Under the pieces are notes generated by a model, which was given only the letters and a program-made list of their open reading frames with translations, was not told the origin of the DNA and did not search any database. Made by a program: the position numbers and the translations under genes. Of a DNA stretch of 55,196 nucleotides, positions 1-55,196 are shown piece by piece (position 1 is the stretch's first letter; each line of letters opens with the position of its first letter). The DNA is from Calditrichia bacterium (GTDB taxonomy: Bacteria > Calditrichota > Calditrichia > RBG-13-44-9 > J075): positions 1-55,196 of the forward strand of contig JANQQU010000067.1 in NCBI GenBank assembly GCA_028284905.1. The letters are read 5' to 3'.

Positions 1-152
1 CCTTTTATGTAATGCATTAGCTCTCCACATTCTTTTTTTTAGCTGTAAAACGGTAGTGCCAGGTTTCCTGGATTGCAAATACTTTTTACACAGTCTCTCC
101 AGTTTGGGAATGAATTACAAGGGAAACTCTGTTTCTCAATCTATCTCTGTCA

Positions 153-205
153 GCGAAACTGGAGTTTCGCCAATAATTGCGTTGCCAAACTGGAGTTTGG
201 CAACG
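153..205. repeat. Two adjacent perfect short palindromes with an AAACTGGAGTTT core
   Basis: Bases 153-170 form an 8-base-arm palindrome (GCGAAACT-GG-AGTTTCGC). Bases 180-205 form a 12-base-arm palindrome around the same core, with CGTTGCCAAACT as the left arm. A third half copy, CTCCAGTTTGG, lies at about 97-107. No T-run follows, so these look less like terminators than like a small dispersed palindromic repeat. They lie just downstream of the minus-strand gene ending at 262. Confidence 0.7.
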
Positions 206-261
206 AGGCGAGTTGACAGTGGCATTTGGAAGTAAATACTTTGCTGCTACTGTAAAAGATA

Positions 262-759
262 TCAACAAACGTCGCCTAAAAACTGCTCCACGTCATCAAC
301 AAAAGCCAGCGTGTTTTTTTCAAGCTGATCGGTTAGCACATCCAAATCACCAAAATCCGGATTGCTTTCCAGAGTGTGACCAACAATTAAATCTAATCCC
401 TTGATCGATACCGGCACTCGATATTTCTCCCAACCGCTTTCTTTCACCGCCAGCCAGTATTTTTTTTGCACCTTTTTATTAACGCCGCAGAGCCAAATTT
501 CGAATTGACAGGTTTCGTGCATAAAAAGAACAATCGTTTTTAGCTGTCGTGCCTTTAAAGCGGGAGAAATGAAAGCAAAAAAGGTAATATCCATCGTGCC
601 GGGGTAAAGACTGCCGGAAACATAATGGCCGGGATAGTTATTTTGAAAATGCAGCCGCAACTGCTTCAAATAATCCATCAATCCCCGATAGGCGGTGGTA
701 ATTTCCCCCTTCGCCATCGCATTCCGATACACATCCATATACGCTTGCAATGATTTCAT
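262..759 (-). CDS. DUF7000-like conserved hypothetical protein
   Basis: The gene encodes a 165-residue soluble protein with no signal peptide or membrane segment. The N-terminal half (MKSLQAYMDVYRNAMAKGEI) and the pattern of a short helical start followed by a mixed core with conserved Trp and Phe residues resemble the DUF7000 family, which is found in many bacteria and has no known function. The start at 759 has AAGG about ten bases upstream. It stands alone, about 35 bases downstream of the SRPBCC gene on the same strand, so the two may be co-transcribed. The family assignment comes from memory of the N-terminal pattern and is moderate. No catalytic motif can be seen. Confidence 0.6.
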   Translation of the reverse strand: MKSLQAYMDVYRNAMAKGEITTAYRGLMDYLKQLRLHFQNNYPGHYVSGSLYPGTMDITFFAFISPALKARQLKTIVLFMHETCQFEIWLCGVNKKVQKKYWLAVKESGWEKYRVPVSIKGLDLIVGHTLESNPDFGDLDVLTDQLEKNTLAFVDDVEQFLGDVC

Positions 760-794
760 AGCTACAACCTTCGCTTAATAATGGATATTATTAA

Positions 795-1202
795 CTATTT
801 CGCTTCAACATGCTTAACGAAATTATTGAGAATTGCCTGCCACCCTTGTTCCTGAATGTCCAGGGAATTTTCCGCATCCGGATCAAAAGTTTCCTCGATC
901 CTCACCCCATCTTCAATCGGGATAAATTCGATGCGAACTTTCCGGCCATCCCCAAGTGAATAGGCGATCAACTTATTCTTCTCAATGCTGGTATAAACGC
1001 CTTCAAAATCGAACGCCATGCTACCGTCTTTCGCTGCCATCCGGGAGCGGAATTTGCCACCAACTTTCAGGTCGACCTCAGCATGAGTGGTATGCCAGTC
1101 AGCCGACGCAGTATTCCAAACTTTAATATCTGCTGGTGTCGTCCAGGCTTGCCAGGCTTCTTCTATGCTGACTTTCGCTGTTGCGCTTACTTTGATGGCC
1201 AT
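795..1202 (-). CDS. SRPBCC (START-like) domain protein, AHSA1 family
   Basis: The gene encodes a 135-residue single-domain protein. It shows the AHSA1/SRPBCC layout: an N-terminal strand (IKVSATAKVSIEEAWQAWTT), a loop with a Trp and a metal-free hydrophobic cup (VGGKFRSRM, FDFEGVYTSIEKNKLIAYSL), and a C-terminal helix with the typical QEQGWQAILNNFVKHVE ending. Members bind hydrophobic ligands or act as polyketide-cyclase-like or stress-related proteins, and the exact ligand cannot be read from sequence. The ATG at 1202 has GAGG a few bases upstream. The next minus-strand gene upstream is separated by a terminator, so transcription probably starts close to this gene. Confidence 0.85.
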   Translation of the reverse strand: MAIKVSATAKVSIEEAWQAWTTPADIKVWNTASADWHTTHAEVDLKVGGKFRSRMAAKDGSMAFDFEGVYTSIEKNKLIAYSLGDGRKVRIEFIPIEDGVRIEETFDPDAENSLDIQEQGWQAILNNFVKHVEAK

Positions 1203-1270
1203 TCGATACCTCGTCGTTATCTGTTGACTTTAATTAAAACTAGCATCTATTTCGCTAAACGTCAATAAAA

Positions 1271-1302
1271 AATGCCGGCCCATTGTATAATGAACCGGCA
1301 TT
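1271..1302 (-). terminator. Rho-independent terminator after the heparinase-like gene
   Basis: Arms AATGCCGG (1271-1278) and CCGGCATT (1295-1302) form a stem around a 16-base loop. Read on the minus strand the stem runs into a T-rich tract (ATTTTTTATTG). This fits an intrinsic terminator for the minus-strand gene ending at 1487. The opposite side also has T-rich sequence, so it may act in both directions. Confidence 0.7.
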
Positions 1303-1349
1303 TTATTTCTTAAATTTTTGATTTTGGTACCAAACACTTTTTATTAAAG

Positions 1350-1444
1350 CCACAGAATTGCACTGATTAGCACAGATTTATAAGGGCTTCACTGAAATAT
1401 CATCATTTTTTTTAAGTCAGTGTAAATCCGTGAAATCTGTGGCA
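1350..1444. repeat. Imperfect inverted repeat of CACAGATTT / AAATCTGTG type
   Basis: The spacer contains CCACAGAATTGCACTG and GCACAGATTTAT on the left and CAGTGTAAATCCGTG and AAATCTGTGGC on the right, so the two halves are loosely complementary. No coding potential is visible. I read it as a degenerate dispersed spacer repeat. Confidence 0.5.
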
Positions 1445-1486
1445 AATTTTTTAAAGGTATTCTAACCGGGACTTTTGAACAGGTCA

Positions 1487-3937
1487 TCATTGCTTCTTAA
1501 TAGAGAAAGTTCCTCCTCCCGATTGCTCGAAAAAAAGAATACCATCATTGGCAACTTCAGTGGATGTAATCTTTTTACCGTCGCGTGTAACGGTGTATTT
1601 TCCCGCCGACAGTCCGCTGATAAAGTGCCAGACTTTTTTCCCGGAGTCAAAACGGTAACTCAACGAGCGATATTGTCCCTTCGTCTTGTTAATCAACACT
1701 GCCCGATCCTGGTTGATCAAAGCCCCAAAATAATTTTCGTTCCCGATGTCGCTAACCGGGGCCATCTTCGCCATTGTGTTCGAATCGCCGAGCTGCATCA
1801 CCACGAAGTATTGTGATAAGCTGTCATTGCGGGCATCTTCGATTTCCAGACGATGAGTGCCGGCCCAAAAGGCGCCCCAATCGGTGTAAGGCCCGCGTTC
1901 GTGAGAGATATTTCCCTCCGAATCTGTAAACCAATAAAAGGTATTGCCTTCATTACCACCGCGCATCTGCAGCCGCACATTAGATGGTGCCATGAGCTTG
2001 ACAAACAAACGGCCATGGGCATTAAAGAGGGTATTGGTTGCCGAGAAGGTGCTGCCTTCATCGGCGGTCCAGTGTCCTTTACCGTGATAATCCCAGTTAC
2101 CATCGAGCAGCTCCGGCATCACCGGGGTATGCAGCAACCAACGCTTCTTGATTTGCGGGCGATTGAGGAAAACATCATCAACAACGACCACATATTCTTC
2201 ATTATTGTAATTCGGCGCATTGGGATCGCGTAAATACAGCAGCGCCCGGCGAATACGACGGGCATATTTTTCACCTTTGTAAGAACGGGTATAGTCGTAA
2301 TCGATAAAATCGAAGCGATCTTTCTCAAACCGTTGCGCAAGCACAGTTCCAACATGATTACGACCACCATCTGTATTCGCCCGGTCTTTGTAGGATGATG
2401 AGCGGTCATGGGTTTTCATGCTGTAGCGATAGAAGAGATGCCCGTCCGGCTCTTGCAACGCCAAGAGATTATGAAAAATCGGATTGCCGGTTTTTTCCGA
2501 TTTGGGCAGATGCGTATCGCCTTTACTGACGCCGGCATCCACCGCAAGCGTACCATGTTTGAAGAGCACAAAACTACCGTTATCCTGATTGTAATGACGG
2601 CTGAGATGATACTTCGGCGTATAGAAATTGATCTTCGTGGCGTCATCGCTGTGGAGATCGCTGAGAAAAATTGCATCTCCCAGACCAAAGCGGTATGAGG
2701 ACTGAATACCGGCTTCCTCCGGTGATTTAACGGCGACATCTTTGTAGCCCCACAAAAACTTGTAGAACAACCACATCACCCGCGGCCCCTCCTCGGACAG
2801 CGTCACCTTGGTGATCTTCATCCGGCTCTCTTCAACAACCCACTTATAGAAACCGGCATAGAGCGGTTCTTCTTTTTTGATGAGAGATGCGATCGGCATC
2901 ATCTGTTTCAAGGTTCCCATCGTTTCCCATTCCCGTAAGGAAGCGGCATCGTTCCGCTGTTGAAAATATCCCCGCTTCCGGCCTTCGACCTTCATCGGCA
3001 AGGCATAAAAGAAGGTGTAAAGGGGAATATCACGCAGCCACTTGAACTTGGTAAAGACATTTTCCCCAACGGCAGTGGAGAGTGCGGAGAGATACCAGAC
3101 GAGGTTGGTCACCGCACCGCTAAAATAGTTGGCGCCTTCACTCCAGCCGGCGGTGCCTTCGAACAACCGTTCCCCCTGATGGAGAATACGATCGTACCAC
3201 AACCATTGAACGCCGTCGAGCATTTCCTTTGCCTGGGCATCATATTTTGTGCCAAGGTTATCGCCCCAGGTTGCCAATCCGCCGATGCCAACATCATGGC
3301 ATTGCGAAGTCAGCGTCAATCCCAATTTATTCTTTCCACCGATATCGACTTCATCATCGCGTTTCTGGAAGCAAAGATACAACGCATCTGCCAGCGTCCG
3401 CTTCTGTTCCGTGCTCAGCTGGTCGAAACACCAATCGTAGACGACCCCCAGCGCCAAATTGATATATCCTCCCTGGGAAGGCGATTCCATAACGGCGGCA
3501 TGGTCTTTTTCCTTCAACCATTTCCGTTTTTTCCGCTTCTGTTTATCAATCTCCACGGTGTGGGCATACGCTTTATCCGCATATTCTTTCGGGCTGTATG
3601 CAAAGGTATAGTTGGAAAACATTCCGGAGGCACTGGCATAGCAGAGGAAAGAAAAACTTTTTGCATCGAGCAACAACAGATTCCGGTTCTTTTCCGCCGG
3701 ATCAATCCGAAATGCGGCATCAACCTCATTAACGAATTTTTGAAAAGCAGCGGCCTCATACGTATCGATATACTGCTTGATTTCCTGAAAACTTTCTTTC
3801 GTGAAAAAGAGGCGTGGATGTTCCTTCTTCGCAAGCGGACTCCCTTTCGGTGGCGTAAATTCCTGCCCAAAAAGTCCTTGCGTCATTACAAAAAGAACAA
3901 TTAAAACAAACATGATAAATTTTGAATAAGTAAACAT
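1487..3937 (-). CDS. Secreted heparinase II/III-like polysaccharide lyase
   Basis: The gene encodes an 816-residue protein with an N-terminal signal peptide (hydrophobic stretch about residues 8-24, ending before GQEF). The first mature motif, KEHPRLFFTKESFQEIK, is the usual opening of bacterial heparinase II/III and alginate lyase-like proteins. A helical toroid domain follows (about 40-390, with YINLALGVVYDWCFDQLS and SEGANYFSGAVTNLVWY). The C-terminal half is a beta-rich heparinase II/III-like domain (NQDNGSFVLFKHGTLAVDAG and onward). These enzymes cleave acidic polysaccharides by beta-elimination, and the substrate cannot be inferred here. No PNPFNP-type sorting domain is present, so it is probably periplasmic. 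GGGGAA lies upstream of the ATG. No sugar transporter or other lyase is adjacent, which argues against a full utilisation locus. Confidence 0.75.
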   Translation of the reverse strand: MFTYSKFIMFVLIVLFVMTQGLFGQEFTPPKGSPLAKKEHPRLFFTKESFQEIKQYIDTYEAAAFQKFVNEVDAAFRIDPAEKNRNLLLLDAKSFSFLCYASASGMFSNYTFAYSPKEYADKAYAHTVEIDKQKRKKRKWLKEKDHAAVMESPSQGGYINLALGVVYDWCFDQLSTEQKRTLADALYLCFQKRDDEVDIGGKNKLGLTLTSQCHDVGIGGLATWGDNLGTKYDAQAKEMLDGVQWLWYDRILHQGERLFEGTAGWSEGANYFSGAVTNLVWYLSALSTAVGENVFTKFKWLRDIPLYTFFYALPMKVEGRKRGYFQQRNDAASLREWETMGTLKQMMPIASLIKKEEPLYAGFYKWVVEESRMKITKVTLSEEGPRVMWLFYKFLWGYKDVAVKSPEEAGIQSSYRFGLGDAIFLSDLHSDDATKINFYTPKYHLSRHYNQDNGSFVLFKHGTLAVDAGVSKGDTHLPKSEKTGNPIFHNLLALQEPDGHLFYRYSMKTHDRSSSYKDRANTDGGRNHVGTVLAQRFEKDRFDFIDYDYTRSYKGEKYARRIRRALLYLRDPNAPNYNNEEYVVVVDDVFLNRPQIKKRWLLHTPVMPELLDGNWDYHGKGHWTADEGSTFSATNTLFNAHGRLFVKLMAPSNVRLQMRGGNEGNTFYWFTDSEGNISHERGPYTDWGAFWAGTHRLEIEDARNDSLSQYFVVMQLGDSNTMAKMAPVSDIGNENYFGALINQDRAVLINKTKGQYRSLSYRFDSGKKVWHFISGLSAGKYTVTRDGKKITSTEVANDGILFFEQSGGGTFSIKKQ

Positions 3938-4084
3938 AGATATAGATTCCCCAGTTTTATTCCGTAAAAGCAGAATTACATATTAGGAGAAATCGATCTG
4001 GAAATGTTGATATGTGGGAGAGATAGAATTTTAGAATTTTAATTTTTCTGCAGGCGCATCTTCAGGAAAAGATTTCCGCCGATC

Positions 4085-4124
4085 AATGCCGGGAAAGCGC
4101 AGATCAAACGCCTTCCCCGGCATT
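4085..4124. terminator. Hairpin downstream of the esterase gene
   Basis: Arms AATGCCGGG (4085-4093) and CCCGGCATT (4116-4124) form a strong stem next to the stop of the minus-strand esterase gene. On the minus strand no T-run follows, so termination is uncertain. The stem shares AATGCCGG with other terminators in the window. Confidence 0.5.
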
Positions 4125-4131
4125 CATTCAT

Positions 4132-5589
4132 TTATTTCATCAAAATCATTTTTCGCACTTGTGAAAATTGGTTGTCGACTTGCAATCGATAAAAATAAAC
4201 CCCACTGGAAACATGCTGCCCAAATTGATTGGTGCCATCCCACTGCACAGTGTATTTCCCGGGAGCTCTGTTTTCACTGACCAATGTCTTTACCAGCTGG
4301 CCGGTAATATCATAAATATCCAAAGCGGCAAATCCAACATCCGACATCCGAAACCCGATATTTGTAACGGGATTAAACGGGTTCGGGAAATTCGGCTGTA
4401 ATTCGAACGATTTCGTAACGGCGATATCGTCGGCAATAGCTGTCGCTGCCGGAAAGGCGAAGATCAACGCATCATCGGTATGCGCCCGCCAGAATCCGTA
4501 GCTGTGCCCCTCCGGAAGTTCTTCGTAGAGATAATCGTAGCCTTTACTGGTGAGAATCGGTAGAAAATTATTCACGCTTTGGTGGATAACGTTAATATGA
4601 TCATAACTGCCATGCAGCATATAAATGCGCAAATCCAGTGGGTCAGAATTGTTAAAGTTAATTAAAATATCTGGCTCCACATAGGGCGAGAAGGCGCCGA
4701 CATGGCCAAAGATTTCCGGGTGCTGCATTGCAATCCAAAGAGAAATATTCCCGCCGGCGGAAGAGCCCATCACCAAACGATTTTCCGCGCCGGTCTTTGT
4801 CCGGTATCTGCCATCCAGCCAGGGTATCAATTCGCTGCTAATAAAAGCAGTAAAGGCATTTTGTTGATTATCAATATACTCCGGAGAACGATTTACCGGC
4901 GGAACGAATACCGCGATTACCGGCTGAATGCGATTCTCGGCAATGAGATAATCAATCACATTATTCATTTTCGCCAGGGTGATATATTCGAGTCCATCGT
5001 GCACCAGCGCCACCGGGTATCGCTCTGTGGATGCATCATAACCGGGGGGCAAATACACCCGCACCTGCCGGGAATTGTTCAGATTACTGCTAAAAAAGAT
5101 GGTATCTTGCAGGGCGCCGTGGGGAATGTTTGCATAGAATTCAACTTCTGCCGGTGGGATATATTCCGGCATCCGCAACTCCGAATTATCGCCAAAGCCA
5201 CCGGGCGCACGAAAAGGATTGCGCGGGTCCAGAATCCAGGTCGATCCATTGTAGACATACTTATAATCCAGCCGGGCATTATTAGCGAACACTTCGGTCC
5301 GGTGCCAAAAATTAGTTCCCTGCACCTGGGTCATCGGCGCATTGTCAGGATTCCAGCCACTGAAATCCCCCGGCACCGCCAAATTGCCACCGGTTCCTTT
5401 GTAAACAAAATGCGCCAGCGTATCTTCAGTTATCGGAAAAGAAGATGTCGCCTGAACAAAACTGTCCACTTTCGCCTGCCGGAGGTTATAGGACGTCGCC
5501 TCCAGTTCCACCAGGAAATCGGCAAACGTCTGTGCCTGGCAAACAAAAGAGAACAAGAGAAAAAAAGTAATTAGTAATAGTCGTTTCAT
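4132..5589 (-). CDS. Secreted esterase: CBM48-like domain, Fes/esterase-D-type hydrolase, C-terminal sorting domain
   Basis: The gene encodes a 485-residue protein with a signal peptide (residues 1-20, ending in CQAQ). Residues about 55-130 look like an E-set/CBM48 domain (FVYKGTGGNLAVPGDFSGW). Residues about 150-390 form an esterase-D/enterochelin-esterase-like alpha/beta hydrolase with the nucleophile motif GSSAG (Ser277) and a likely catalytic His in PEGHSYGFW near 365. The last 85 residues hold a type IX-style sorting domain (QPNFPNPFNPVTNIGF, then the SGVYFYRLQ ending and MILMK). Such enzymes release acyl or feruloyl groups from glycans or hydrolyse siderophore esters, and the substrate is not shown. 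The protein is probably exported and then cell-surface attached or released. The neighbouring heparinase-like gene hints at a polysaccharide-related role, which is inference. Confidence 0.8.
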   Translation of the reverse strand: MKRLLLITFFLLFSFVCQAQTFADFLVELEATSYNLRQAKVDSFVQATSSFPITEDTLAHFVYKGTGGNLAVPGDFSGWNPDNAPMTQVQGTNFWHRTEVFANNARLDYKYVYNGSTWILDPRNPFRAPGGFGDNSELRMPEYIPPAEVEFYANIPHGALQDTIFFSSNLNNSRQVRVYLPPGYDASTERYPVALVHDGLEYITLAKMNNVIDYLIAENRIQPVIAVFVPPVNRSPEYIDNQQNAFTAFISSELIPWLDGRYRTKTGAENRLVMGSSAGGNISLWIAMQHPEIFGHVGAFSPYVEPDILINFNNSDPLDLRIYMLHGSYDHINVIHQSVNNFLPILTSKGYDYLYEELPEGHSYGFWRAHTDDALIFAFPAATAIADDIAVTKSFELQPNFPNPFNPVTNIGFRMSDVGFAALDIYDITGQLVKTLVSENRAPGKYTVQWDGTNQFGQHVSSGVYFYRLQVDNQFSQVRKMILMK

Positions 5590-5667
5590 TGTAATGCACT
5601 TTCATCGTTTATTGTAAAACTGACAGATTTTTATCAATTTAAAATTTGTATTCACTCATAAGCGCGA

Positions 5668-6285
5668 TCAGGCCCCATCTACCCGGCGCAGCAGTTTTCG
5701 ATAGGCAAAGACTTTTCCATGGGTGGATAAAGGCAGATATTCCTTTTTCTGATATAGTGGATCCATAACCAGGAAATCGTTCTCTGTTGCTCCAACAATA
5801 ACCACCCAGTGCGCTTTCCCCAGCTTATGGTAGTTCACCTTGACCATTGGGAGATGGCCCGCTGCCAGATCAGATTCAATCGTTCCACTGCTAACGTAAT
5901 CCCGCAATTCGTAGGTAATATCCGGAAATACCGTCGCGATCTTTCCCCAAATAATTTCGCCCTGATCGTTGAAAACATTTTTCTCGGTAAACCGCCGGTT
6001 AATTGATAGTGGCGTTACTTTCTCGCCCAACACATTAATTACCGCAGCCACATCCGCCACCAGGCAACCGGATGCGCCCATTAAATATGGAGATCGGCCA
6101 ATTTTTTGAGATCCCCACAGTGTATCATTTTGCAGGAAATACGGCACTTTCTTCGCAGTGATCTCCTGGGACGGTTTTAGGGTAACGCCATAGTTTGTCA
6201 TCCAGTATCCAGAGCCCCAATAAAACAATGCGTAACCGGCAACCGCTAGCAGTATAATTGCAGCAATCCAATAGCTTCTTTTCAT
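5668..6285 (-). CDS. Membrane-anchored C39-like cysteine peptidase domain protein
   Basis: I chose the ATG at 6285, which has AGG upstream. A TTG one codon earlier is possible. The 205-residue product has one N-terminal membrane segment (about residues 5-25). A papain-like peptidase C39_2 domain follows: the Cys lies in LMGASGCLVADVAAVINVLG, the His in KAHWVVIVGATE, and the Asp in DFLVMDPLYQ. That gives a full Cys-His-Asp set. In ABC exporters such domains cut leader peptides after GG, but stand-alone members are poorly understood. No exporter or small GG-leader peptide gene lies beside it. The domain should face the periplasm. Confidence 0.75.
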   Translation of the reverse strand: MKRSYWIAAIILLAVAGYALFYWGSGYWMTNYGVTLKPSQEITAKKVPYFLQNDTLWGSQKIGRSPYLMGASGCLVADVAAVINVLGEKVTPLSINRRFTEKNVFNDQGEIIWGKIATVFPDITYELRDYVSSGTIESDLAAGHLPMVKVNYHKLGKAHWVVIVGATENDFLVMDPLYQKKEYLPLSTHGKVFAYRKLLRRVDGA

Positions 6286-6394
6286 CAATCAACCTGTCAT
6301 TTTCTTTCAACCAAAAACAGCGTCCGTAGCTGCCATCTCATTTAGAAAATAATTTACAACTTTGTTAAAAAAATTGGAATCGCTAAATATTAAA

Positions 6395-6775
6395 ATGAAT
6401 ACCTTCTATTATACAGCGGCGATCCTCACACTATTATTGGGAATTATTCATTCCCTGGTAGGAGAACAGTATTTCCTGCGGAAGTTGTTTCGCCGGGAAT
6501 TACCATTTTATGTTGGCAGCGAAGTCTTTGTTAACCAAAGCACCCGGATTTCCTGGCACCTGACAACGCTTGCCTGGTGGGGACTTACCTGGATATTATT
6601 CGAAGTATCGGATTTGGCTTATCAGGAAATTGGCGACAGTATTGCTGTTGTTATCACGATTATCTTTATCGGCAGCGCTATATTGACTGCGGCAATCTCC
6701 AAAGGGCGTTACTTTGTCTGGATTGCCTATCTGCTGATAGCTCTAACAACCGGCCTCGGCATCTTTTTCGGTTAA
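6395..6775 (+). CDS. Small integral membrane protein of unknown function
   Basis: The gene encodes about 126 residues from the ATG at 6395. An upstream in-frame TTG at 6362 would add 11 polar residues and has no better ribosome site. Four hydrophobic segments are visible: TAAILTLLLGIIHSLVG, a segment around TTLAWWGLTWILFEV, AVVITIIFIGSAILTAAI, and FVWIAYLLIALTTGLGIFFG. The motif HSLVGEQYFLRKLFRR after the first helix is distinctive, and a charged loop separates helices one and two. I do not recognise a named family. It is divergent from the C39-like gene, and the roughly 110-base gap between them probably holds both promoters. Confidence 0.65.
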   Translation: MNTFYYTAAILTLLLGIIHSLVGEQYFLRKLFRRELPFYVGSEVFVNQSTRISWHLTTLAWWGLTWILFEVSDLAYQEIGDSIAVVITIIFIGSAILTAAISKGRYFVWIAYLLIALTTGLGIFFG

Positions 6776-6977
6776 GCTGTTAATCTGCAGCAATTAGCTT
6801 ATTGATTATGATTATCCGTAAATCTTTTGAGCCATTCTTTAACAGGCTTACACATTCTCTATTGCCAGGTTTTACCATCGCAAATATAATCGACGGTAAA
6901 AAAATTACAGTGCAAACTATCCGGCAGAAATTCCGTGTAAGATGATCAACATTTGATTCAAGAAAAGGGGCGAAAAC

Positions 6978-8075
6978 ATGTATTTTAGCGGCGAATTATC
7001 CATCGATCCTTCGCAGATGACGATTATCAATCCGGTGAAGCCGAGCAAAGCTTTTGGTAAACTATTCTATTTCCTAACTGCCGGTGCACTTTCCGAAAAA
7101 GAAGAGCAGGAAACATTTTCCGCAGTGGCCATTCTCCAGCAAATAAACCGGGCGCTGCGAACAATGGGTATTAATAACATTGTTCATCTCGCCAAAGATG
7201 AAATCGATTTCTATCTCGATGCCGAAGGCCGGGAAAATGATTTACGGGAAACGATGGAAAGCTTTCGCCTGGAAACAGATCGCTTCGAATCAGAATTGTT
7301 TGAGAAACTTTACCTGGTTATCGAGCACACGGATAATGGCATCAAATACCTGATTAAAATCGCGATTAATCGCATTCATAAAGTCGGAGAATATCCGATT
7401 AAAATCAGCGTTAATGGCGTTCTGACAGATTTTGCTCCCGCCGATGGCGAATCGACAGCGGAAATTACCGAGCGGATGAAGCCAATATTTCAAAGTCAGG
7501 AAAAGTACGACACTTTTCGCCGGGAAAAACAGGCGTTGTTCAATTTGTTCATCGACCAGCTGGCATTGGCGCTACGCACCTATATCCAGGTAGATGATCT
7601 CCACAAGACTGTCGACACCCAAATTATCCGTCCGAAGAAACATATCAAAGATAGCCGGGAAATAGAACACGAACGCTATGGGCAACCGATTTATAGTGGT
7701 TATTATGGCTACGACAGCCTGTTCTTTTATGCATTTCTCTGGTCTGCAATGAGCCATAATCATCATATTCACTATGATAATGTCACCGTTGTCGATAGCC
7801 ACGGTCAGGAGATGTTCTCTGTTGGCGAAGAAGGCTTCAATGCCGGCGATGGCGCTGCGATGAATCCCGAAGCAGATTTTGCGCCTCCGGAAAGCGGAGA
7901 TATCACCTACTTTGGCGATAATGAATTCGCAAGTGAATTTAGTGAAGCCGGCCTTCTCGGCGATGCTTCCGGATTAGGAGATACTGCTAGTGATACCGGA
8001 TGGCTGGATGGCTTCGACTTTGGTGGCGGCGATTTTAGCGGATGCAGTAGTTGTAGTAGCTGTGGCGGCGCCTAA
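6978..8075 (+). CDS. Uncharacterised protein with His-rich loop and Cys-Ser-Gly C-terminal tail
   Basis: The gene encodes 365 residues. The ATG at 6978 has AAGGGG ten bases upstream. There is no signal peptide or clear membrane helix. Residues about 1-220 are an alpha/beta region with many charged residues. A Tyr-rich stretch follows (YSGYYGYDSLFFYAFLWSAM), then a His cluster (SHNHHIHYDN), an acidic low-complexity region, and a tail ending GGGDFSGCSSCSSCGGA. Similar Gly/Cys/Ser tails occur on TPM-domain and other envelope-linked proteins, but no TPM domain is visible. The three spaced Cys plus the His cluster could bind metal, which is inference. A hairpin with a T-run lies about 120 bases downstream and probably ends the transcript. 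Confidence 0.75.
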   Translation: MYFSGELSIDPSQMTIINPVKPSKAFGKLFYFLTAGALSEKEEQETFSAVAILQQINRALRTMGINNIVHLAKDEIDFYLDAEGRENDLRETMESFRLETDRFESELFEKLYLVIEHTDNGIKYLIKIAINRIHKVGEYPIKISVNGVLTDFAPADGESTAEITERMKPIFQSQEKYDTFRREKQALFNLFIDQLALALRTYIQVDDLHKTVDTQIIRPKKHIKDSREIEHERYGQPIYSGYYGYDSLFFYAFLWSAMSHNHHIHYDNVTVVDSHGQEMFSVGEEGFNAGDGAAMNPEADFAPPESGDITYFGDNEFASEFSEAGLLGDASGLGDTASDTGWLDGFDFGGGDFSGCSSCSSCGGA

Positions 8076-8195
8076 CCGGGATTTTCAGCTGCAAATTGTA
8101 TTTTTTCCCTTCCTGAACATGTTTACCTGGAAATTTTCTCAACCAGTTTGCAAACATCTCACCAGCATCATAAAGCCATGTAAAACAGAGAGATA

Positions 8196-8220
8196 GGCGG
8201 TTGCAAAAATTGCAATCGCC
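8196..8220 (+). terminator. Palindrome plus T-run: terminator, or site of the ATTGCA palindrome family
   Basis: Arms GGCGGTTGCA (8196-8205) and TGCAATCGCC (8211-8220) match at nine of ten positions around the loop AAAAT, and a T8 run begins at 8224. The layout is that of an intrinsic terminator for the plus-strand gene ending at 8075. The inner part TTGCA-N5-TGCAA is also the core of the palindromes found between 11749 and 12144, so the site could double as a regulator binding site. Confidence 0.65.
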
Positions 8221-8270
8221 GAGTTTTTTTTGCTTTGTTTGCGCTACATCATTGCCTAACTTGAAAAAAA

Positions 8271-8287
8271 ATTGTAAAAAATACAAT
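8271..8287. promoter_or_regulatory. Perfect palindrome ATTGTA-AAAAA-TACAAT upstream of mazG
   Basis: The arms ATTGTA (8271-8276) and TACAAT (8282-8287) are perfectly complementary, separated by five A. The site ends 20 bases before the mazG ATG. The right arm resembles a -10 box, with TTGAAA at 8261-8266 as a poor -35 (spacing 15). A protein bound here would cover the promoter. It differs from the 12.1-kb sites by one base per arm (A/G exchange). The operator role is inferred. Confidence 0.5.
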
Positions 8288-8307
8288 TCATTATAAGGAT
8301 AAACCGC

Positions 8308-9078
8308 ATGTATTTGGAAGAATTCGACCGCCTGGTCAAGATAATGAGTCGTTTGCGAAAAGAGTGCCCCTGGGATAAAGAACAAACACCGCAAACTTTA
8401 CGACAATATATTCTCGAAGAAGCATACGAAACCGTCGAAATGATTGATGCTGAAAACTGGCCGGAGCTGCGAAAGGAATTAGGGGACTTGCTCTTGCAAA
8501 TCGTATTTCAGGCGGAAATTGCCCGGGAAAATGATCACTTTACACTGGCGGAAGTCATTGCCAACATCAATCAGAAACTGATAGACCGCCATCCTCACGT
8601 TTTTGGCGATACCACTGCGGATACCGCAGCAGCTGTGAAAGATAACTGGGAACAGATAAAGCTGAAATCGGAAAACCGAAAATCTGTTTTGGAAGGGGTA
8701 CCAAAAACGCTGAATGCCCTCCTGCGCGCTCAGCGCCTGCAAGACAAAGCCTCCCAGGTCGGTTTTGACTGGGATGATGCCGGCGCCGTTCTCGATAAGG
8801 TTCAGGAGGAAGTTCAGGAATTAAAAGAAAGTTCTACTCCGCAGGAAATAGAAGAGGAAATGGGCGATGTGCTTTTTTCGCTCGTGAACCTTTGCCGATT
8901 TTACAAGATTAGTGCCGAAGACGCTTTACGAAAAACCACAGATAAATTCGTTACCCGTTTTCAATATATCGAAGAGAAGCTGGCGGAAGGCAGCCGCCCC
9001 CTTCGGGGAGCTTCTCTGGCCGAAATGGAAGCACTTTGGCAGGAAGCCAAGTCTCTGCCCGATCAAAACAATAAGTAA
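8308..9078 (+). CDS. mazG: Nucleoside triphosphate pyrophosphohydrolase MazG
   Basis: MazG hydrolyses (d)NTPs to the monophosphate and pyrophosphate. In E. coli it cleans nucleotide pools and affects ppGpp levels. The 256-residue length is normal. The protein shows two MazG repeats. The first opens with LRKECPWDKEQT and carries EEAYETVEMID and ELGDLLLQIVF. The second carries QEEVQELKESS and EEMGDVLFSLVNLCRF. The acidic EExxE and ExxD residues that hold magnesium are present in both. It is the first gene of a probable operon with a histidine kinase (41 bases downstream) and a sigma-54 activator. AAGGAT lies upstream of the ATG. Confidence 0.95.
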   Translation: MYLEEFDRLVKIMSRLRKECPWDKEQTPQTLRQYILEEAYETVEMIDAENWPELRKELGDLLLQIVFQAEIARENDHFTLAEVIANINQKLIDRHPHVFGDTTADTAAAVKDNWEQIKLKSENRKSVLEGVPKTLNALLRAQRLQDKASQVGFDWDDAGAVLDKVQEEVQELKESSTPQEIEEEMGDVLFSLVNLCRFYKISAEDALRKTTDKFVTRFQYIEEKLAEGSRPLRGASLAEMEALWQEAKSLPDQNNK

Positions 9079-9090
9079 AACCATTTATCA

Positions 9091-9104
9091 GCTGCACGTG
9101 CAGC
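9091..9104. repeat. 14-base perfect palindrome between mazG and the kinase gene
   Basis: GCTGCACGTGCAGC is fully self-complementary. It sits in the 41-base gap before the kinase start. It could form an RNA hairpin that modulates translation or RNA stability of the downstream genes, but no T-run follows. Confidence 0.5.
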
Positions 9105-9119
9105 GAATGAAAAGAGAAT

Positions 9120-10337
9120 ATGACTTCATTTTTTCAAAGTGCCTATCAGCTCGAAAATTCGGAAAAGCTGTGGGCCCATACAGCAAATTATTGCAAGGAT
9201 AATTTTCAGTGGGAGAAATTGGCAATTATTTCCCTACTGCCACAGGCCTTGCCACCTTATAAAATTCATTATTTAGATGGTTTTGCAGCAGAAAGTATTG
9301 AGGAGATATTAACCACAGCAGATAGTAGCCTTGGTGACGATACCAGGCAGCATGCTTTTATATCTGCAGCGTCGCTGCCTGCGAACTCCCCCCTTCAGCA
9401 GATACTCGGTAAGCTGGAAGCAAATTTGCTGATGCAATTGAGTAAAAAGAACAATTCCCGGCTTCTATTCTTTATTAAGGATAATCGCGACTTATCCATG
9501 ACCGAGAAACAAGGCCAGCTGGAAAACTTCTTTACCGATCTGCAATTAGTGCTGAATAATATCGCTTTTCGGGAAGAAAGCGCCCGCGATTATGCTTCCG
9601 AAAGTTTAAAACCGGTGATGTCACAAATTGCTCACGATTTTGAATCCTTTATCTCTCTCACCTTAAGGCAATTTCAATCGAATAACCAGTTGCTGGCAAG
9701 CATCGATCTTACTGAGGCAGGTTCAAATGACGACAATATCAAGATGATGCAAACCAAAATCGCTCTGCAACAAGACAAAAACGAACGGTTGATCCAGAGT
9801 GCCAAAGAAATGGAAAAACAGGTCGAAAGCATTCTCGCCTACTTTCGTCCGAAAGATCTTAAGTTTACGATGATCAACCTTAACCAACTGCTCGACCTTG
9901 CCCTGGACAACACAGATTTTTCCGCAGATACTACAGTCGAAAAGAATTATGAGAATGATTTACCAAAACTCCGGATAGACTTTTACCAGATGCAGGTAGT
10001 GCTGACGAAGCTTCTGGAGAATAGCATTCTCGCGATGCAACAAAAGCCCGAAAAACATCTGCAAATAAGCACTAGAATGCTGCAGCCGGAAACCTCACTG
10101 AGCGATATATGCTGGGCACAGATAGAAATTGCCGATAGCGGTGCCGGTATTCCGGAGGAATATCAGCCCCGAATATTTAACCCGTTTTTTACTTCCCGCA
10201 AACATGAAGGCGGCAGCGGCATGGGACTGGCAATTGCCAGGCAGATTATCGAAGGTCATGATGGGTATATCGACCTTTCATCTACCTCTGAGAATGGCAG
10301 TACTTTTATTATCCGATTACCGATTTTAACTGTTTAA
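9120..10337 (+). CDS. Soluble sensor histidine kinase paired with the sigma-54 activator
   Basis: The gene encodes 405 residues with no membrane segment, so sensing is probably cytoplasmic. Residues 1-150 form an unassigned input domain. The H-box is SQIAHDFESFISL with the likely phosphorylated His172, in a sequence that differs from the usual HisKA spelling. A coiled stretch (about 205-260) leads to a HATPase domain: N-box KLLENSILAMQQ, G1 IADSGAGIPEE, F-box FNPFFTSRKHEGG and G2 GSGMGLAIARQIIEGHDG. All ATP-binding boxes are intact. The response regulator starts 12 bases after the stop, so they form a cognate pair. The signal is unknown. The link to mazG suggests nucleotide stress, which is only a guess. 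Confidence 0.9.
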   Translation: MTSFFQSAYQLENSEKLWAHTANYCKDNFQWEKLAIISLLPQALPPYKIHYLDGFAAESIEEILTTADSSLGDDTRQHAFISAASLPANSPLQQILGKLEANLLMQLSKKNNSRLLFFIKDNRDLSMTEKQGQLENFFTDLQLVLNNIAFREESARDYASESLKPVMSQIAHDFESFISLTLRQFQSNNQLLASIDLTEAGSNDDNIKMMQTKIALQQDKNERLIQSAKEMEKQVESILAYFRPKDLKFTMINLNQLLDLALDNTDFSADTTVEKNYENDLPKLRIDFYQMQVVLTKLLENSILAMQQKPEKHLQISTRMLQPETSLSDICWAQIEIADSGAGIPEEYQPRIFNPFFTSRKHEGGSGMGLAIARQIIEGHDGYIDLSSTSENGSTFIIRLPILTV

Positions 10338-10349
10338 CAGGATATTGTT

Positions 10350-11696
10350 ATGCCGGACAGAAATAATAAAATTTTGATTATTGAAGATAATGAACTTTGG
10401 AGTGAAAGCTATAAGCAGTGGATTGGCGATCACTTCCGGATCGAAATTGCCGCCAATAAAGCGGAAGCTTTGAAGGCCTGTGATGAATTTGGCCCGGACC
10501 TGATTATCCTCGATTTGGGCCTCCCGGAAATTATCGATGGATTAAATTTGCTGGATGATCTGGTCAAAAAAGGGCAGGATTTTCAAGTCATCGTCGTTAC
10601 CTCTTATAAAGAACATAAATACGCGCTGGAGGCACAACGTAAAGGGGCTTACTCCTATTTCTCCAAGAGTGATCCCAGCCTGGAAGAAGAATTGCCATAC
10701 CTTGTCAAGCAGGCCATTAAAATGCAGCAGCTAGAGCGGGAGAACAACGAATTACGCTCCAAGCTCCAGCAAAAGATCTACTTTGCAGACATTGTTGCAG
10801 TCAGTCGGCAGATGCAGCAAACCCTGGAAACGATTGAGCGCATCAAGCACAGCGTAGAGCCGGTGCTAATTACTGGTGAGTCCGGCGTCGGTAAAGAAGT
10901 GATGGCACGCCACATTTTTAAACAAAGCCCGCGCCTCAACGATAATTTTGTGGCTATCAATTGCGGGGCGCTGCCTCCCAACCTACTGGAAAGTGAATTA
11001 TTCGGTTACGAACAAGGTGCTTTCACCGGTGCCCTAAAAACCACTCGCGGCAAAATCGAACTCGCCCATAACGGTACTTTGTTCCTCGATGAAATTGGCG
11101 ATATGCCCCTTGCGTTGCAAGTTAAGCTCTTGCGCATTCTCGCTCAAAAGCGCTTTTACCGCCTCGGGAGCGAAAAGGAAATTGAAGTTAACTTTCGCTT
11201 AATATCCGCAACCAATCAGCCACTAACAGATATGATCAAGGAAGGGAAATTCCGCGAAGACCTTTATTATCGTTTAAACGTCATTCCGCTCCATATTCCC
11301 CCATTACGCGAACGTCCTGATGATATCCCGGCCATGATCGACTATTTCTCGGAAAAATTCTGCCGGGAGAACAGTTTACCAAAACCGAAATTTACCAGCC
11401 GCATTATTGCTTTTCTCTCCCATCTTGAATGGGAGGGCAATGCCCGCGAATTGGAAAATACCGTTAAGCGGCTCATTCTCAGCAATGAGCAACAGATCGA
11501 TATTGAACATCTCCCCCCGGATATTATGGAAGCCAGCAATAGTTTCCTGGATCGTGCGCTGGCGAAAGAGCTTTCCCTGGATCAGGTCTCCAAAATTTAC
11601 GTCAAAATGGTGCTGGATCTTAAGGATGGTAATAAGAAGGAAGCTTGTAAAGTACTCAATGTCAATTATCGAACCCTCATGAACAAGCTTAGCTAA
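10350..11696 (+). CDS. NtrC-family sigma-54-dependent response regulator
   Basis: The gene encodes 448 residues in the classic three-domain order. The receiver domain (about 7-120) has acidic residues ED at 12-13, phosphorylation site Asp55, Thr84 and Lys106. The AAA+ domain (about 145-380) has Walker A GESGVGKE (176-183), the sigma-54 contact loop GAFTGA (223-228) and Walker B GTLFLDEIGD. The C-terminal Fis-type helix-turn-helix (about 410-448) reads GNKKEACKVLNVNYRTLMNKLS. All residues needed for phosphorylation, ATP hydrolysis and sigma-54 contact are present. A sigma-54 promoter with paired palindromes lies 0.5 kb downstream, which makes the gene cluster at 12266 its likely target. Confidence 0.95.
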   Translation: MPDRNNKILIIEDNELWSESYKQWIGDHFRIEIAANKAEALKACDEFGPDLIILDLGLPEIIDGLNLLDDLVKKGQDFQVIVVTSYKEHKYALEAQRKGAYSYFSKSDPSLEEELPYLVKQAIKMQQLERENNELRSKLQQKIYFADIVAVSRQMQQTLETIERIKHSVEPVLITGESGVGKEVMARHIFKQSPRLNDNFVAINCGALPPNLLESELFGYEQGAFTGALKTTRGKIELAHNGTLFLDEIGDMPLALQVKLLRILAQKRFYRLGSEKEIEVNFRLISATNQPLTDMIKEGKFREDLYYRLNVIPLHIPPLRERPDDIPAMIDYFSEKFCRENSLPKPKFTSRIIAFLSHLEWEGNARELENTVKRLILSNEQQIDIEHLPPDIMEASNSFLDRALAKELSLDQVSKIYVKMVLDLKDGNKKEACKVLNVNYRTLMNKLS

Positions 11697-11748
11697 ACAC
11701 TTATTATTATTCACATTAAGACAAAAAATCTCTATTAAAAAATTCAAC

Positions 11749-11777
11749 CGATTGCATTTTTTGCAATCGTTTTTTTT
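11749..11777 (+). terminator. Palindrome CGATTGCA-TTTTT-TGCAATCG plus T8
   Basis: Arms 11749-11756 and 11762-11769 are perfectly complementary, and T8 follows at 11770-11777. This fits an intrinsic terminator of the mazG-kinase-regulator operon, 50 bases past its stop. The same GATTGCA-N5-TGCAATC core recurs at 12084 and 12122 without T-runs, so it may also bind the regulator. Confidence 0.65.
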
Positions 11778-11863
11778 ATTGCTATCATATACTATTCCGA
11801 TTCTTTTTCCCATATCAGTAATAAGTAGAAACCAATATTTGAAGCAATGGCTATTACAAAAGC

Positions 11864-11880
11864 ATTGCAAAAAATACAAT
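11864..11880. promoter_or_regulatory. ATTGCA-AAAAA-TACAAT palindrome (one mismatch)
   Basis: This is a member of the ATTGYA-N5-TRCAAT family, with arms 11864-11869 and 11875-11880. No T-run follows. It lies far upstream of the sigma-54 promoter and may be an accessory binding site. Confidence 0.45.
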
Positions 11881-11934
11881 TCTGCAACAAAATAACCGAG
11901 TTTCCCCTTAGAAACAGGGAGTTTTCCCATTGTG

Positions 11935-11951
11935 AATGTAAAAAATACAAT
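11935..11951. promoter_or_regulatory. AATGTA-AAAAA-TACAAT imperfect palindrome
   Basis: The right arm (11946-11951) is identical to the sites at 8271 and 11864, and the left arm has one mismatch to a perfect palindrome. The centre is about 71 bases from the 11864 site. It is a probable weak member of the same site family. Confidence 0.4.
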
Positions 11952-12083
11952 TATACAGCAAAGTATCGCGGATTTATATCGTCACAATATCTTAATTGAA
12001 GTACAACTTGCTAAAAAAGCTGCAAAACCAATCAAATAAAGCGTTTGTATGTAAAATCTCTCCTGGAGTCACTTTGTAAAAAT

Positions 12084-12102
12084 GATTGCATTTTTTGCAA
12101 TT
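12084..12102. promoter_or_regulatory. Enhancer-like palindrome GATTGCA-TTTTT-TGCAATT (distal)
   Basis: Arms ATTGCA (12085-12090) and TGCAAT (12096-12101) flank a five-base spacer. The centre at 12093 is exactly 40 bases from the centre of the next site, about four helical turns. It lies about 130 bases before the sigma-54 promoter, the usual distance for NtrC-type upstream activating sites. The binding protein is inferred to be the regulator encoded at 10350-11696. Confidence 0.6.
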
Positions 12103-12121
12103 TATACAAGGTGGAAACCCC

Positions 12122-12144
12122 ATGATTGCAAAAAGTGCAATCAT
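12122..12144. promoter_or_regulatory. Enhancer-like perfect palindrome ATGATTGCA-AAAAG-TGCAATCAT (proximal)
   Basis: Nine-base arms (12122-12130 and 12136-12144) are perfectly complementary, the best copy in the window. No T-run follows, so a terminator role is unlikely. The centre lies about 90 bases before the -24 element. Together with the 12084 copy it forms a same-face pair suited to oligomerising AAA+ activators. Confidence 0.65.
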
Positions 12145-12219
12145 TTAGCGAATCTCGCCCCTCCCCAAAAAAAACTCAAACCCAATATAAACAAACACTT
12201 AAAAACAAAAGCATGTTTT

Positions 12220-12235
12220 TGGCACAGCATCTGCA
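12220..12235 (+). promoter_or_regulatory. Sigma-54 promoter (-24/-12)
   Basis: TGGCAC-AGCAT-CTGCA matches the TGGCAC-N5-TTGCA consensus at ten of eleven defined positions, including the essential GG and GC dinucleotides at the correct spacing. Transcription should start near 12247. The first gene, with ribosome site GAGGA, starts at 12266. An intact sigma-54 activator gene lies directly upstream. Confidence 0.85.
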
Positions 12236-12265
12236 TATAGTAGAGACAGAATAAATGAGGATAAA

Positions 12266-12496
12266 ATGACAATGTCTACGAGCTTATTAAATACTTCCAT
12301 AGAATTAAAGAGAGAGTTTGGCGATGATCAGACTGTCTACTACAAGTTAATTCTTGGAACCGATGATGAGACTCGTGTTGTCATTACTGACCAGCATATC
12401 GAAAATTTGTTGACCGATCTTCCGAACTTTTTGTCGACGGTCATTCAATCCCAGGTTTTAATTGAAAACATCTCAGCCAAAGAGGAGTCGAAATGA
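12266..12496 (+). CDS. Small unknown protein, first gene of the sigma-54-driven pair
   Basis: The gene encodes a 76-residue protein with no signal peptide, membrane segment or Cys. It is mixed alpha/beta in character: a strand region around TVYYKLILGTDDETRVVIT, then a helical region HIENLLTDLPNFLSTVIQSQ. The start at 12266 has GAGGATAAA directly upstream. The stop overlaps the ATG of the next gene by four bases, so translation is probably coupled. I do not recognise a family. Because it is the first product of a dedicated sigma-54 promoter, it may be an effector or adaptor of this circuit, working with the pseudo-receiver. That role is inference. Confidence 0.8.
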   Translation: MTMSTSLLNTSIELKREFGDDQTVYYKLILGTDDETRVVITDQHIENLLTDLPNFLSTVIQSQVLIENISAKEESK

Positions 12497-12873
12497 AAGT
12501 ATTAGTATTTGAAACCACCAAGGATAGAGCAAAACTCATTAGCGATTTACTGAATGATTACCGTTATAAGATTCACATCAACTACCAAACTGACGAAGTA
12601 TTGAACGACCTGCGCGAAGTTAAGCCTTCCCTGATCATCGTCAATGCAAACGTCCGCCCCGATTCCGGTGTTAGCATTTTGGAAAAGATCAAAACTGATC
12701 CCCGCTATTCCAAGATTCCGGTAATCCTTATTTCCAATTTTACATCCACTGAATTACCTGCGAAGGTAAAGAAATACCCGAACGTGGACTATTTGGTAGA
12801 ACCGTTTAAGATCAAGAATTTTCGCCACATCGTTGAGCGTTGGATCAATTTCAGAAGTCTTTACGTCAACTAG
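12493..12873 (+). CDS. Pseudo-receiver domain protein (phosphorylation site lost)
   Basis: The 126-residue product has the size and order of a single CheY-like receiver domain: VLVFETTKDRAKLI at the start, then KPSLIIVNANVRPDSGV, IPVILISN and VDYLVEPFKIKNF. The phosphorylated Asp is Asn51, the conserved Lys is Glu103, and the N-terminal acidic pair is Glu-Thr, while Ser81 is kept. It therefore cannot be phosphorylated in the normal way and is probably a constitutive protein-protein switch or adaptor. No output domain is attached. It overlaps the 76-residue gene by ATGA, with GAGGAG upstream, and shares the sigma-54 promoter. Confidence 0.85.
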   Translation: MKVLVFETTKDRAKLISDLLNDYRYKIHINYQTDEVLNDLREVKPSLIIVNANVRPDSGVSILEKIKTDPRYSKIPVILISNFTSTELPAKVKKYPNVDYLVEPFKIKNFRHIVERWINFRSLYVN

Positions 12874-12914
12874 GACTTCTTAGCAGACTTATCCCAAAAG
12901 CGCTGCACCTTTGA

Positions 12915-13904
12915 TTAGTTCTTCTGGCTTCCGGTTTGTTTATGCTTCTTACCGACGTAAACAAATCGGCCGAGTAAAGGGATGTACTTAGACCATCGGG
13001 AGTCAGGCAAAGCGTCTTTTTCAGTAATACGACACAGAGCATTTGTATTTCCATCGAGAGATATCAAATGTTTTAATACCACAGCTTCTAAAGTCATGGG
13101 AAGGATTCTGGACTTATTTTCTTCACCGCTTTGATGAATTATGATAAGGTGCAGTAGTTTTTTTCTTAACTCCCCCGGAAAATTTTCAATCTCCTCAATT
13201 GCATTTTCTACAATCCGAATTCCCATTGCCGCATACCCCAATAATCTTCCCCAGTCAGAGAACTCAATAAATCCATCCAGCGCATACTCGCTAACTTTAC
13301 CAGCATAATGACAAACAATGCCGCATCTTAACAAATCCTTATCTATTTGAGGATAATGCGCTGTTAGCACATCCGCCAGAGCCAATAGAGTAGTGGTATG
13401 CTCCAGGGTGCCTCCGAGGTAATTATGATGCCATAACTTACCGGAAGGCGCAATATAGAAGGCCTCTGCAAAGGGTCTATTTGCAAAGAGTTTTTGCATT
13501 AATGCATGCAGGTAGGGGTTTTCAATGAGCGCAAGTTGCTGATCTAGCTGTGATTGTAATTTTTGCAGATCTTTATCGGACTTCGGCAATAGCTGATGCA
13601 GGCTAACCGCATCAGATTTGGTAATGATTCGAATATTGAGAATCTTTAACTCCCGCCGGGATTGAAAGACCTGAATAATTGCCCGTAGTTTAACAATACA
13701 TCCAACCGGATATTGCTGGTAATACTTGGCTGCATCATTCCAAATCCGTCCTTTTAACCGCCCGCTTTGATCGCCAACCTCAATTACCAGGTAGGGCTTT
13801 CCATTTTGCCGGTACTTCATTTCCCGTTTACGGATAATACAATAATCGTTAAAAGTTTCCCCAATTGCATGATACTTCATGCCTGTCTTTTCTGCTTTTT
13901 TCAT
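12915..13904 (-). CDS. YhaM-like OB-fold/HD protein with degenerate HD site
   Basis: I chose the ATG at 13904 because GGGGGA lies six bases upstream. The product has 329 residues. Residues about 10-95 form an OB-fold like that of the YhaM/CBF1 3'-5' exoribonucleases (NGKPYLVIEVGDQSGRLKGR). An HD domain follows from about 140: His169 in GGTLEHTTTLL, His199 with Tyr200 in place of the signature Asp (CHYAGKVSEY), His257-Gln258 where HH is usual, and Asp284. At least one metal ligand is lost, so nuclease activity is doubtful. It may bind nucleic acid or nucleotide without cutting. It is convergent with the pseudo-receiver gene, about 40 bases away. Confidence 0.8.
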   Translation of the reverse strand: MKKAEKTGMKYHAIGETFNDYCIIRKREMKYRQNGKPYLVIEVGDQSGRLKGRIWNDAAKYYQQYPVGCIVKLRAIIQVFQSRRELKILNIRIITKSDAVSLHQLLPKSDKDLQKLQSQLDQQLALIENPYLHALMQKLFANRPFAEAFYIAPSGKLWHHNYLGGTLEHTTTLLALADVLTAHYPQIDKDLLRCGIVCHYAGKVSEYALDGFIEFSDWGRLLGYAAMGIRIVENAIEEIENFPGELRKKLLHLIIIHQSGEENKSRILPMTLEAVVLKHLISLDGNTNALCRITEKDALPDSRWSKYIPLLGRFVYVGKKHKQTGSQKN

Positions 13905-14009
13905 AATTTCCCCCGTTATGAATATATAAGCTGCCGTACAGCACAAGCTGTCGACAATAATTGGTTGTCAATTTTATAGAACGGAGGATATGGGGAGCGA
14001 GAAAGAAGC

Positions 14010-14048
14010 AAAGCCATTTTAGCTGATACGCGAGCCTAAGATGGCTTT
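14010..14048 (-). terminator. Hairpin ending the GAF-protein transcript
   Basis: AAAGCCATTTTAG (14010-14022) pairs with CTAAGATGGCTTT (14036-14048) with one mismatch. It lies about 60 bases beyond the stop at 14106 on the minus strand. The tract after it on that strand is only moderately T-rich. Confidence 0.5.
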
Positions 14049-14105
14049 GTTAAAATATTACAAACTGAAAAAACTGTATACCGATAGATAATCTCGGTGA
14101 TGTAT

Positions 14106-14300
14106 TTAGGAATAAACTTCCTTTTCATTACACTTACAGACTTTCACATTCCGGCTGCCAAACTTCCAGTGTCCAGACTTTTCAGACTTCATGGCATCAA
14201 CCATTTTGATGTAGGAATAAGTATCATCGCAAGTCGGGCAAACATTACCTAATTTCGACTGCTTCTGAACTTTCGATTGGAAATCTTGTTTCTTAGCCAT
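14106..14300 (-). CDS. Small four-Cys (zinc-ribbon-like) protein
   Basis: The gene encodes 64 residues with a strong ribosome site (AGGAGATATAA before the ATG). Two Cys pairs, CPTC (about 21-24) and CKC (about 54-56), frame a basic middle (KSEKSGHWKFGSRNVKV), so the protein probably binds zinc as a small ribbon. It is very Lys-rich, which would suit nucleic acid or protein binding. It starts 15 bases after the stop of the GAF-domain gene and is probably co-transcribed. No named family is recognised. Confidence 0.75.
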   Translation of the reverse strand: MAKKQDFQSKVQKQSKLGNVCPTCDDTYSYIKMVDAMKSEKSGHWKFGSRNVKVCKCNEKEVYS

Positions 14301-14315
14301 TTATATCTCCTTGGT

Positions 14316-16046
14316 TTAAATATTATTAACCGTTTTATACGTCTCAATCGTATTCGGCCCTTTTTGTTCCGCCAGGTTCAGGGCGCCCTGAACTTTCTCT
14401 ATTAATTCTGCCGCGGATGAGGCCGTTGCCGGATACTGGATAAAACCACAATTCATATTAACTTGTTCCACCAGTCCATCTACCCAGGGTTTTTTAGCAG
14501 CAACCTTCTCGTAGATCTCTTCAAAATTAGCTGTTGCATCCTCAACAGCCGCTTCCGGCCATATCAGTGCAAAAAGATTATTTTCCAGCCTAAAAATATA
14601 GTTCGTACTATTCACCAAAGGCAAGGTAAAAGTAATAAATTCTTTCGCCAATTGTTGATCTACCGCGGCCCCATCGTCATAATTAGATGCATGAATCCGC
14701 AAAAGTTGCAAAGAAAAATCTTTCTGAAAGGCCTGAGAGCGTTCAACTTCCTTATTTAATTCATTTAAAAAAGCGGTTTCATTACCCAGACGGGTATGCG
14801 GATCAATGGGATTATCTTTTTGTAATCGCTCTATGGTCTGAATTTTCCCCAAAAACGCAGCGATCTGGAAAGCAAATGTCTCCATTATCTTCTTATGCTG
14901 ATTATCAAATTTCCCCGGGCGAACCGACTCAACGGAAATGATTGCCATAGCTTCGTCGTTAATCGAAACAGGTACTGCGAGTAAAGATTGAATATCATTT
15001 ACTTGTGGCTCATCGTGCTGAAATCGCGGTATATAATTTTCCTTCTTGGAAAAATCTTCAACCATCAACGACTGATTTTTTCGCAACACCCAACCGATGA
15101 CGCCTTCATTGTCCGGAAATTCATATCCCGGAGACAAAGCGTTCATCGAACCATGGACATGGGAGATGCATCCGCGGGTTTCCCCTTTTCGAGATATAAT
15201 CATCAGGCGATCAGACTCAAAAACATCGGAAAGCTTTTCACAGACATAATTCCAGAGGGCTTCCGTATCGTTAATAGTCATCAGGTCCTTGCTAAAATCA
15301 AACAGCAGGCGAATAATTCTATTTTCCGATTCGAATTCAAACAGTTTATTACTCGCTGCCAGTTGAATGCCGATCAGGTCACCAAAATTTTGCAGTATCT
15401 GCAAATCATCCGGACTGAAAGATTCTGGCACATCGGAATCCGCACAAAGGATACCGGCGACATAATCATTAAAAAACAGCGGCACTCCCAGGAAAGATTT
15501 CGCCGGGCCGATCCCCCGATAATAAGGGAGTAAATCGTCGCTGGCCGGCAATGTATTCTCCAATAATGCCTTACGGTCTTTTAAGATGATGGACATGAGG
15601 CCACGGTTCAGATCAAAATCCGGGCTATCACTGAATGCTTCCGGGTTTTCGGAATATTTGTAACGGATATAAAAGGTTTTTTTGAAGTAATTAACAATCA
15701 ACAAAACCACTGTTTTGCTGACGATAGTCTCTTGAATCAGCGGAACGATTGTTTCCAGGAACAGATTAAAATGCGTTTCCGCATCTTCTTCCGCTTTTAT
15801 ATTTGCACTGGTTGTTTCACTCGTCTCGGAGGCTGCAAGTGCATTGGTTGATTTTTTGATGGGTGATGCGGAAGGACGAAAACTATCAGCAGAATCACGG
15901 AGATAGAAATAGGCAGTTCCGCTGATCGCCACACCGACGATCAGCTTTATAAAAATAAACAGGGTTGTGTTCGGCAGGAAACTGACCAGAAGCACTGAAA
16001 AAAATACGGTTGCCGATATAGTTAGTATCGAAACGGGTTTGTTCAA
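14316..16046 (-). CDS. Membrane protein with tandem GAF domains and degenerate GGDEF domain
   Basis: The 576-residue product starts at a TTG with GAGAGA upstream. Two short hydrophobic segments (about 7-25 and 28-47) anchor it in the inner membrane. Two GAF domains follow, about 90-220 (FLGVPLFFNDYVAGILCADS) and 255-400 (LLAVPVSINDEAMAIISVES). The C-terminal 160 residues follow the GGDEF-domain layout (NPIDPHTRLGNETAFLNELN, then FRLENNLFALIWPE). The signature GGDEF is replaced by ENNLF (488-492), so cyclic di-GMP synthesis is not expected. It is probably a sensor whose output domain acts by binding. It is co-transcribed with the small Cys protein at 14106. Confidence 0.8.
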   Translation of the reverse strand: MNKPVSILTISATVFFSVLLVSFLPNTTLFIFIKLIVGVAISGTAYFYLRDSADSFRPSASPIKKSTNALAASETSETTSANIKAEEDAETHFNLFLETIVPLIQETIVSKTVVLLIVNYFKKTFYIRYKYSENPEAFSDSPDFDLNRGLMSIILKDRKALLENTLPASDDLLPYYRGIGPAKSFLGVPLFFNDYVAGILCADSDVPESFSPDDLQILQNFGDLIGIQLAASNKLFEFESENRIIRLLFDFSKDLMTINDTEALWNYVCEKLSDVFESDRLMIISRKGETRGCISHVHGSMNALSPGYEFPDNEGVIGWVLRKNQSLMVEDFSKKENYIPRFQHDEPQVNDIQSLLAVPVSINDEAMAIISVESVRPGKFDNQHKKIMETFAFQIAAFLGKIQTIERLQKDNPIDPHTRLGNETAFLNELNKEVERSQAFQKDFSLQLLRIHASNYDDGAAVDQQLAKEFITFTLPLVNSTNYIFRLENNLFALIWPEAAVEDATANFEEIYEKVAAKKPWVDGLVEQVNMNCGFIQYPATASSAAELIEKVQGALNLAEQKGPNTIETYKTVNNI

Positions 16047-16158
16047 AATAATCTCTCATCGACGCTATTAAATCAACGGATCAACTAGTATCGCGAAGTA
16101 GTATCAACAACCGTAAATATACAAAATTAAAACTGGATTTGTATAATTAATTTGCGAA

Positions 16159-16704
16159 TTACCGTTGTCCGTCGTTAACGATATCGAGATTTTTTTTCAG
16201 CTCTTCTTTAATTCTTTCATTGGTCGAGTCCTGCTCTGCTGCCGTCGCTTCATTCTGCGGCATGGCATAGAGTTGATTTGGCGTTTCAGTGACTGCATCT
16301 TCCTGAATTGCCGGTGCAGAGAGGATCGGTTTATCAGTATCGGAAATATTAACGCTATCCGGATTAAGATCAATCAGCGTAAAGAATGAGACCAACGCCA
16401 GGACAGCTGCAAATCCGACAGCAGGCATCTTCCAACCACTAAAAAAATCCGGGAATAAACTGCCGGATGATCCGGTTGAATTTGCCTGGCTGATGCGTTG
16501 GTGTAATTTATGATCAAAATCCGCAGATACTGTCAGGGCGGAAAGATTCGTCATGCTTTGTCTAATTGTTTGCATTCTCCCGACAGTTTCCCGGCATCCC
16601 GGGCACCCGTCAAGATGTGCTTCCAGATCTTTTTGAGCCGACAAAGCAAGCTCCCCATCAATATAGCTAGAAAATAGCTCCTCGTAATTGTTACAATGGC
16701 GCAT
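16159..16704 (-). CDS. Zinc-finger anti-sigma factor (ZAS/zf-HC2)
   Basis: I prefer the ATG at 16704, with GAGGG at good spacing. An ATG two codons earlier sits too close to that site. The 181-residue product has an N-terminal zinc-binding anti-sigma domain with the HxxxCxxC motif HLDGCPGC and the preceding ELFSSYIDGELAL. One membrane helix follows (about 100-120, MPAVGFAAVLALVSFFTLI), and then a periplasmic tail rich in acidic residues and Gln. It should hold the ECF sigma factor encoded just upstream (23 bases) at the membrane until redox or envelope stress releases it. The stress signal is unknown. Confidence 0.9.
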   Translation of the reverse strand: MRHCNNYEELFSSYIDGELALSAQKDLEAHLDGCPGCRETVGRMQTIRQSMTNLSALTVSADFDHKLHQRISQANSTGSSGSLFPDFFSGWKMPAVGFAAVLALVSFFTLIDLNPDSVNISDTDKPILSAPAIQEDAVTETPNQLYAMPQNEATAAEQDSTNERIKEELKKNLDIVNDGQR

Positions 16705-16727
16705 AGGCATCCCTCATCGTGTTTCAA

Positions 16728-17339
16728 TTATCCCTTTGAATGATTATCGTTCTCAAACAAGAACTTCAGGTCCTCCTGAAGTTTCAGACGCCCCCGGTTT
16801 ACACGGGATTTTACCGTTCCCAATGGTATGTTCAGGATCTGACTTATCTCCTCATAAGCGAACCCCTGAACGTCCCGTAATAAAATTACTTCTTTAAACT
16901 TTGGCGGCAATTTATCGATTGCCTGTTGAATAATGCTATCTTTGATACTCCCGTCCACCGCTTGATCCGGTGTCCGTTCTCCATCCGGAATATCAAAATC
17001 CCTTTCATCATTCACAAAATTACTAACACTGAAAATTTTACGCCGCTTCCGTCTTCTTAGTTCTGTCTTTGCCAAATTTCCGGCAATTGTATATACCCAG
17101 GTTGAAAATTTTGCGATCTCTTTGTAATAGTGTTTATTTTTAAACACCCTTAAAAAAGTTTCCTGAACAATATCTTCTGCATCGACGCGGTTATTCACAA
17201 AACGATACACATAATTCAATAACTGATCTTTATATCTGCGTACCAATACGTCAAAAGCCTGAACATCACCTTGCTGAAATTGGGCAATAAGCGTCTCATC
17301 AGTGACCTTATCAGCTCTCAAAGTTTCTTTTTTCATCAT
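16728..17339 (-). CDS. ECF (RpoE-like) RNA polymerase sigma factor
   Basis: The gene encodes 203 residues. Region 2 is clear (LLNYVYRFVNNRVDAEDIVQ then ETFLRVFKNK), as are the DNA-melting aromatic residues (FSTWVYTIAGNLAKTELRRR) and region 4 (LPPKFKEVILLRDVQGFAYE then EISQILNIPLGTVKSRVNRG). There is no region 3, as is normal for the ECF class. The start is ATG-ATG at 17339/17336, with no strong ribosome site. The anti-sigma gene follows directly, so this is a standard sigma/anti-sigma pair. The whole set lies in an envelope-biogenesis neighbourhood, which suits a cell-envelope stress role, but the regulon is not visible here. Confidence 0.93.
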   Translation of the reverse strand: MMKKETLRADKVTDETLIAQFQQGDVQAFDVLVRRYKDQLLNYVYRFVNNRVDAEDIVQETFLRVFKNKHYYKEIAKFSTWVYTIAGNLAKTELRRRKRRKIFSVSNFVNDERDFDIPDGERTPDQAVDGSIKDSIIQQAIDKLPPKFKEVILLRDVQGFAYEEISQILNIPLGTVKSRVNRGRLKLQEDLKFLFENDNHSKG

Positions 17340-17389
17340 CAGAAACGTAAATTTTTACCGTCGGAATTTACTAAAGTTCCGCAATTTGA

Positions 17390-18406
17390 TCATTTTAATT
17401 CAATTAATTTCATCAGCAGTAAGTCCATAATAATTTCGGGTTTAGCATTCCCTGACTTTAACGCCTTGTCACTTTCGTGAATTAATTGAATTGCTTTATT
17501 TAAGTGTTTCAACTGCCAATTGGACAATTCGCGGATATATTCCTTGAATTGCCGGGGGTAAATTTTCAATTTCTCCTGGATTTTTCGTTCTTCCCGAATA
17601 CCGCTTTGATAAAAACCGCGGATTTTCCAAAGCATCATAATATGACGCAATAACAGAAATTGAATAGTACCGGGGCTCTCGCCTTTCTCCAGTAAATTTT
17701 TTAAAATAAACAACGAGCGGTCCATTTGCTTACGGGCGATTGCCTGCGTTAGCTCAAATACGTTTTGGTTGACATAAACCCCAACGACTTTTTCAATCTC
17801 GCCAGGACCGATTTCTTTTTTATCCTTAAAGAAGTTAGCCACCTGGGCAATCTCGGTACGCAGATCGTTTATCTTCTCTCCAACCAGATACAAAATAGTA
17901 TTGATAGCATCCCGGGAAACTGATTTATCGTACTTTTCGAATTCACTGCGAACAAATTCATTTAGTTCATTTTCCCGCAGCGGCAACAAATTAACAGTCA
18001 CCGACTGCTGCGCGATGTTCTTGTATTTCGCCTGGGAGATATTATCCACCCCGGCAACGATTACCAGGCAATTATTATGATCCGGCTTTTTTAAATACTT
18101 GATCAACTTTTCCGGATTGGGATTGCGCATGTTCTGATAGTCTTTCAGCACCACCATCTTTTTATCAGAGAATAAACCGCCGCCGGCCAGCAAAGCCAAA
18201 ATATCATCCAGTGAAGCATCCTGGGCATAGCGAATATAGTAATTCATTTCCTTATCGATTTTGCCCAAAAACTTTTTACTAATAGCAGTAATCAATGCAT
18301 CGATCAGATAAACTTCTTCCCCATAGAGGAAATAAGCCGGCGCCAACTCACCATTGCGGATCGCTGCCGCTGCCTGTCGATAGTATAATTTAGTTTGAGC
18401 TGCCAT
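17390..18406 (-). CDS. holA: DNA polymerase III delta subunit
   Basis: The delta subunit opens the sliding clamp as part of the clamp loader during replication. The 338-residue length fits the family. The N-terminal segment PAYFLYGEEVYLIDALI is the HolA signature, followed by an AAA+-like domain lacking ATP-binding motifs (KKMVVLKDYQNMRNPNPEKL, CLVIVAGVDN) and the C-terminal helical collar domain (ELSNWQLKHLNKAIQLIHES then DKALKSG). The gene sits between the MetS-like gene (21 bases upstream) and the ECF sigma gene (50 bases downstream) on the same strand. Confidence 0.93.
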   Translation of the reverse strand: MAAQTKLYYRQAAAAIRNGELAPAYFLYGEEVYLIDALITAISKKFLGKIDKEMNYYIRYAQDASLDDILALLAGGGLFSDKKMVVLKDYQNMRNPNPEKLIKYLKKPDHNNCLVIVAGVDNISQAKYKNIAQQSVTVNLLPLRENELNEFVRSEFEKYDKSVSRDAINTILYLVGEKINDLRTEIAQVANFFKDKKEIGPGEIEKVVGVYVNQNVFELTQAIARKQMDRSLFILKNLLEKGESPGTIQFLLLRHIMMLWKIRGFYQSGIREERKIQEKLKIYPRQFKEYIRELSNWQLKHLNKAIQLIHESDKALKSGNAKPEIIMDLLLMKLIELK

Positions 18407-18427
18407 TAAGAATCTCTGTCCTGACTG

Positions 18428-18532
18428 TTATTTTTGCTTTTCACTAGAGAGGGCCTTGTTCAGAAAGAAAGCAAATCCGCCCCAGATAACGCCCAGAATT
18501 ACGATCATAAAAATCATTGCAGAAAGGTCCAT
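18428..18532 (-). CDS. MetS-like small subunit of the NSS transporter (34 residues)
   Basis: The product reads MDLSAMIFMIVILGVIWGGF and ends AFFLNKALSSEKQK. It is one membrane helix with the WGG motif and a short basic tail. This is the typical form of MetS-family small subunits, which accompany sodium-dependent methionine/alanine importers such as MetP in Corynebacterium. The ATG lies three bases after the stop of the transporter gene, with GGAG inside the end of that gene, so translation is coupled. The family name is from memory, but size, motif and position agree well. Confidence 0.85.
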   Translation of the reverse strand: MDLSAMIFMIVILGVIWGGFAFFLNKALSSEKQK

Positions 18533-18535
18533 AAT

Positions 18536-19987
18536 TTACTCCGCTTTCCTGTCCAGCCATTTAACGATCTGCTTATTCGCGACAACTAATATCGCAATCA
18601 AAAGGCCCCATTGCCATAAAGCAGTGCCCAGGCTAAAGGGACTAAAAAGGCTCCACCAATGTTCGGCGTCCCAATAGCGTTGGAACCACCAGACTAATAA
18701 AACCAACGCTTCCAGCGGAATCAAGTATTTCATTATCCCATTGAACCATTTTCCGATAGCCATATCGTTGGTTTTTGCGCTGAGATATTTTTCCCGGAAT
18801 TTGTTCACGCCTGTTTTGATCGCTGCGAAGGCGAAAAAGGATCCACTAACGATTAACCCTAATCCCCATACCCAATCCTGATTTTTAAAGAAAGTCATAT
18901 TCCAGGCGGAAGGTAAGCCTAAGACCGCTGTTAATCCGGCAATTAATAACAGGGCTTTCTTCCGGGCAAATCCAAAGTCCATAAACATGCGGGTAGATAG
19001 TTCTAACATGGCAATCATCGAACTGAGCGCGGCAAAAAACAATCCGAGAAAGAACAGTGAAATTAAAATCTGCGCGCCCGGCAATTGATTAAACAATTGC
19101 GGAATGACGATAAATCCCAGCCCTTCGTTGCCGGCTTGCAGGGCAGTAATTGCATCTGCGCTTGTCGGCGTTAATGAAAAAATCGCTGGAATGATCGCTA
19201 TTGCAGCGATCAAAGAAGCACTGTTATTACCGAAACCGGTGATAAAGGCGTTCAGCGTTGTATCTTCTTTGGCCCGCATATAAACAGCGTATGTGAGCAC
19301 CAGTCCCCATCCGGCCCCGGTGGACCAGGCCGATTGTGAAAGCGCTTCCAGCCACATAATCGGATCCAGTAAGGAAGCATTCTCAAAGCCAAACAGGTAG
19401 TTTAGCCCTTCGGAGGCATTGGGCAGCGTTAGCGAGCGGATCATCCCGATAACCAACAATATCAACAACGATGGCAGCAATATCCGATTCGCTTTTTCGA
19501 TCCCATTTACGACACCGCGAAAAATGATTGTCGCGCTGGCTACCAAAGCGATCAAATGATAGATCGTCGGCTCGATTCCGGAGCTGGTAAATGTCTGCCA
19601 GTATTGATCATGATTAATATTTCCGGTCAAATCCCCGCTGATAGCAGCGATAAAATATTTTAATGCCCATCCGGTAACCACGCAGTAATAGAACATGATC
19701 GCCATGGTACAAATGCCAACAAACCCGCCCATCCAGGCATAGTTTTTCCCCAGGAAACTGCGAAAAGCACCGATGGTCCCTTTCCGGGTCTCTTTTCCCA
19801 TGGAAAACTCGACCATAATCAAGGGAATCGACCAAAGCACCAAAAAGATCGCCCAGGGAATCAGAAATGCACCACCATATTGACCGGCAAGTCGTGGAAA
19901 TCGCCATATATTTCCGGCGCCCACCGCCATTCCCAACGTAGCTAACAGCAATGCCCAACGACTTGTAAACTGTTCTATTTTCGCCAT
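18536..19987 (-). CDS. Sodium-dependent amino-acid transporter of the NSS (SNF) family
   Basis: The gene encodes a 483-residue inner-membrane protein with about 12 membrane helices. Helix 1 carries the NSS signature (GMAVGAGNIWRFPRLAGQYG), with the unwound Gly-Asn region that binds sodium and substrate. Later helices include GGAFLIPWAIFLVLWSIPLI and QSAWSTGAGWGLVLTYAVYM. LeuT-type members import amino acids with sodium. The adjacent MetS-like gene suggests methionine or small neutral amino acids. AGGTAAATT precedes the ATG. A terminator lies upstream (20231-20274), so it has its own promoter in the 19988-20230 gap. Confidence 0.93.
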   Translation of the reverse strand: MAKIEQFTSRWALLLATLGMAVGAGNIWRFPRLAGQYGGAFLIPWAIFLVLWSIPLIMVEFSMGKETRKGTIGAFRSFLGKNYAWMGGFVGICTMAIMFYYCVVTGWALKYFIAAISGDLTGNINHDQYWQTFTSSGIEPTIYHLIALVASATIIFRGVVNGIEKANRILLPSLLILLVIGMIRSLTLPNASEGLNYLFGFENASLLDPIMWLEALSQSAWSTGAGWGLVLTYAVYMRAKEDTTLNAFITGFGNNSASLIAAIAIIPAIFSLTPTSADAITALQAGNEGLGFIVIPQLFNQLPGAQILISLFFLGLFFAALSSMIAMLELSTRMFMDFGFARKKALLLIAGLTAVLGLPSAWNMTFFKNQDWVWGLGLIVSGSFFAFAAIKTGVNKFREKYLSAKTNDMAIGKWFNGIMKYLIPLEALVLLVWWFQRYWDAEHWWSLFSPFSLGTALWQWGLLIAILVVANKQIVKWLDRKAE

Positions 19988-20230
19988 AATTTACCTATTT
20001 GATTTATATGTTCTTTCTGGAATCATATAGGAACGACATCCTGCCGGATAAATTTTCTTCTCCGTCTTTACAAACCAACAGTCTCTGGCTTTCCTAAATA
20101 AAGACGTTCCGGAAGGGCAGTATGTTTACCTGTAGAACAGGGCATATTAAGGAATTGTCGCCAAAGCTGAAAGAATAAATTTAATTTGCGGGAATTAAAA
20201 TCGGTATAAACAGGCAGGGTTTAAAACATA
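19988..20230. other. Intergenic region before the NSS transporter
   Basis: The gap between uppP and the transporter is 322 bases. Apart from the terminator at 20231-20274, I see no gene in it. It should hold the transporter promoter, but I cannot point to a convincing -35/-10 pair. No riboswitch-like conserved structure is recognisable by eye. Confidence 0.4.
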
Positions 20231-20274
20231 AAAATGCCGGCGAAAAGCAATTAAAGCGCATCGCCGGCATTTTG
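20231..20274 (-). terminator. Terminator after uppP
   Basis: AAAATGCCGGCGA (20231-20243) pairs with TCGCCGGCATTTT (20261-20273) around a 17-base loop. On the minus strand the stem runs into a T-rich tract (TTTTTATGTTTT). It lies 36 bases past the uppP stop. Confidence 0.8.
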
Positions 20275-20309
20275 AAAATTTAAGCAGCCCGAAGGAATAT
20301 TGAGCAATG

Positions 20310-21137
20310 TTAAGAGGTAAAGAAAATATAGAGCATACCACCAATACTGACAATAGCGCAATAGAGACCAAACCATTCCAGCTTTTGCCGCTTGATAATA
20401 TTCAACATCCAAATAATGGCAAGGTATCCTGAAACGGCCGCGGTAATGGTGCCTAATACCAGGTTCATGATTTCGCTCGATGGGGGCGGTGCTTCCATTA
20501 ACTCTTTAAACTTAAGAATTGAAGCCCCGAGAATAATTGGCACGGAGAGCAGGAACGAAAACTTCGCTGCGATTTCCCGGCGAATGCCCAACCATAATGC
20601 TAATACAATCGTTGACCCGGAACGAGAAATACCGGGCATAATTGCAAAAGCTTGGGCAAAACCGATCATAATTGCATGGGCCAAGCTCATAAATTTTTTG
20701 TTTTCTTCAGTGTAACGGGCGCTAAACATTAAGAGGGCGGTCATTAATAATGCAAACAGGACGATTACCGGACTGGTAAAAAGCTGCTCGATATAATCTT
20801 CGAATAAAAGACCAATAACTGCTGCCGGTATTGTCCCGACGACGATAAAAAAGGACATTGCTTTATATTCATCTGCTTCGCTTTCAACTTTCATTCCGTT
20901 TGTTAAAAAACCCGGCACTTGCGGCAACCAGCGAAGCATTTCCCAAATATCTTTCCGAAAAGCAATCATCACGGCTATCAATGTGCCAAAATGTACGAAA
21001 ACATCGAATGCCAGCCCACTCTCCTGAAAATCCAATATCATGCTAAATAAGACCAGATGTCCGGAGCTACTGATAGGTAAAAATTCCGATAATCCCTGAA
21101 CAATTCCCAGAATAATCGCTTTGACAGTTTCACTCAC
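20310..21137 (-). CDS. uppP: Undecaprenyl-diphosphatase
   Basis: UppP (BacA) removes one phosphate from undecaprenyl diphosphate, recycling the lipid carrier for peptidoglycan and other glycans. Its loss raises bacitracin sensitivity. The 275-residue membrane protein has both signatures: GIVQGLSEFLPISSSGHLVL near the N-terminus, with the catalytic Glu and Ser-rich loop, and PGISRSGSTI around residue 165. About eight membrane helices are visible. The start is a GTG at 21137, with AAGGAG seven bases upstream. It lies downstream of rseP but is separated from it by a terminator. Confidence 0.96.
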   Translation of the reverse strand: MSETVKAIILGIVQGLSEFLPISSSGHLVLFSMILDFQESGLAFDVFVHFGTLIAVMIAFRKDIWEMLRWLPQVPGFLTNGMKVESEADEYKAMSFFIVVGTIPAAVIGLLFEDYIEQLFTSPVIVLFALLMTALLMFSARYTEENKKFMSLAHAIMIGFAQAFAIMPGISRSGSTIVLALWLGIRREIAAKFSFLLSVPIILGASILKFKELMEAPPPSSEIMNLVLGTITAAVSGYLAIIWMLNIIKRQKLEWFGLYCAIVSIGGMLYIFFTS

Positions 21138-21260
21138 TATAATTCTCCTTTACTACACGTATAAGTATTGTTCCGAATCCAAAAGATAGCGTTTTTCCAC
21201 CGGGAAAATGTTAGGTATATCAACTTCATTCGAACAACGAATTTCCGTTTTCATTAAAAA

Positions 21261-21298
21261 AGCCGGCAGCGGGCAAATAAAAATACCCGGCACCGGCT
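21261..21298 (-). terminator. Terminator after rseP
   Basis: AGCCGG (21261-21266) plus inner GCGGG pair with CCGG and CCGGCT (to 21298) with a small bulge. The minus strand then reads TTTTTTAATG. It ends the lpxD-lpxC/fabZ-lpxA-rseP transcript. Confidence 0.75.
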
Positions 21299-21329
21299 AC
21301 AAAAGGAAATGTGATCAACCTGAAGTGAA

Positions 21330-22664
21330 TCAGGGTGTCGTTAACAAACGCATAATATCGTTATAGAAAACAAAGACCATCAGCACCAGAAGCAATGCCA
21401 TCCCCACCTGCTGAATCATCATTTTCGTTTTCAGGGCGAGGGGGCGTTTCATTATTCCCTCGATGAGAATGATGACCAGATGCCCACCGTCCAAAGCGGG
21501 GATCGGCAGGATATTGACAATTGCCAGAACGATACTCAATAAAGCTATAAACTCAATAAACTGTACCAGGCTCCGTTGGGCAATTTGAGTTGCCGCCTGG
21601 GCGATTGCGATTGGACCAGCCAGGGATTCCCGGGCGTCTTCTTTTCCGGAGAGCAGGCGGCTAAAACCTAAGATGTTCAGCTTGCCAAGCAAAATTGCCC
21701 GGTCATATCCTTTTACCATGGATGATAAAAAGTCGATATCGCGGTAATCCTGCACGTATGAGATGCCAATCCGGCCGAGTTTCGTTTCGTTACCATCGGC
21801 ATCGGTCTGCACTAATGCGGTTGGCGTAATTGCCAGGGCAAGTGTGTCAGTACCTCTCAATACTTTAAAATCAAGCGGTTTATCGGCGCTGGCGCTGACA
21901 ATTTTGGTCATGTCAAACCAGCTATTGATCGCTGTATCATTAATGGCGACAATCCGGTCGTCATTCTGCAGGCCAGCCTCGATTGCCGGATAATTGGGAA
22001 CAACGTCCCCGACAGCTGCCGGGCGCCAGGGGTAAATCTGTAGCCGTTCCATATCTTTCAATTTCAGATTATCCCAACTCAATTCCTTTGTCAGGATTTG
22101 TTCATCACGTTTGAGCTGAAAAATAATTGTCGATCCAAGATTATTGATAAAAGCTTCGTTAACATCCTGCCAGACAGCTACTTCCTGACCGTTGATTTCG
22201 AGAATTTCATCATCGACCTGCACACCGATACTATCTGCCAATCCTCCTGCTTCTACATACCCGATTCTGGTAGTAGGATCGATCGGTTCGCCCTGGAACC
22301 AGAGCATCATTCCCAGCACGCCAATGGCGAAAAGGAAATTCATAACCACGCCAGCGGTAATAATAATAACTTTCTGATAGGTTGGTTTCGCGCGAAACTC
22401 GTATGGCTCCGGCTCTTTATCCATCTGAGTGGCATCCATGCTCTCGTCAATCATTCCACTCAGTTTAACATAACCGCCCAACGGAACTACCGAGATGCAA
22501 TAGTCTGTTTCACCGACTTTAACCCCAAATAAACGCGGGGGGAACCCGATCGAAAATCTCTCGACCCGCACTCCAAAAAGTTTGGCAGCTACAAAGTGGC
22601 CCAGCTCGTGCACAAAAACCAGCACGCCTAGCACCACTATCATTGTTAAAACATATTCAATCAT
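21330..22664 (-). CDS. rseP: Site-2 zinc metalloprotease RseP with two PDZ domains
   Basis: RseP cuts transmembrane segments, classically of anti-sigma factors, after a first cut in the periplasm. The 444-residue protein shows the zinc motif HELGHF (His19, Glu20, His23) in the first membrane helix and the third-ligand motif PALDGGHL near the C-terminus. Two PDZ domains lie between, with GYVEAGGLADSIGVQVDDEI then LEING at about 130-210 and NYPAIEAGLQNDDRI at about 210-290. It starts 11 bases after the lpxA stop, with AAGGAAAA upstream. The ECF sigma/anti-sigma pair at 16.2-17.3 kb is a plausible client system, but nothing in the sequence proves it. Confidence 0.95.
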   Translation of the reverse strand: MIEYVLTMIVVLGVLVFVHELGHFVAAKLFGVRVERFSIGFPPRLFGVKVGETDYCISVVPLGGYVKLSGMIDESMDATQMDKEPEPYEFRAKPTYQKVIIITAGVVMNFLFAIGVLGMMLWFQGEPIDPTTRIGYVEAGGLADSIGVQVDDEILEINGQEVAVWQDVNEAFINNLGSTIIFQLKRDEQILTKELSWDNLKLKDMERLQIYPWRPAAVGDVVPNYPAIEAGLQNDDRIVAINDTAINSWFDMTKIVSASADKPLDFKVLRGTDTLALAITPTALVQTDADGNETKLGRIGISYVQDYRDIDFLSSMVKGYDRAILLGKLNILGFSRLLSGKEDARESLAGPIAIAQAATQIAQRSLVQFIEFIALLSIVLAIVNILPIPALDGGHLVIILIEGIMKRPLALKTKMMIQQVGMALLLVLMVFVFYNDIMRLLTTP

Positions 22665-22675
22665 TTGTTTTCCTT

Positions 22676-23461
22676 TTAGCCTTTAATGAGCCCTCTGCCA
22701 TCCCTGGAACTGGCCTCAATAAATTGAATCATATTTTCAATTTCCGGTGTATCCGGCAACTCTTCCCGAATACACTTTAATGCTTCCTGCCGGGTGTAAT
22801 TACTCCGGTAGATGATACGATATGCACGCTTGATATTCGCCAGCGCTTCCGGCTGAAACCCTTTCCGGGTCATTCCAAGATTGTTGATACCGCCGTATTG
22901 CAGCGGTTCTCCCATCGCCAGAATGAAAGGCGGCACGTCTTTCGTTACCCGAAATCCACCTCCGATAAAGCAATGTGACCCGATCTTAACAAATTGATGG
23001 ATCGCGCTTAATCCGCCGATACCGACATGGTCGCCTATTTCCACATGCCCGGCCATATTTACCGAATTAGATAAAATAACATTATTGCCAACGATGCAAT
23101 CGTGAGCGACATGGACGTAGGCCATTAGCAAGCAATCTTTACCTACGATCGTTTTTTCGGAATGACTGGTTCCCCGGTTGAGGGTTGCATACTCGCGGAT
23201 GGTGGTATTATCTCCAACTTCCAGATAGGTTTTTTCGTTGTCGTATTTCAAATCCTGCGGGGCAGTGCCTAACACTGCTCCTGTAAACACTTTTACATTT
23301 TTACCAAGACGTACACCCGAATCTACTATCACATGCGAACGAAGCTGGCAGCCATCCTGAATAATCACATCATTCTCTATTATACAATACGGACCGACTT
23401 CCACTCCGGTTCCCAGTTCTGCCTGCGGATGAACAATCGCAGTCGGGTGAACATTAGCCAA
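22676..23461 (-). CDS. lpxA: Acyl-ACP--UDP-N-acetylglucosamine O-acyltransferase
   Basis: LpxA performs the first step of lipid A synthesis, adding a hydroxyacyl chain to UDP-GlcNAc. The 261-residue protein is a left-handed beta helix built of hexapeptide repeats (VHPTAIVHPQAELGTGVEVG and on), with the catalytic His in AYVHVAHDCIVGNNVI and a C-terminal helical domain (LANIKRAYRIIYRS). The start is a TTG, with GGAGG seven bases upstream. It follows lpxC-fabZ by 40 bases and precedes rseP by 11. Confidence 0.96.
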   Translation of the reverse strand: MANVHPTAIVHPQAELGTGVEVGPYCIIENDVIIQDGCQLRSHVIVDSGVRLGKNVKVFTGAVLGTAPQDLKYDNEKTYLEVGDNTTIREYATLNRGTSHSEKTIVGKDCLLMAYVHVAHDCIVGNNVILSNSVNMAGHVEIGDHVGIGGLSAIHQFVKIGSHCFIGGGFRVTKDVPPFILAMGEPLQYGGINNLGMTRKGFQPEALANIKRAYRIIYRSNYTRQEALKCIREELPDTPEIENMIQFIEASSRDGRGLIKG

Positions 23462-23501
23462 TCTATTTCCTCCGGTTCATTTCGAAATAATCATCGGATA
23501 A

Positions 23502-24911
23502 TCAACGGCTGACAATCGCCGCCATCATTTCCGCTTCCGCTACCAACTCGCCATTTACATAAGCTTTACCTGACATTTTACAGGAAGTTGCGCGTTTTCT
23601 TAGTAATTCACACTCATAAATTAACTGTGCACCGGGCACAACCTGTTTGCGGAAACGCACTTTGTCCATTCCCATAAAAAACACCATTTTATTCTCGGTG
23701 TTAATTTCCCCGTCCAGCATCATAATCCCGCCGGTTTGCGCCAATCCCTCGACGATCAAAACGCCTGGCATAATCGGATAATCAGGGAAATGCCCGTTAA
23801 AAAATTCTTCATTACCGGTTACATTTTTCAAGCCGATAATTCGTTTGCCGGCCTCAAATTCAAGAATGCGATCCACCAATAGAAAAGGATAGCGGTGCGG
23901 CAGAATTCGCTTAATCGCATTGATATCAAAGATGACATCTTTCTTCGCGACATCCTGATATTTCCGGGTAATTTGCTGATTCTTATAATACTCGCGCAAG
24001 CGGCGGGCAAATTCGATATTACTTTTATGCCCGGGGCGAGCAGCCAATATTTGTCCTCTAATCGGTGCACCAACCAGGTACATATCTCCGAGCATGTCGA
24101 GCAGCTTATGACGGGCCGGCTCGTTACGGAAACGCAAATCACGATTATTAAGAATGCCATTATCGCCGATAAAGACTTCCCCGTCGATCTTGAGCGCATC
24201 CCGTAGCTTTGGCACATTAATTTCTTCCAGCGGCTTATCGCAAATAACCAGCGCATCGTTCAGGCTACCGCCTTTAATCAGTCCCTGGTTCAAAAGCATT
24301 TCTACTTCATGCAAAAAGCAAAATGTACGGGCCGGGGCAAAATCGCTGACAAATTCTTTTTCCAGCGAGAACAGGCCAGAATGCTGGCTTCCCAGTGCCG
24401 GATTCTGATAATCAATCATCACCGTTACCCGGAAGTCGTCCAGCGGCAACGCGACAATATCCGTTCCCAGCTTTTCGTCATTATAGGAGAGCGTATCATT
24501 CACAACGAGATACTCTTTAAGCGCTTCCTGTTCGAGAATACCAGATTCCAGCAATACTTCGACATATGGCATTGCACTGCCGTCACCGACCGGCGGTTCC
24601 CCGGCGGTTAATTCTATTAATAAATTATCGATTTCCAAGCCGGCAATTGCAGCCAATACGTGCTCTACAGTATAGATGGTGCAGCCATCCTTGTGAAGAT
24701 TGGTGCCGCGCAGGCTGTCGATGGAATCGTCACGATATACATAATCTACCAGGGCTGGCACTTCTACATTTGTTTCCAGGTCTGTCCGGGTAAAAACGAT
24801 CCCATAATTTTCCGGTGCCGGTTTAAATGTTATGGTAGAACGCTCACCGGTATGTAATCCGATACCGGCAAAGGAGACCGGCGATTTAATCGTTCTTTGT
24901 TTCTTGGTCAT
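23502..24911 (-). CDS. lpxC/fabZ: Bifunctional UDP-3-O-acyl-N-acetylglucosamine deacetylase / hydroxyacyl-ACP dehydratase
   Basis: The 469-residue protein is a natural fusion. Residues 1-300 are LpxC, the zinc-dependent committed step of lipid A synthesis, with zinc ligands in TVEHVLAAIAGL and HKLLDMLGD and the catalytic FLHEVEMLLNQG region. Residues about 320-469 are FabZ, the dehydratase of fatty-acid elongation, with LPHRYPFLLVDRI, the catalytic His in FNGHFPDYPIMPG and the catalytic Glu in VEGLAQTGG. This fusion is characteristic of Bacteroidetes and related FCB bacteria and supports that placement. GGGGAA precedes the ATG. It lies 52 bases after lpxD. Confidence 0.97.
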   Translation of the reverse strand: MTKKQRTIKSPVSFAGIGLHTGERSTITFKPAPENYGIVFTRTDLETNVEVPALVDYVYRDDSIDSLRGTNLHKDGCTIYTVEHVLAAIAGLEIDNLLIELTAGEPPVGDGSAMPYVEVLLESGILEQEALKEYLVVNDTLSYNDEKLGTDIVALPLDDFRVTVMIDYQNPALGSQHSGLFSLEKEFVSDFAPARTFCFLHEVEMLLNQGLIKGGSLNDALVICDKPLEEINVPKLRDALKIDGEVFIGDNGILNNRDLRFRNEPARHKLLDMLGDMYLVGAPIRGQILAARPGHKSNIEFARRLREYYKNQQITRKYQDVAKKDVIFDINAIKRILPHRYPFLLVDRILEFEAGKRIIGLKNVTGNEEFFNGHFPDYPIMPGVLIVEGLAQTGGIMMLDGEINTENKMVFFMGMDKVRFRKQVVPGAQLIYECELLRKRATSCKMSGKAYVNGELVAEAEMMAAIVSR

Positions 24912-24963
24912 GAATATTCCCCTGATATATATTTTGCAAAGCCTGAGTGCCTTTCACTTTGCG

Positions 24964-25995
24964 TTATTCCTCACCTAATTTTTCCAGTTTCTTCTCCAGC
25001 GCCCGTATCCGTTTTTGCATCTCCGGTAAGTTTGCCATCGCTGCTTCTATTCGTTTGGCTCTGCCGATGGGTCGGGCAGGAACACCATAAACCGTTTCTC
25101 CATCAGGAATGCTCTTGGTGATTCCGGACTTTCCGGCAATACGCACCCCATCCCCTACGGTCAAATGACCAACGATTGCGACCTGGCCTCCAACCATCAC
25201 ATTTTTCCCGATACGGCCACTGCCTGCAACACCGGCCTGACCGGCAAAAACAGAATTTTCTCCAACAACAACATTATGTGCCAGGTGTACCAGGTTATCC
25301 AGCTTTACGCCGGATTTAACAACAGTTTCCCCCATTGTTGCCCGGTCGATAGTTACGTTTGCACCAATTTCAACGTCATCTCCGATAACGACTACACCGA
25401 CTTGCGGTATTTTATGAAATTTCCCCTGGTAGGGCGCAAATCCGAATCCATCGCTGCCAATCACCGCGCCATTGTGAATAATCGCCCGGTCGCCAATCCG
25501 GCAGCGCTCACGGATGCTGACTAACGGATAAAAAAGACAGTCGTCGCCAATCTCACAATCATTCAAAATTACACAATTGGGAAAAATTTGACAACGATCG
25601 CCGATGCGTACATTCGGACCAATATAAACATTCGCACCAATTGCAGCATCTTTTCCGATGACCGCGCTTTCCTCGATAACTGCGCTGGGATGAATACCAA
25701 TCGGTAAAATACGTACTGGTTCATAATAAAGCATAAATGTCTGTAAAAAAGCAAAATAAGCATCTTTGGTAACGATGTGAGGAATTGCTGGGGGATCGCT
25801 GGTTTGGCCGTCGATTATAACGGCTGAGGCTTGAGAATTGTCCAGATAGGGACGATATTTCGAATTCGCCAGGAAAGTAATTTCTCCGTCAGCGGCTTTA
25901 TCTATTTCTGCGGTGCCGGTAATGATTAAATTGCCATCACCGACAACTTCACCACCTATTTTGTCTGCAATCTCGGCTAGCGTTAACGCCGGCAT
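24964..25995 (-). CDS. lpxD: UDP-3-O-acylglucosamine N-acyltransferase
   Basis: LpxD adds the second acyl chain in lipid A synthesis, after LpxC. The 343-residue protein has the N-terminal uridine-binding domain ([28 protein letters not shown]), a hexapeptide-repeat beta helix ([20 protein letters not shown] and on), the catalytic His in [15 protein letters not shown], and a C-terminal helix ([17 protein letters not shown]). AAGGAG precedes the ATG. It is the first gene of the lpxD-lpxC/fabZ-lpxA-rseP run, and a terminator upstream separates it from ompH. Confidence 0.96.
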
Positions 25996-26091
25996 ATATC
26001 AGTCTCCTTTAAAAATGACGATTTTATCGGACGGTGCACAAAATAGGGGATTTTTAAATCTTTTAAAAGAAAGTTTTTAAATAAATAAAAA

Positions 26092-26122
26092 AAGCTGGAA
26101 TGCTTAAAAAGCATTCCAGCTT
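26092..26122 (-). terminator. Terminator after ompH
   Basis: AAGCTGGAATGC (26092-26103) pairs perfectly with GCATTCCAGCTT (26111-26122) around a seven-base loop. On the minus strand T7ATTTATTT follows. It ends the tamB-bamA-ompH transcript. Confidence 0.85.
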
Positions 26123-26141
26123 AAAAAAATGGTGCAAATAT

Positions 26142-26672
26142 TTACTGAGTCTTGTTCAATTCAGTAAGAATTTTTTCGGTGATGTCATGTTCAGCTTTCG
26201 CATAGAGAACAACTCCCTGAACGGTATCAAGAATCAGGTCATATCCTTCATCCTGACCGACACGGTCAATCACGCCCTGAATTTTTTCCTGTAAAGGCTT
26301 AATCAGTTTTTGATTTTCCTGGAAGTATTCACCCTGCGGGCCCAGTTTTTCATAATAATATTTCTCAAGCTCAGCTTGTAATCTTTGTGCTTCGGATTCT
26401 TTCTGTGCTTTCTTTTCCGGGCTTAACAACAAACTCTGATTTTGAATTTCACCAACCAAAGCTTTCAGGCCATCTTCTTTCTTTTTGAATTCAGTTTCGA
26501 AGGTTGTTCTTAACTCATCCAACTCTTTTTGAACTTCCTGAGCACCGGCGTAGTCCTGAAGAATTTTGTCGGAATTAATATAACGGATTTTCATTTGACC
26601 GAAAACTGAACTGCTGCTCGCCATCAACATTACACAAGCAATCAGGAATAATACACTGCGATGAATTTTCAC
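26142..26672 (-). CDS. skp: OmpH/Skp-family periplasmic chaperone
   Basis: Skp holds unfolded outer-membrane proteins in the periplasm and delivers them to BamA. The 176-residue precursor has a signal peptide (hydrophobic residues about 7-24, then VFGQ). The mature opening MKIRYINSDKILQDYAGAQE is typical of the OmpH family, and a long charged coiled coil follows (about 45-110), giving the jellyfish-like trimer. The C-terminus is rich in hydrophobic beta residues (YDLILDTVQGVVLYAKA). The start is a GTG, with AGGAGG five bases upstream. It follows bamA by 37 bases. Confidence 0.93.
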   Translation of the reverse strand: MKIHRSVLFLIACVMLMASSSSVFGQMKIRYINSDKILQDYAGAQEVQKELDELRTTFETEFKKKEDGLKALVGEIQNQSLLLSPEKKAQKESEAQRLQAELEKYYYEKLGPQGEYFQENQKLIKPLQEKIQGVIDRVGQDEGYDLILDTVQGVVLYAKAEHDITEKILTELNKTQ

Positions 26673-26709
26673 ATCATCCTCCTAATAAATATAAAATTAA
26701 ATAAGTTGC

Positions 26710-29067
26710 TTAGAACTGGCCGAATTTAAAGTGAATCTTCCACTTCCCTTCAGACACACCAATGTTTTCCGGTGCAGTTGCATCATCCGGCACGTTATCA
26801 AATCCGTAACCGAAATCCACCCCAATAATACCGAGCAACGGCATAAAGAGGCGAGCACCAAAACCAAGCGATCTTCTCATGTCATAAAGGCTGGCTTCGC
26901 CAAAAGATTCCCAGACATTACCAGCTTCCATAAAGAATAATCCAAAGATCGTCGGGTTCGGTGCAATTGGGAAGCGGAGCTCCGCAGTAAATCGGGCCAT
27001 TGCGTTTCCACCTTGACGAGGTCCCACACGCCCGTCATCGTACCCGCGTAATGATTCCGAAAATCCAAGTCCGGAACCACCCATAAAGTATAATTCATTC
27101 GGGTTGATATAGTTCCCTTCACGAAACCCTGCAATGCCACCCAGTTTGTTTTCCACAAACAGGATAAAGCCATATTTTGCAGGCACATACCATTCCATGG
27201 TAAAATCTGTTTTTACAAAGTCTTCATTCCCTTGCAACGGTCCCCCGGCAAACTTGGTGCGCAGGTTAAATACTGAACCGGCAGTCGGGAATTCGGGTCT
27301 GTTCCGGCTGTCACGACGCATAATCTGGGTTAAACTCACCTGAGTGGTGGTAAACTCAGAAACACCGCCGAAACGGAACTGGAACGCTTCCCGAATATTA
27401 AAGATCTGGTTTTCCGCTACCCGGAAAATCCAGTCCCCGCGGAAGAAAGTATCCGGCCAGCGCAGGCGGCGACCCAACTGAATGGTACCACCACGCTCCC
27501 GGCCTTCCCAGGGACGGAAAGAGCCGCGAAAGCGGGTATCGAACATGGAGAAACCGGTCAGCGTCGGGCTGCCGAACGTCCAGGGTTCGATGAAACTTAA
27601 AGAGAAATTGCGATAAAAGCGGCCGAAGTCTGCCTGAAAGCTGAGGCGCTGGCCATCACCGCCGGATAGCGGTCGCTTTAATGAAAAGTTTGTTAGTGAA
27701 AAACCGATACTGCCGATAAATCCATCCCGCTGACTGTAACCGGCACTGAGGTTAGCGGTATCTGTAGAGCGTTCTTCAATCAACACTTCCAGATTCACAT
27801 GCTTGTCATCATTGGGCAGCAGTTTCACATCCGGAACCACATTGGAGAAATAGTTCAAGACCCAGACATCGCGCACACTACGTTCCAGCTTGGCGCGATT
27901 AAAAGTATCTCCGGGATAAATCTTGAATTCCCGGCGAACTACTTTCTCGTTCGTTTTTGTATTTCCGGTAATATTAACTTCCTTAATGCGCACCACGTGA
28001 CCTTCATTGATCTTCAGGCGAATATCAACGGTGTCCACACCAACCGGTACTTCCTGCGGCAGGATGTTCGCAAAAAGGTAGCCCTGGTTATAATAGAGGT
28101 TCTGAATATTTTCCCGGATACTCTTCTCAAAATCTTCCTGGTTATATATATCACCCTTGTCGAAGAGCAATTGGGTTTTGAGAATGTCGTCATGAAAAAT
28201 TGTGTTTCCTTCGAAGGAGACATCGCCGAAATAATACTGGCGGCCTTCATCAATATAAACATCAATAAAGAGTTCGCGCTTATCCGGACTGTAGTAGATA
28301 GAATCGCGGACGATTTCCGCATCCCGGAAACCTTCCTTGCGGCAGTAGTTGATGAGGTTCTGCTTATCTTCTTCGTATTTTTCGCGGTTGAAATCCGCAC
28401 CACGCCACCAGCGTTTTTCCTTGATTTCCTTGAAAGACTTTTTTAATCCTTTCGGATCGAGAAGGTTGCTGCCCAATACCTGAATCTGCTTGATCTGTAC
28501 TTTTTTGCCTTCATTAATGTTAAAATTGGCAATCAGGCGATTATCGGTATTGCCGATGGTTGTATCGATGTTCACTTCTGCGAGCAGATAACCTTCATCG
28601 CGATATTTACGAATCAGGGCGCGCTTCGCCTTATATATAGTGAAGGGGGTAAATACCATTCCCTTGTAGAAGCCGACTTCCTTGTTAACATCTTTTTCTT
28701 TTAATTTATCGTTACCTGTCACCGTCCAGGTTTCCAGACGAGGATATTCTTCCACTTTGATCAACAGGTCGATTGATTCCCCGCTTTGCCGCTCGGCCAA
28801 AACCTGCACATCGGAAAAGATGTTGAGCTGCCAAAGATTACGAATTGATCGCTGAATATGATCGGCGGAGATATGTGCACCGCGAAAGAGGCCGCTATTC
28901 AATAATATGAGGCTACTATCAGCTAATACATTACCTTCAATACGTATTTGGGTTACTTTAAAATATTGGGGAGCCTGAGACTGGGCAGAGAGAGAAAAGG
29001 ACCCTGCGATTAAGAAAAAAACTAAACTGACTAGAAAACGAATCTTGATATTACTCTTGGACCACAT
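26710..29067 (-). CDS. bamA: Outer-membrane protein assembly factor BamA
   Basis: BamA is the core of the machine that inserts beta-barrel proteins into the outer membrane. I chose the ATG at 29067, with AAGG six bases upstream. A TTG two codons earlier is less likely. The 785-residue precursor has a signal peptide (hydrophobic about residues 10-28). Five POTRA repeats follow (for example KVTQIRIEGNVLADSSL, then repeats up to about 420), and a C-terminal 16-strand barrel with the conserved GGSGLGFSESLRGYDDGRVG region before the last strands and the terminal Phe of HFKFGQF. It lies between tamB and ompH in the minus-strand envelope run. Confidence 0.96.
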   Translation of the reverse strand: MWSKSNIKIRFLVSLVFFLIAGSFSLSAQSQAPQYFKVTQIRIEGNVLADSSLILLNSGLFRGAHISADHIQRSIRNLWQLNIFSDVQVLAERQSGESIDLLIKVEEYPRLETWTVTGNDKLKEKDVNKEVGFYKGMVFTPFTIYKAKRALIRKYRDEGYLLAEVNIDTTIGNTDNRLIANFNINEGKKVQIKQIQVLGSNLLDPKGLKKSFKEIKEKRWWRGADFNREKYEEDKQNLINYCRKEGFRDAEIVRDSIYYSPDKRELFIDVYIDEGRQYYFGDVSFEGNTIFHDDILKTQLLFDKGDIYNQEDFEKSIRENIQNLYYNQGYLFANILPQEVPVGVDTVDIRLKINEGHVVRIKEVNITGNTKTNEKVVRREFKIYPGDTFNRAKLERSVRDVWVLNYFSNVVPDVKLLPNDDKHVNLEVLIEERSTDTANLSAGYSQRDGFIGSIGFSLTNFSLKRPLSGGDGQRLSFQADFGRFYRNFSLSFIEPWTFGSPTLTGFSMFDTRFRGSFRPWEGRERGGTIQLGRRLRWPDTFFRGDWIFRVAENQIFNIREAFQFRFGGVSEFTTTQVSLTQIMRRDSRNRPEFPTAGSVFNLRTKFAGGPLQGNEDFVKTDFTMEWYVPAKYGFILFVENKLGGIAGFREGNYINPNELYFMGGSGLGFSESLRGYDDGRVGPRQGGNAMARFTAELRFPIAPNPTIFGLFFMEAGNVWESFGEASLYDMRRSLGFGARLFMPLLGIIGVDFGYGFDNVPDDATAPENIGVSEGKWKIHFKFGQF

Positions 29068-29139
29068 ACTCAACCTTAAACTTTATCTGAAATTACTGAA
29101 CAGCTCGCTAAAGTAAATCCTGAAAGCTTTTTTTGCAAA

Positions 29140-32100
29140 TCAAAAATTAAACGAGTGTCTTAGCCGAATCCGGAAGTCGCTGGGAATATTCTCATAGTAG
29201 GGATCAAACTGAAAGCGGCTGTATTCCATTTCCAGCAACCAGTTATAGAGCAAGCGATACTCCAGACCCCAGGTATGATTCATTCCCAATTTAGTATTAT
29301 CCTCGATTTCCGTGACCAATTCACCTTTGTAAACCAACTGTCCGGTATAAGTCAAATAAACATCTTTCAATAAATACTTACCCAACGACAATTCCGAACT
29401 TTGTAATAATGCTAACGCCGGATCAATATTATTGTTCAATTTTGTGTTCAAAAAAGTAGTTGCGCTGTTTTGCCATTGAAAGTTAAGGTTAAACAAATTT
29501 GAGGTAAGGCTAGAACGAACACGGACATAGTCCAGTCTTAATCGCCGTTCCAATTGCCGCTCGATCGGGCGAAACAAGGGGCGCAGGAAGAAGTTTTCCG
29601 TCATTTTCAGACCAACTTCTCCCGCCTTGGTCTGGAGGTTTTTGAAGCTATAGCCGAGGTGCGCCAGCACGTCTTCCTGGGTTTCCCCGACCATATCATC
29701 GCGGGTTTCCAGTTTAAAACGGAAGTCTTCCCAGCGTCCTTTGGAGACTTCCTTACCGGTAATCGGATCGATAACATAGAGCTTCAGATAAACATCCAAT
29801 GGGAAGCCGGAATTCTCGTTATCACTGGCGGCGAGTGCTTCATTTGTCGCGCTGGTTTCGTTCACGATATCATAAGAAATGATATTACTAAAATCCGTTC
29901 GAACGGTGGTATAAGCAGTGCCATAAACTTCCGGATAGATCTCGTAGTTATTAAAAATCGCCCCAAAACGTTCTACCCGGAACTTCACGTCCAGGTATTC
30001 CACTCTTCCGCGGGATGAGAAAACTTCTCCCCCAACCCGGAAATAATCGCGATACAAGCTGGAGTCTGCGCGGGCAAAAGTCGTGCTGTCCGTTGAGGGA
30101 GGATCGACCAGAAAACGGCCAAAGAAATCCATACCCGGTGAGGAGTTATCGATGTTCAGATCCATAAACACCTCACCGACATACCCGGGAATATTGACAA
30201 AATAGCGATTGTTGTTACCGGGACGCACCGCGACATCCCAGAACATATTCATCAGGAATTCCAGTACCCTGTCCTCTTCATCGTAGGCGAATTCGCCGTC
30301 ATTATCATACATCCCGATAAAGGGAAAGGTCACCCGGCAATCGTACATCACCAGTTTTCCCCGGGCCACAGCAGAAGTTGGCGGTCCGGCAAAATAGAAT
30401 TTCTCATCGGGGGTTTTTCCGTAAGCCGCAAAAAAGCCGTATTCCCCTTCCTCCATCAGGCCGTAAAGGGAAAGTGGAATGCCCGAGGACAGCGTTTCCA
30501 GGGTTAGGACGCCAAAGTCGATCCCAAAGTCCTGTAGGCGCCAGGGTGTCAGCAAGGTATCTTCCACGGTCACTTGACGCTCGTTGGCGATTCGGGCCCA
30601 GTTGCCGTCTACCAGTCCTTCGATATAATTAATTTTGAAAAAGCCGGTGGAATCATCCAAAACGGCATCTGCGCGCAATCCGGTTACCCGGGGAATAGTA
30701 TTCTCGAAACCAATTGAACCATCGAGAATGTTCAGACGGGCCTGATCAAAATAGAAATTATTACGGGAGCCTTTCAGGCGCGCAAACAAACTGCCGGTAC
30801 ATTCCGGATCGATAAAAAATGGCTGAAAACGAGGAATTTCTGCCAGAATATTGCCGGTAACATTCAAGGAAAAGTCAATGGGGCCGGTTTCGTCGATACT
30901 CAGGAAGCCGTTGCCTTCGACCGTATAGTCTTCTTCGCTCATATAAACGAAGCGGCGTATCTTCGCGAGATGGTCTTTCAGCACCCAAAAGTCGCCATCT
31001 GCCGTCAGCGAGTCTTCGAAGGTCATATAAGCGGTATGAAAGGGGTTATCGCGGAAGCGCCCGTCGCGTATCTCCCCGGATCCGTACACCAATGGTTCAT
31101 CCATAGTTCCGCGGGCGATCAGGGTATAATCAAGGCGACCGTTGACAACGTCCGGGTCGCGAAAAATTGTTTCCGCCAGAAAATTACTTTCGATCTCACT
31201 GCCGGCCGCTTTAATATTGATGGAATCGGATTGCAGATTCCAGTTAAATGAAGCCGTCATGACGGAATCTCCATTGAGGCGTAACCAAAGATCTTCAAAT
31301 TCCAGGTATTGATCCTTCAGGCTGCCGGAAATATGAGCATCGTAATAGCCGACCTGGTTAACAATCAGATCCGCCCCCTGCAGGTCAAAATCGATATCCG
31401 GATTGCCGACCGTCCCATCAATCTTCATCGTACCGAGCAGTTTTCCCTCCTGAACAATATTTGAAAGTCCGGGACTATTCTCCAGATAATTCTCTAAAGC
31501 AAAATGCGCTATATTAATGTTGCCATGAAACGGATCATCAGCTTCAGCGCCGACAAACAGATCGCCGGAAAGCATATTGGGCACTTCAATCTGGGTGGAA
31601 AAACCGCCGGTGGAGAAGGCGACATCAAAGCGTCCTTCCGTTTGGCGGGGATAGGTATTCGCGGTAAAATTTCCCCGAAAGCGCTGGTCATCCAAAAAGA
31701 TATTGCGGATATGTGTAGACATTACCAGTTTGGTATCCTGAATATCGTCCTGGGAAACAATTTTCATTTTCGTAGAAAGATTGTCGTAAGGACCGGCAAA
31801 ATAAAAATTGGCAAATCGATCGTCCATTAGCTTTGAGAGTATTGGATTTCGGGTAAACTTCTTCACCGGAAAATCCTTTACATTCATATACTGAAAATCG
31901 GCGTCGCTGAAGACATTTTCGATGACGCCTTTAACAGAAAATGCATCGTCAATTTCTTCGGTGTACAATTCATAGCTGAAAAGCTGATCGTCCAGCGTAT
32001 AAGGCCCGATTGCGCGCACCAATACCGTATCTTCACTAATTGCCCGGCTTTCAAATTCCCCTCTAAAAAGCTTGGTAGTATAGTCGCCATTAAATGTGGT

Positions 32101-33474
32101 AGAAAGCTCGATGCGCCCTTCGTTTAAGCGATTAAGAAGGGAGAAATAACCTTTCGGCACATCGATATCAGATTCCATGTCCAAATCGATCTGATGGGTG
32201 ACAAAATCGATCGTTCCATTTCCGACGGTGCGAAAATCAAAGAAATAAGCGACATATTCGGGGAAAGTAAGCAGCTTGGAGGCGGTATTATAAACCAGCT
32301 CCACCCGGTTACGGTTAAACGGCACCACTGCATAAAGTAAATTCGGGCTGGTCATGGTAGCGACAATATCGAGATTTTTGAACGGCCCGCGAATCGTCGC
32401 GCTTCCCTTTAGCTTTCCTTCATAGAGATATTCAAAAATATCATGTGATTTATAAAGGTTCCGGGCGGTGTAGTTGCGAAAAGTGAACAGCCAATCCGCT
32501 TCCGGTTGAAAGATATTCGGTATTTGCCCTTCAAAATTTCCATCACCATCCTCCACGTTACATTCAAATGGCAGGATATTGATTGTATGCCGGTCGAACT
32601 CGAAGGTAAACTCCGGCGCGTGAACGGACTGATCATATATCGATGTCCGGAAATCATTGACAACGATACCGCCGCTAAACGACAGGCTATCTTCCCGGAA
32701 ACTGTTGCTGTTCAGAAAAACTTTCCCCTGCAGGCTGGCATTTTCGATTTGCCAGAAATCAAACGGCCAGAAAGGCCAGTTGGAGTTAATGATACATTCC
32801 TGCAAGTCCAATGTTGCCAGCCAGGATTTTTCGGCAAAATCTACCGCACCTTCCAGCTTAAGCGCAGAATTTTCTGTTCCGAGAAATTTTCCGGAAAGGT
32901 CCAGGTCTACAGAGTTGCTGTTTGCCCGGTAATTGACCCGGCCATCCAGGTTGCTGAGCAGCGGAAAGCGGCGGTTCTGCTGCATTTGCAAATCGATGCT
33001 GCCATCGACGATCATCACGTGATCAATTTGCGGTGCGCGCTGCAGATTGGTAATAATTTCTTCAAATACCTGCTCCAGGGAGATGCCGCGATCATCCTTA
33101 ATTTCTATCTGATCGGAATAGAACAAGGTTAAATTGGGAGAAACGATTTGAACGGATTCCACCAGTTTTATCGGCCGGGGACCATGAGTCAGTACTTTCA
33201 GGGGATAGAGCCCAAAGCGAATTTCTTCCAGCTCCAGGGAGAAGGTTTTTTTCGGATCGGTCGTGCGCACCCCATAAAAGGAGACAGAGTTTAGCCCAAT
33301 GGAAAAGTCGTTAATTAAAAACGAATCTCCAAGATAAGGCTGAAGCTCCTTTACGAGCACGCCATTCACTTCATCTTTCAGCGGTGTAAAATTCCAGAGC
33401 AAGTAGCCCAGAATAAACACAGAAAGTGAAATGAACGAGACATAAAAATGCCAACTTCTTCGTTTTTTAACCAT
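29140..33474 (-). CDS. tamB: TamB-like translocation and assembly module protein
   Basis: TamB-like (AsmA/DUF490 superfamily) proteins bridge the two membranes with a long hydrophobic beta groove. They take part in phospholipid transport and in outer-membrane protein assembly. The 1444-residue protein has one N-terminal membrane anchor (about 10-27, FYVSFISLSVFILGYLLW), then over 1000 residues of beta-rich repeats. The C-terminal TamB domain (about 1180-1444) has ETRDDMVGETQEDVLAHLGY and the terminal beta-signal ending in Phe. Its place 72 bases upstream of bamA is a known arrangement in Bacteroidetes and relatives. No strong ribosome site precedes the ATG at 33474. Confidence 0.88.
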   Translation of the reverse strand: MVKKRRSWHFYVSFISLSVFILGYLLWNFTPLKDEVNGVLVKELQPYLGDSFLINDFSIGLNSVSFYGVRTTDPKKTFSLELEEIRFGLYPLKVLTHGPRPIKLVESVQIVSPNLTLFYSDQIEIKDDRGISLEQVFEEIITNLQRAPQIDHVMIVDGSIDLQMQQNRRFPLLSNLDGRVNYRANSNSVDLDLSGKFLGTENSALKLEGAVDFAEKSWLATLDLQECIINSNWPFWPFDFWQIENASLQGKVFLNSNSFREDSLSFSGGIVVNDFRTSIYDQSVHAPEFTFEFDRHTINILPFECNVEDGDGNFEGQIPNIFQPEADWLFTFRNYTARNLYKSHDIFEYLYEGKLKGSATIRGPFKNLDIVATMTSPNLLYAVVPFNRNRVELVYNTASKLLTFPEYVAYFFDFRTVGNGTIDFVTHQIDLDMESDIDVPKGYFSLLNRLNEGRIELSTTFNGDYTTKLFRGEFESRAISEDTVLVRAIGPYTLDDQLFSYELYTEEIDDAFSVKGVIENVFSDADFQYMNVKDFPVKKFTRNPILSKLMDDRFANFYFAGPYDNLSTKMKIVSQDDIQDTKLVMSTHIRNIFLDDQRFRGNFTANTYPRQTEGRFDVAFSTGGFSTQIEVPNMLSGDLFVGAEADDPFHGNINIAHFALENYLENSPGLSNIVQEGKLLGTMKIDGTVGNPDIDFDLQGADLIVNQVGYYDAHISGSLKDQYLEFEDLWLRLNGDSVMTASFNWNLQSDSINIKAAGSEIESNFLAETIFRDPDVVNGRLDYTLIARGTMDEPLVYGSGEIRDGRFRDNPFHTAYMTFEDSLTADGDFWVLKDHLAKIRRFVYMSEEDYTVEGNGFLSIDETGPIDFSLNVTGNILAEIPRFQPFFIDPECTGSLFARLKGSRNNFYFDQARLNILDGSIGFENTIPRVTGLRADAVLDDSTGFFKINYIEGLVDGNWARIANERQVTVEDTLLTPWRLQDFGIDFGVLTLETLSSGIPLSLYGLMEEGEYGFFAAYGKTPDEKFYFAGPPTSAVARGKLVMYDCRVTFPFIGMYDNDGEFAYDEEDRVLEFLMNMFWDVAVRPGNNNRYFVNIPGYVGEVFMDLNIDNSSPGMDFFGRFLVDPPSTDSTTFARADSSLYRDYFRVGGEVFSSRGRVEYLDVKFRVERFGAIFNNYEIYPEVYGTAYTTVRTDFSNIISYDIVNETSATNEALAASDNENSGFPLDVYLKLYVIDPITGKEVSKGRWEDFRFKLETRDDMVGETQEDVLAHLGYSFKNLQTKAGEVGLKMTENFFLRPLFRPIERQLERRLRLDYVRVRSSLTSNLFNLNFQWQNSATTFLNTKLNNNIDPALALLQSSELSLGKYLLKDVYLTYTGQLVYKGELVTEIEDNTKLGMNHTWGLEYRLLYNWLLEMEYSRFQFDPYYENIPSDFRIRLRHSFNF

Positions 33475-33633
33475 TTTATATAAATCAAAATTATTGATTT
33501 TCTAAATTTTAAAAGCACCGAATGTACGTAAGTTATCAGCGCCTTTCAATCTTTTTAATGATTCCCTGCGGGAAAAGATTCCTGCTATTTCTTTTTGAAC
33601 AACGGCTTGCATAGGCAACGGCAGTGCTGAACT

Positions 33634-34947
33634 TCACTCTGCCAGCAACTGCGACACTGTTACCGTTTCAAATCCGCGGGAATGGAGATCATCGATCAAC
33701 GCCGGCAGTATCGTATAGAAAGGTGCTTCTTTCCGTTCTGTCGCTAAATGCATCAGAACGATTGCCCCGTTTAAATCTTTGTTTTCATTATCCTTCGCCA
33801 ATAGGGATTCCCGCACTTTCTCCGGCGTCCGGTATAATTCGGCTGCCGGATCGCTCACCCAATCAAAGGTGTCGCACCCGCGGGTCCAGCCGATATGTTT
33901 ATAACCAACTTCCGCCGCCCAATCGAGGATTTTCCGATTGTATTCGCCATATGCCGCCCGCCAGTAAGGCACAAATGCCCGTCCGGCAGTAACTTGAAAA
34001 AGGCTGTCCGTTTTCATTAACTGATGATGGACAAATGAGCGATCCACCCCCTCCCGCAGTTCATGCCGGCTATTCTGCTCAAAGCTGGTCATATGCGGAT
34101 GATTGTATGTGTGGTTGCCGATTTCATGACCATCGGCGATCATTTGACTCACCAGTTCCGGATATCTCTCGATAAATTGTCCGGTAATAAACATTGTTGA
34201 GATCATTTTTTTCCGGCGTAAAATCGCAAGTACGGAATCCACACCCTTATTTGAAGAGCCGCCGTCGAACGTCAATGCAATCTTCTTCTCTTTACTATTT
34301 CCCCGGGTTACCGGATGACGCAGCGATTCGATGCGCGGGGTTCGGAAAGCAACAGACTGTTCGTCCTGAAACACCAGCTGCTGTTTTTCATTCCAGATAC
34401 CCACCCGGATGCGATTATCGCCATAGCTCAGCGGTATACTATATTTTTTTTCTTCATCCGCTAAAACAACCTCGCTGAATACTGGCCAGTCATTACACCA
34501 AACTGTCACCGTCCAGCCCCGCTCCAGCTGCAACACCAGTTCGTAGGCGCTATTGCCAAGGATTGTATTGGTAATTTCCCGGGCGAATGACGGCAAAGTA
34601 TCGATCGGAATAGATGCCTGAAAAAACGTATCGGGAGATGCAACGGCAAGCGGCGTTTGCGCGACGGGAGTGTTCGTCGCTGGCGATGTCGTTTTAGCGA
34701 AAAAATAGATCAGAAAAAAGAAGAGCGCAAAAGAAGCGAGCACATTCCAGCCAAGAATGAGATCAACCTTGTGCTTTCGCAGCTTTTTAAAGATGGACTT
34801 TCCCCAGTTAATGCGATGGCAGCATTTGCTGCAGAAGTAGTGGTGATCCAAATGCAATCGGCACTGTGCGCAGATATATTCCTTGCATTCAAAACATCGA
34901 ATGCGCGACACTACTTGTGGATGATTTTTGCAGACTTTGCTGTCCAT
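33634..34947 (-). CDS. Zinc-finger membrane protein with NodB polysaccharide deacetylase domain
   Basis: The gene encodes 437 residues. Residues 1-45 are a cytoplasmic B-box-like double zinc finger with Cys at 6, 18, 21, 26, 29, 39, 42 and 43 and His at 9, 35 and 36. A membrane helix follows (about 62-84), and then a linker and a small beta domain (about 105-205). The C-terminal NodB domain (about 220-437) has the motif TFDGG (Asp228, Gly229), the HxxxH metal ligands (His279 and His283 in NHTYNHPH) and a last motif MHLATERKE. The usual second Asp of TFDD is Gly, so metal binding uses two His and perhaps another residue. It probably modifies cell-wall or surface glycan from the periplasm. It lies 160 bases upstream of tamB. 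Confidence 0.85.
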   Translation of the reverse strand: MDSKVCKNHPQVVSRIRCFECKEYICAQCRLHLDHHYFCSKCCHRINWGKSIFKKLRKHKVDLILGWNVLASFALFFFLIYFFAKTTSPATNTPVAQTPLAVASPDTFFQASIPIDTLPSFAREITNTILGNSAYELVLQLERGWTVTVWCNDWPVFSEVVLADEEKKYSIPLSYGDNRIRVGIWNEKQQLVFQDEQSVAFRTPRIESLRHPVTRGNSKEKKIALTFDGGSSNKGVDSVLAILRRKKMISTMFITGQFIERYPELVSQMIADGHEIGNHTYNHPHMTSFEQNSRHELREGVDRSFVHHQLMKTDSLFQVTAGRAFVPYWRAAYGEYNRKILDWAAEVGYKHIGWTRGCDTFDWVSDPAAELYRTPEKVRESLLAKDNENKDLNGAIVLMHLATERKEAPFYTILPALIDDLHSRGFETVTVSQLLAE

Positions 34948-35039
34948 GGCCCATCAATTTATTTCAAATCAAATTTATTGCCAAGAAAAATATCCGGCTG
35001 TTTCACAAATCAACTAATTGCCAATTCAAAAATAGTTTT

Positions 35040-35092
35040 CCTCCGAATTGGGAATTCGGAATTCGGATTTGGGAATTTGGAGTTTTGAACAA
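35040..35092. repeat. Degenerate GGGAATTCGG / GGGAATTTGG spacer repeat
   Basis: This short run repeats GGAATTCGGA and GGGAATTTGG units between the deacetylase gene and the downstream esterase gene. It is simple, low-complexity sequence with no coding sense. No promoter is obvious in it. Confidence 0.45.
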
Positions 35093-35205
35093 TATCTTCA
35101 TTTTTTCATATAACTTTTTTGAAAAATATCTTTAACAGTCATTACACATTTAATAGGTTATCGGACGAAAAGTGTAAGACTGTAAGTTTTTTAGGAGTTT
35201 TTATT

Positions 35206-36003
35206 ATGGCTGTAAATATTGAAACAATGCCGGAAGCCCATTCGCCAACTGCCCCGGTTATGCCCGATGCTGGTCCGATCTTTATCGACCAGGGTGAAGT
35301 GGGCTTATTATTCCTGCATGGTTTTACCGGCACCGCCTTCGAAGGACGGGATTTTGCCAATTACTTTGCCGAGAAGGGATACGGCGTTTGGGTACCGCTT
35401 CTACCCGGACATGGTACCACTCCAGAGGATCTTAATGGCATCGATTACCAGATATGGATAAAAACAGCTGAACATTATTACCAGGAGATGTGCCGGAAAT
35501 ATGCTACAGTATATGTTTGCGGGCAATCGATGGGCGGCGCGCTCGCACTGCATCTTGCCGCAAATTACCCGGTAAAGGCTGTAGTAACAATGGCTTGTGC
35601 TATTATCATGAAAGATTGGCGACTATCATTATTGCCACTGGCGAAACGGTTTATTGAGTATCAGCATAAGTCCCGGGGACCTAATGTTAGCGAGAAATCC
35701 CGTAAAACAGAGATTCCCACATATCATAAATATTCAATTAGTAGTTTGCAGGAATTCCTGAAACTGATCGGGTTCGTTAAAACCGAATTACCGCGGGTAG
35801 AATGCCCGGCGTTGATCGTTCATTCCCGCAAAGATCACACAATTACATATGACAATCTTCCCTACATCATGGCACATATTTCTTCTCCCAGAAAAGAAAG
35901 TCTTACTCTGGAAAAATCGTATCACCTGATTAGCCTGGATCGGGAACGACTGTATATATTCGATACTGTTAACAAATTTCTGGAAAATATTCCCAGCCGG
36001 TAA
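35206..36003 (+). CDS. Alpha/beta hydrolase, Est30-like carboxylesterase
   Basis: I chose the ATG at 35206, with AGGAG eight bases upstream. An in-frame ATG 29 codons earlier has no ribosome site. The 265-residue soluble protein has the alpha/beta hydrolase order: oxyanion loop FLHGFTGTAFEG (about 37-47), PLLPGHGTTPEDL, nucleophile GQSMGG (Ser108), Asp210 (SRKDHTITYD) and His240 (KSYHLISLDRERLYIF). The order and the HLI-SLDRE ending match the thermostable carboxylesterase Est30 and monoacylglycerol lipase-like group. The substrate is probably a short- or medium-chain ester. It is monocistronic. Confidence 0.88.
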   Translation: MAVNIETMPEAHSPTAPVMPDAGPIFIDQGEVGLLFLHGFTGTAFEGRDFANYFAEKGYGVWVPLLPGHGTTPEDLNGIDYQIWIKTAEHYYQEMCRKYATVYVCGQSMGGALALHLAANYPVKAVVTMACAIIMKDWRLSLLPLAKRFIEYQHKSRGPNVSEKSRKTEIPTYHKYSISSLQEFLKLIGFVKTELPRVECPALIVHSRKDHTITYDNLPYIMAHISSPRKESLTLEKSYHLISLDRERLYIFDTVNKFLENIPSR

Positions 36004-36095
36004 GCTGGCTTATTACTGAATAAACAGTCAGATAAAAAACAAAACGCAACTCATAAAAAAATAATAAGTTTTCGAAATTTATTTTGATTTACCGT

Positions 36096-36124
36096 TTGAC
36101 ATTTTCTTGAGTTTTTAGTAAACT
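36096..36124 (+). promoter_or_regulatory. Sigma-70-type promoter for the 36197-41107 operon
   Basis: TTGACA (36096-36101) and TAAACT (36119-36124) are separated by exactly 17 bases. The start of the first gene lies about 70 bases downstream. This is the best housekeeping promoter I see in the window. Confidence 0.65.
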
Positions 36125-36196
36125 TTTTAGATTGGAGGCTTTAGGTTTACTATTTTATAATTGAGATAACAAGTCAATCTTTCATTGGAGGAGACT

Positions 36197-37906
36197 ATGA
36201 CGCAAGGCTCTATAATTTTGAAACTACTTGTCGTTGTATTTGGTCTGGTGCTCTGGCAAGTCATTTCTATCCCCGGAAAGCTCTGGAAAGAAGAAGCGAG
36301 TATGGAAGAAACAAGTCGCCGCAACTTGAATACGCTTTATGAAGCCCAGAATTACCACTACAGCAAAAATAAATCGTATATTCCGTCTGATTCTCTGGAA
36401 AATCTGCTTAATTTCGTCCGCACTGACTCCAGTTTACAGGAAAAACAAAAAATTGGTGAATTAACGCACATCTTAGTTGGTAATATTGACCAAATTTTGA
36501 ATGTACCGGTAATCAGCGCAATTTCGCCTTTATCTAAGTCGATTGCAGAAATTAGCGAAGATCTCGATTTCAACGCTCGTTATTTCGTTAATTTTGACAA
36601 CCTGGTACAACAGCGGGAAGCATTAAAAGCGGGTGTTAACAAGTTCAACGGCACCATCGAGTTCCCGAATTTTTGCGAAGCAAGAACTTATGTGGACTCA
36701 CTGAACTACTTGAAAGAGTCAATCAGCGATCATACGTTGCAGAATGCGACATTAATGGCGCAGCGTTATATCGACTCTCTGAAAGTTTATATTCCACAAG
36801 TAGAAGTCTCGACTGTTGAGAAGTACTGGGGCGAGCAAGTAGCGGCAATGAACACCTTCATTAGAGATATTCGCCGCACGAATATTACCTCGATTACCAG
36901 TGTCGATGACCGCATTGAGACGTTTGCCAAAGTTGCCGACGAAGGAATGAAAGCGCTCACAGAAGTTGATCTTTCAAAAAGCAACTCAAATCTCGATAAT
37001 CAGAAAGCAGCGCTTGATAAAGTTCATAACAGTTTTATCACCGACAACTTTCTGTTAACCCAAAGACGCGGCATCCTTCAGCTTAGCGAAGCTGACTCCG
37101 TTTTGGTAAAATTCGATGAGAGTTATTTTGAGTGCCCGGACAGATTTGATGGCGACCAGCGTTACCTGGTTTTATACGAAGAAGGCAAGCCTTCGGTAAC
37201 TATTGAATCTCCGAATTTGCTGGATCAATTTAATAGCGAATTGCTGGAAGCTACCGGCCCTATTTCAGATATTTCGATTTATCCTTACGTCGATCAAGTC
37301 CGTGCATCTTTGGACAGCACCGCAAAATTAATGGATGAAGTTAAAACAAGGCATCGCCTGAGCCGCTACAGCACGGAATTACTGTTGAACCTGAAAGAGG
37401 TAACCGCGGAAATGCAGGATTTATCCAATGTTCGCTTTTTCCGTTATGTTTCCAGTGTGAAAGATTTTGTTGATACCGTAAAAACTGAGAAAGCTTTCTC
37501 ACGCTTAAAGCCAATGATCGAAAATGTCTCTAACCAATTTGATACACTGGCAACACGAGTCGAAACCGGTAATATTCGCGACCTGGAAGAACGACTAAAT
37601 TACTTTGGTACTAAAATACAGAATTTGGACTCACTTATTGCAAACAACTCAAGGATTCCGGCACGGAGCCGAAATCAAATCCAGCCATTCTATGACACAT
37701 ATCAATCTGTTTTTGGCGTAGTTCAGGAAATGAAAGGCGCTTTCAACAGTAGCGATGGTGACAAATTCCGTCAGGCACGGGAAATGATTGACGAGAAAAC
37801 AGCTGTCATGTTGAATGGATATGAAGAACCCGTATATGGCGTTTTCTACAAGAAACATAAAAACCATGGATTTGTTCAGAATGGAATGAAGAGTTGGGAG
37901 CAGTAA
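36197..37906 (+). CDS. Membrane-anchored coiled-coil protein of unknown function
   Basis: I chose the ATG at 36197, with GGAGGAG directly upstream. The 569-residue protein has one N-terminal membrane helix (about 7-25, ILKLLVVVFGLVLWQVI). A segment follows (RRNLNTLYEAQNYHYSKNKS) that resembles the region after the helix in prepilin-like and FCB membrane proteins. The rest is a long, mostly helical periplasmic domain with many Asp, Lys and Leu residues and predicted coiled coils (about 190-280 and 370-500). No FTLIE prepilin cleavage site is present. It is first in an operon with a PilM-like and a PilN-like gene, rsmD and coaD. The function is unknown. I infer a role in a pilus- or secretion-platform-like complex. 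Confidence 0.8.
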   Translation: MTQGSIILKLLVVVFGLVLWQVISIPGKLWKEEASMEETSRRNLNTLYEAQNYHYSKNKSYIPSDSLENLLNFVRTDSSLQEKQKIGELTHILVGNIDQILNVPVISAISPLSKSIAEISEDLDFNARYFVNFDNLVQQREALKAGVNKFNGTIEFPNFCEARTYVDSLNYLKESISDHTLQNATLMAQRYIDSLKVYIPQVEVSTVEKYWGEQVAAMNTFIRDIRRTNITSITSVDDRIETFAKVADEGMKALTEVDLSKSNSNLDNQKAALDKVHNSFITDNFLLTQRRGILQLSEADSVLVKFDESYFECPDRFDGDQRYLVLYEEGKPSVTIESPNLLDQFNSELLEATGPISDISIYPYVDQVRASLDSTAKLMDEVKTRHRLSRYSTELLLNLKEVTAEMQDLSNVRFFRYVSSVKDFVDTVKTEKAFSRLKPMIENVSNQFDTLATRVETGNIRDLEERLNYFGTKIQNLDSLIANNSRIPARSRNQIQPFYDTYQSVFGVVQEMKGAFNSSDGDKFRQAREMIDEKTAVMLNGYEEPVYGVFYKKHKNHGFVQNGMKSWEQ

Positions 37907-37926
37907 ATCAATATCAGGAATGATTC

Positions 37927-38868
37927 ATGGGAGAAATAATCAGTAGTATCAGCTTTCAGGACAACCACGTAACCTGGGTCCAGGCAGAAGTTGAGAAATC
38001 TCAGATTATCCAAATACAAAGGGCAGTTGAAAGTCCACTGCCCTTTGTTATTAATTACGATAACATTTCAAAACCTACCACCGTTATCCGAATTGCAAAT
38101 CATCTAAGCGCACTCGCGCTGAAAAACCACCTTAATACGCAAAACGTACGTTTTCTATTATCAGCACGCTTTGGTCTGGTGAAAAAGATCAATGTGGATA
38201 GCTATATACCGGAAAATATGTACGAGACAGTTGTTTCGGCAGAACTTTCCCATGAGCTAACCTCTGATCTGGATGACTATATTATCTACCGGCCGGAATA
38301 CGTTCGGGAATACAATGCCCTGAAAGAACTGCTGGTTTTTAGCGTTCGTAAGGACATTTTCGGTTTTTTCAACAAGATCGCCCGCGAAGCAGGCATGTCC
38401 CTGACGCATATTAATCTGAACTGTTTTTCGGTCGATGAATTATTCCGGCGCTTCTACCCCAATCAAATCGGCCAGAGTCTGTTGGTAAACTTTACCGAAA
38501 CCGGCTTTGAAACGGTGGTTTCCGATGAAACCAGTTTTCTGAGTTTTAACTTTAAGCCCTATACGAAGAATCTCAACAATATCAATCAACTCGACAGCGG
38601 AGAAATATTCTCTGCGTTTAGCGCCATGATCGACGACATCCAACGTCCCGGACCGGTGGACAGCCCGCTTTACTCTATTTCGCAGGTCATTTTATTCGGA
38701 AATAGTTTTAAAGCTTTATGGCTGGACGATTTACAGAATATTTGCAGCCTGCCGCTACGAATACTCAATCCGGCGGATAATTCCGAATGGCAGATCAACT
38801 CCGAGGATCCGGAATTTGGCGCTATGGGCGCGCATCGCTTTGTTGAACCCTTGTCAAACATTTTCTAG
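37927..38868 (+). CDS. DUF3822/PilM-like actin-fold protein
   Basis: The gene encodes 313 residues with no membrane segment. AGGAATG precedes the ATG. The layout, two strand-rich halves linked by VFSVRKDIFGFFNKIAREAG and LLVNFTETGFETVVSDETSF, matches the degenerate actin-like fold of PilM/GspL cytoplasmic domains and of DUF3822. DUF3822 proteins are often encoded next to rsmD in Bacteroidetes, and rsmD lies two genes on here. The late motif ISQVILFGNSFKALWL fits the nucleotide-domain end. No clear ATP-binding phosphate loop is visible. In pilus systems PilM recruits PilN at the inner membrane, and here the next gene is PilN-like. Family placement is moderate. Confidence 0.65.
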   Translation: MGEIISSISFQDNHVTWVQAEVEKSQIIQIQRAVESPLPFVINYDNISKPTTVIRIANHLSALALKNHLNTQNVRFLLSARFGLVKKINVDSYIPENMYETVVSAELSHELTSDLDDYIIYRPEYVREYNALKELLVFSVRKDIFGFFNKIAREAGMSLTHINLNCFSVDELFRRFYPNQIGQSLLVNFTETGFETVVSDETSFLSFNFKPYTKNLNNINQLDSGEIFSAFSAMIDDIQRPGPVDSPLYSISQVILFGNSFKALWLDDLQNICSLPLRILNPADNSEWQINSEDPEFGAMGAHRFVEPLSNIF

Positions 38869-38895
38869 TTCTATATAAAGCACTGAAGGCATAAC

Positions 38896-40050
38896 ATGGT
38901 CAAAATCAATCTTTTAGATGTTCCGCAAGAGCAAGACCCGCAAAAAAACAAGGATCTTCCTGCAGAACAAGAGTCGCCGACCCCGGCAAACAAAATGGAC
39001 TTTGAATTTTTTACTGACGAAGCCGAACAGTCCAGTAATATGCAAATGGAACCGGCAGAATCGGTGTACCAGCCTCAGCAGCAATATCAGGACCCACAGC
39101 AGTACCAGGACCCGCAACAATATCAACAGCAACAGTATCAGCCCTATCAGGAACACGTCTCCAGCGAAGATCCGAAAACCGGAAATCCCTTCGAGAATCA
39201 GGAAAATTTCACTGACGAATATGACGCGCCACCGAGCATCGAAGACCTCTCCCCGAAGAGCAATATTTTTAAGTACGGTTTAATTGCCCTGGCGGTCATT
39301 TTAGCAATCGTGGCAATCTTCTACTTCTGGGACATCACCGGTAGTGACGATCCCAATAACAATAATACCGTTACCAACAATACGGTTACTCAACCGGAAA
39401 ATACCCCGCCACCGCCAGCAATTCCGGAACAATTCCAGCGTTTATACAGCCAGAATCGTCAGGATAATGCCTTTCGGGTCGACCAGCTGGGGCAATTGCT
39501 GGATGCACAGGCAGCCGGTGTCAATAAATCGATGGTCGTTGTTACGCCCGGCCATGCTTATTTTAGCATTATTGGCGACAGCAGAGATGCAATTGCCAAA
39601 TATCGCATCAACTTGCAAAATGCAGCACCGGCTTTTAGCAAGATTAAGATCGAGTCGATTCAGGAATTATTTCTGGATGGCCAGCAAAAGATGCAGGCGG
39701 ATTTTTCCATCCCCTTGCCTACCACAAGCAGTAGCCGTGCAGCGAATCGCTATACCAGTATTCAGTCTGCATCCAACGCAAAATCTGCATTGAGATCGAC
39801 TGCACAGAAGTATAACCTGCAATACTCGGTAACCGACGGCGAAAAAGAAACCCAGCGCGGTATTAAGAAAAATTATTATTATCTGCGCCTGGTGGGCAAA
39901 AACGGGGCGATAGTGGATTATCTTTCAGAAGTATCCAATACGCTGCCCTCGACCAATATTGCAAAAATTTCGATTCATCCAACGAATGGCCAAATGTTTT
40001 CAGGGAATGTGAAAGCCCAGGTAGAACTTGTTATTTCCGACCGAAATTAG
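38896..40050 (+). CDS. PilN-like bitopic protein with Gln/Tyr-rich repeat
   Basis: The 384-residue protein begins MVKINLLDVPQEQ, close to the MIKINLL start by which PilN binds PilM. A low-complexity cytoplasmic stretch follows (about 56-84) with PQQYQDP repeats. One membrane helix lies at about 131-149 (FKYGLIALAVILAIVAIFYF), preceded by an acidic linker. The periplasmic part (about 180-384) has two alpha/beta ferredoxin-like halves (VNKSMVVVTPGHAYFSIIGD and VDYLSEVSNTLPSTNIAKIS), as in PilN/PilO/GspM. The linker between the PilN-like peptide and the helix is much longer than usual. It ends 11 bases before rsmD. The homology claim rests on motif and layout. Confidence 0.7.
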   Translation: MVKINLLDVPQEQDPQKNKDLPAEQESPTPANKMDFEFFTDEAEQSSNMQMEPAESVYQPQQQYQDPQQYQDPQQYQQQQYQPYQEHVSSEDPKTGNPFENQENFTDEYDAPPSIEDLSPKSNIFKYGLIALAVILAIVAIFYFWDITGSDDPNNNNTVTNNTVTQPENTPPPPAIPEQFQRLYSQNRQDNAFRVDQLGQLLDAQAAGVNKSMVVVTPGHAYFSIIGDSRDAIAKYRINLQNAAPAFSKIKIESIQELFLDGQQKMQADFSIPLPTTSSSRAANRYTSIQSASNAKSALRSTAQKYNLQYSVTDGEKETQRGIKKNYYYLRLVGKNGAIVDYLSEVSNTLPSTNIAKISIHPTNGQMFSGNVKAQVELVISDRN

Positions 40051-40061
40051 CAAGGAGCTGA

Positions 40062-40613
40062 ATGCGAATCATATCCGGGAAGTATAAGGGCCGGCAGCTG
40101 AATGCTTCCAAAGATCGTTCGATAAGACCTACAACGAACAAAATCAAAGAATACATATTTAACCTGCTGGATGATGCAGTGCTTGATGCAAACGTGCTGG
40201 ATCTATTCAGCGGGTCAGGTGGGTTGGGCATCGAGGCACTTAGCCGCGGTGCCGCCAAAGCAACCTTCGTCGACGTTGCCCAAAGCTCGATCAAGGTGCT
40301 TCGGCGTAACCTTGAACAGATTAAGGTGGCAGAGCAATGCCGGGTGGTCCGCAGAGACGCAGTCGATTTTCTCCGGGTGAATAAGGCTCCCTTCGATCTG
40401 ATTTTTGTCGACCCGCCATTTCCCTGGGGCGCGTTTGAGAAGCTTTTACCCCGGGCATTTACCGCAAAGAATTTAGCTGAAGACGGCATTCTGGTCATGG
40501 AAAATGAACGCTCGCATGACATCGACTGGGAGAGCGAAAATTTTCATATTCTTCGCCAGAAGCAATTCGACCGCAGTATCATCAGCTTTCTCACCCACAA
40601 AGGAGACCTATGA
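40062..40613 (+). CDS. rsmD: 16S rRNA (guanine966-N2)-methyltransferase
   Basis: RsmD methylates G966 of 16S rRNA in assembled small subunits. The 183-residue length is normal. The start reads MRIISGKYKGRQLNASKDRS IRPTTNKIKE (the first part is diagnostic), the AdoMet-binding motif is DLFSGSGGLGIEALSRGA and the catalytic motif is FVDPPF. AAGGAG precedes the ATG at 40062. The stop overlaps the coaD start by ATGA. Confidence 0.95.
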   Translation: MRIISGKYKGRQLNASKDRSIRPTTNKIKEYIFNLLDDAVLDANVLDLFSGSGGLGIEALSRGAAKATFVDVAQSSIKVLRRNLEQIKVAEQCRVVRRDAVDFLRVNKAPFDLIFVDPPFPWGAFEKLLPRAFTAKNLAEDGILVMENERSHDIDWESENFHILRQKQFDRSIISFLTHKGDL

Positions 40614-41107
40614 AACTAGCGATCTATCCCGGCACTTTCGATCCGATTACGAATGGCCATCTGGATGTTCTTGAGCGCGCTTCCCGCCTCTTCGATCATA
40701 TCATTGTTACTGTTGCCCGTAATACCAGCAAATCGCCGCTGCTGACCCCAACAGAACGGGTCGACCTGATTCAACGAACGGTTAAAGCCTGTATCAAAAC
40801 TTCCGATAAAATTTCCGTGGAATTATTTCAAGGTTTGATCGTTGATTTTGCCGAAGCGAAAAAAGCCAGTGCGATCATTCGCGGTTTACGGGCGATTTCG
40901 GATTTCGAATATGAATTCCAGATGGCGCTGGTAAATCGCCGCCTGAACTCCGAAGTGACCACGGTTTTTCTCATGCCCAATGAAAAATATACTTATCTGA
41001 ATTCAACAATCGTTAAGGAAGTGGCCTCTTTCGGGGGAGATATTTCCAATTTCGTGCCGCCGCTGGTAGAGGAAACCATTAAAGAAAAGCTGCTGAAAAG
41101 GAAATAA
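40610..41107 (+). CDS. coaD: Phosphopantetheine adenylyltransferase
   Basis: CoaD makes dephospho-CoA from phosphopantetheine and ATP, the fourth step of coenzyme A synthesis. The 165-residue protein has the nucleotidyl-transferase motif YPGTFDPITNGHLDV (TxGH at 16-19), the phosphopantetheine region RGLRAISDFEYEFQMALVNR and the C-terminal LNSTIVKEVASFGGDISNFV. GGAGACCT precedes the ATG. It overlaps the rsmD stop by four bases, the common rsmD-coaD pairing. Confidence 0.97.
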   Translation: MKLAIYPGTFDPITNGHLDVLERASRLFDHIIVTVARNTSKSPLLTPTERVDLIQRTVKACIKTSDKISVELFQGLIVDFAEAKKASAIIRGLRAISDFEYEFQMALVNRRLNSEVTTVFLMPNEKYTYLNSTIVKEVASFGGDISNFVPPLVEETIKEKLLKRK

Positions 41108-41111
41108 AAAA

Positions 41112-41148
41112 GCCCGGCTCATCATGCAAAGTGAATGATCAACCGGGC
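41112..41148 (-). terminator. Terminator between coaD and pepD
   Basis: GCCCGG (41112-41117) pairs with CCGGGC (41143-41148), and inner ATCAT pairs with ATGAT. On the minus strand T6ATTTCC follows, so it ends pepD. On the plus strand the tail is A-rich, so it is probably one-sided. Confidence 0.75.
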
Positions 41149-41170
41149 AATAAAAAGTTTTCCGTCTTAC

Positions 41171-42631
41171 CTAGTTTACTTTCTCCAAAATAGCAACCAG
41201 ATAGCGCCAGAATTTTTCGACAGTCGGCACATTAACTTTTTCATCGGGTGAATGCGCGCCGAGAATTGTCGGACCAAAGGAGATCATGTCCATTCCCGGG
41301 AATTTATCTCCGATAATGCCACACTCCAGGCCGGCATGAATCGCCTTTACTTCCGGCGCTTCATCGAATAGATCCTTATGGACTTCTGTTGCCAGTTTCA
41401 ACAAAGAAGACTCGGGGTTGGGTTGCCAGGCAGGATATCCGTTGGTCGGATGAATATCACTTTCCGCCAGTTTCCCCACCGATGCCACCATTTGGGCAAC
41501 AGTATCCAATCCGGAATTCACCGAACTACGCTGGCTGGTCAAAACGCTAATTTTATCTGCATGGGTTTTAATAACCGCCAGGTTTGTGGAGGTTTCTACC
41601 AATCCTTCCACGGCATGGCTCATTGCCAGCACGCCATGCGGCATTGCAAACAACATGTTGAGCAAGCGACTTTGCAAATTCGGGGTTAATGTCTCGCCGG
41701 ATTTATCAAAACCATCGCTGTCGACCCGCACGAAAACGTCCGCATCCACCAGTTGAAGTTCGTTCTTGTAGATAGCGTCATATTCTTTGGCAAGCGCTTC
41801 CAACGCAGCAACATCGCCAGTCGGCAATGCCAGAACGGCATCACACTCGCGGGGAATTGCATTATGCTTACTGCCACCATCTATGTGCATCAGGCGAATG
41901 TCCATTTTATCAGCAGCATTCCAGAGCAGGCGGGAGATTAGCTTCACCGCGTTGCCCAATCCTACACCGATTTGCAGGCCGGAATGGCCTCCCTGCAAGC
42001 CACCGATGCGAACACGAACGACGCTATAATCTGCGGGGACGGCATTGGTTTCCAGCGGCAGAAAAAATTCCGTATCACGGCCACCGGCACAACCAATATA
42101 AACGGCGCCATCTTCTTCGGAATCCATATTGAGAAGCACACGTCCTTCCAGTAATTTATTGGAGAGGTGAGTCGCCCCGGTTAAACCGGTTTCTTCATCC
42201 ATCGTAAATAACAGTTCCAGTGGACCATGTTCAATATTCTTGCTTTCCAGGACAGCTAAAGAAGCAGCAACTCCGATTCCGTTATCGGATCCCAATGTTG
42301 TGCCATCGGCTGTTACCCAGTCACCTTCGATTAACAAGCGAATGGGATCTTTGGAAAAATCATGAACAGTGTCTTTATTTTTTTCGCAGACCATATCCAC
42401 ATGGCTCTGTAAAACAACGATCGGGGCGTTTTCCCGCCCGGGTGTTGCCGGCTTACGAATGACGACGTTTTTAACATCATCCATCTCATAGCTTAAGCCA
42501 TTTCGCTCTGCAACATCGAGAACGTATTGACGTACGCGGTCTTCATCCTTGGAACAACGGGGGATTTGACTAATTTGGTAAAAGTGCTCCCACATTAGCT
42601 GCGGGTCTAAACTGAGAACGGGATTCTTCAC
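41171..42631 (-). CDS. pepD: Aminoacyl-histidine dipeptidase (M20 family)
   Basis: PepD cleaves Xaa-His and other dipeptides. I chose the GTG at 42631 because AAGGAG lies six bases upstream. It gives 486 residues, close to the usual length of about 485, while an ATG further upstream would add a poorly placed 23-residue leader. Metal-site motifs are present: VLQSHVDMVCEKN, GTTLGSDNGIGVAA, TMDEETGLTGA (catalytic Glu and metal ligand), NMDSEEDG and HAGLECGIIGDKFPGMDMIS. The dimerisation domain holds the GGxxGGHSGLQI motif. It is monocistronic, with a terminator after the stop. Confidence 0.93.
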   Translation of the reverse strand: MKNPVLSLDPQLMWEHFYQISQIPRCSKDEDRVRQYVLDVAERNGLSYEMDDVKNVVIRKPATPGRENAPIVVLQSHVDMVCEKNKDTVHDFSKDPIRLLIEGDWVTADGTTLGSDNGIGVAASLAVLESKNIEHGPLELLFTMDEETGLTGATHLSNKLLEGRVLLNMDSEEDGAVYIGCAGGRDTEFFLPLETNAVPADYSVVRVRIGGLQGGHSGLQIGVGLGNAVKLISRLLWNAADKMDIRLMHIDGGSKHNAIPRECDAVLALPTGDVAALEALAKEYDAIYKNELQLVDADVFVRVDSDGFDKSGETLTPNLQSRLLNMLFAMPHGVLAMSHAVEGLVETSTNLAVIKTHADKISVLTSQRSSVNSGLDTVAQMVASVGKLAESDIHPTNGYPAWQPNPESSLLKLATEVHKDLFDEAPEVKAIHAGLECGIIGDKFPGMDMISFGPTILGAHSPDEKVNVPTVEKFWRYLVAILEKVN

Positions 42632-43013
42632 AACAGGCTCCTTATGCTTTACTACTGGTATAGGGGTACTGAAATAAAACGAAATAGCAGTGAGAAGCAA
42701 GGAATTTGTCAGATTTTAAATTAATTTTCCGGCGAATAAAGCGCTTCGAAATAGCCGCAATCCTTGAACACGCATCGGTACGAAACCGACCTGATTTTTT
42801 CATTCAGCGTTGCCATTTTAGGCGATTGTAAATCAATTTGGAAAATCAATCCGTCCAGTTTCGTATAAAATCACACGATCATTTAATTTTTATACAGAAA
42901 TTCCAATACCGTAAAAAATGGCATATTTCATTGTTCGCTTTTATAAATTCAACCGGGTTCTTATTATATAAAATCGCATAAACGCCAGGCAGTGAGGAAA
43001 GGGAAAAATTGAT
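42632..43013. other. Divergent intergenic region between pepD and the PAS hybrid kinase
   Basis: This 382-base gap has no convincing gene. It is A/T-rich near 42890-42985 and should hold the promoters of both flanking genes. TATTATATAA at about 42961-42970 looks like a -10 box for the kinase gene, but no -35 at the correct spacing is clear. Confidence 0.4.
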
Positions 43014-45707
43014 ATGAGTGCGCAGGAAAAAAAAGCGGGATCCAGGAAAAAAGACACTCCAAAAAAAGCGCCACTCCCGAAAAAGATATTGGACAACGTC
43101 CCGGATCTGATCGCGATTGTTGATCGGGATATGACCATCCAGTACACCACCCCCTCCTTTTTTAATCAACTGGGATACCTCGCCGGAGAGTTGACGGACA
43201 CTTCCCTCACAGATATCACTCATCCCGATGATACCAGCGAATTTCAGGGGGAATTAAAGAATCTCCTCGACGGTGGATTTATTTCCACTCTCTCCTGCCG
43301 GCTACGCAATAAAAGCGGCAATTGGCTGATCTTCGAATCGACCGCTTCCCTAATCGAATCAAAACGGGGTGCGGATACTATTGTCCTCGTATTCCGGGAT
43401 ATGACCATTCGCAGCCAGACAGAAGCGGCACTGGCCGCCAGTGAGGCCCGTTATCGCAACCTTACCCGGGTTTCTCCGGTCGGCATTTTCCAATGTAATG
43501 CGAATCGTTTCTGCCTGTTTGTAAACGAACGATGGAGCGAATTGTCCGGCATCTCTCAGGACACCGCCCTTGGCGAGGAATGGATGGTTGCGATCCATCC
43601 AGATGATCGCCTACAGATTCTCGATCACTGGCATAACGCGATTCGAAATAAAATTCCCTTTAAGATGGAATATCGTTTTCTCAAACCGGACAAATCGGTT
43701 GTTTGGGTTTATGGAGAAGGCACGGCGGTACTTAGTGACAGTGGTAAAGTGACTGGCTACATCGAAACAATTATTGATATTACCGAACGAAAAAGGACCG
43801 AAACCGCCTTACAGGAAAGCGAGCGGCGCTATCGCCAACTAGTCGATTTATCTCCGGATACAGTGGTAGTGCATAGCGAAGGGAAAATACTCTATGCCAA
43901 TGCTGCCAGTGCCGAGATGTTCGGCGCCAATCATCCCCAGGAATTTATCGGGCGAAATGTCCTTGATTTTGTCCATCCGGCATACCGTGATACCGCCGCC
44001 CGGCGCATCCAGAGAATGCATGAACTACAGAAGCCCGGGCCGCCTGTGCAGGAAAAATTGCGCACCGTTAGCGGCAAAGAGCTTGATGCGGAAATTGTTG
44101 CAGCGCCGATCACCTACATGGGCAAAGCGGCAATTCAATCGGTAGTGCGGGATATTAGTGTTCGGGTAAGCACAGAGAAACAAATGAACATGCTCGCCCA
44201 GGCAATGAAAAGTATTAGTGATTGCGTCATCATTACCGGCCTGGATGACAAGATTCTTTTTGTTAATCATGTTTTTGAGGAGATCTACGGATACCTGGAA
44301 GAAGAAGTGATTGGCAAATCTATTGCGATTATACGCTCCGACAACGATACGCCGGGTCGGCAGCACATTCATGCCCAAACCCTCGCAGGGGGATGGCAGG
44401 GCGAGTTGTTAAATCGCCGAAAAGACGGCAGTGAATTTACCATCTTTCTCTCCTCTTCTCTCATTCGGGACAACAAAGGTGAGCCAATCGCCATGGTGGG
44501 TATTTGCAAGGACATCACCCGCCAGCATCGCACTGAGCGGGCCCAAATGCAAACCGAGCGGCAATTACGCTATTTTCAAAAGATGGAAGCGGTCGGCCGG
44601 CTGGCCGGGGGCGTTGCCGATGATTATAACAATCTGCTGACGCTAATCACCGGGTATGCGCAATTGCTACTGGAAAAACCGGGAATTCCCGCCGACAGTC
44701 AAAAAAGCTTGCAGCAAATTTTATCAGCGGGAGAAAAAGCCAGCGATTTAACCCGGCAACTGCTCGCATTCAGCCGAAAGCAGGTTTTACATCCGCAATT
44801 GCTCAATCTCAATGATATGCTGGAGAAAATGATTCCGGAATTGCAGGAACAGTTGGGCAATGTCGTCGAAGTTCATGCTTCGCTTTATTCGGAATTAGGC
44901 CATATTAGCGTCGACCATACGCAATTACGGTTTATTATCGATCAGCTGATAGCGAATGCCCGGGAAGCAATGCCGGGCGGTGGCAAACTAACCGTGGAAA
45001 CTGCTAATGTTTACTGGGATGCAAACTATATGCATCTGGATATCGCTGCCATCGAAAGCGGTGATTATGTGATGCTGGCGATTAGCGATAATGGTAAAGG
45101 AATGGATGCGGAGACCCTTTCCAAGATATTTGAGCCATTTTACTCCACCAAGCTCACGGAAAAAGGAAGTGGTCTCGGATTGGCGACCGCATATGGCATC
45201 ATTAAGCAGAGTGGCGGTTATATCTGGGCCTTTAGCGAAGAGAATATTGGGACGACTTTCAAAATATATTTTCCACGGGTAGATGCGCCGGAAACATCGT
45301 CAACCAAGGAGAAAGCAAGTACAAGCGGCCAAGTGAGTGGTACGGAGACCGTATTATTGCTGGAAGGCAACGAATCCTTGCGCCGGATGGGAGAGCAAAT
45401 TCTCCGCGGGCGGGGCTACCAGGTGCTTTCTGCCGGAGAAGGCAGCGAAGCAATTCCCCTGGCAAAATCGACGGACCAACCGGTTCATATTTTAATTGTT
45501 GATCCGCTGTTGCCGGCCTTAAAGGAAGCAAATCTTATCAGTCAGCTACATGCCCTTCATCCTGATATGAAGGTCTTGTATTTATCCGGATATCCGCTAA
45601 GCACGATTAGCGACCATGGCATTGCTGATTCGGAAAACACCTTTTTACAAAAGCCTTTTTCTCCGCAAATGTTGCTGGAAAAAGTGCATCAGGTATTGAG
45701 TAGTTGA
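43014..45707 (+). CDS. PAS-rich hybrid histidine kinase lacking the phospho-accepting His
   Basis: The 897-residue soluble protein has four PAS/PAC units (about 25-150, 150-275, 275-395 and 395-515). Each ends in a typical PAC motif such as VTGYIETIIDITERKR. The dimerisation helix reads AVGRLAGGVADDYNNLLTLI, where the usual GGVAHDFNN has Asp536 in place of the His. The HATPase boxes are intact: LIANAREAMPGGG, ISDNGKGMD, FEPFYSTKLTEKG and GSGLGLATAYGIIKQSGG. A C-terminal receiver domain (about 770-897) has Asp830 and the Lys of LQKPF but only one of the N-terminal acidic pair (LLLEGNES). Canonical autophosphorylation is not expected. It could be a pseudokinase scaffold or could bind ATP as a switch. 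Confidence 0.9.
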   Translation: MSAQEKKAGSRKKDTPKKAPLPKKILDNVPDLIAIVDRDMTIQYTTPSFFNQLGYLAGELTDTSLTDITHPDDTSEFQGELKNLLDGGFISTLSCRLRNKSGNWLIFESTASLIESKRGADTIVLVFRDMTIRSQTEAALAASEARYRNLTRVSPVGIFQCNANRFCLFVNERWSELSGISQDTALGEEWMVAIHPDDRLQILDHWHNAIRNKIPFKMEYRFLKPDKSVVWVYGEGTAVLSDSGKVTGYIETIIDITERKRTETALQESERRYRQLVDLSPDTVVVHSEGKILYANAASAEMFGANHPQEFIGRNVLDFVHPAYRDTAARRIQRMHELQKPGPPVQEKLRTVSGKELDAEIVAAPITYMGKAAIQSVVRDISVRVSTEKQMNMLAQAMKSISDCVIITGLDDKILFVNHVFEEIYGYLEEEVIGKSIAIIRSDNDTPGRQHIHAQTLAGGWQGELLNRRKDGSEFTIFLSSSLIRDNKGEPIAMVGICKDITRQHRTERAQMQTERQLRYFQKMEAVGRLAGGVADDYNNLLTLITGYAQLLLEKPGIPADSQKSLQQILSAGEKASDLTRQLLAFSRKQVLHPQLLNLNDMLEKMIPELQEQLGNVVEVHASLYSELGHISVDHTQLRFIIDQLIANAREAMPGGGKLTVETANVYWDANYMHLDIAAIESGDYVMLAISDNGKGMDAETLSKIFEPFYSTKLTEKGSGLGLATAYGIIKQSGGYIWAFSEENIGTTFKIYFPRVDAPETSSTKEKASTSGQVSGTETVLLLEGNESLRRMGEQILRGRGYQVLSAGEGSEAIPLAKSTDQPVHILIVDPLLPALKEANLISQLHALHPDMKVLYLSGYPLSTISDHGIADSENTFLQKPFSPQMLLEKVHQVLSS

Positions 45708-45715
45708 TCTTCAAC

Positions 45716-45739
45716 GCCGGCCAATTGGCCAGGCCGCTT
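45716..45739 (+). terminator. Possible terminator after the hybrid kinase gene
   Basis: GCCGGCC (45716-45722) and GGCCaGGC (45727-45734) flank AATT, followed by CGCTTTTA. The core GGCCAATTGGCC is a perfect palindrome. The T-run is short. Confidence 0.45.
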
Positions 45740-45767
45740 TTACTCTGCAATAAAAACTTGGGGTTTT

Positions 45768-46574
45768 ATGATGTTAAAAGTGGGTTATTATCAGTTTCGC
45801 CCTGCCTTTGGCAGAATTAATCAAAATGTTTCCAAAGTTATCAAAGCGCTGGCTACGGTCGATGCAGACTTGATCGTTTTACCAGAACTGCCGTTTAGCG
45901 GTTATTATTTTCAGGGGAGAGAAGAACTAAAAACACTGGCGGAAGATCCGGCCGATTCTCCCACGGTTGACAGCCTGATAAACCTCTGCCGGGAAAAAGA
46001 TATGCATATCGTTACCGGCTTTGCTGAAAAGAAACATGAGAAAATTTTCAACAGCTCCCTGTTATTGGGACCCACCGGCCTTATCCATACTTATCGGAAA
46101 CTGCACCTTTTTAGTGAAGAAAAAAACTGCTTCGACCCCGGCGACATCCCTTTGCAGGTAGATGAGGTCCGCGGCGCGAAAGTCGGTATGATGGTCTGCT
46201 TTGATTGGATTTTTCCGGAAGTGACACGTTCCCTCGCCGTTCTCGGAGCGGACATCGTTTGCCATCCTTCCAACCTGGTGTTAAGCTTCTGCCAGCAGAC
46301 CATGCTCTCCCGTTGCCTGGAGAATACCATATTTGCCATTACCGCCAATCGTTTCGGCAGCGATAAACGGCCACATGGCGAATTACGTTTTACCGGAAAA
46401 AGTCAGGTTGTCGCCCCCAAGGGGGTATTGCTGCATCGGGCGCCATCTCAAAAAACCACACTTCATGTCTGCGAGATTGACCCGGCCCTGGCGCGCAAGA
46501 AACAGATCACCGCTTTAAATGATATTATGACCGATCGCCGACCGGAGTTTTATCAGCCGTTGGTTTCTGGGTAG
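45768..46574 (+). CDS. Carbon-nitrogen hydrolase of the nitrilase superfamily
   Basis: The 268-residue protein has the Glu-Lys-Cys catalytic set of the nitrilase superfamily: Glu40 in LIVLPELPFSGYYF, Lys111 in HTYRKLHLFSEEK and Cys144 in GMMVCFDWIFPE. Members hydrolyse amides or nitriles, and the short form seen here fits an amidohydrolase such as omega-amidase- or carbamoylase-like enzymes. The exact substrate is not shown. The start is ATG-ATG, with GGGG upstream. No transporter or pathway partner is adjacent. The spacer after it holds the 105-base repeats. Confidence 0.9.
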   Translation: MMLKVGYYQFRPAFGRINQNVSKVIKALATVDADLIVLPELPFSGYYFQGREELKTLAEDPADSPTVDSLINLCREKDMHIVTGFAEKKHEKIFNSSLLLGPTGLIHTYRKLHLFSEEKNCFDPGDIPLQVDEVRGAKVGMMVCFDWIFPEVTRSLAVLGADIVCHPSNLVLSFCQQTMLSRCLENTIFAITANRFGSDKRPHGELRFTGKSQVVAPKGVLLHRAPSQKTTLHVCEIDPALARKKQITALNDIMTDRRPEFYQPLVSG

Positions 46575-46643
46575 GGGTTTGGGTGTGCGTGTTTTAGTGC
46601 GCAGGAATTGTCTTATTTGGTTTGCGTGTTGAGTCTGGGGAAT

Positions 46644-46890
46644 ATGGCTCCACTCCCTGCGGTCGTTAATGGCTAAGGGACATCTTTTTGACGGACGAAT
46701 GGCTGATTGCTATTGTAAGAGTTGAGATCGTATGTTTTTCAGAGCAGGATGGTTCCGCTCCTTGCAGTCGCTAATTGTTAAAGGGCATCTTTTTGACGGA
46801 CGAATGACTGATTACTATTGTAAGAATTGAGATCGTATATATTACAGAGCAGGATGGTTCCGCTCCCTATGGTCGCTAATGGCTAAAAGA
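46644..46890. repeat. 105-base tandem repeat, two full copies and one partial
   Basis: Units start at 46644, 46749 and 46854, giving a period of exactly 105. They share ATGGYTCCRCTCC at the start, then GTCGYTAAT, TTTTTGACGGACGAATG and TTGAGATCGTAT. Copies differ at scattered positions, and the third stops after about 36 bases. No reading frame is conserved between units. It lies after the nitrilase-family gene. Confidence 0.8.
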
Positions 46891-46910
46891 TTGATGTATC
46901 TAGAGATATA

Positions 46911-47008
46911 ACCATCAGCGACCAGCGGGAGCGCAGCCATTAGCGACTGCAAGGAGCGGAACCATTAGCGCAGCGGAGCCATCAGCGACTGAAAGGAGCG
47001 GAACCATT
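46911..47008. repeat. Inverted copies of the repeat start
   Basis: CCATTAGCGACTGCAAGGAG at 46937 and CCATCAGCGACTGAAAGGAG at 46978 continue to GCGGAACCATT. They are reverse complements of the start of the tandem units. A further partial, rearranged copy is at 46912-46934. Together with the direct copies they could fold into long hairpins. The 46575-47080 gap holds no gene that I can support. Confidence 0.7.
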
Positions 47009-47080
47009 TTCTCCCCAACAACGTGACGGTTAAGATCCACAAAGCCTCGCCGGCCTGAAATCGTCAATCCAACAAATCCC

Positions 47081-48106
47081 CTATTCAAACTTCCCCGACA
47101 AAACGATCTTCCCAAACTGCTGTCCGTCGATCATTTGCTGATATGCCTCCCGGAAACGAGTAAAAAGGTACGGCCCATCGATGAACGGTTTAATGGAATA
47201 TGATTCAAAGAGATGAACCATTTGCTCAAAATCGCGTGGCGTGCCCATCGTGGTTCCCTGGATGGTGATTTGCTTCCAGAAGATTTGCCGTAAATTGATA
47301 CCGGGTGGATTTCCCGCTGTCGCCCCGAAAAAAGTAATGCGCCCTCCGGGATTCACCAATGAAGTCAATTCCGGAAACCCTGCGCCGCCAGCGCTATCAA
47401 CAATCAGATCGATGCCGGCCTTACCGGCTAATTCGGCGATTTTTTCTGTCCAATCTTCTTTACGGTAATTAGCTCCTCCGCTGGCGCCGTTTTCTATTGC
47501 TCTAGCAATTTTTTCGTCATCACCGGATGTTACCAGCACCCGGGCATTTACCGCTGCCGCCATTTGCATCATCAAGCTGGCAACGCCACCACCAACGCCG
47601 GTGATCAGCACAGTTTCTCCTGCTGCCAAACCTCCCTGGGTAAACAAGGCGCGATAACCGGTCAATCCGCCCAGTGGGACTGCTGCCGCCGCTTCAAATG
47701 AAAGGTAATTCGGCTTCTCCACAAGATTGGCCACCGGCACCACCACATATTCTGCCTGAGTGCCATTGTCCGGCAGTCCCAAAATGCGGAAGCTGCGCTG
47801 TTGCGCCCGGGAATTTTCACCCCACTCCAGACCGGGATTAATCATTACCGGCTTTTCTAACCAGGCATTATCTGCCGGATCACCAACTTCGGCAACGATG
47901 CCGCTACCGTCAGATCCCAGTATTATCGGCACTTTAATTCCCGCATAAAGCCCTTTGGTAATCCAGACATCGCGGTGATTGAGCGCGGCTGCTTTAATTT
48001 TTACCACGGCCTCACCAGGTTTTGGTGTCGGATAAGGCACATCGATAATTGCCATTGAATCGATGTTTTTTAACTCCTGGAAAACAATCCCTTTCATTTG
48101 CTTCAT
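47081..48106 (-). CDS. MDR-family NAD(P)H:quinone oxidoreductase/alcohol dehydrogenase-like protein
   Basis: The 341-residue protein belongs to the medium-chain dehydrogenase/reductase family. The N-terminal GroES-like part reads KPGEAVVKIKAAALNHRDVW and IILGSDGSGIVAEVG. The Rossmann domain has the nucleotide loop GVGGGVASLMMQMAAAVNAR and the Asp/Glu region after it. The structural-zinc Cys quartet is absent, which points to the zinc-free quinone oxidoreductase side of the family, although NPGLEWGENSRAQQRSFRIL follows the path of zinc-type members in which that loop is kept without Cys. The substrate is unknown. GGAG lies seven bases before the ATG. Confidence 0.85.
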   Translation of the reverse strand: MKQMKGIVFQELKNIDSMAIIDVPYPTPKPGEAVVKIKAAALNHRDVWITKGLYAGIKVPIILGSDGSGIVAEVGDPADNAWLEKPVMINPGLEWGENSRAQQRSFRILGLPDNGTQAEYVVVPVANLVEKPNYLSFEAAAAVPLGGLTGYRALFTQGGLAAGETVLITGVGGGVASLMMQMAAAVNARVLVTSGDDEKIARAIENGASGGANYRKEDWTEKIAELAGKAGIDLIVDSAGGAGFPELTSLVNPGGRITFFGATAGNPPGINLRQIFWKQITIQGTTMGTPRDFEQMVHLFESYSIKPFIDGPYLFTRFREAYQQMIDGQQFGKIVLSGKFE

Positions 48107-48184
48107 AGCTGCTCCAGCGATTTATAAGGTAAGCTGATTATAAAAATCTACCTGATTCACTATTTCCTAATCATTAACAGAAAT

Positions 48185-49003
48185 CTAAAAGAAAACGACA
48201 CCTTCCCGAACATATTCGGCTTTATCCATTCGATATAGATTTTCCGGAGATTGCATATTTTTAAAAACGATAAAGGCTGATAGCAGGCTATCCAGCGCAT
48301 CTCCTTCCGGATCATCCAATAAAACCTGCCGCAGATTCGGTGTCGCTAATTTTACTTTTTTCTCCATTAGATAATTAACAATCTCGGCTCGGTTTTGTAA
48401 AGCGCTTTCCGCTTTCCCTTTATAACGCAGATAAAGGTCTGCCCACTTCAGCACAGACGCCGGGCAGGTTTCCATCACCTGGACGCCACTGGATATGGAA
48501 GATTGCATCGGCAGGGCGGTAATGACGCCTTCTTTTAACAACGGCGCTAGTACATCAAATATGCCGTAGTAGGTCTGTCGGTAAATCCAAAGATTGTAAG
48601 GCGCAAATGGCGCCTTACTTTCAATATCAGATGTTCGTTTAAGCTCGGGACGGGCGGAAAAAGAGCGGCAGTAAGAGCGAAAGCTTTCTACCGTAGGGAA
48701 TTTTTTCCGGAAGGATGCAATAAAAGCGGACCAATCATCTTCCGGTACCATCCGTTCGTGCAACCCGAAGGGGAAGTCCATGCCGATCAGGCAGGCACTC
48801 TCGCGGCGGAGAAAATCGCGCAATGCCATCATGCATTTTTCCCGCTTAGCGCCGCTGCCCGGTAACTCGCGCCCCCGGTAGCAGCGTTCCAAAACAAGTT
48901 GATCACCCTGCCGGCGGCATTCGCTTATCCAGAGTTTTTTTCCGGCTTCCTTACCGCCACTAAAATCCATCCCGAGAATGCGTGCTGGCAATGCTGCCAT
49001 CAT
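48185..49003 (-). CDS. DUF429-like (predicted RNase H-fold) protein
   Basis: The gene encodes 272 residues. The N-terminal LGMDFSGGKEAGKKLWISEC and the later CLIGMDFPFGLHERM place Asp residues at the ends of two beta strands, as in the DUF429 family of predicted RNase H-like nucleases. MESSIS-like and PEGDALDSLLSAFIVFKNM motifs follow near the C-terminus, including the acidic EGDALD stretch typical of the last catalytic residues. No activity has been shown for most members. The start overlaps the stop of the upstream sugar-dehydrogenase gene by ATGA, so translation is coupled. Such pairing with a secreted enzyme is odd and may be chance. Confidence 0.6.
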   Translation of the reverse strand: MMAALPARILGMDFSGGKEAGKKLWISECRRQGDQLVLERCYRGRELPGSGAKREKCMMALRDFLRRESACLIGMDFPFGLHERMVPEDDWSAFIASFRKKFPTVESFRSYCRSFSARPELKRTSDIESKAPFAPYNLWIYRQTYYGIFDVLAPLLKEGVITALPMQSSISSGVQVMETCPASVLKWADLYLRYKGKAESALQNRAEIVNYLMEKKVKLATPNLRQVLLDDPEGDALDSLLSAFIVFKNMQSPENLYRMDKAEYVREGVVFF

Positions 49004-50466
49004 TTCAGCAGAACCATCCGCTTCGCTGCCAGCAGGCGGCCATCAACCTGCAGGCGGTAAAAATAAATCCCGGCTGCGGCCTGTTCGCCACTGCTGTTCT
49101 GCCCTCGCCACAGTATCTCATGCTGCCCGGCGGCCATTGACTGATTCAGTAATGTGTTGATCCAGCGGCCATTGAGATCGAATATGTCGATACGAACATC
49201 GGCTGCCTGGGAAACCCGAAATGGAATAATCGTTGATGGATTAAAGGGATTGGGATAATTCTGCGCTAATTCAAATGTCTCCGGCGATGCCAGTGGTTGT
49301 GCATCTTCGATGCCCACAGAAGTATCAACAAAGCGATAAATACGGCCATTGAAGGCGCAGAAATACAGCTCCTGCGATTCGTCTACACCGAAGGTAGAAA
49401 TAAATAAATTGCTATTAATAATTTCCTCATTAAGAACGGGCTCATTCGTGTAATTCAAGGCCCATATTTGTCCGCTAAGATAATCAGCATAGATATATTT
49501 TCCGGTCAATCCCGGGGCACTGCTTCCCCGATAGACAAAGCCACCGGTTACCGAGGCAGATCCAAATGAGGGGTGTTCATACTCCCAAATCGGTAATATC
49601 AATCCGCTCATATTGCAGTTGCTGGAAGGTGAGTAGCAATGATTTCCCTCCATAATTTTCCAGCCATAGTTTCCGCCATTGACGATAATATCAATCTCTT
49701 CATAATCGTCCTGACCAACATCGCCAGCCCAGAGCAAACCAGTCTCCGGATCGAAGCTCATTCGCCAGGGATTGCGCAAGCCATAAGCGTATATCTCTTT
49801 TCTGAAGCTATTGGTAGAGTCTGCATAGGGATTATCGGCGGGGATGGAATAATTGGTGCTATCGGTAAAATTATCCACATCTATCCGCAAAATTTTACCC
49901 AGCAGAGATTCCCGGTCCTGTCCGCTGTTTAGCGGATCACCACCGGAGCCACCATCACCGGTAGTAATATACAAGTATCCATCATCAGGACCGAATGCCA
50001 GGGCGCCGGCATTGTGATTGGCGAATGGCTTGGGAAGCTCGATAATCACGAATTCACTATCTGCCATAGCAAGATTCGGGTTATTCGGAGACACCTTGAA
50101 GCGGGAAATAATTGATCTGCTGGGGCCACTTCCGGTGTAATTGACATAGAAATATCCATTGTTTTCATAATCCGGATGAAATGCCAGACCGAGTAATCCT
50201 TCTTCACCGAATGAATGATCTACCCGGTTTTGTATATCAAGAAAACTACTTATACTCGTGGTATTTTCATCATTTTCAAATACATGGATGATGCCGAAAC
50301 GATTAACAACAAACAGGCGATCGCTACCATCACCGGCGTTTTGTAAATCGACCGGCTGGGTAAAACTAAGCGATGGAAATGCGATTTCAACTTCATATTG
50401 AGCGTTTAAGGAGGCAGATATAAAACAAACTGCCATAAGGCATATTATCGATCGGAAAAACTGCAT
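49000..50466 (-). CDS. Secreted PQQ-dependent sugar (sorbosone/glucose) dehydrogenase with sorting domain
   Basis: The 488-residue precursor has a signal peptide (residues 1-22). The mature part is a six-bladed propeller of the glucose/sorbosone dehydrogenase and HHIP type: QPVDLQNAGDGSDRLFVVNR, EEGLLGLAFHPDYENNGYFY, HNAGALAFGPDDGYLYITTG, LRNPWRMSFDPETGLLWAGD and YEYEHPSFGSA-like blades. The DGGSGGDPLNSGQD loop fits the calcium/PQQ region. The last 85 residues hold a sorting domain (AQNYPNPFNPSTIIPFRVSQ, then AAAGIYFYRLQ and MVLLK). Members oxidise sugars in the periplasm or at the surface. The electron acceptor is not evident. DUF429 overlaps its stop. Confidence 0.88.
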   Translation of the reverse strand: MQFFRSIICLMAVCFISASLNAQYEVEIAFPSLSFTQPVDLQNAGDGSDRLFVVNRFGIIHVFENDENTTSISSFLDIQNRVDHSFGEEGLLGLAFHPDYENNGYFYVNYTGSGPSRSIISRFKVSPNNPNLAMADSEFVIIELPKPFANHNAGALAFGPDDGYLYITTGDGGSGGDPLNSGQDRESLLGKILRIDVDNFTDSTNYSIPADNPYADSTNSFRKEIYAYGLRNPWRMSFDPETGLLWAGDVGQDDYEEIDIIVNGGNYGWKIMEGNHCYSPSSNCNMSGLILPIWEYEHPSFGSASVTGGFVYRGSSAPGLTGKYIYADYLSGQIWALNYTNEPVLNEEIINSNLFISTFGVDESQELYFCAFNGRIYRFVDTSVGIEDAQPLASPETFELAQNYPNPFNPSTIIPFRVSQAADVRIDIFDLNGRWINTLLNQSMAAGQHEILWRGQNSSGEQAAAGIYFYRLQVDGRLLAAKRMVLLK

Positions 50467-50542
50467 TGGTCACCTCTTTTTATTAAATGAGTGGTTGTCT
50501 TTACAATAATACCTGTTATGGATGATTTGCCCTCACTTCTTT

Positions 50543-50728
50543 ACAGTTATCAGTTGTCAGTGAACAGTTATCAGGGAACAGTTATCAGGGATCAGTTGTC
50601 AGGGAACTTGGGAATTGGTAGAATATTGTTTGGAATTGGTGAACAAGCCTCGCTCTATGATCGCCATAAAAGCAACAATAACTGATCACTGTAAAATGAT
50701 AACTGATAACTGACAACTGACAACTGTC
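50543..50728. repeat. CAGTTATCAGGGA-type repeats with inverted copies
   Basis: Direct units of the form ACAGTTATCAG(GGA) or CAGTTGTCAG occur about five times between 50543 and 50605. Complementary units (TGATAACTGATAACTGACAA) lie at 50697-50728. The 50467-50812 gap therefore carries two arms of a large imperfect hairpin. Units are irregular in length, and no array of equal spacers exists, so it is not a CRISPR. Confidence 0.7.
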
Positions 50729-50749
50729 CACGGGTAATTATTTTTAATA

Positions 50750-50778
50750 TTGAATTTTCGAAATCTTTGCCATATTTA
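50750..50778 (+). promoter_or_regulatory. Possible promoter for the M48 protease gene
   Basis: TTGAAT (50750-50755) and TATTTA (50773-50778) are separated by 17 bases and lie about 35 bases before the start codon. Both boxes are only partial matches to sigma-70 consensus. Confidence 0.4.
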
Positions 50779-50812
50779 GTGTTGAACATATTAGTACGGG
50801 AGAATTTTAGCA

Positions 50813-52063
50813 ATGAATATATATGGCATTATCATTCTGGTAACTTTATTGATTGGTTTTCTGCTGGATCTCGTTACGGAAGTTTTAAATCTGCGCGCGT
50901 TGAAGAACGAATTACCGGAAGAGTTTAGCGATGTTTATGATCAGGAAAAGTATGAGAAATCACAGGAATATACCCGTGTTCGTACTCGTTTCGGGTTTAT
51001 TACCGGCACATTCGGACTGCTGCTCACATTAGTTTTCTGGTTTGCCGGCGGTTTCGATTATCTCGATCAGATTGTTCGGGGATGGGCGCTGGGACCGATT
51101 TGGACCGGCCTGCTGTATATTGGCATCCTCATTTTTGCCCGCTCCCTTATTTCTCTGCCATTTAGCATTTATTCCACTTTTGTTATCGAGGAACGGTTTG
51201 GTTTCAATAAAACCACTCCGGCCACTTTTTTTATGGATTTACTCAAAGGGATTGCATTAGGTGTTTTGATTGGCGGTGCAGTATTAGCTGGTATTCTCGC
51301 CTTCTTTCAGTACGCCGGTGGCAATGCCTGGCTCTATTGCTGGCTTGCCTTAACGGTATTCTCCCTGTTCATGCAGTTTATTGCACCAACCTGGATCATG
51401 CCTTTATTTAACAAATTTACCCCACTGGAAGATGGTGAGTTGCGTTCGGCTATTCTCAATTATGCCCAATCAGTTAAATTTCCCCTGGAAAATCTTTTCG
51501 TAATGGACGGCTCGAAGCGCTCTTCGAAATCCAATGCTTTCTTCACCGGCTTCGGGAAGCACAAGCGAATTGCCCTCTTCGATACGCTGGTAGAAAAACA
51601 CACCATTAAAGAGTTGGTTGCTGTGCTGGCCCATGAAATTGGCCATTATAAGAAGAGGCATATTCTGCAAAGTATGGTAATCAGTATTCTTCACAGCGGA
51701 GTGATGTTCTACCTGCTGTCCATCTTCCTAAGCCATCAACCACTGTTTGAAGCTTTTTACATGCAGAGCGCTGCCGAGACGCCCATTTATGCCGGGTTAA
51801 TATTTTTTGGTATGCTCTTCTCCCCCATTGAGATGATTCTCTCCGTCTTCATGCAAATTTTTTCCCGCAAGAACGAATTCGAAGCAGACCGTTATGCCGC
51901 GGAAACTACCGGTGATGGTGCCAGCATGATTGGTGCATTGAAAAAATTATCTGCGGATAATCTCTCCAATTTAACCCCGCATCCGCTCTATGTTTTTCTC
52001 AATTATTCCCATCCACCGGTATTGCAGCGGATTGAGGCAATTCGGGCATTGAAAGGTAGTTAA
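50813..52063 (+). CDS. Ste24-like M48 family membrane metallopeptidase
   Basis: The 416-residue integral membrane protein has about seven hydrophobic helices and the zinc motif HEIGHY in LVAVLAHEIGHYKKRH. The third ligand lies in SRKNEFEADRYAAE. The N-terminal half and the SNAFFTGFGKHKRIALFDTL motif match the CAAX-protease Ste24/HtpX relatives (M48A). Bacterial members take part in membrane-protein quality control. The ATG has GGGAGA upstream. It is followed after about 10 bases by a small secreted protein gene and may be co-transcribed with it. Confidence 0.93.
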   Translation: MNIYGIIILVTLLIGFLLDLVTEVLNLRALKNELPEEFSDVYDQEKYEKSQEYTRVRTRFGFITGTFGLLLTLVFWFAGGFDYLDQIVRGWALGPIWTGLLYIGILIFARSLISLPFSIYSTFVIEERFGFNKTTPATFFMDLLKGIALGVLIGGAVLAGILAFFQYAGGNAWLYCWLALTVFSLFMQFIAPTWIMPLFNKFTPLEDGELRSAILNYAQSVKFPLENLFVMDGSKRSSKSNAFFTGFGKHKRIALFDTLVEKHTIKELVAVLAHEIGHYKKRHILQSMVISILHSGVMFYLLSIFLSHQPLFEAFYMQSAAETPIYAGLIFFGMLFSPIEMILSVFMQIFSRKNEFEADRYAAETTGDGASMIGALKKLSADNLSNLTPHPLYVFLNYSHPPVLQRIEAIRALKGS

Positions 52064-52076
52064 CAGGAAAATTGTG

Positions 52077-52580
52077 ATGAAAACTGTTAGAAACATACTT
52101 TTCCTGCTATGGATTCTGTTGCTGGCTCCCAATGGACAGGCGCAGCAACAGAATGTGAAAGAGGACTCCCAATGGCCCTATCCCTTCACGCTGCAAACCA
52201 TCCAGGCTGTATGTGTCGACACCAACTTTACCACGGTAGCTATCACAAAAACTTATCCGCCAAAAAAAATCAAAAAAGTCGATAGCTACGTTTATGAAGT
52301 ATCTTTCACCCTGAATTTTTCCGGCAACCCGAACGGCTGGGCAGAGCCATTCTACCTGTCTGTTCAGGAAGCTAATTTGGATACAACTATTCTCACTTTC
52401 AATGCAGCTCAGGAAGCGCTTGGCATCCATAACAATCCAACCTTTTCCTTTTCCTGGAAAACCGAACAGCAGGGTATTTTACAAATAGTATTGGGATATT
52501 CAGTGGAGGGAGCAACGTTACAGTTCGATACGGGAAATCCCTTTTTAAGCAAAAGATTTTCTCTGGCAGAAAATCGCTGA
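52077..52580 (+). CDS. Small secreted protein of unknown function
   Basis: I chose the ATG at 52077, with AGGA at good spacing. The GTG just before it is less likely. The 167-residue precursor has a signal peptide (about 1-23, FLLWILLLAPNGQAQ). The mature part is beta-rich (VYEVSFTLNFSGNPNGWAEP, TFSFSWKTEQQGILQIVLGY), as in small periplasmic or surface proteins with an immunoglobulin-like fold. It contains one Cys. No family is recognised. It follows the M48 protease gene by 13 bases, which suggests co-transcription. Confidence 0.7.
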   Translation: MKTVRNILFLLWILLLAPNGQAQQQNVKEDSQWPYPFTLQTIQAVCVDTNFTTVAITKTYPPKKIKKVDSYVYEVSFTLNFSGNPNGWAEPFYLSVQEANLDTTILTFNAAQEALGIHNNPTFSFSWKTEQQGILQIVLGYSVEGATLQFDTGNPFLSKRFSLAENR

Positions 52581-52704
52581 TATTAACCGCATCAGATCTT
52601 CACTTTATTACCTGTTTATCCACCATGTCATTTCCAAATCTCCCTTGTATCTTATCACGCAAATAGATATGTTGTAACATACCGAAAATTTCTATGGGGG
52701 CATT

Positions 52705-54012
52705 ATGAGATTTCTTAAGTATTTGTTTTTTAGTCTTTTCCTTGGTCTTTTTACAATTCAGGATTCGCTCATCGCTCAGTCGGTTGTCGAGCAAGCGCGG
52801 ATCGATGTTGCCAAACTGACCTCTCCGGAATTCCGCGGACGCGGCTATGCTGATAAAGGCCATAAGCTGGCCGCAAAATATATCCAGGAAAGGTTTGAAG
52901 CAATCGGCTTGAAAGCCGCTGGCAAAGACAAGGAATACCTGCAAAAGTTTTCCCTAAAAGCCAACTATTTTACGGAAACTCCCCTGCTCAAAATTGAGGA
53001 CAAAGCATTACGTCCCGGTATCGATTTTTTGCCGTACGCCCAAAGCGGCAGCGGGAAAGGAGACGCAGTAGTCCCGGTATTGCGGGTCGGGCACGGGCTT
53101 TATATTCATAACATGAATCTGAACGATTACGCCAATGTATCGATAGATGAGGCAGTTTTGATCATCGAAGACGGCGCTCCGGAAAAAGTTACCTCCAATG
53201 CTGCCATCAGTAAAAATCTGTATTCCAAGAATTTCAAAATAGAAACCGCTATGGTTGGCGGTGCCAAAGCAATCATATTTCTTGTAGACAAACTATCGGC
53301 GCACACCCCAAACCACGGCTATTCGATACCGGTATTTGACGTTTTGCGGGAATCTTTTCCCTCAAACGCCCGCACCGTTAGTTATTCTGTAAAAGGGCGC
53401 TTCAAAAAAGTGAAAACCCAAAATGTCTACGGTCTCTTACCTTCGAAAACAGATACGAAAGAGACGATTCTGATTACCGCACATTATGATCATCATGGCG
53501 CGATGGGCGATGTCTATTTCCCCGGCGCGAACGACAATGCCAGCGGCGTTGCGATGCTGTTTAGCCTGGCAAAATACTTCACCCAGAATCCGATTCCCTA
53601 CAACCTCCTTTTCGTTGCTTTTTCCGGGGAAGAGGCCGGTCTCGTCGGCTCCACTCATTTTGCGAAAAAACCACCGATAAAATTAAGCGAGGCGGCTTTT
53701 CTCCTTAACTTCGATATGGTAGCCTCCGGGGAAAACGGCATTATGGCAGTGGGCGGTAAGGATTTTCCCGATCACTTTGCTACTCTGCAGGCGGTTAATG
53801 ACTCATTGCAACTAGGTCCGCTCGGTCAACGCGCGAACCGCCCGAACAGCGATCAGTATCCGATTATCAAAGCTGGAGTAGAAGGTTTTTTTCTATTCAC
53901 CAAAGATGGCAAGCAGCCGTACCATCATATTAACGACACTCCGGAAACGCTTGAATGGGATGATTATGAGAAAGTTTATGATTTGTCCCGACATTTTCTC
54001 GAACGGCTTTGA
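52705..54012 (+). CDS. Secreted M28-family metallopeptidase
   Basis: The 435-residue precursor has a signal peptide (about 1-24). A PA-like inserted region (about 90-230) precedes the M28 catalytic domain. Zinc and catalytic motifs are in order: ITAHYDHHG, GANDNASGVAML, SGEEAGLVGSTH, LNFDMVASG and HHINDTPETLEWDD. The order matches leucyl/glutaminyl-cyclase-like or aminopeptidase M28 members. The enzyme is probably a periplasmic or outer-surface aminopeptidase. GGGGG lies upstream of the ATG at 52705. The preceding gap to 52580 is 124 bases, with no clear promoter. Confidence 0.93.
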   Translation: MRFLKYLFFSLFLGLFTIQDSLIAQSVVEQARIDVAKLTSPEFRGRGYADKGHKLAAKYIQERFEAIGLKAAGKDKEYLQKFSLKANYFTETPLLKIEDKALRPGIDFLPYAQSGSGKGDAVVPVLRVGHGLYIHNMNLNDYANVSIDEAVLIIEDGAPEKVTSNAAISKNLYSKNFKIETAMVGGAKAIIFLVDKLSAHTPNHGYSIPVFDVLRESFPSNARTVSYSVKGRFKKVKTQNVYGLLPSKTDTKETILITAHYDHHGAMGDVYFPGANDNASGVAMLFSLAKYFTQNPIPYNLLFVAFSGEEAGLVGSTHFAKKPPIKLSEAAFLLNFDMVASGENGIMAVGGKDFPDHFATLQAVNDSLQLGPLGQRANRPNSDQYPIIKAGVEGFFLFTKDGKQPYHHINDTPETLEWDDYEKVYDLSRHFLERL

Positions 54013-54026
54013 TATAGCTACATGAA

Positions 54027-54051
54027 GGTAATATCGTTCTGCGATATTACC
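54027..54051 (+). terminator. Hairpin after the M28 peptidase gene
   Basis: GGTAATATCG (54027-54036) pairs perfectly with CGATATTACC (54042-54051) around TTCTG. A T5 run comes seven bases later. It is a likely weak terminator. Confidence 0.6.
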
Positions 54052-54100
54052 TCTCAATTTTTCCTATAGCAAAAAACCGGACGACCCCGTATATTCCGCC

Positions 54101-55051
54101 ATGGAAAAAATACCGACACTCGCAGATATTGAAGCAGCGGCGGAACGGATAAAGCCGTATGCCCATCGAACCCCAATGCTTACCTGCCAGACCATCGACC
54201 AGATGCTTGATATGCAGCTTTTTTTTAAGTGTGAAAATCTGCAAAAAGTGGGTGCTTTCAAATTTCGCGGCGCCACCAATGCGGTTTTTGCCATGGATGC
54301 AACTGCCGCTGAGAAAGGTGTGGCGACTCACTCTTCCGGGAATCATGCTCAGGCACTGGCACTTGCGGCCAAAATTCGTGGCATTCCCGCCCACATTGTT
54401 ATGCCGGAAACCGCACCTGCCGTAAAAAAAGCAGCAGTGGCCGGTTATGGCGCTAAAATCACTTTTTGTAAACCGACCCTGGAAGCGCGGGAGTCGACCC
54501 TGGCGGGAGTAGTAGCAGAGACCGGAGCAACCTTTGTCCACCCCTATGACAATACCTATATCGTTGCCGGGCAGGCAACTGCTGCAAAGGAGATGCTCGC
54601 TGATGAAGCAGACGGTTTTGATGTACTGATGGCACCGGTTGGGGGAGGCGGTCTGGCCAGCGGCACCGCTTTAACCGCTCGTTACCTTTCCCCGAAAACG
54701 GTCGTCATTGCGGGAGAACCCACCGGTGCAGACGACGCCTATCGCTCCATGAAAGAAAACAAGCGGCTTCCTTCGATCAATCCGCAAACGATTGCCGATG
54801 GGTTATTAACCTCGCTGGGCGAGCTTTCTTTTGCGATTATCCGGGATTATGTACAAGAAATTGTTACTGTGAGTGAAGACGCCATTGTTCAGGCAATGCG
54901 CCTTGTTTGGGAGCGAATGAAAATCATTATTGAACCATCTTCTGCTGTACCTCTGGCTGTCCTCCTCGAACATGATTTGGGGTTACAGGGAAAACGTGTT
55001 GGTATTATTATTTCCGGGGGAAATGTCGATTTGGGTAAATTGCCCTGGTAG
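54101..55051 (+). CDS. PLP-dependent threonine ammonia-lyase / serine racemase-like enzyme
   Basis: The 316-residue protein is a fold-type II PLP enzyme. The Schiff-base Lys is Lys54 in KVGAFKFRGATNAV. The phosphate loop is PVGGGGLASGTAL, the substrate loop is HSSGNHAQALALAA, and the C-terminal SGGNVDLGKLPW closes the domain. The length equals the catalytic part only. The regulatory ACT-like domain of biosynthetic IlvA is absent, so a catabolic threonine dehydratase or serine racemase/dehydratase is more likely. No strong ribosome site is seen before the ATG. It is preceded by a hairpin and followed by a mobile element end. Confidence 0.9.
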   Translation: MEKIPTLADIEAAAERIKPYAHRTPMLTCQTIDQMLDMQLFFKCENLQKVGAFKFRGATNAVFAMDATAAEKGVATHSSGNHAQALALAAKIRGIPAHIVMPETAPAVKKAAVAGYGAKITFCKPTLEARESTLAGVVAETGATFVHPYDNTYIVAGQATAAKEMLADEADGFDVLMAPVGGGGLASGTALTARYLSPKTVVIAGEPTGADDAYRSMKENKRLPSINPQTIADGLLTSLGELSFAIIRDYVQEIVTVSEDAIVQAMRLVWERMKIIIEPSSAVPLAVLLEHDLGLQGKRVGIIISGGNVDLGKLPW

Positions 55052-55090
55052 GCAAATATCGTTGTTCGTTGTTTGTCGTTTGTTGTTTGT

Positions 55091-55196
55091 TGTAGAGATG
55101 GTCTTCCTCAAAACGGTAGACAGTAATTTAAGCTGCACGGTTTATTTGCTCGAACTCTCTGGGGGATTTATATCCCAGAGTTGAATGTATGCGAAT
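55091..55196 (-). mobile_element. IS3-family insertion sequence, right end only
   Basis: An IS3-type terminus seems to start at about 55091 (TGTAGAGATGGTCTTCCTC on the plus strand). The complement ends in ACTGTCTACCGTTTTGAGGA, which resembles IS3-group ends. The transposase C-terminus lies just inside. The rest of the element is beyond the window, so the exact ends cannot be confirmed. Confidence 0.65.
55128..55196 (-). CDS. IS3-family transposase (OrfB) C-terminus, cut by the window edge
   Basis: The last 22 residues read IRIHSTLGYKSPREFEQINR then AA and the stop TAA at 55128-55130. HSTLGYKSPREFE is the diagnostic end of the DDE integrase-core transposase of IS3 elements (compare HSALGYxSPxEFE). 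The stop lies about 35 bases inside the probable IS end. The start and the DDE residues are outside the window, so completeness cannot be judged. Confidence 0.85.
   Translation of the reverse strand: MRIHSTLGYKSPREFEQINRAA

Follow-up and report, generated by a model that had tools for sequence, protein, structure and literature searches.

A gene cassette beside rsmD and coaD in Calditrichia encodes pilin-, PilM- and PilN/PilO-like proteins and may form a pilus-derived envelope complex

The three genes preceding rsmD and coaD in a Calditrichia genome encode relatives of a type IV pilin (A), of PilM (B) and of PilN/PilO (C), and in our estimation these probably form a small, static inner-membrane complex, descended from the assembly core of type IV pili or type II secretion systems and no longer part of a pilus. 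Our confidence is moderate in the architecture of this complex, and low in its role as an envelope scaffold. Relatives of pilin, PilM and PilN are familiar from filament and secretion machines that are driven by a motor. If our reading is true, a set retained this widely with no motor, secretin or detectable pilin processing would show that such a core is able to exist in the envelope as a complex in its own right.

The window, by which we mean the whole stretch of DNA analysed (55,196 nucleotides), makes up a single contig in a genome of 8.55 Mb. Its forward strand carries A (36197..37906; 569 aa), B (37927..38868; 313 aa) and C (38896..40050; 384 aa), three open reading frames located where the original prediction had placed them. 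The conserved next genes, identified by Pfam as well as by synteny, are rsmD, for a 16S rRNA methyltransferase (40062..40613, forward strand; Cons_hypoth95, E 1.5e-49), and coaD, for phosphopantetheine adenylyltransferase (40610..41107, forward strand; CTP_transf_like). Short gaps (20 bp between A and B, 27 bp between B and C) and the conservation of the order suggest that the five genes are co-transcribed, and a hairpin 3' of coaD (about 41112..41148, forward strand; fold -19 kcal/mol, z -3.6) is the probable end of the transcript. What had been called a good promoter, TTGACA-17-TAAACT (36096..36124, forward strand), does agree with 10/12 consensus positions, but the scan returned 11 promoter-like sites in the region against 9.1 expected, a count not above chance, so that the site is not significant by itself. 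Since A-B-C would be transcribed with rsmD and coaD, their expression is probably constitutive. Upstream of the cassette are an alpha/beta hydrolase (S33-like) gene (35119-36003), kept there in two Calditrichota families, and a 1444-aa open reading frame (29140-33474) which, by eye, looks like a TamB-type envelope protein.

The kinship of B to PilM emerged from both sequence profiles and fold. Profiles of two B clades, which align with each other end to end (E 1e-22), each found Myxococcus xanthus PilM as their sole significant PDB match (E 6.9e-7 for A2 and 6.7e-10 for A1); with the single B sequence, PilM was again the top match, weakly and under the Pfam cut-off. An AlphaFold2 model of B has the actin/FtsA-like fold: Foldseek ranked PilM first (E 5e-15), followed by FtsA, the DUF3822 structure 3HRG and the cytoplasmic part of GspL/EpsL, and superposition on the PilM-PilN complex structures 5EOU and 2YCH gave TM scores of 0.67 and 0.66, normalised by target. 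The nucleotide motifs of PilM, DIGS and GG, were present in two true PilM controls and missing from all B sequences compared, and B is therefore probably not an ATPase. Nor does B stand in a pilMNOPQ operon, its neighbours being rsmD and coaD.

Protein C was expected to be a bitopic protein with an MVKINLL start and ferredoxin-like periplasmic halves, and sequence and model agree with this description. An NLL-type motif occupies residues 5-7; a long, acidic and Gln-rich cytoplasmic linker then leads to the single membrane helix predicted for C, and on the periplasmic side the model shows two alpha-beta-beta-alpha-beta-beta domains in tandem. This domain fold is the one stated for PilN and PilO (PMC5805733). 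Asn5 is invariant in the order-level alignment, starts resemble M-x-K-Y-N-L-L at class level, and INLL or NLL starts recur in other families; in one such start, MIKINLLGTEE, the first seven residues are identical to those of a true PilN from another genome (G053; MIKINLLPVRE). The N-terminal motif, the topology and the paired domains support a kinship to PilN/PilO, as do the top PDB profile matches, PilO (E 0.005) and PilN (E 0.004), each of them weak; the Pfam PilN model (PF05137) did not match C. A weak NCBIfam match to GltJ (E 5e-5) lies mostly on the Gln/Pro-rich linker and was set aside. A lack of any fold resemblance to PilM or PilN, which would have spoken against a PilM-PilN platform, was thus not what the analysis found.

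B and C share a reading frame, which allowed them to be modelled together as one read-through chain, an artificial fusion, with aligned relatives. The MVKINLL stretch rose to a pLDDT of about 72 between flanking stretches below 50, and this one rise suggests that the peptide may dock onto B. Independent support for the pairing comes from a natural B-C fusion in another genome (G333; B part, E 7e-5). A second fusion, in G236, is probable from its position and membrane helix, with a B score that is not significant.

The original prediction presented A as a new coiled-coil partner and saw no prepilin nearby. The first description has to be replaced and the second is wrong, since A is itself a pilin-like protein within the cassette. 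It starts with a short leader (MTQG|S) and a single N-terminal membrane helix and ends in a conserved KSWE; its model, almost entirely helical, comprises a first helix of 53 residues (6-58), the length of a pilin alpha1; a long helical insertion comes next, and after it two short strands precede further helices. Across 22 aligned A proteins the Gly and Ser before the membrane helix and a Pro 21 residues after the Ser (Pro22) are invariant. At position +5 Lys and Glu predominate, with other residues too; Glu is thus not invariant, and the window has Lys. The sole significant PDB match of the A profile was the type IV pilin PilA (E 2.2e-7), with profile positions 11-70 on residues 3-62 of the mature chain, so that the G|S junction falls exactly on the prepilin cleavage site.

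That this likeness merely reflects convergence of membrane helices, A being an unrelated coiled-coil protein, seems to us very improbable. Pfam N_methyl was not reported for A, nor was it among the 25 families listed for A6 members, and a Foldseek search with the A model returned no match, as convergence would have it. Against this, the PilA match is in register and continues well beyond the membrane helix along the periplasmic stretch of alpha1, and in a control of 240 open reading frames with N-terminal membrane helices pilins ranked directly behind the cassette A proteins. Short forms of A, of 167-230 aa, moreover match PilA, GspG and geopilin and keep a CP..Y...CP pattern. The short-A profile acts as a general pilin detector, with matches in 246/385 genomes.

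Conservation of the cassette is such that selection on it is clear. A profile search located gene A in 38/40 Calditrichia genomes, and in nearly all of the 26 Calditrichia loci read, contig ends aside, the order A-B-C-rsmD-coaD was kept; the exceptions were L032, where coaD is not adjacent, and L050, in which the frame of A is disrupted. The same five-gene order recurred in eight genomes of eight GTDB families outside the class (L165, L166, L167, L169, L170, L171, L172 and L174), other families having reduced or fused forms, and the proposed tie to rsmD-coaD therefore holds in Calditrichia and in many families outside the phylum. C was absent from the loci of one family (f12). The named relatives of the window genome are mostly Calditrichota MAGs; searching genome contigs with a single protein returned no match, and our literature search found no paper on an A-B-C module beside rsmD/coaD.

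Outside Calditrichia, genes of hrcA-grpE-dnaJ type lie upstream and pta downstream, often with a ComEA-like HHH gene upstream as well; grpE, dnaJ, HHH and pta were identified by Pfam in one locus (L169), and hrcA was read from its size and place. The HHH gene raises the alternative of an accessory to DNA uptake, in which A would be a DNA-handling pseudopilin on a PilM/PilN-like base, fed by a ComEA-type receptor. About a dozen loci of these other families indeed have a membrane-anchored HHH gene directly upstream of A (of B in two of them), and ComEC was present in 44/48 genomes searched. ComEC is common anyway (10/14 control genomes), however, and went undetected in three genomes that keep A, namely G236 (98% complete, 0.9 Mb), G229 and G029. 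In Calditrichota, moreover, the HHH gene is not beside A, and in the part of a Riemerella transposon screen for transformation genes available to us an HHH protein is named and nothing is identified as DUF3822 (PMC8459023). We consider this alternative unlikely.

A further alternative would have the cassette function within a conventional type IV pilus or type II secretion system whose other genes lie elsewhere; A, lacking Glu5 and bearing a large helical insertion, would then be a tip subunit resembling GspK. Most cassette genomes do encode a prepilin peptidase and motor and platform proteins of PilB/GspE and PilC/GspF types, so that A could serve pilus machines there, and most copies of this pilin homologue retain the G|S junction, as would be expected if cleavage were important, a feature that also speaks against a static complex. 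A search for other type IV pilus genes, suggested with the original prediction, was successful in the window's own genome: a separate T2SS/T4P-like locus (L103; G000:C37:150500-170400) encodes a GspL-like fusion of PilM-PilN type, T2SSM_b, a secretin, T2SSF, a prepilin peptidase and an N_methyl pilin. Since this locus has a GspL-like protein, T2SSM, a secretin and a pilin of its own, it counts against the conventional assignment, and the idea that B-C supplies the missing platform of that genome's pilus was dropped on the same ground. Pilus genes were not seen beside the cassette in any cassette locus read.

Certain genomes, in addition, keep the cassette where processing or motor genes were undetected. 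A prepilin peptidase was not detected in seven near-complete genomes that all keep A (G004, G005, G008, G016, G028, G094 and G236), no PilB-type match exceeded the family cut-off in G028 and G236, and T2SSF was unmatched in G028, these absences being called from draft genomes 90-98% complete, which may miss genes, apart from G008, which is one contig. Conversely, G093 and G367 have a prepilin peptidase and an A without the Gly of the cleavage site. Attachment of A-B-C to a conventional system is, on balance, decidedly doubtful. Retention of the cassette where peptidase or motor is undetected, the Gly-less A proteins and the separate pilus locus together point to a static, pilin-derived complex, and its persistence in some genomes without a detected motor or pilin-processing enzyme makes a previously undescribed job in the cell envelope probable. 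That several cassette genomes have no detected peptidase also argues against the cleavage of A and its assembly into a filament.

Other pilus-like loci were encountered. The pilus cluster of Caldithrix abyssi is presumably our locus L106. Such a cluster has been reported for that organism (PMC5317091). L104 (G008:C1:2281500-2300500) and L105 (G005:C161:53500-72500) combine T2SSE and T2SSF, L105 with a PilN-domain protein as well; each also encodes a small protein that begins MGQQQLLLIVL, where MG alone would form the leader, in genomes without a detected prepilin peptidase.

The static complex may have a counterpart in Bacteroidota, where the DUF3822 family (PF12864) is represented by the structure 3HRG (BT_3980 of Bacteroides thetaiotaomicron). 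To our knowledge no function has been assigned to 3HRG, and our literature search found no paper on DUF3822. The suggested likeness of B to this family stands by fold (Foldseek E 5.5e-9 for the B model against 3HRG) and by gene position, rsmD or coaD being the next gene downstream of DUF3822 in 12/16 DUF3822 loci; by sequence it is weak, hhalign giving a probability of 51% and the PF12864 model not matching B in Calditrichota. As the alignment is weak, the claim is carried by synteny, fold and an A-like neighbour. Five DUF3822 loci have, just before DUF3822, a gene for a bitopic A-like protein that ends in a Trp motif and aligned with A at an hhalign probability of 84-88% (E 4e-6 to 8e-6; controls at most 6%). 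The label Bacteroidota is given to these loci since, among control genomes, the DUF3822 family matches only Bacteroides. No C gene was found in the Bacteroidota loci read; the A-like protein and DUF3822 are thus probably a Bacteroidota version without C, and C, missing here and in f12, is not obligatory. In one family of the Bacteroidota sample, two loci (L160:604-1152 and L161:2143-2697) have a ComEA-like HHH gene immediately before a gene that weakly resembles DUF3822/B, with no A between. For DUF3822, the cassette provides a context and a partner, and it supplies genes which may be deleted in tractable Bacteroidota.

In the static complex as we picture it, cytoplasmic B would clasp the N-terminal NLL peptide of C much as PilM clasps that of PilN; C, spanning the membrane, would use its two PilN/PilO-like domains to hold the pilin-like helix and the helical periplasmic body of A; and A, presumably uncleaved, membrane-anchored and not polymerised, would act as the periplasmic reach of what may be an envelope scaffold. 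More broadly, and at somewhat short of an even chance, we suggest that an ancient pilus core was domesticated: an uncleaved relative of pilins, anchored in the membrane, and a relative of PilM that lacks the nucleotide motifs, in most cases connected by a PilN/PilO-like protein, would form an envelope complex, be transcribed with rsmD-coaD across several phyla, have a function of their own and account for DUF3822 in Bacteroidota.

Comparison with known systems places the cassette near several of them. With type IV pilins and GspK-type pseudopilins, A shares the short leader, the G|S junction, the 53-residue alpha1, Pro22 and a two-stranded CP...ECP region; it differs in its variable position +5 (Lys, Glu or other), its huge helical insertion in Calditrichota, a C-terminal NHG..KSWEE motif and its retention without a detected prepilin peptidase. 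The PilM/PilN/PilO subcomplex (2YCH, 5EOU, 3JC8) has the same actin-fold cytoplasmic protein, the same NLL-peptide partner with one membrane helix and the same periplasmic alpha-beta-beta-alpha-beta-beta domains, whereas in the cassette B lacks the PilM nucleotide motifs, C unites PilN- and PilO-like domains in a single polypeptide whose cytoplasmic linker measures about 120 aa, and PilP, PilQ, PilB and PilC are not nearby. The Pfam DUF3822 model misses B of Calditrichota and the Bacteroidota loci read yielded no C, yet DUF3822 (3HRG) and B have in common the actin-like fold, the place upstream of rsmD/coaD and, in five loci, the A-like bitopic protein before it. Unlike GspL/GspM, finally, the cassette has no GspE or secretin context and exists beside the genome's T2SS-like locus rather than replacing it, but its natural B-C fusions resemble GspL in uniting a PilM-like domain, a membrane helix and a periplasmic domain.
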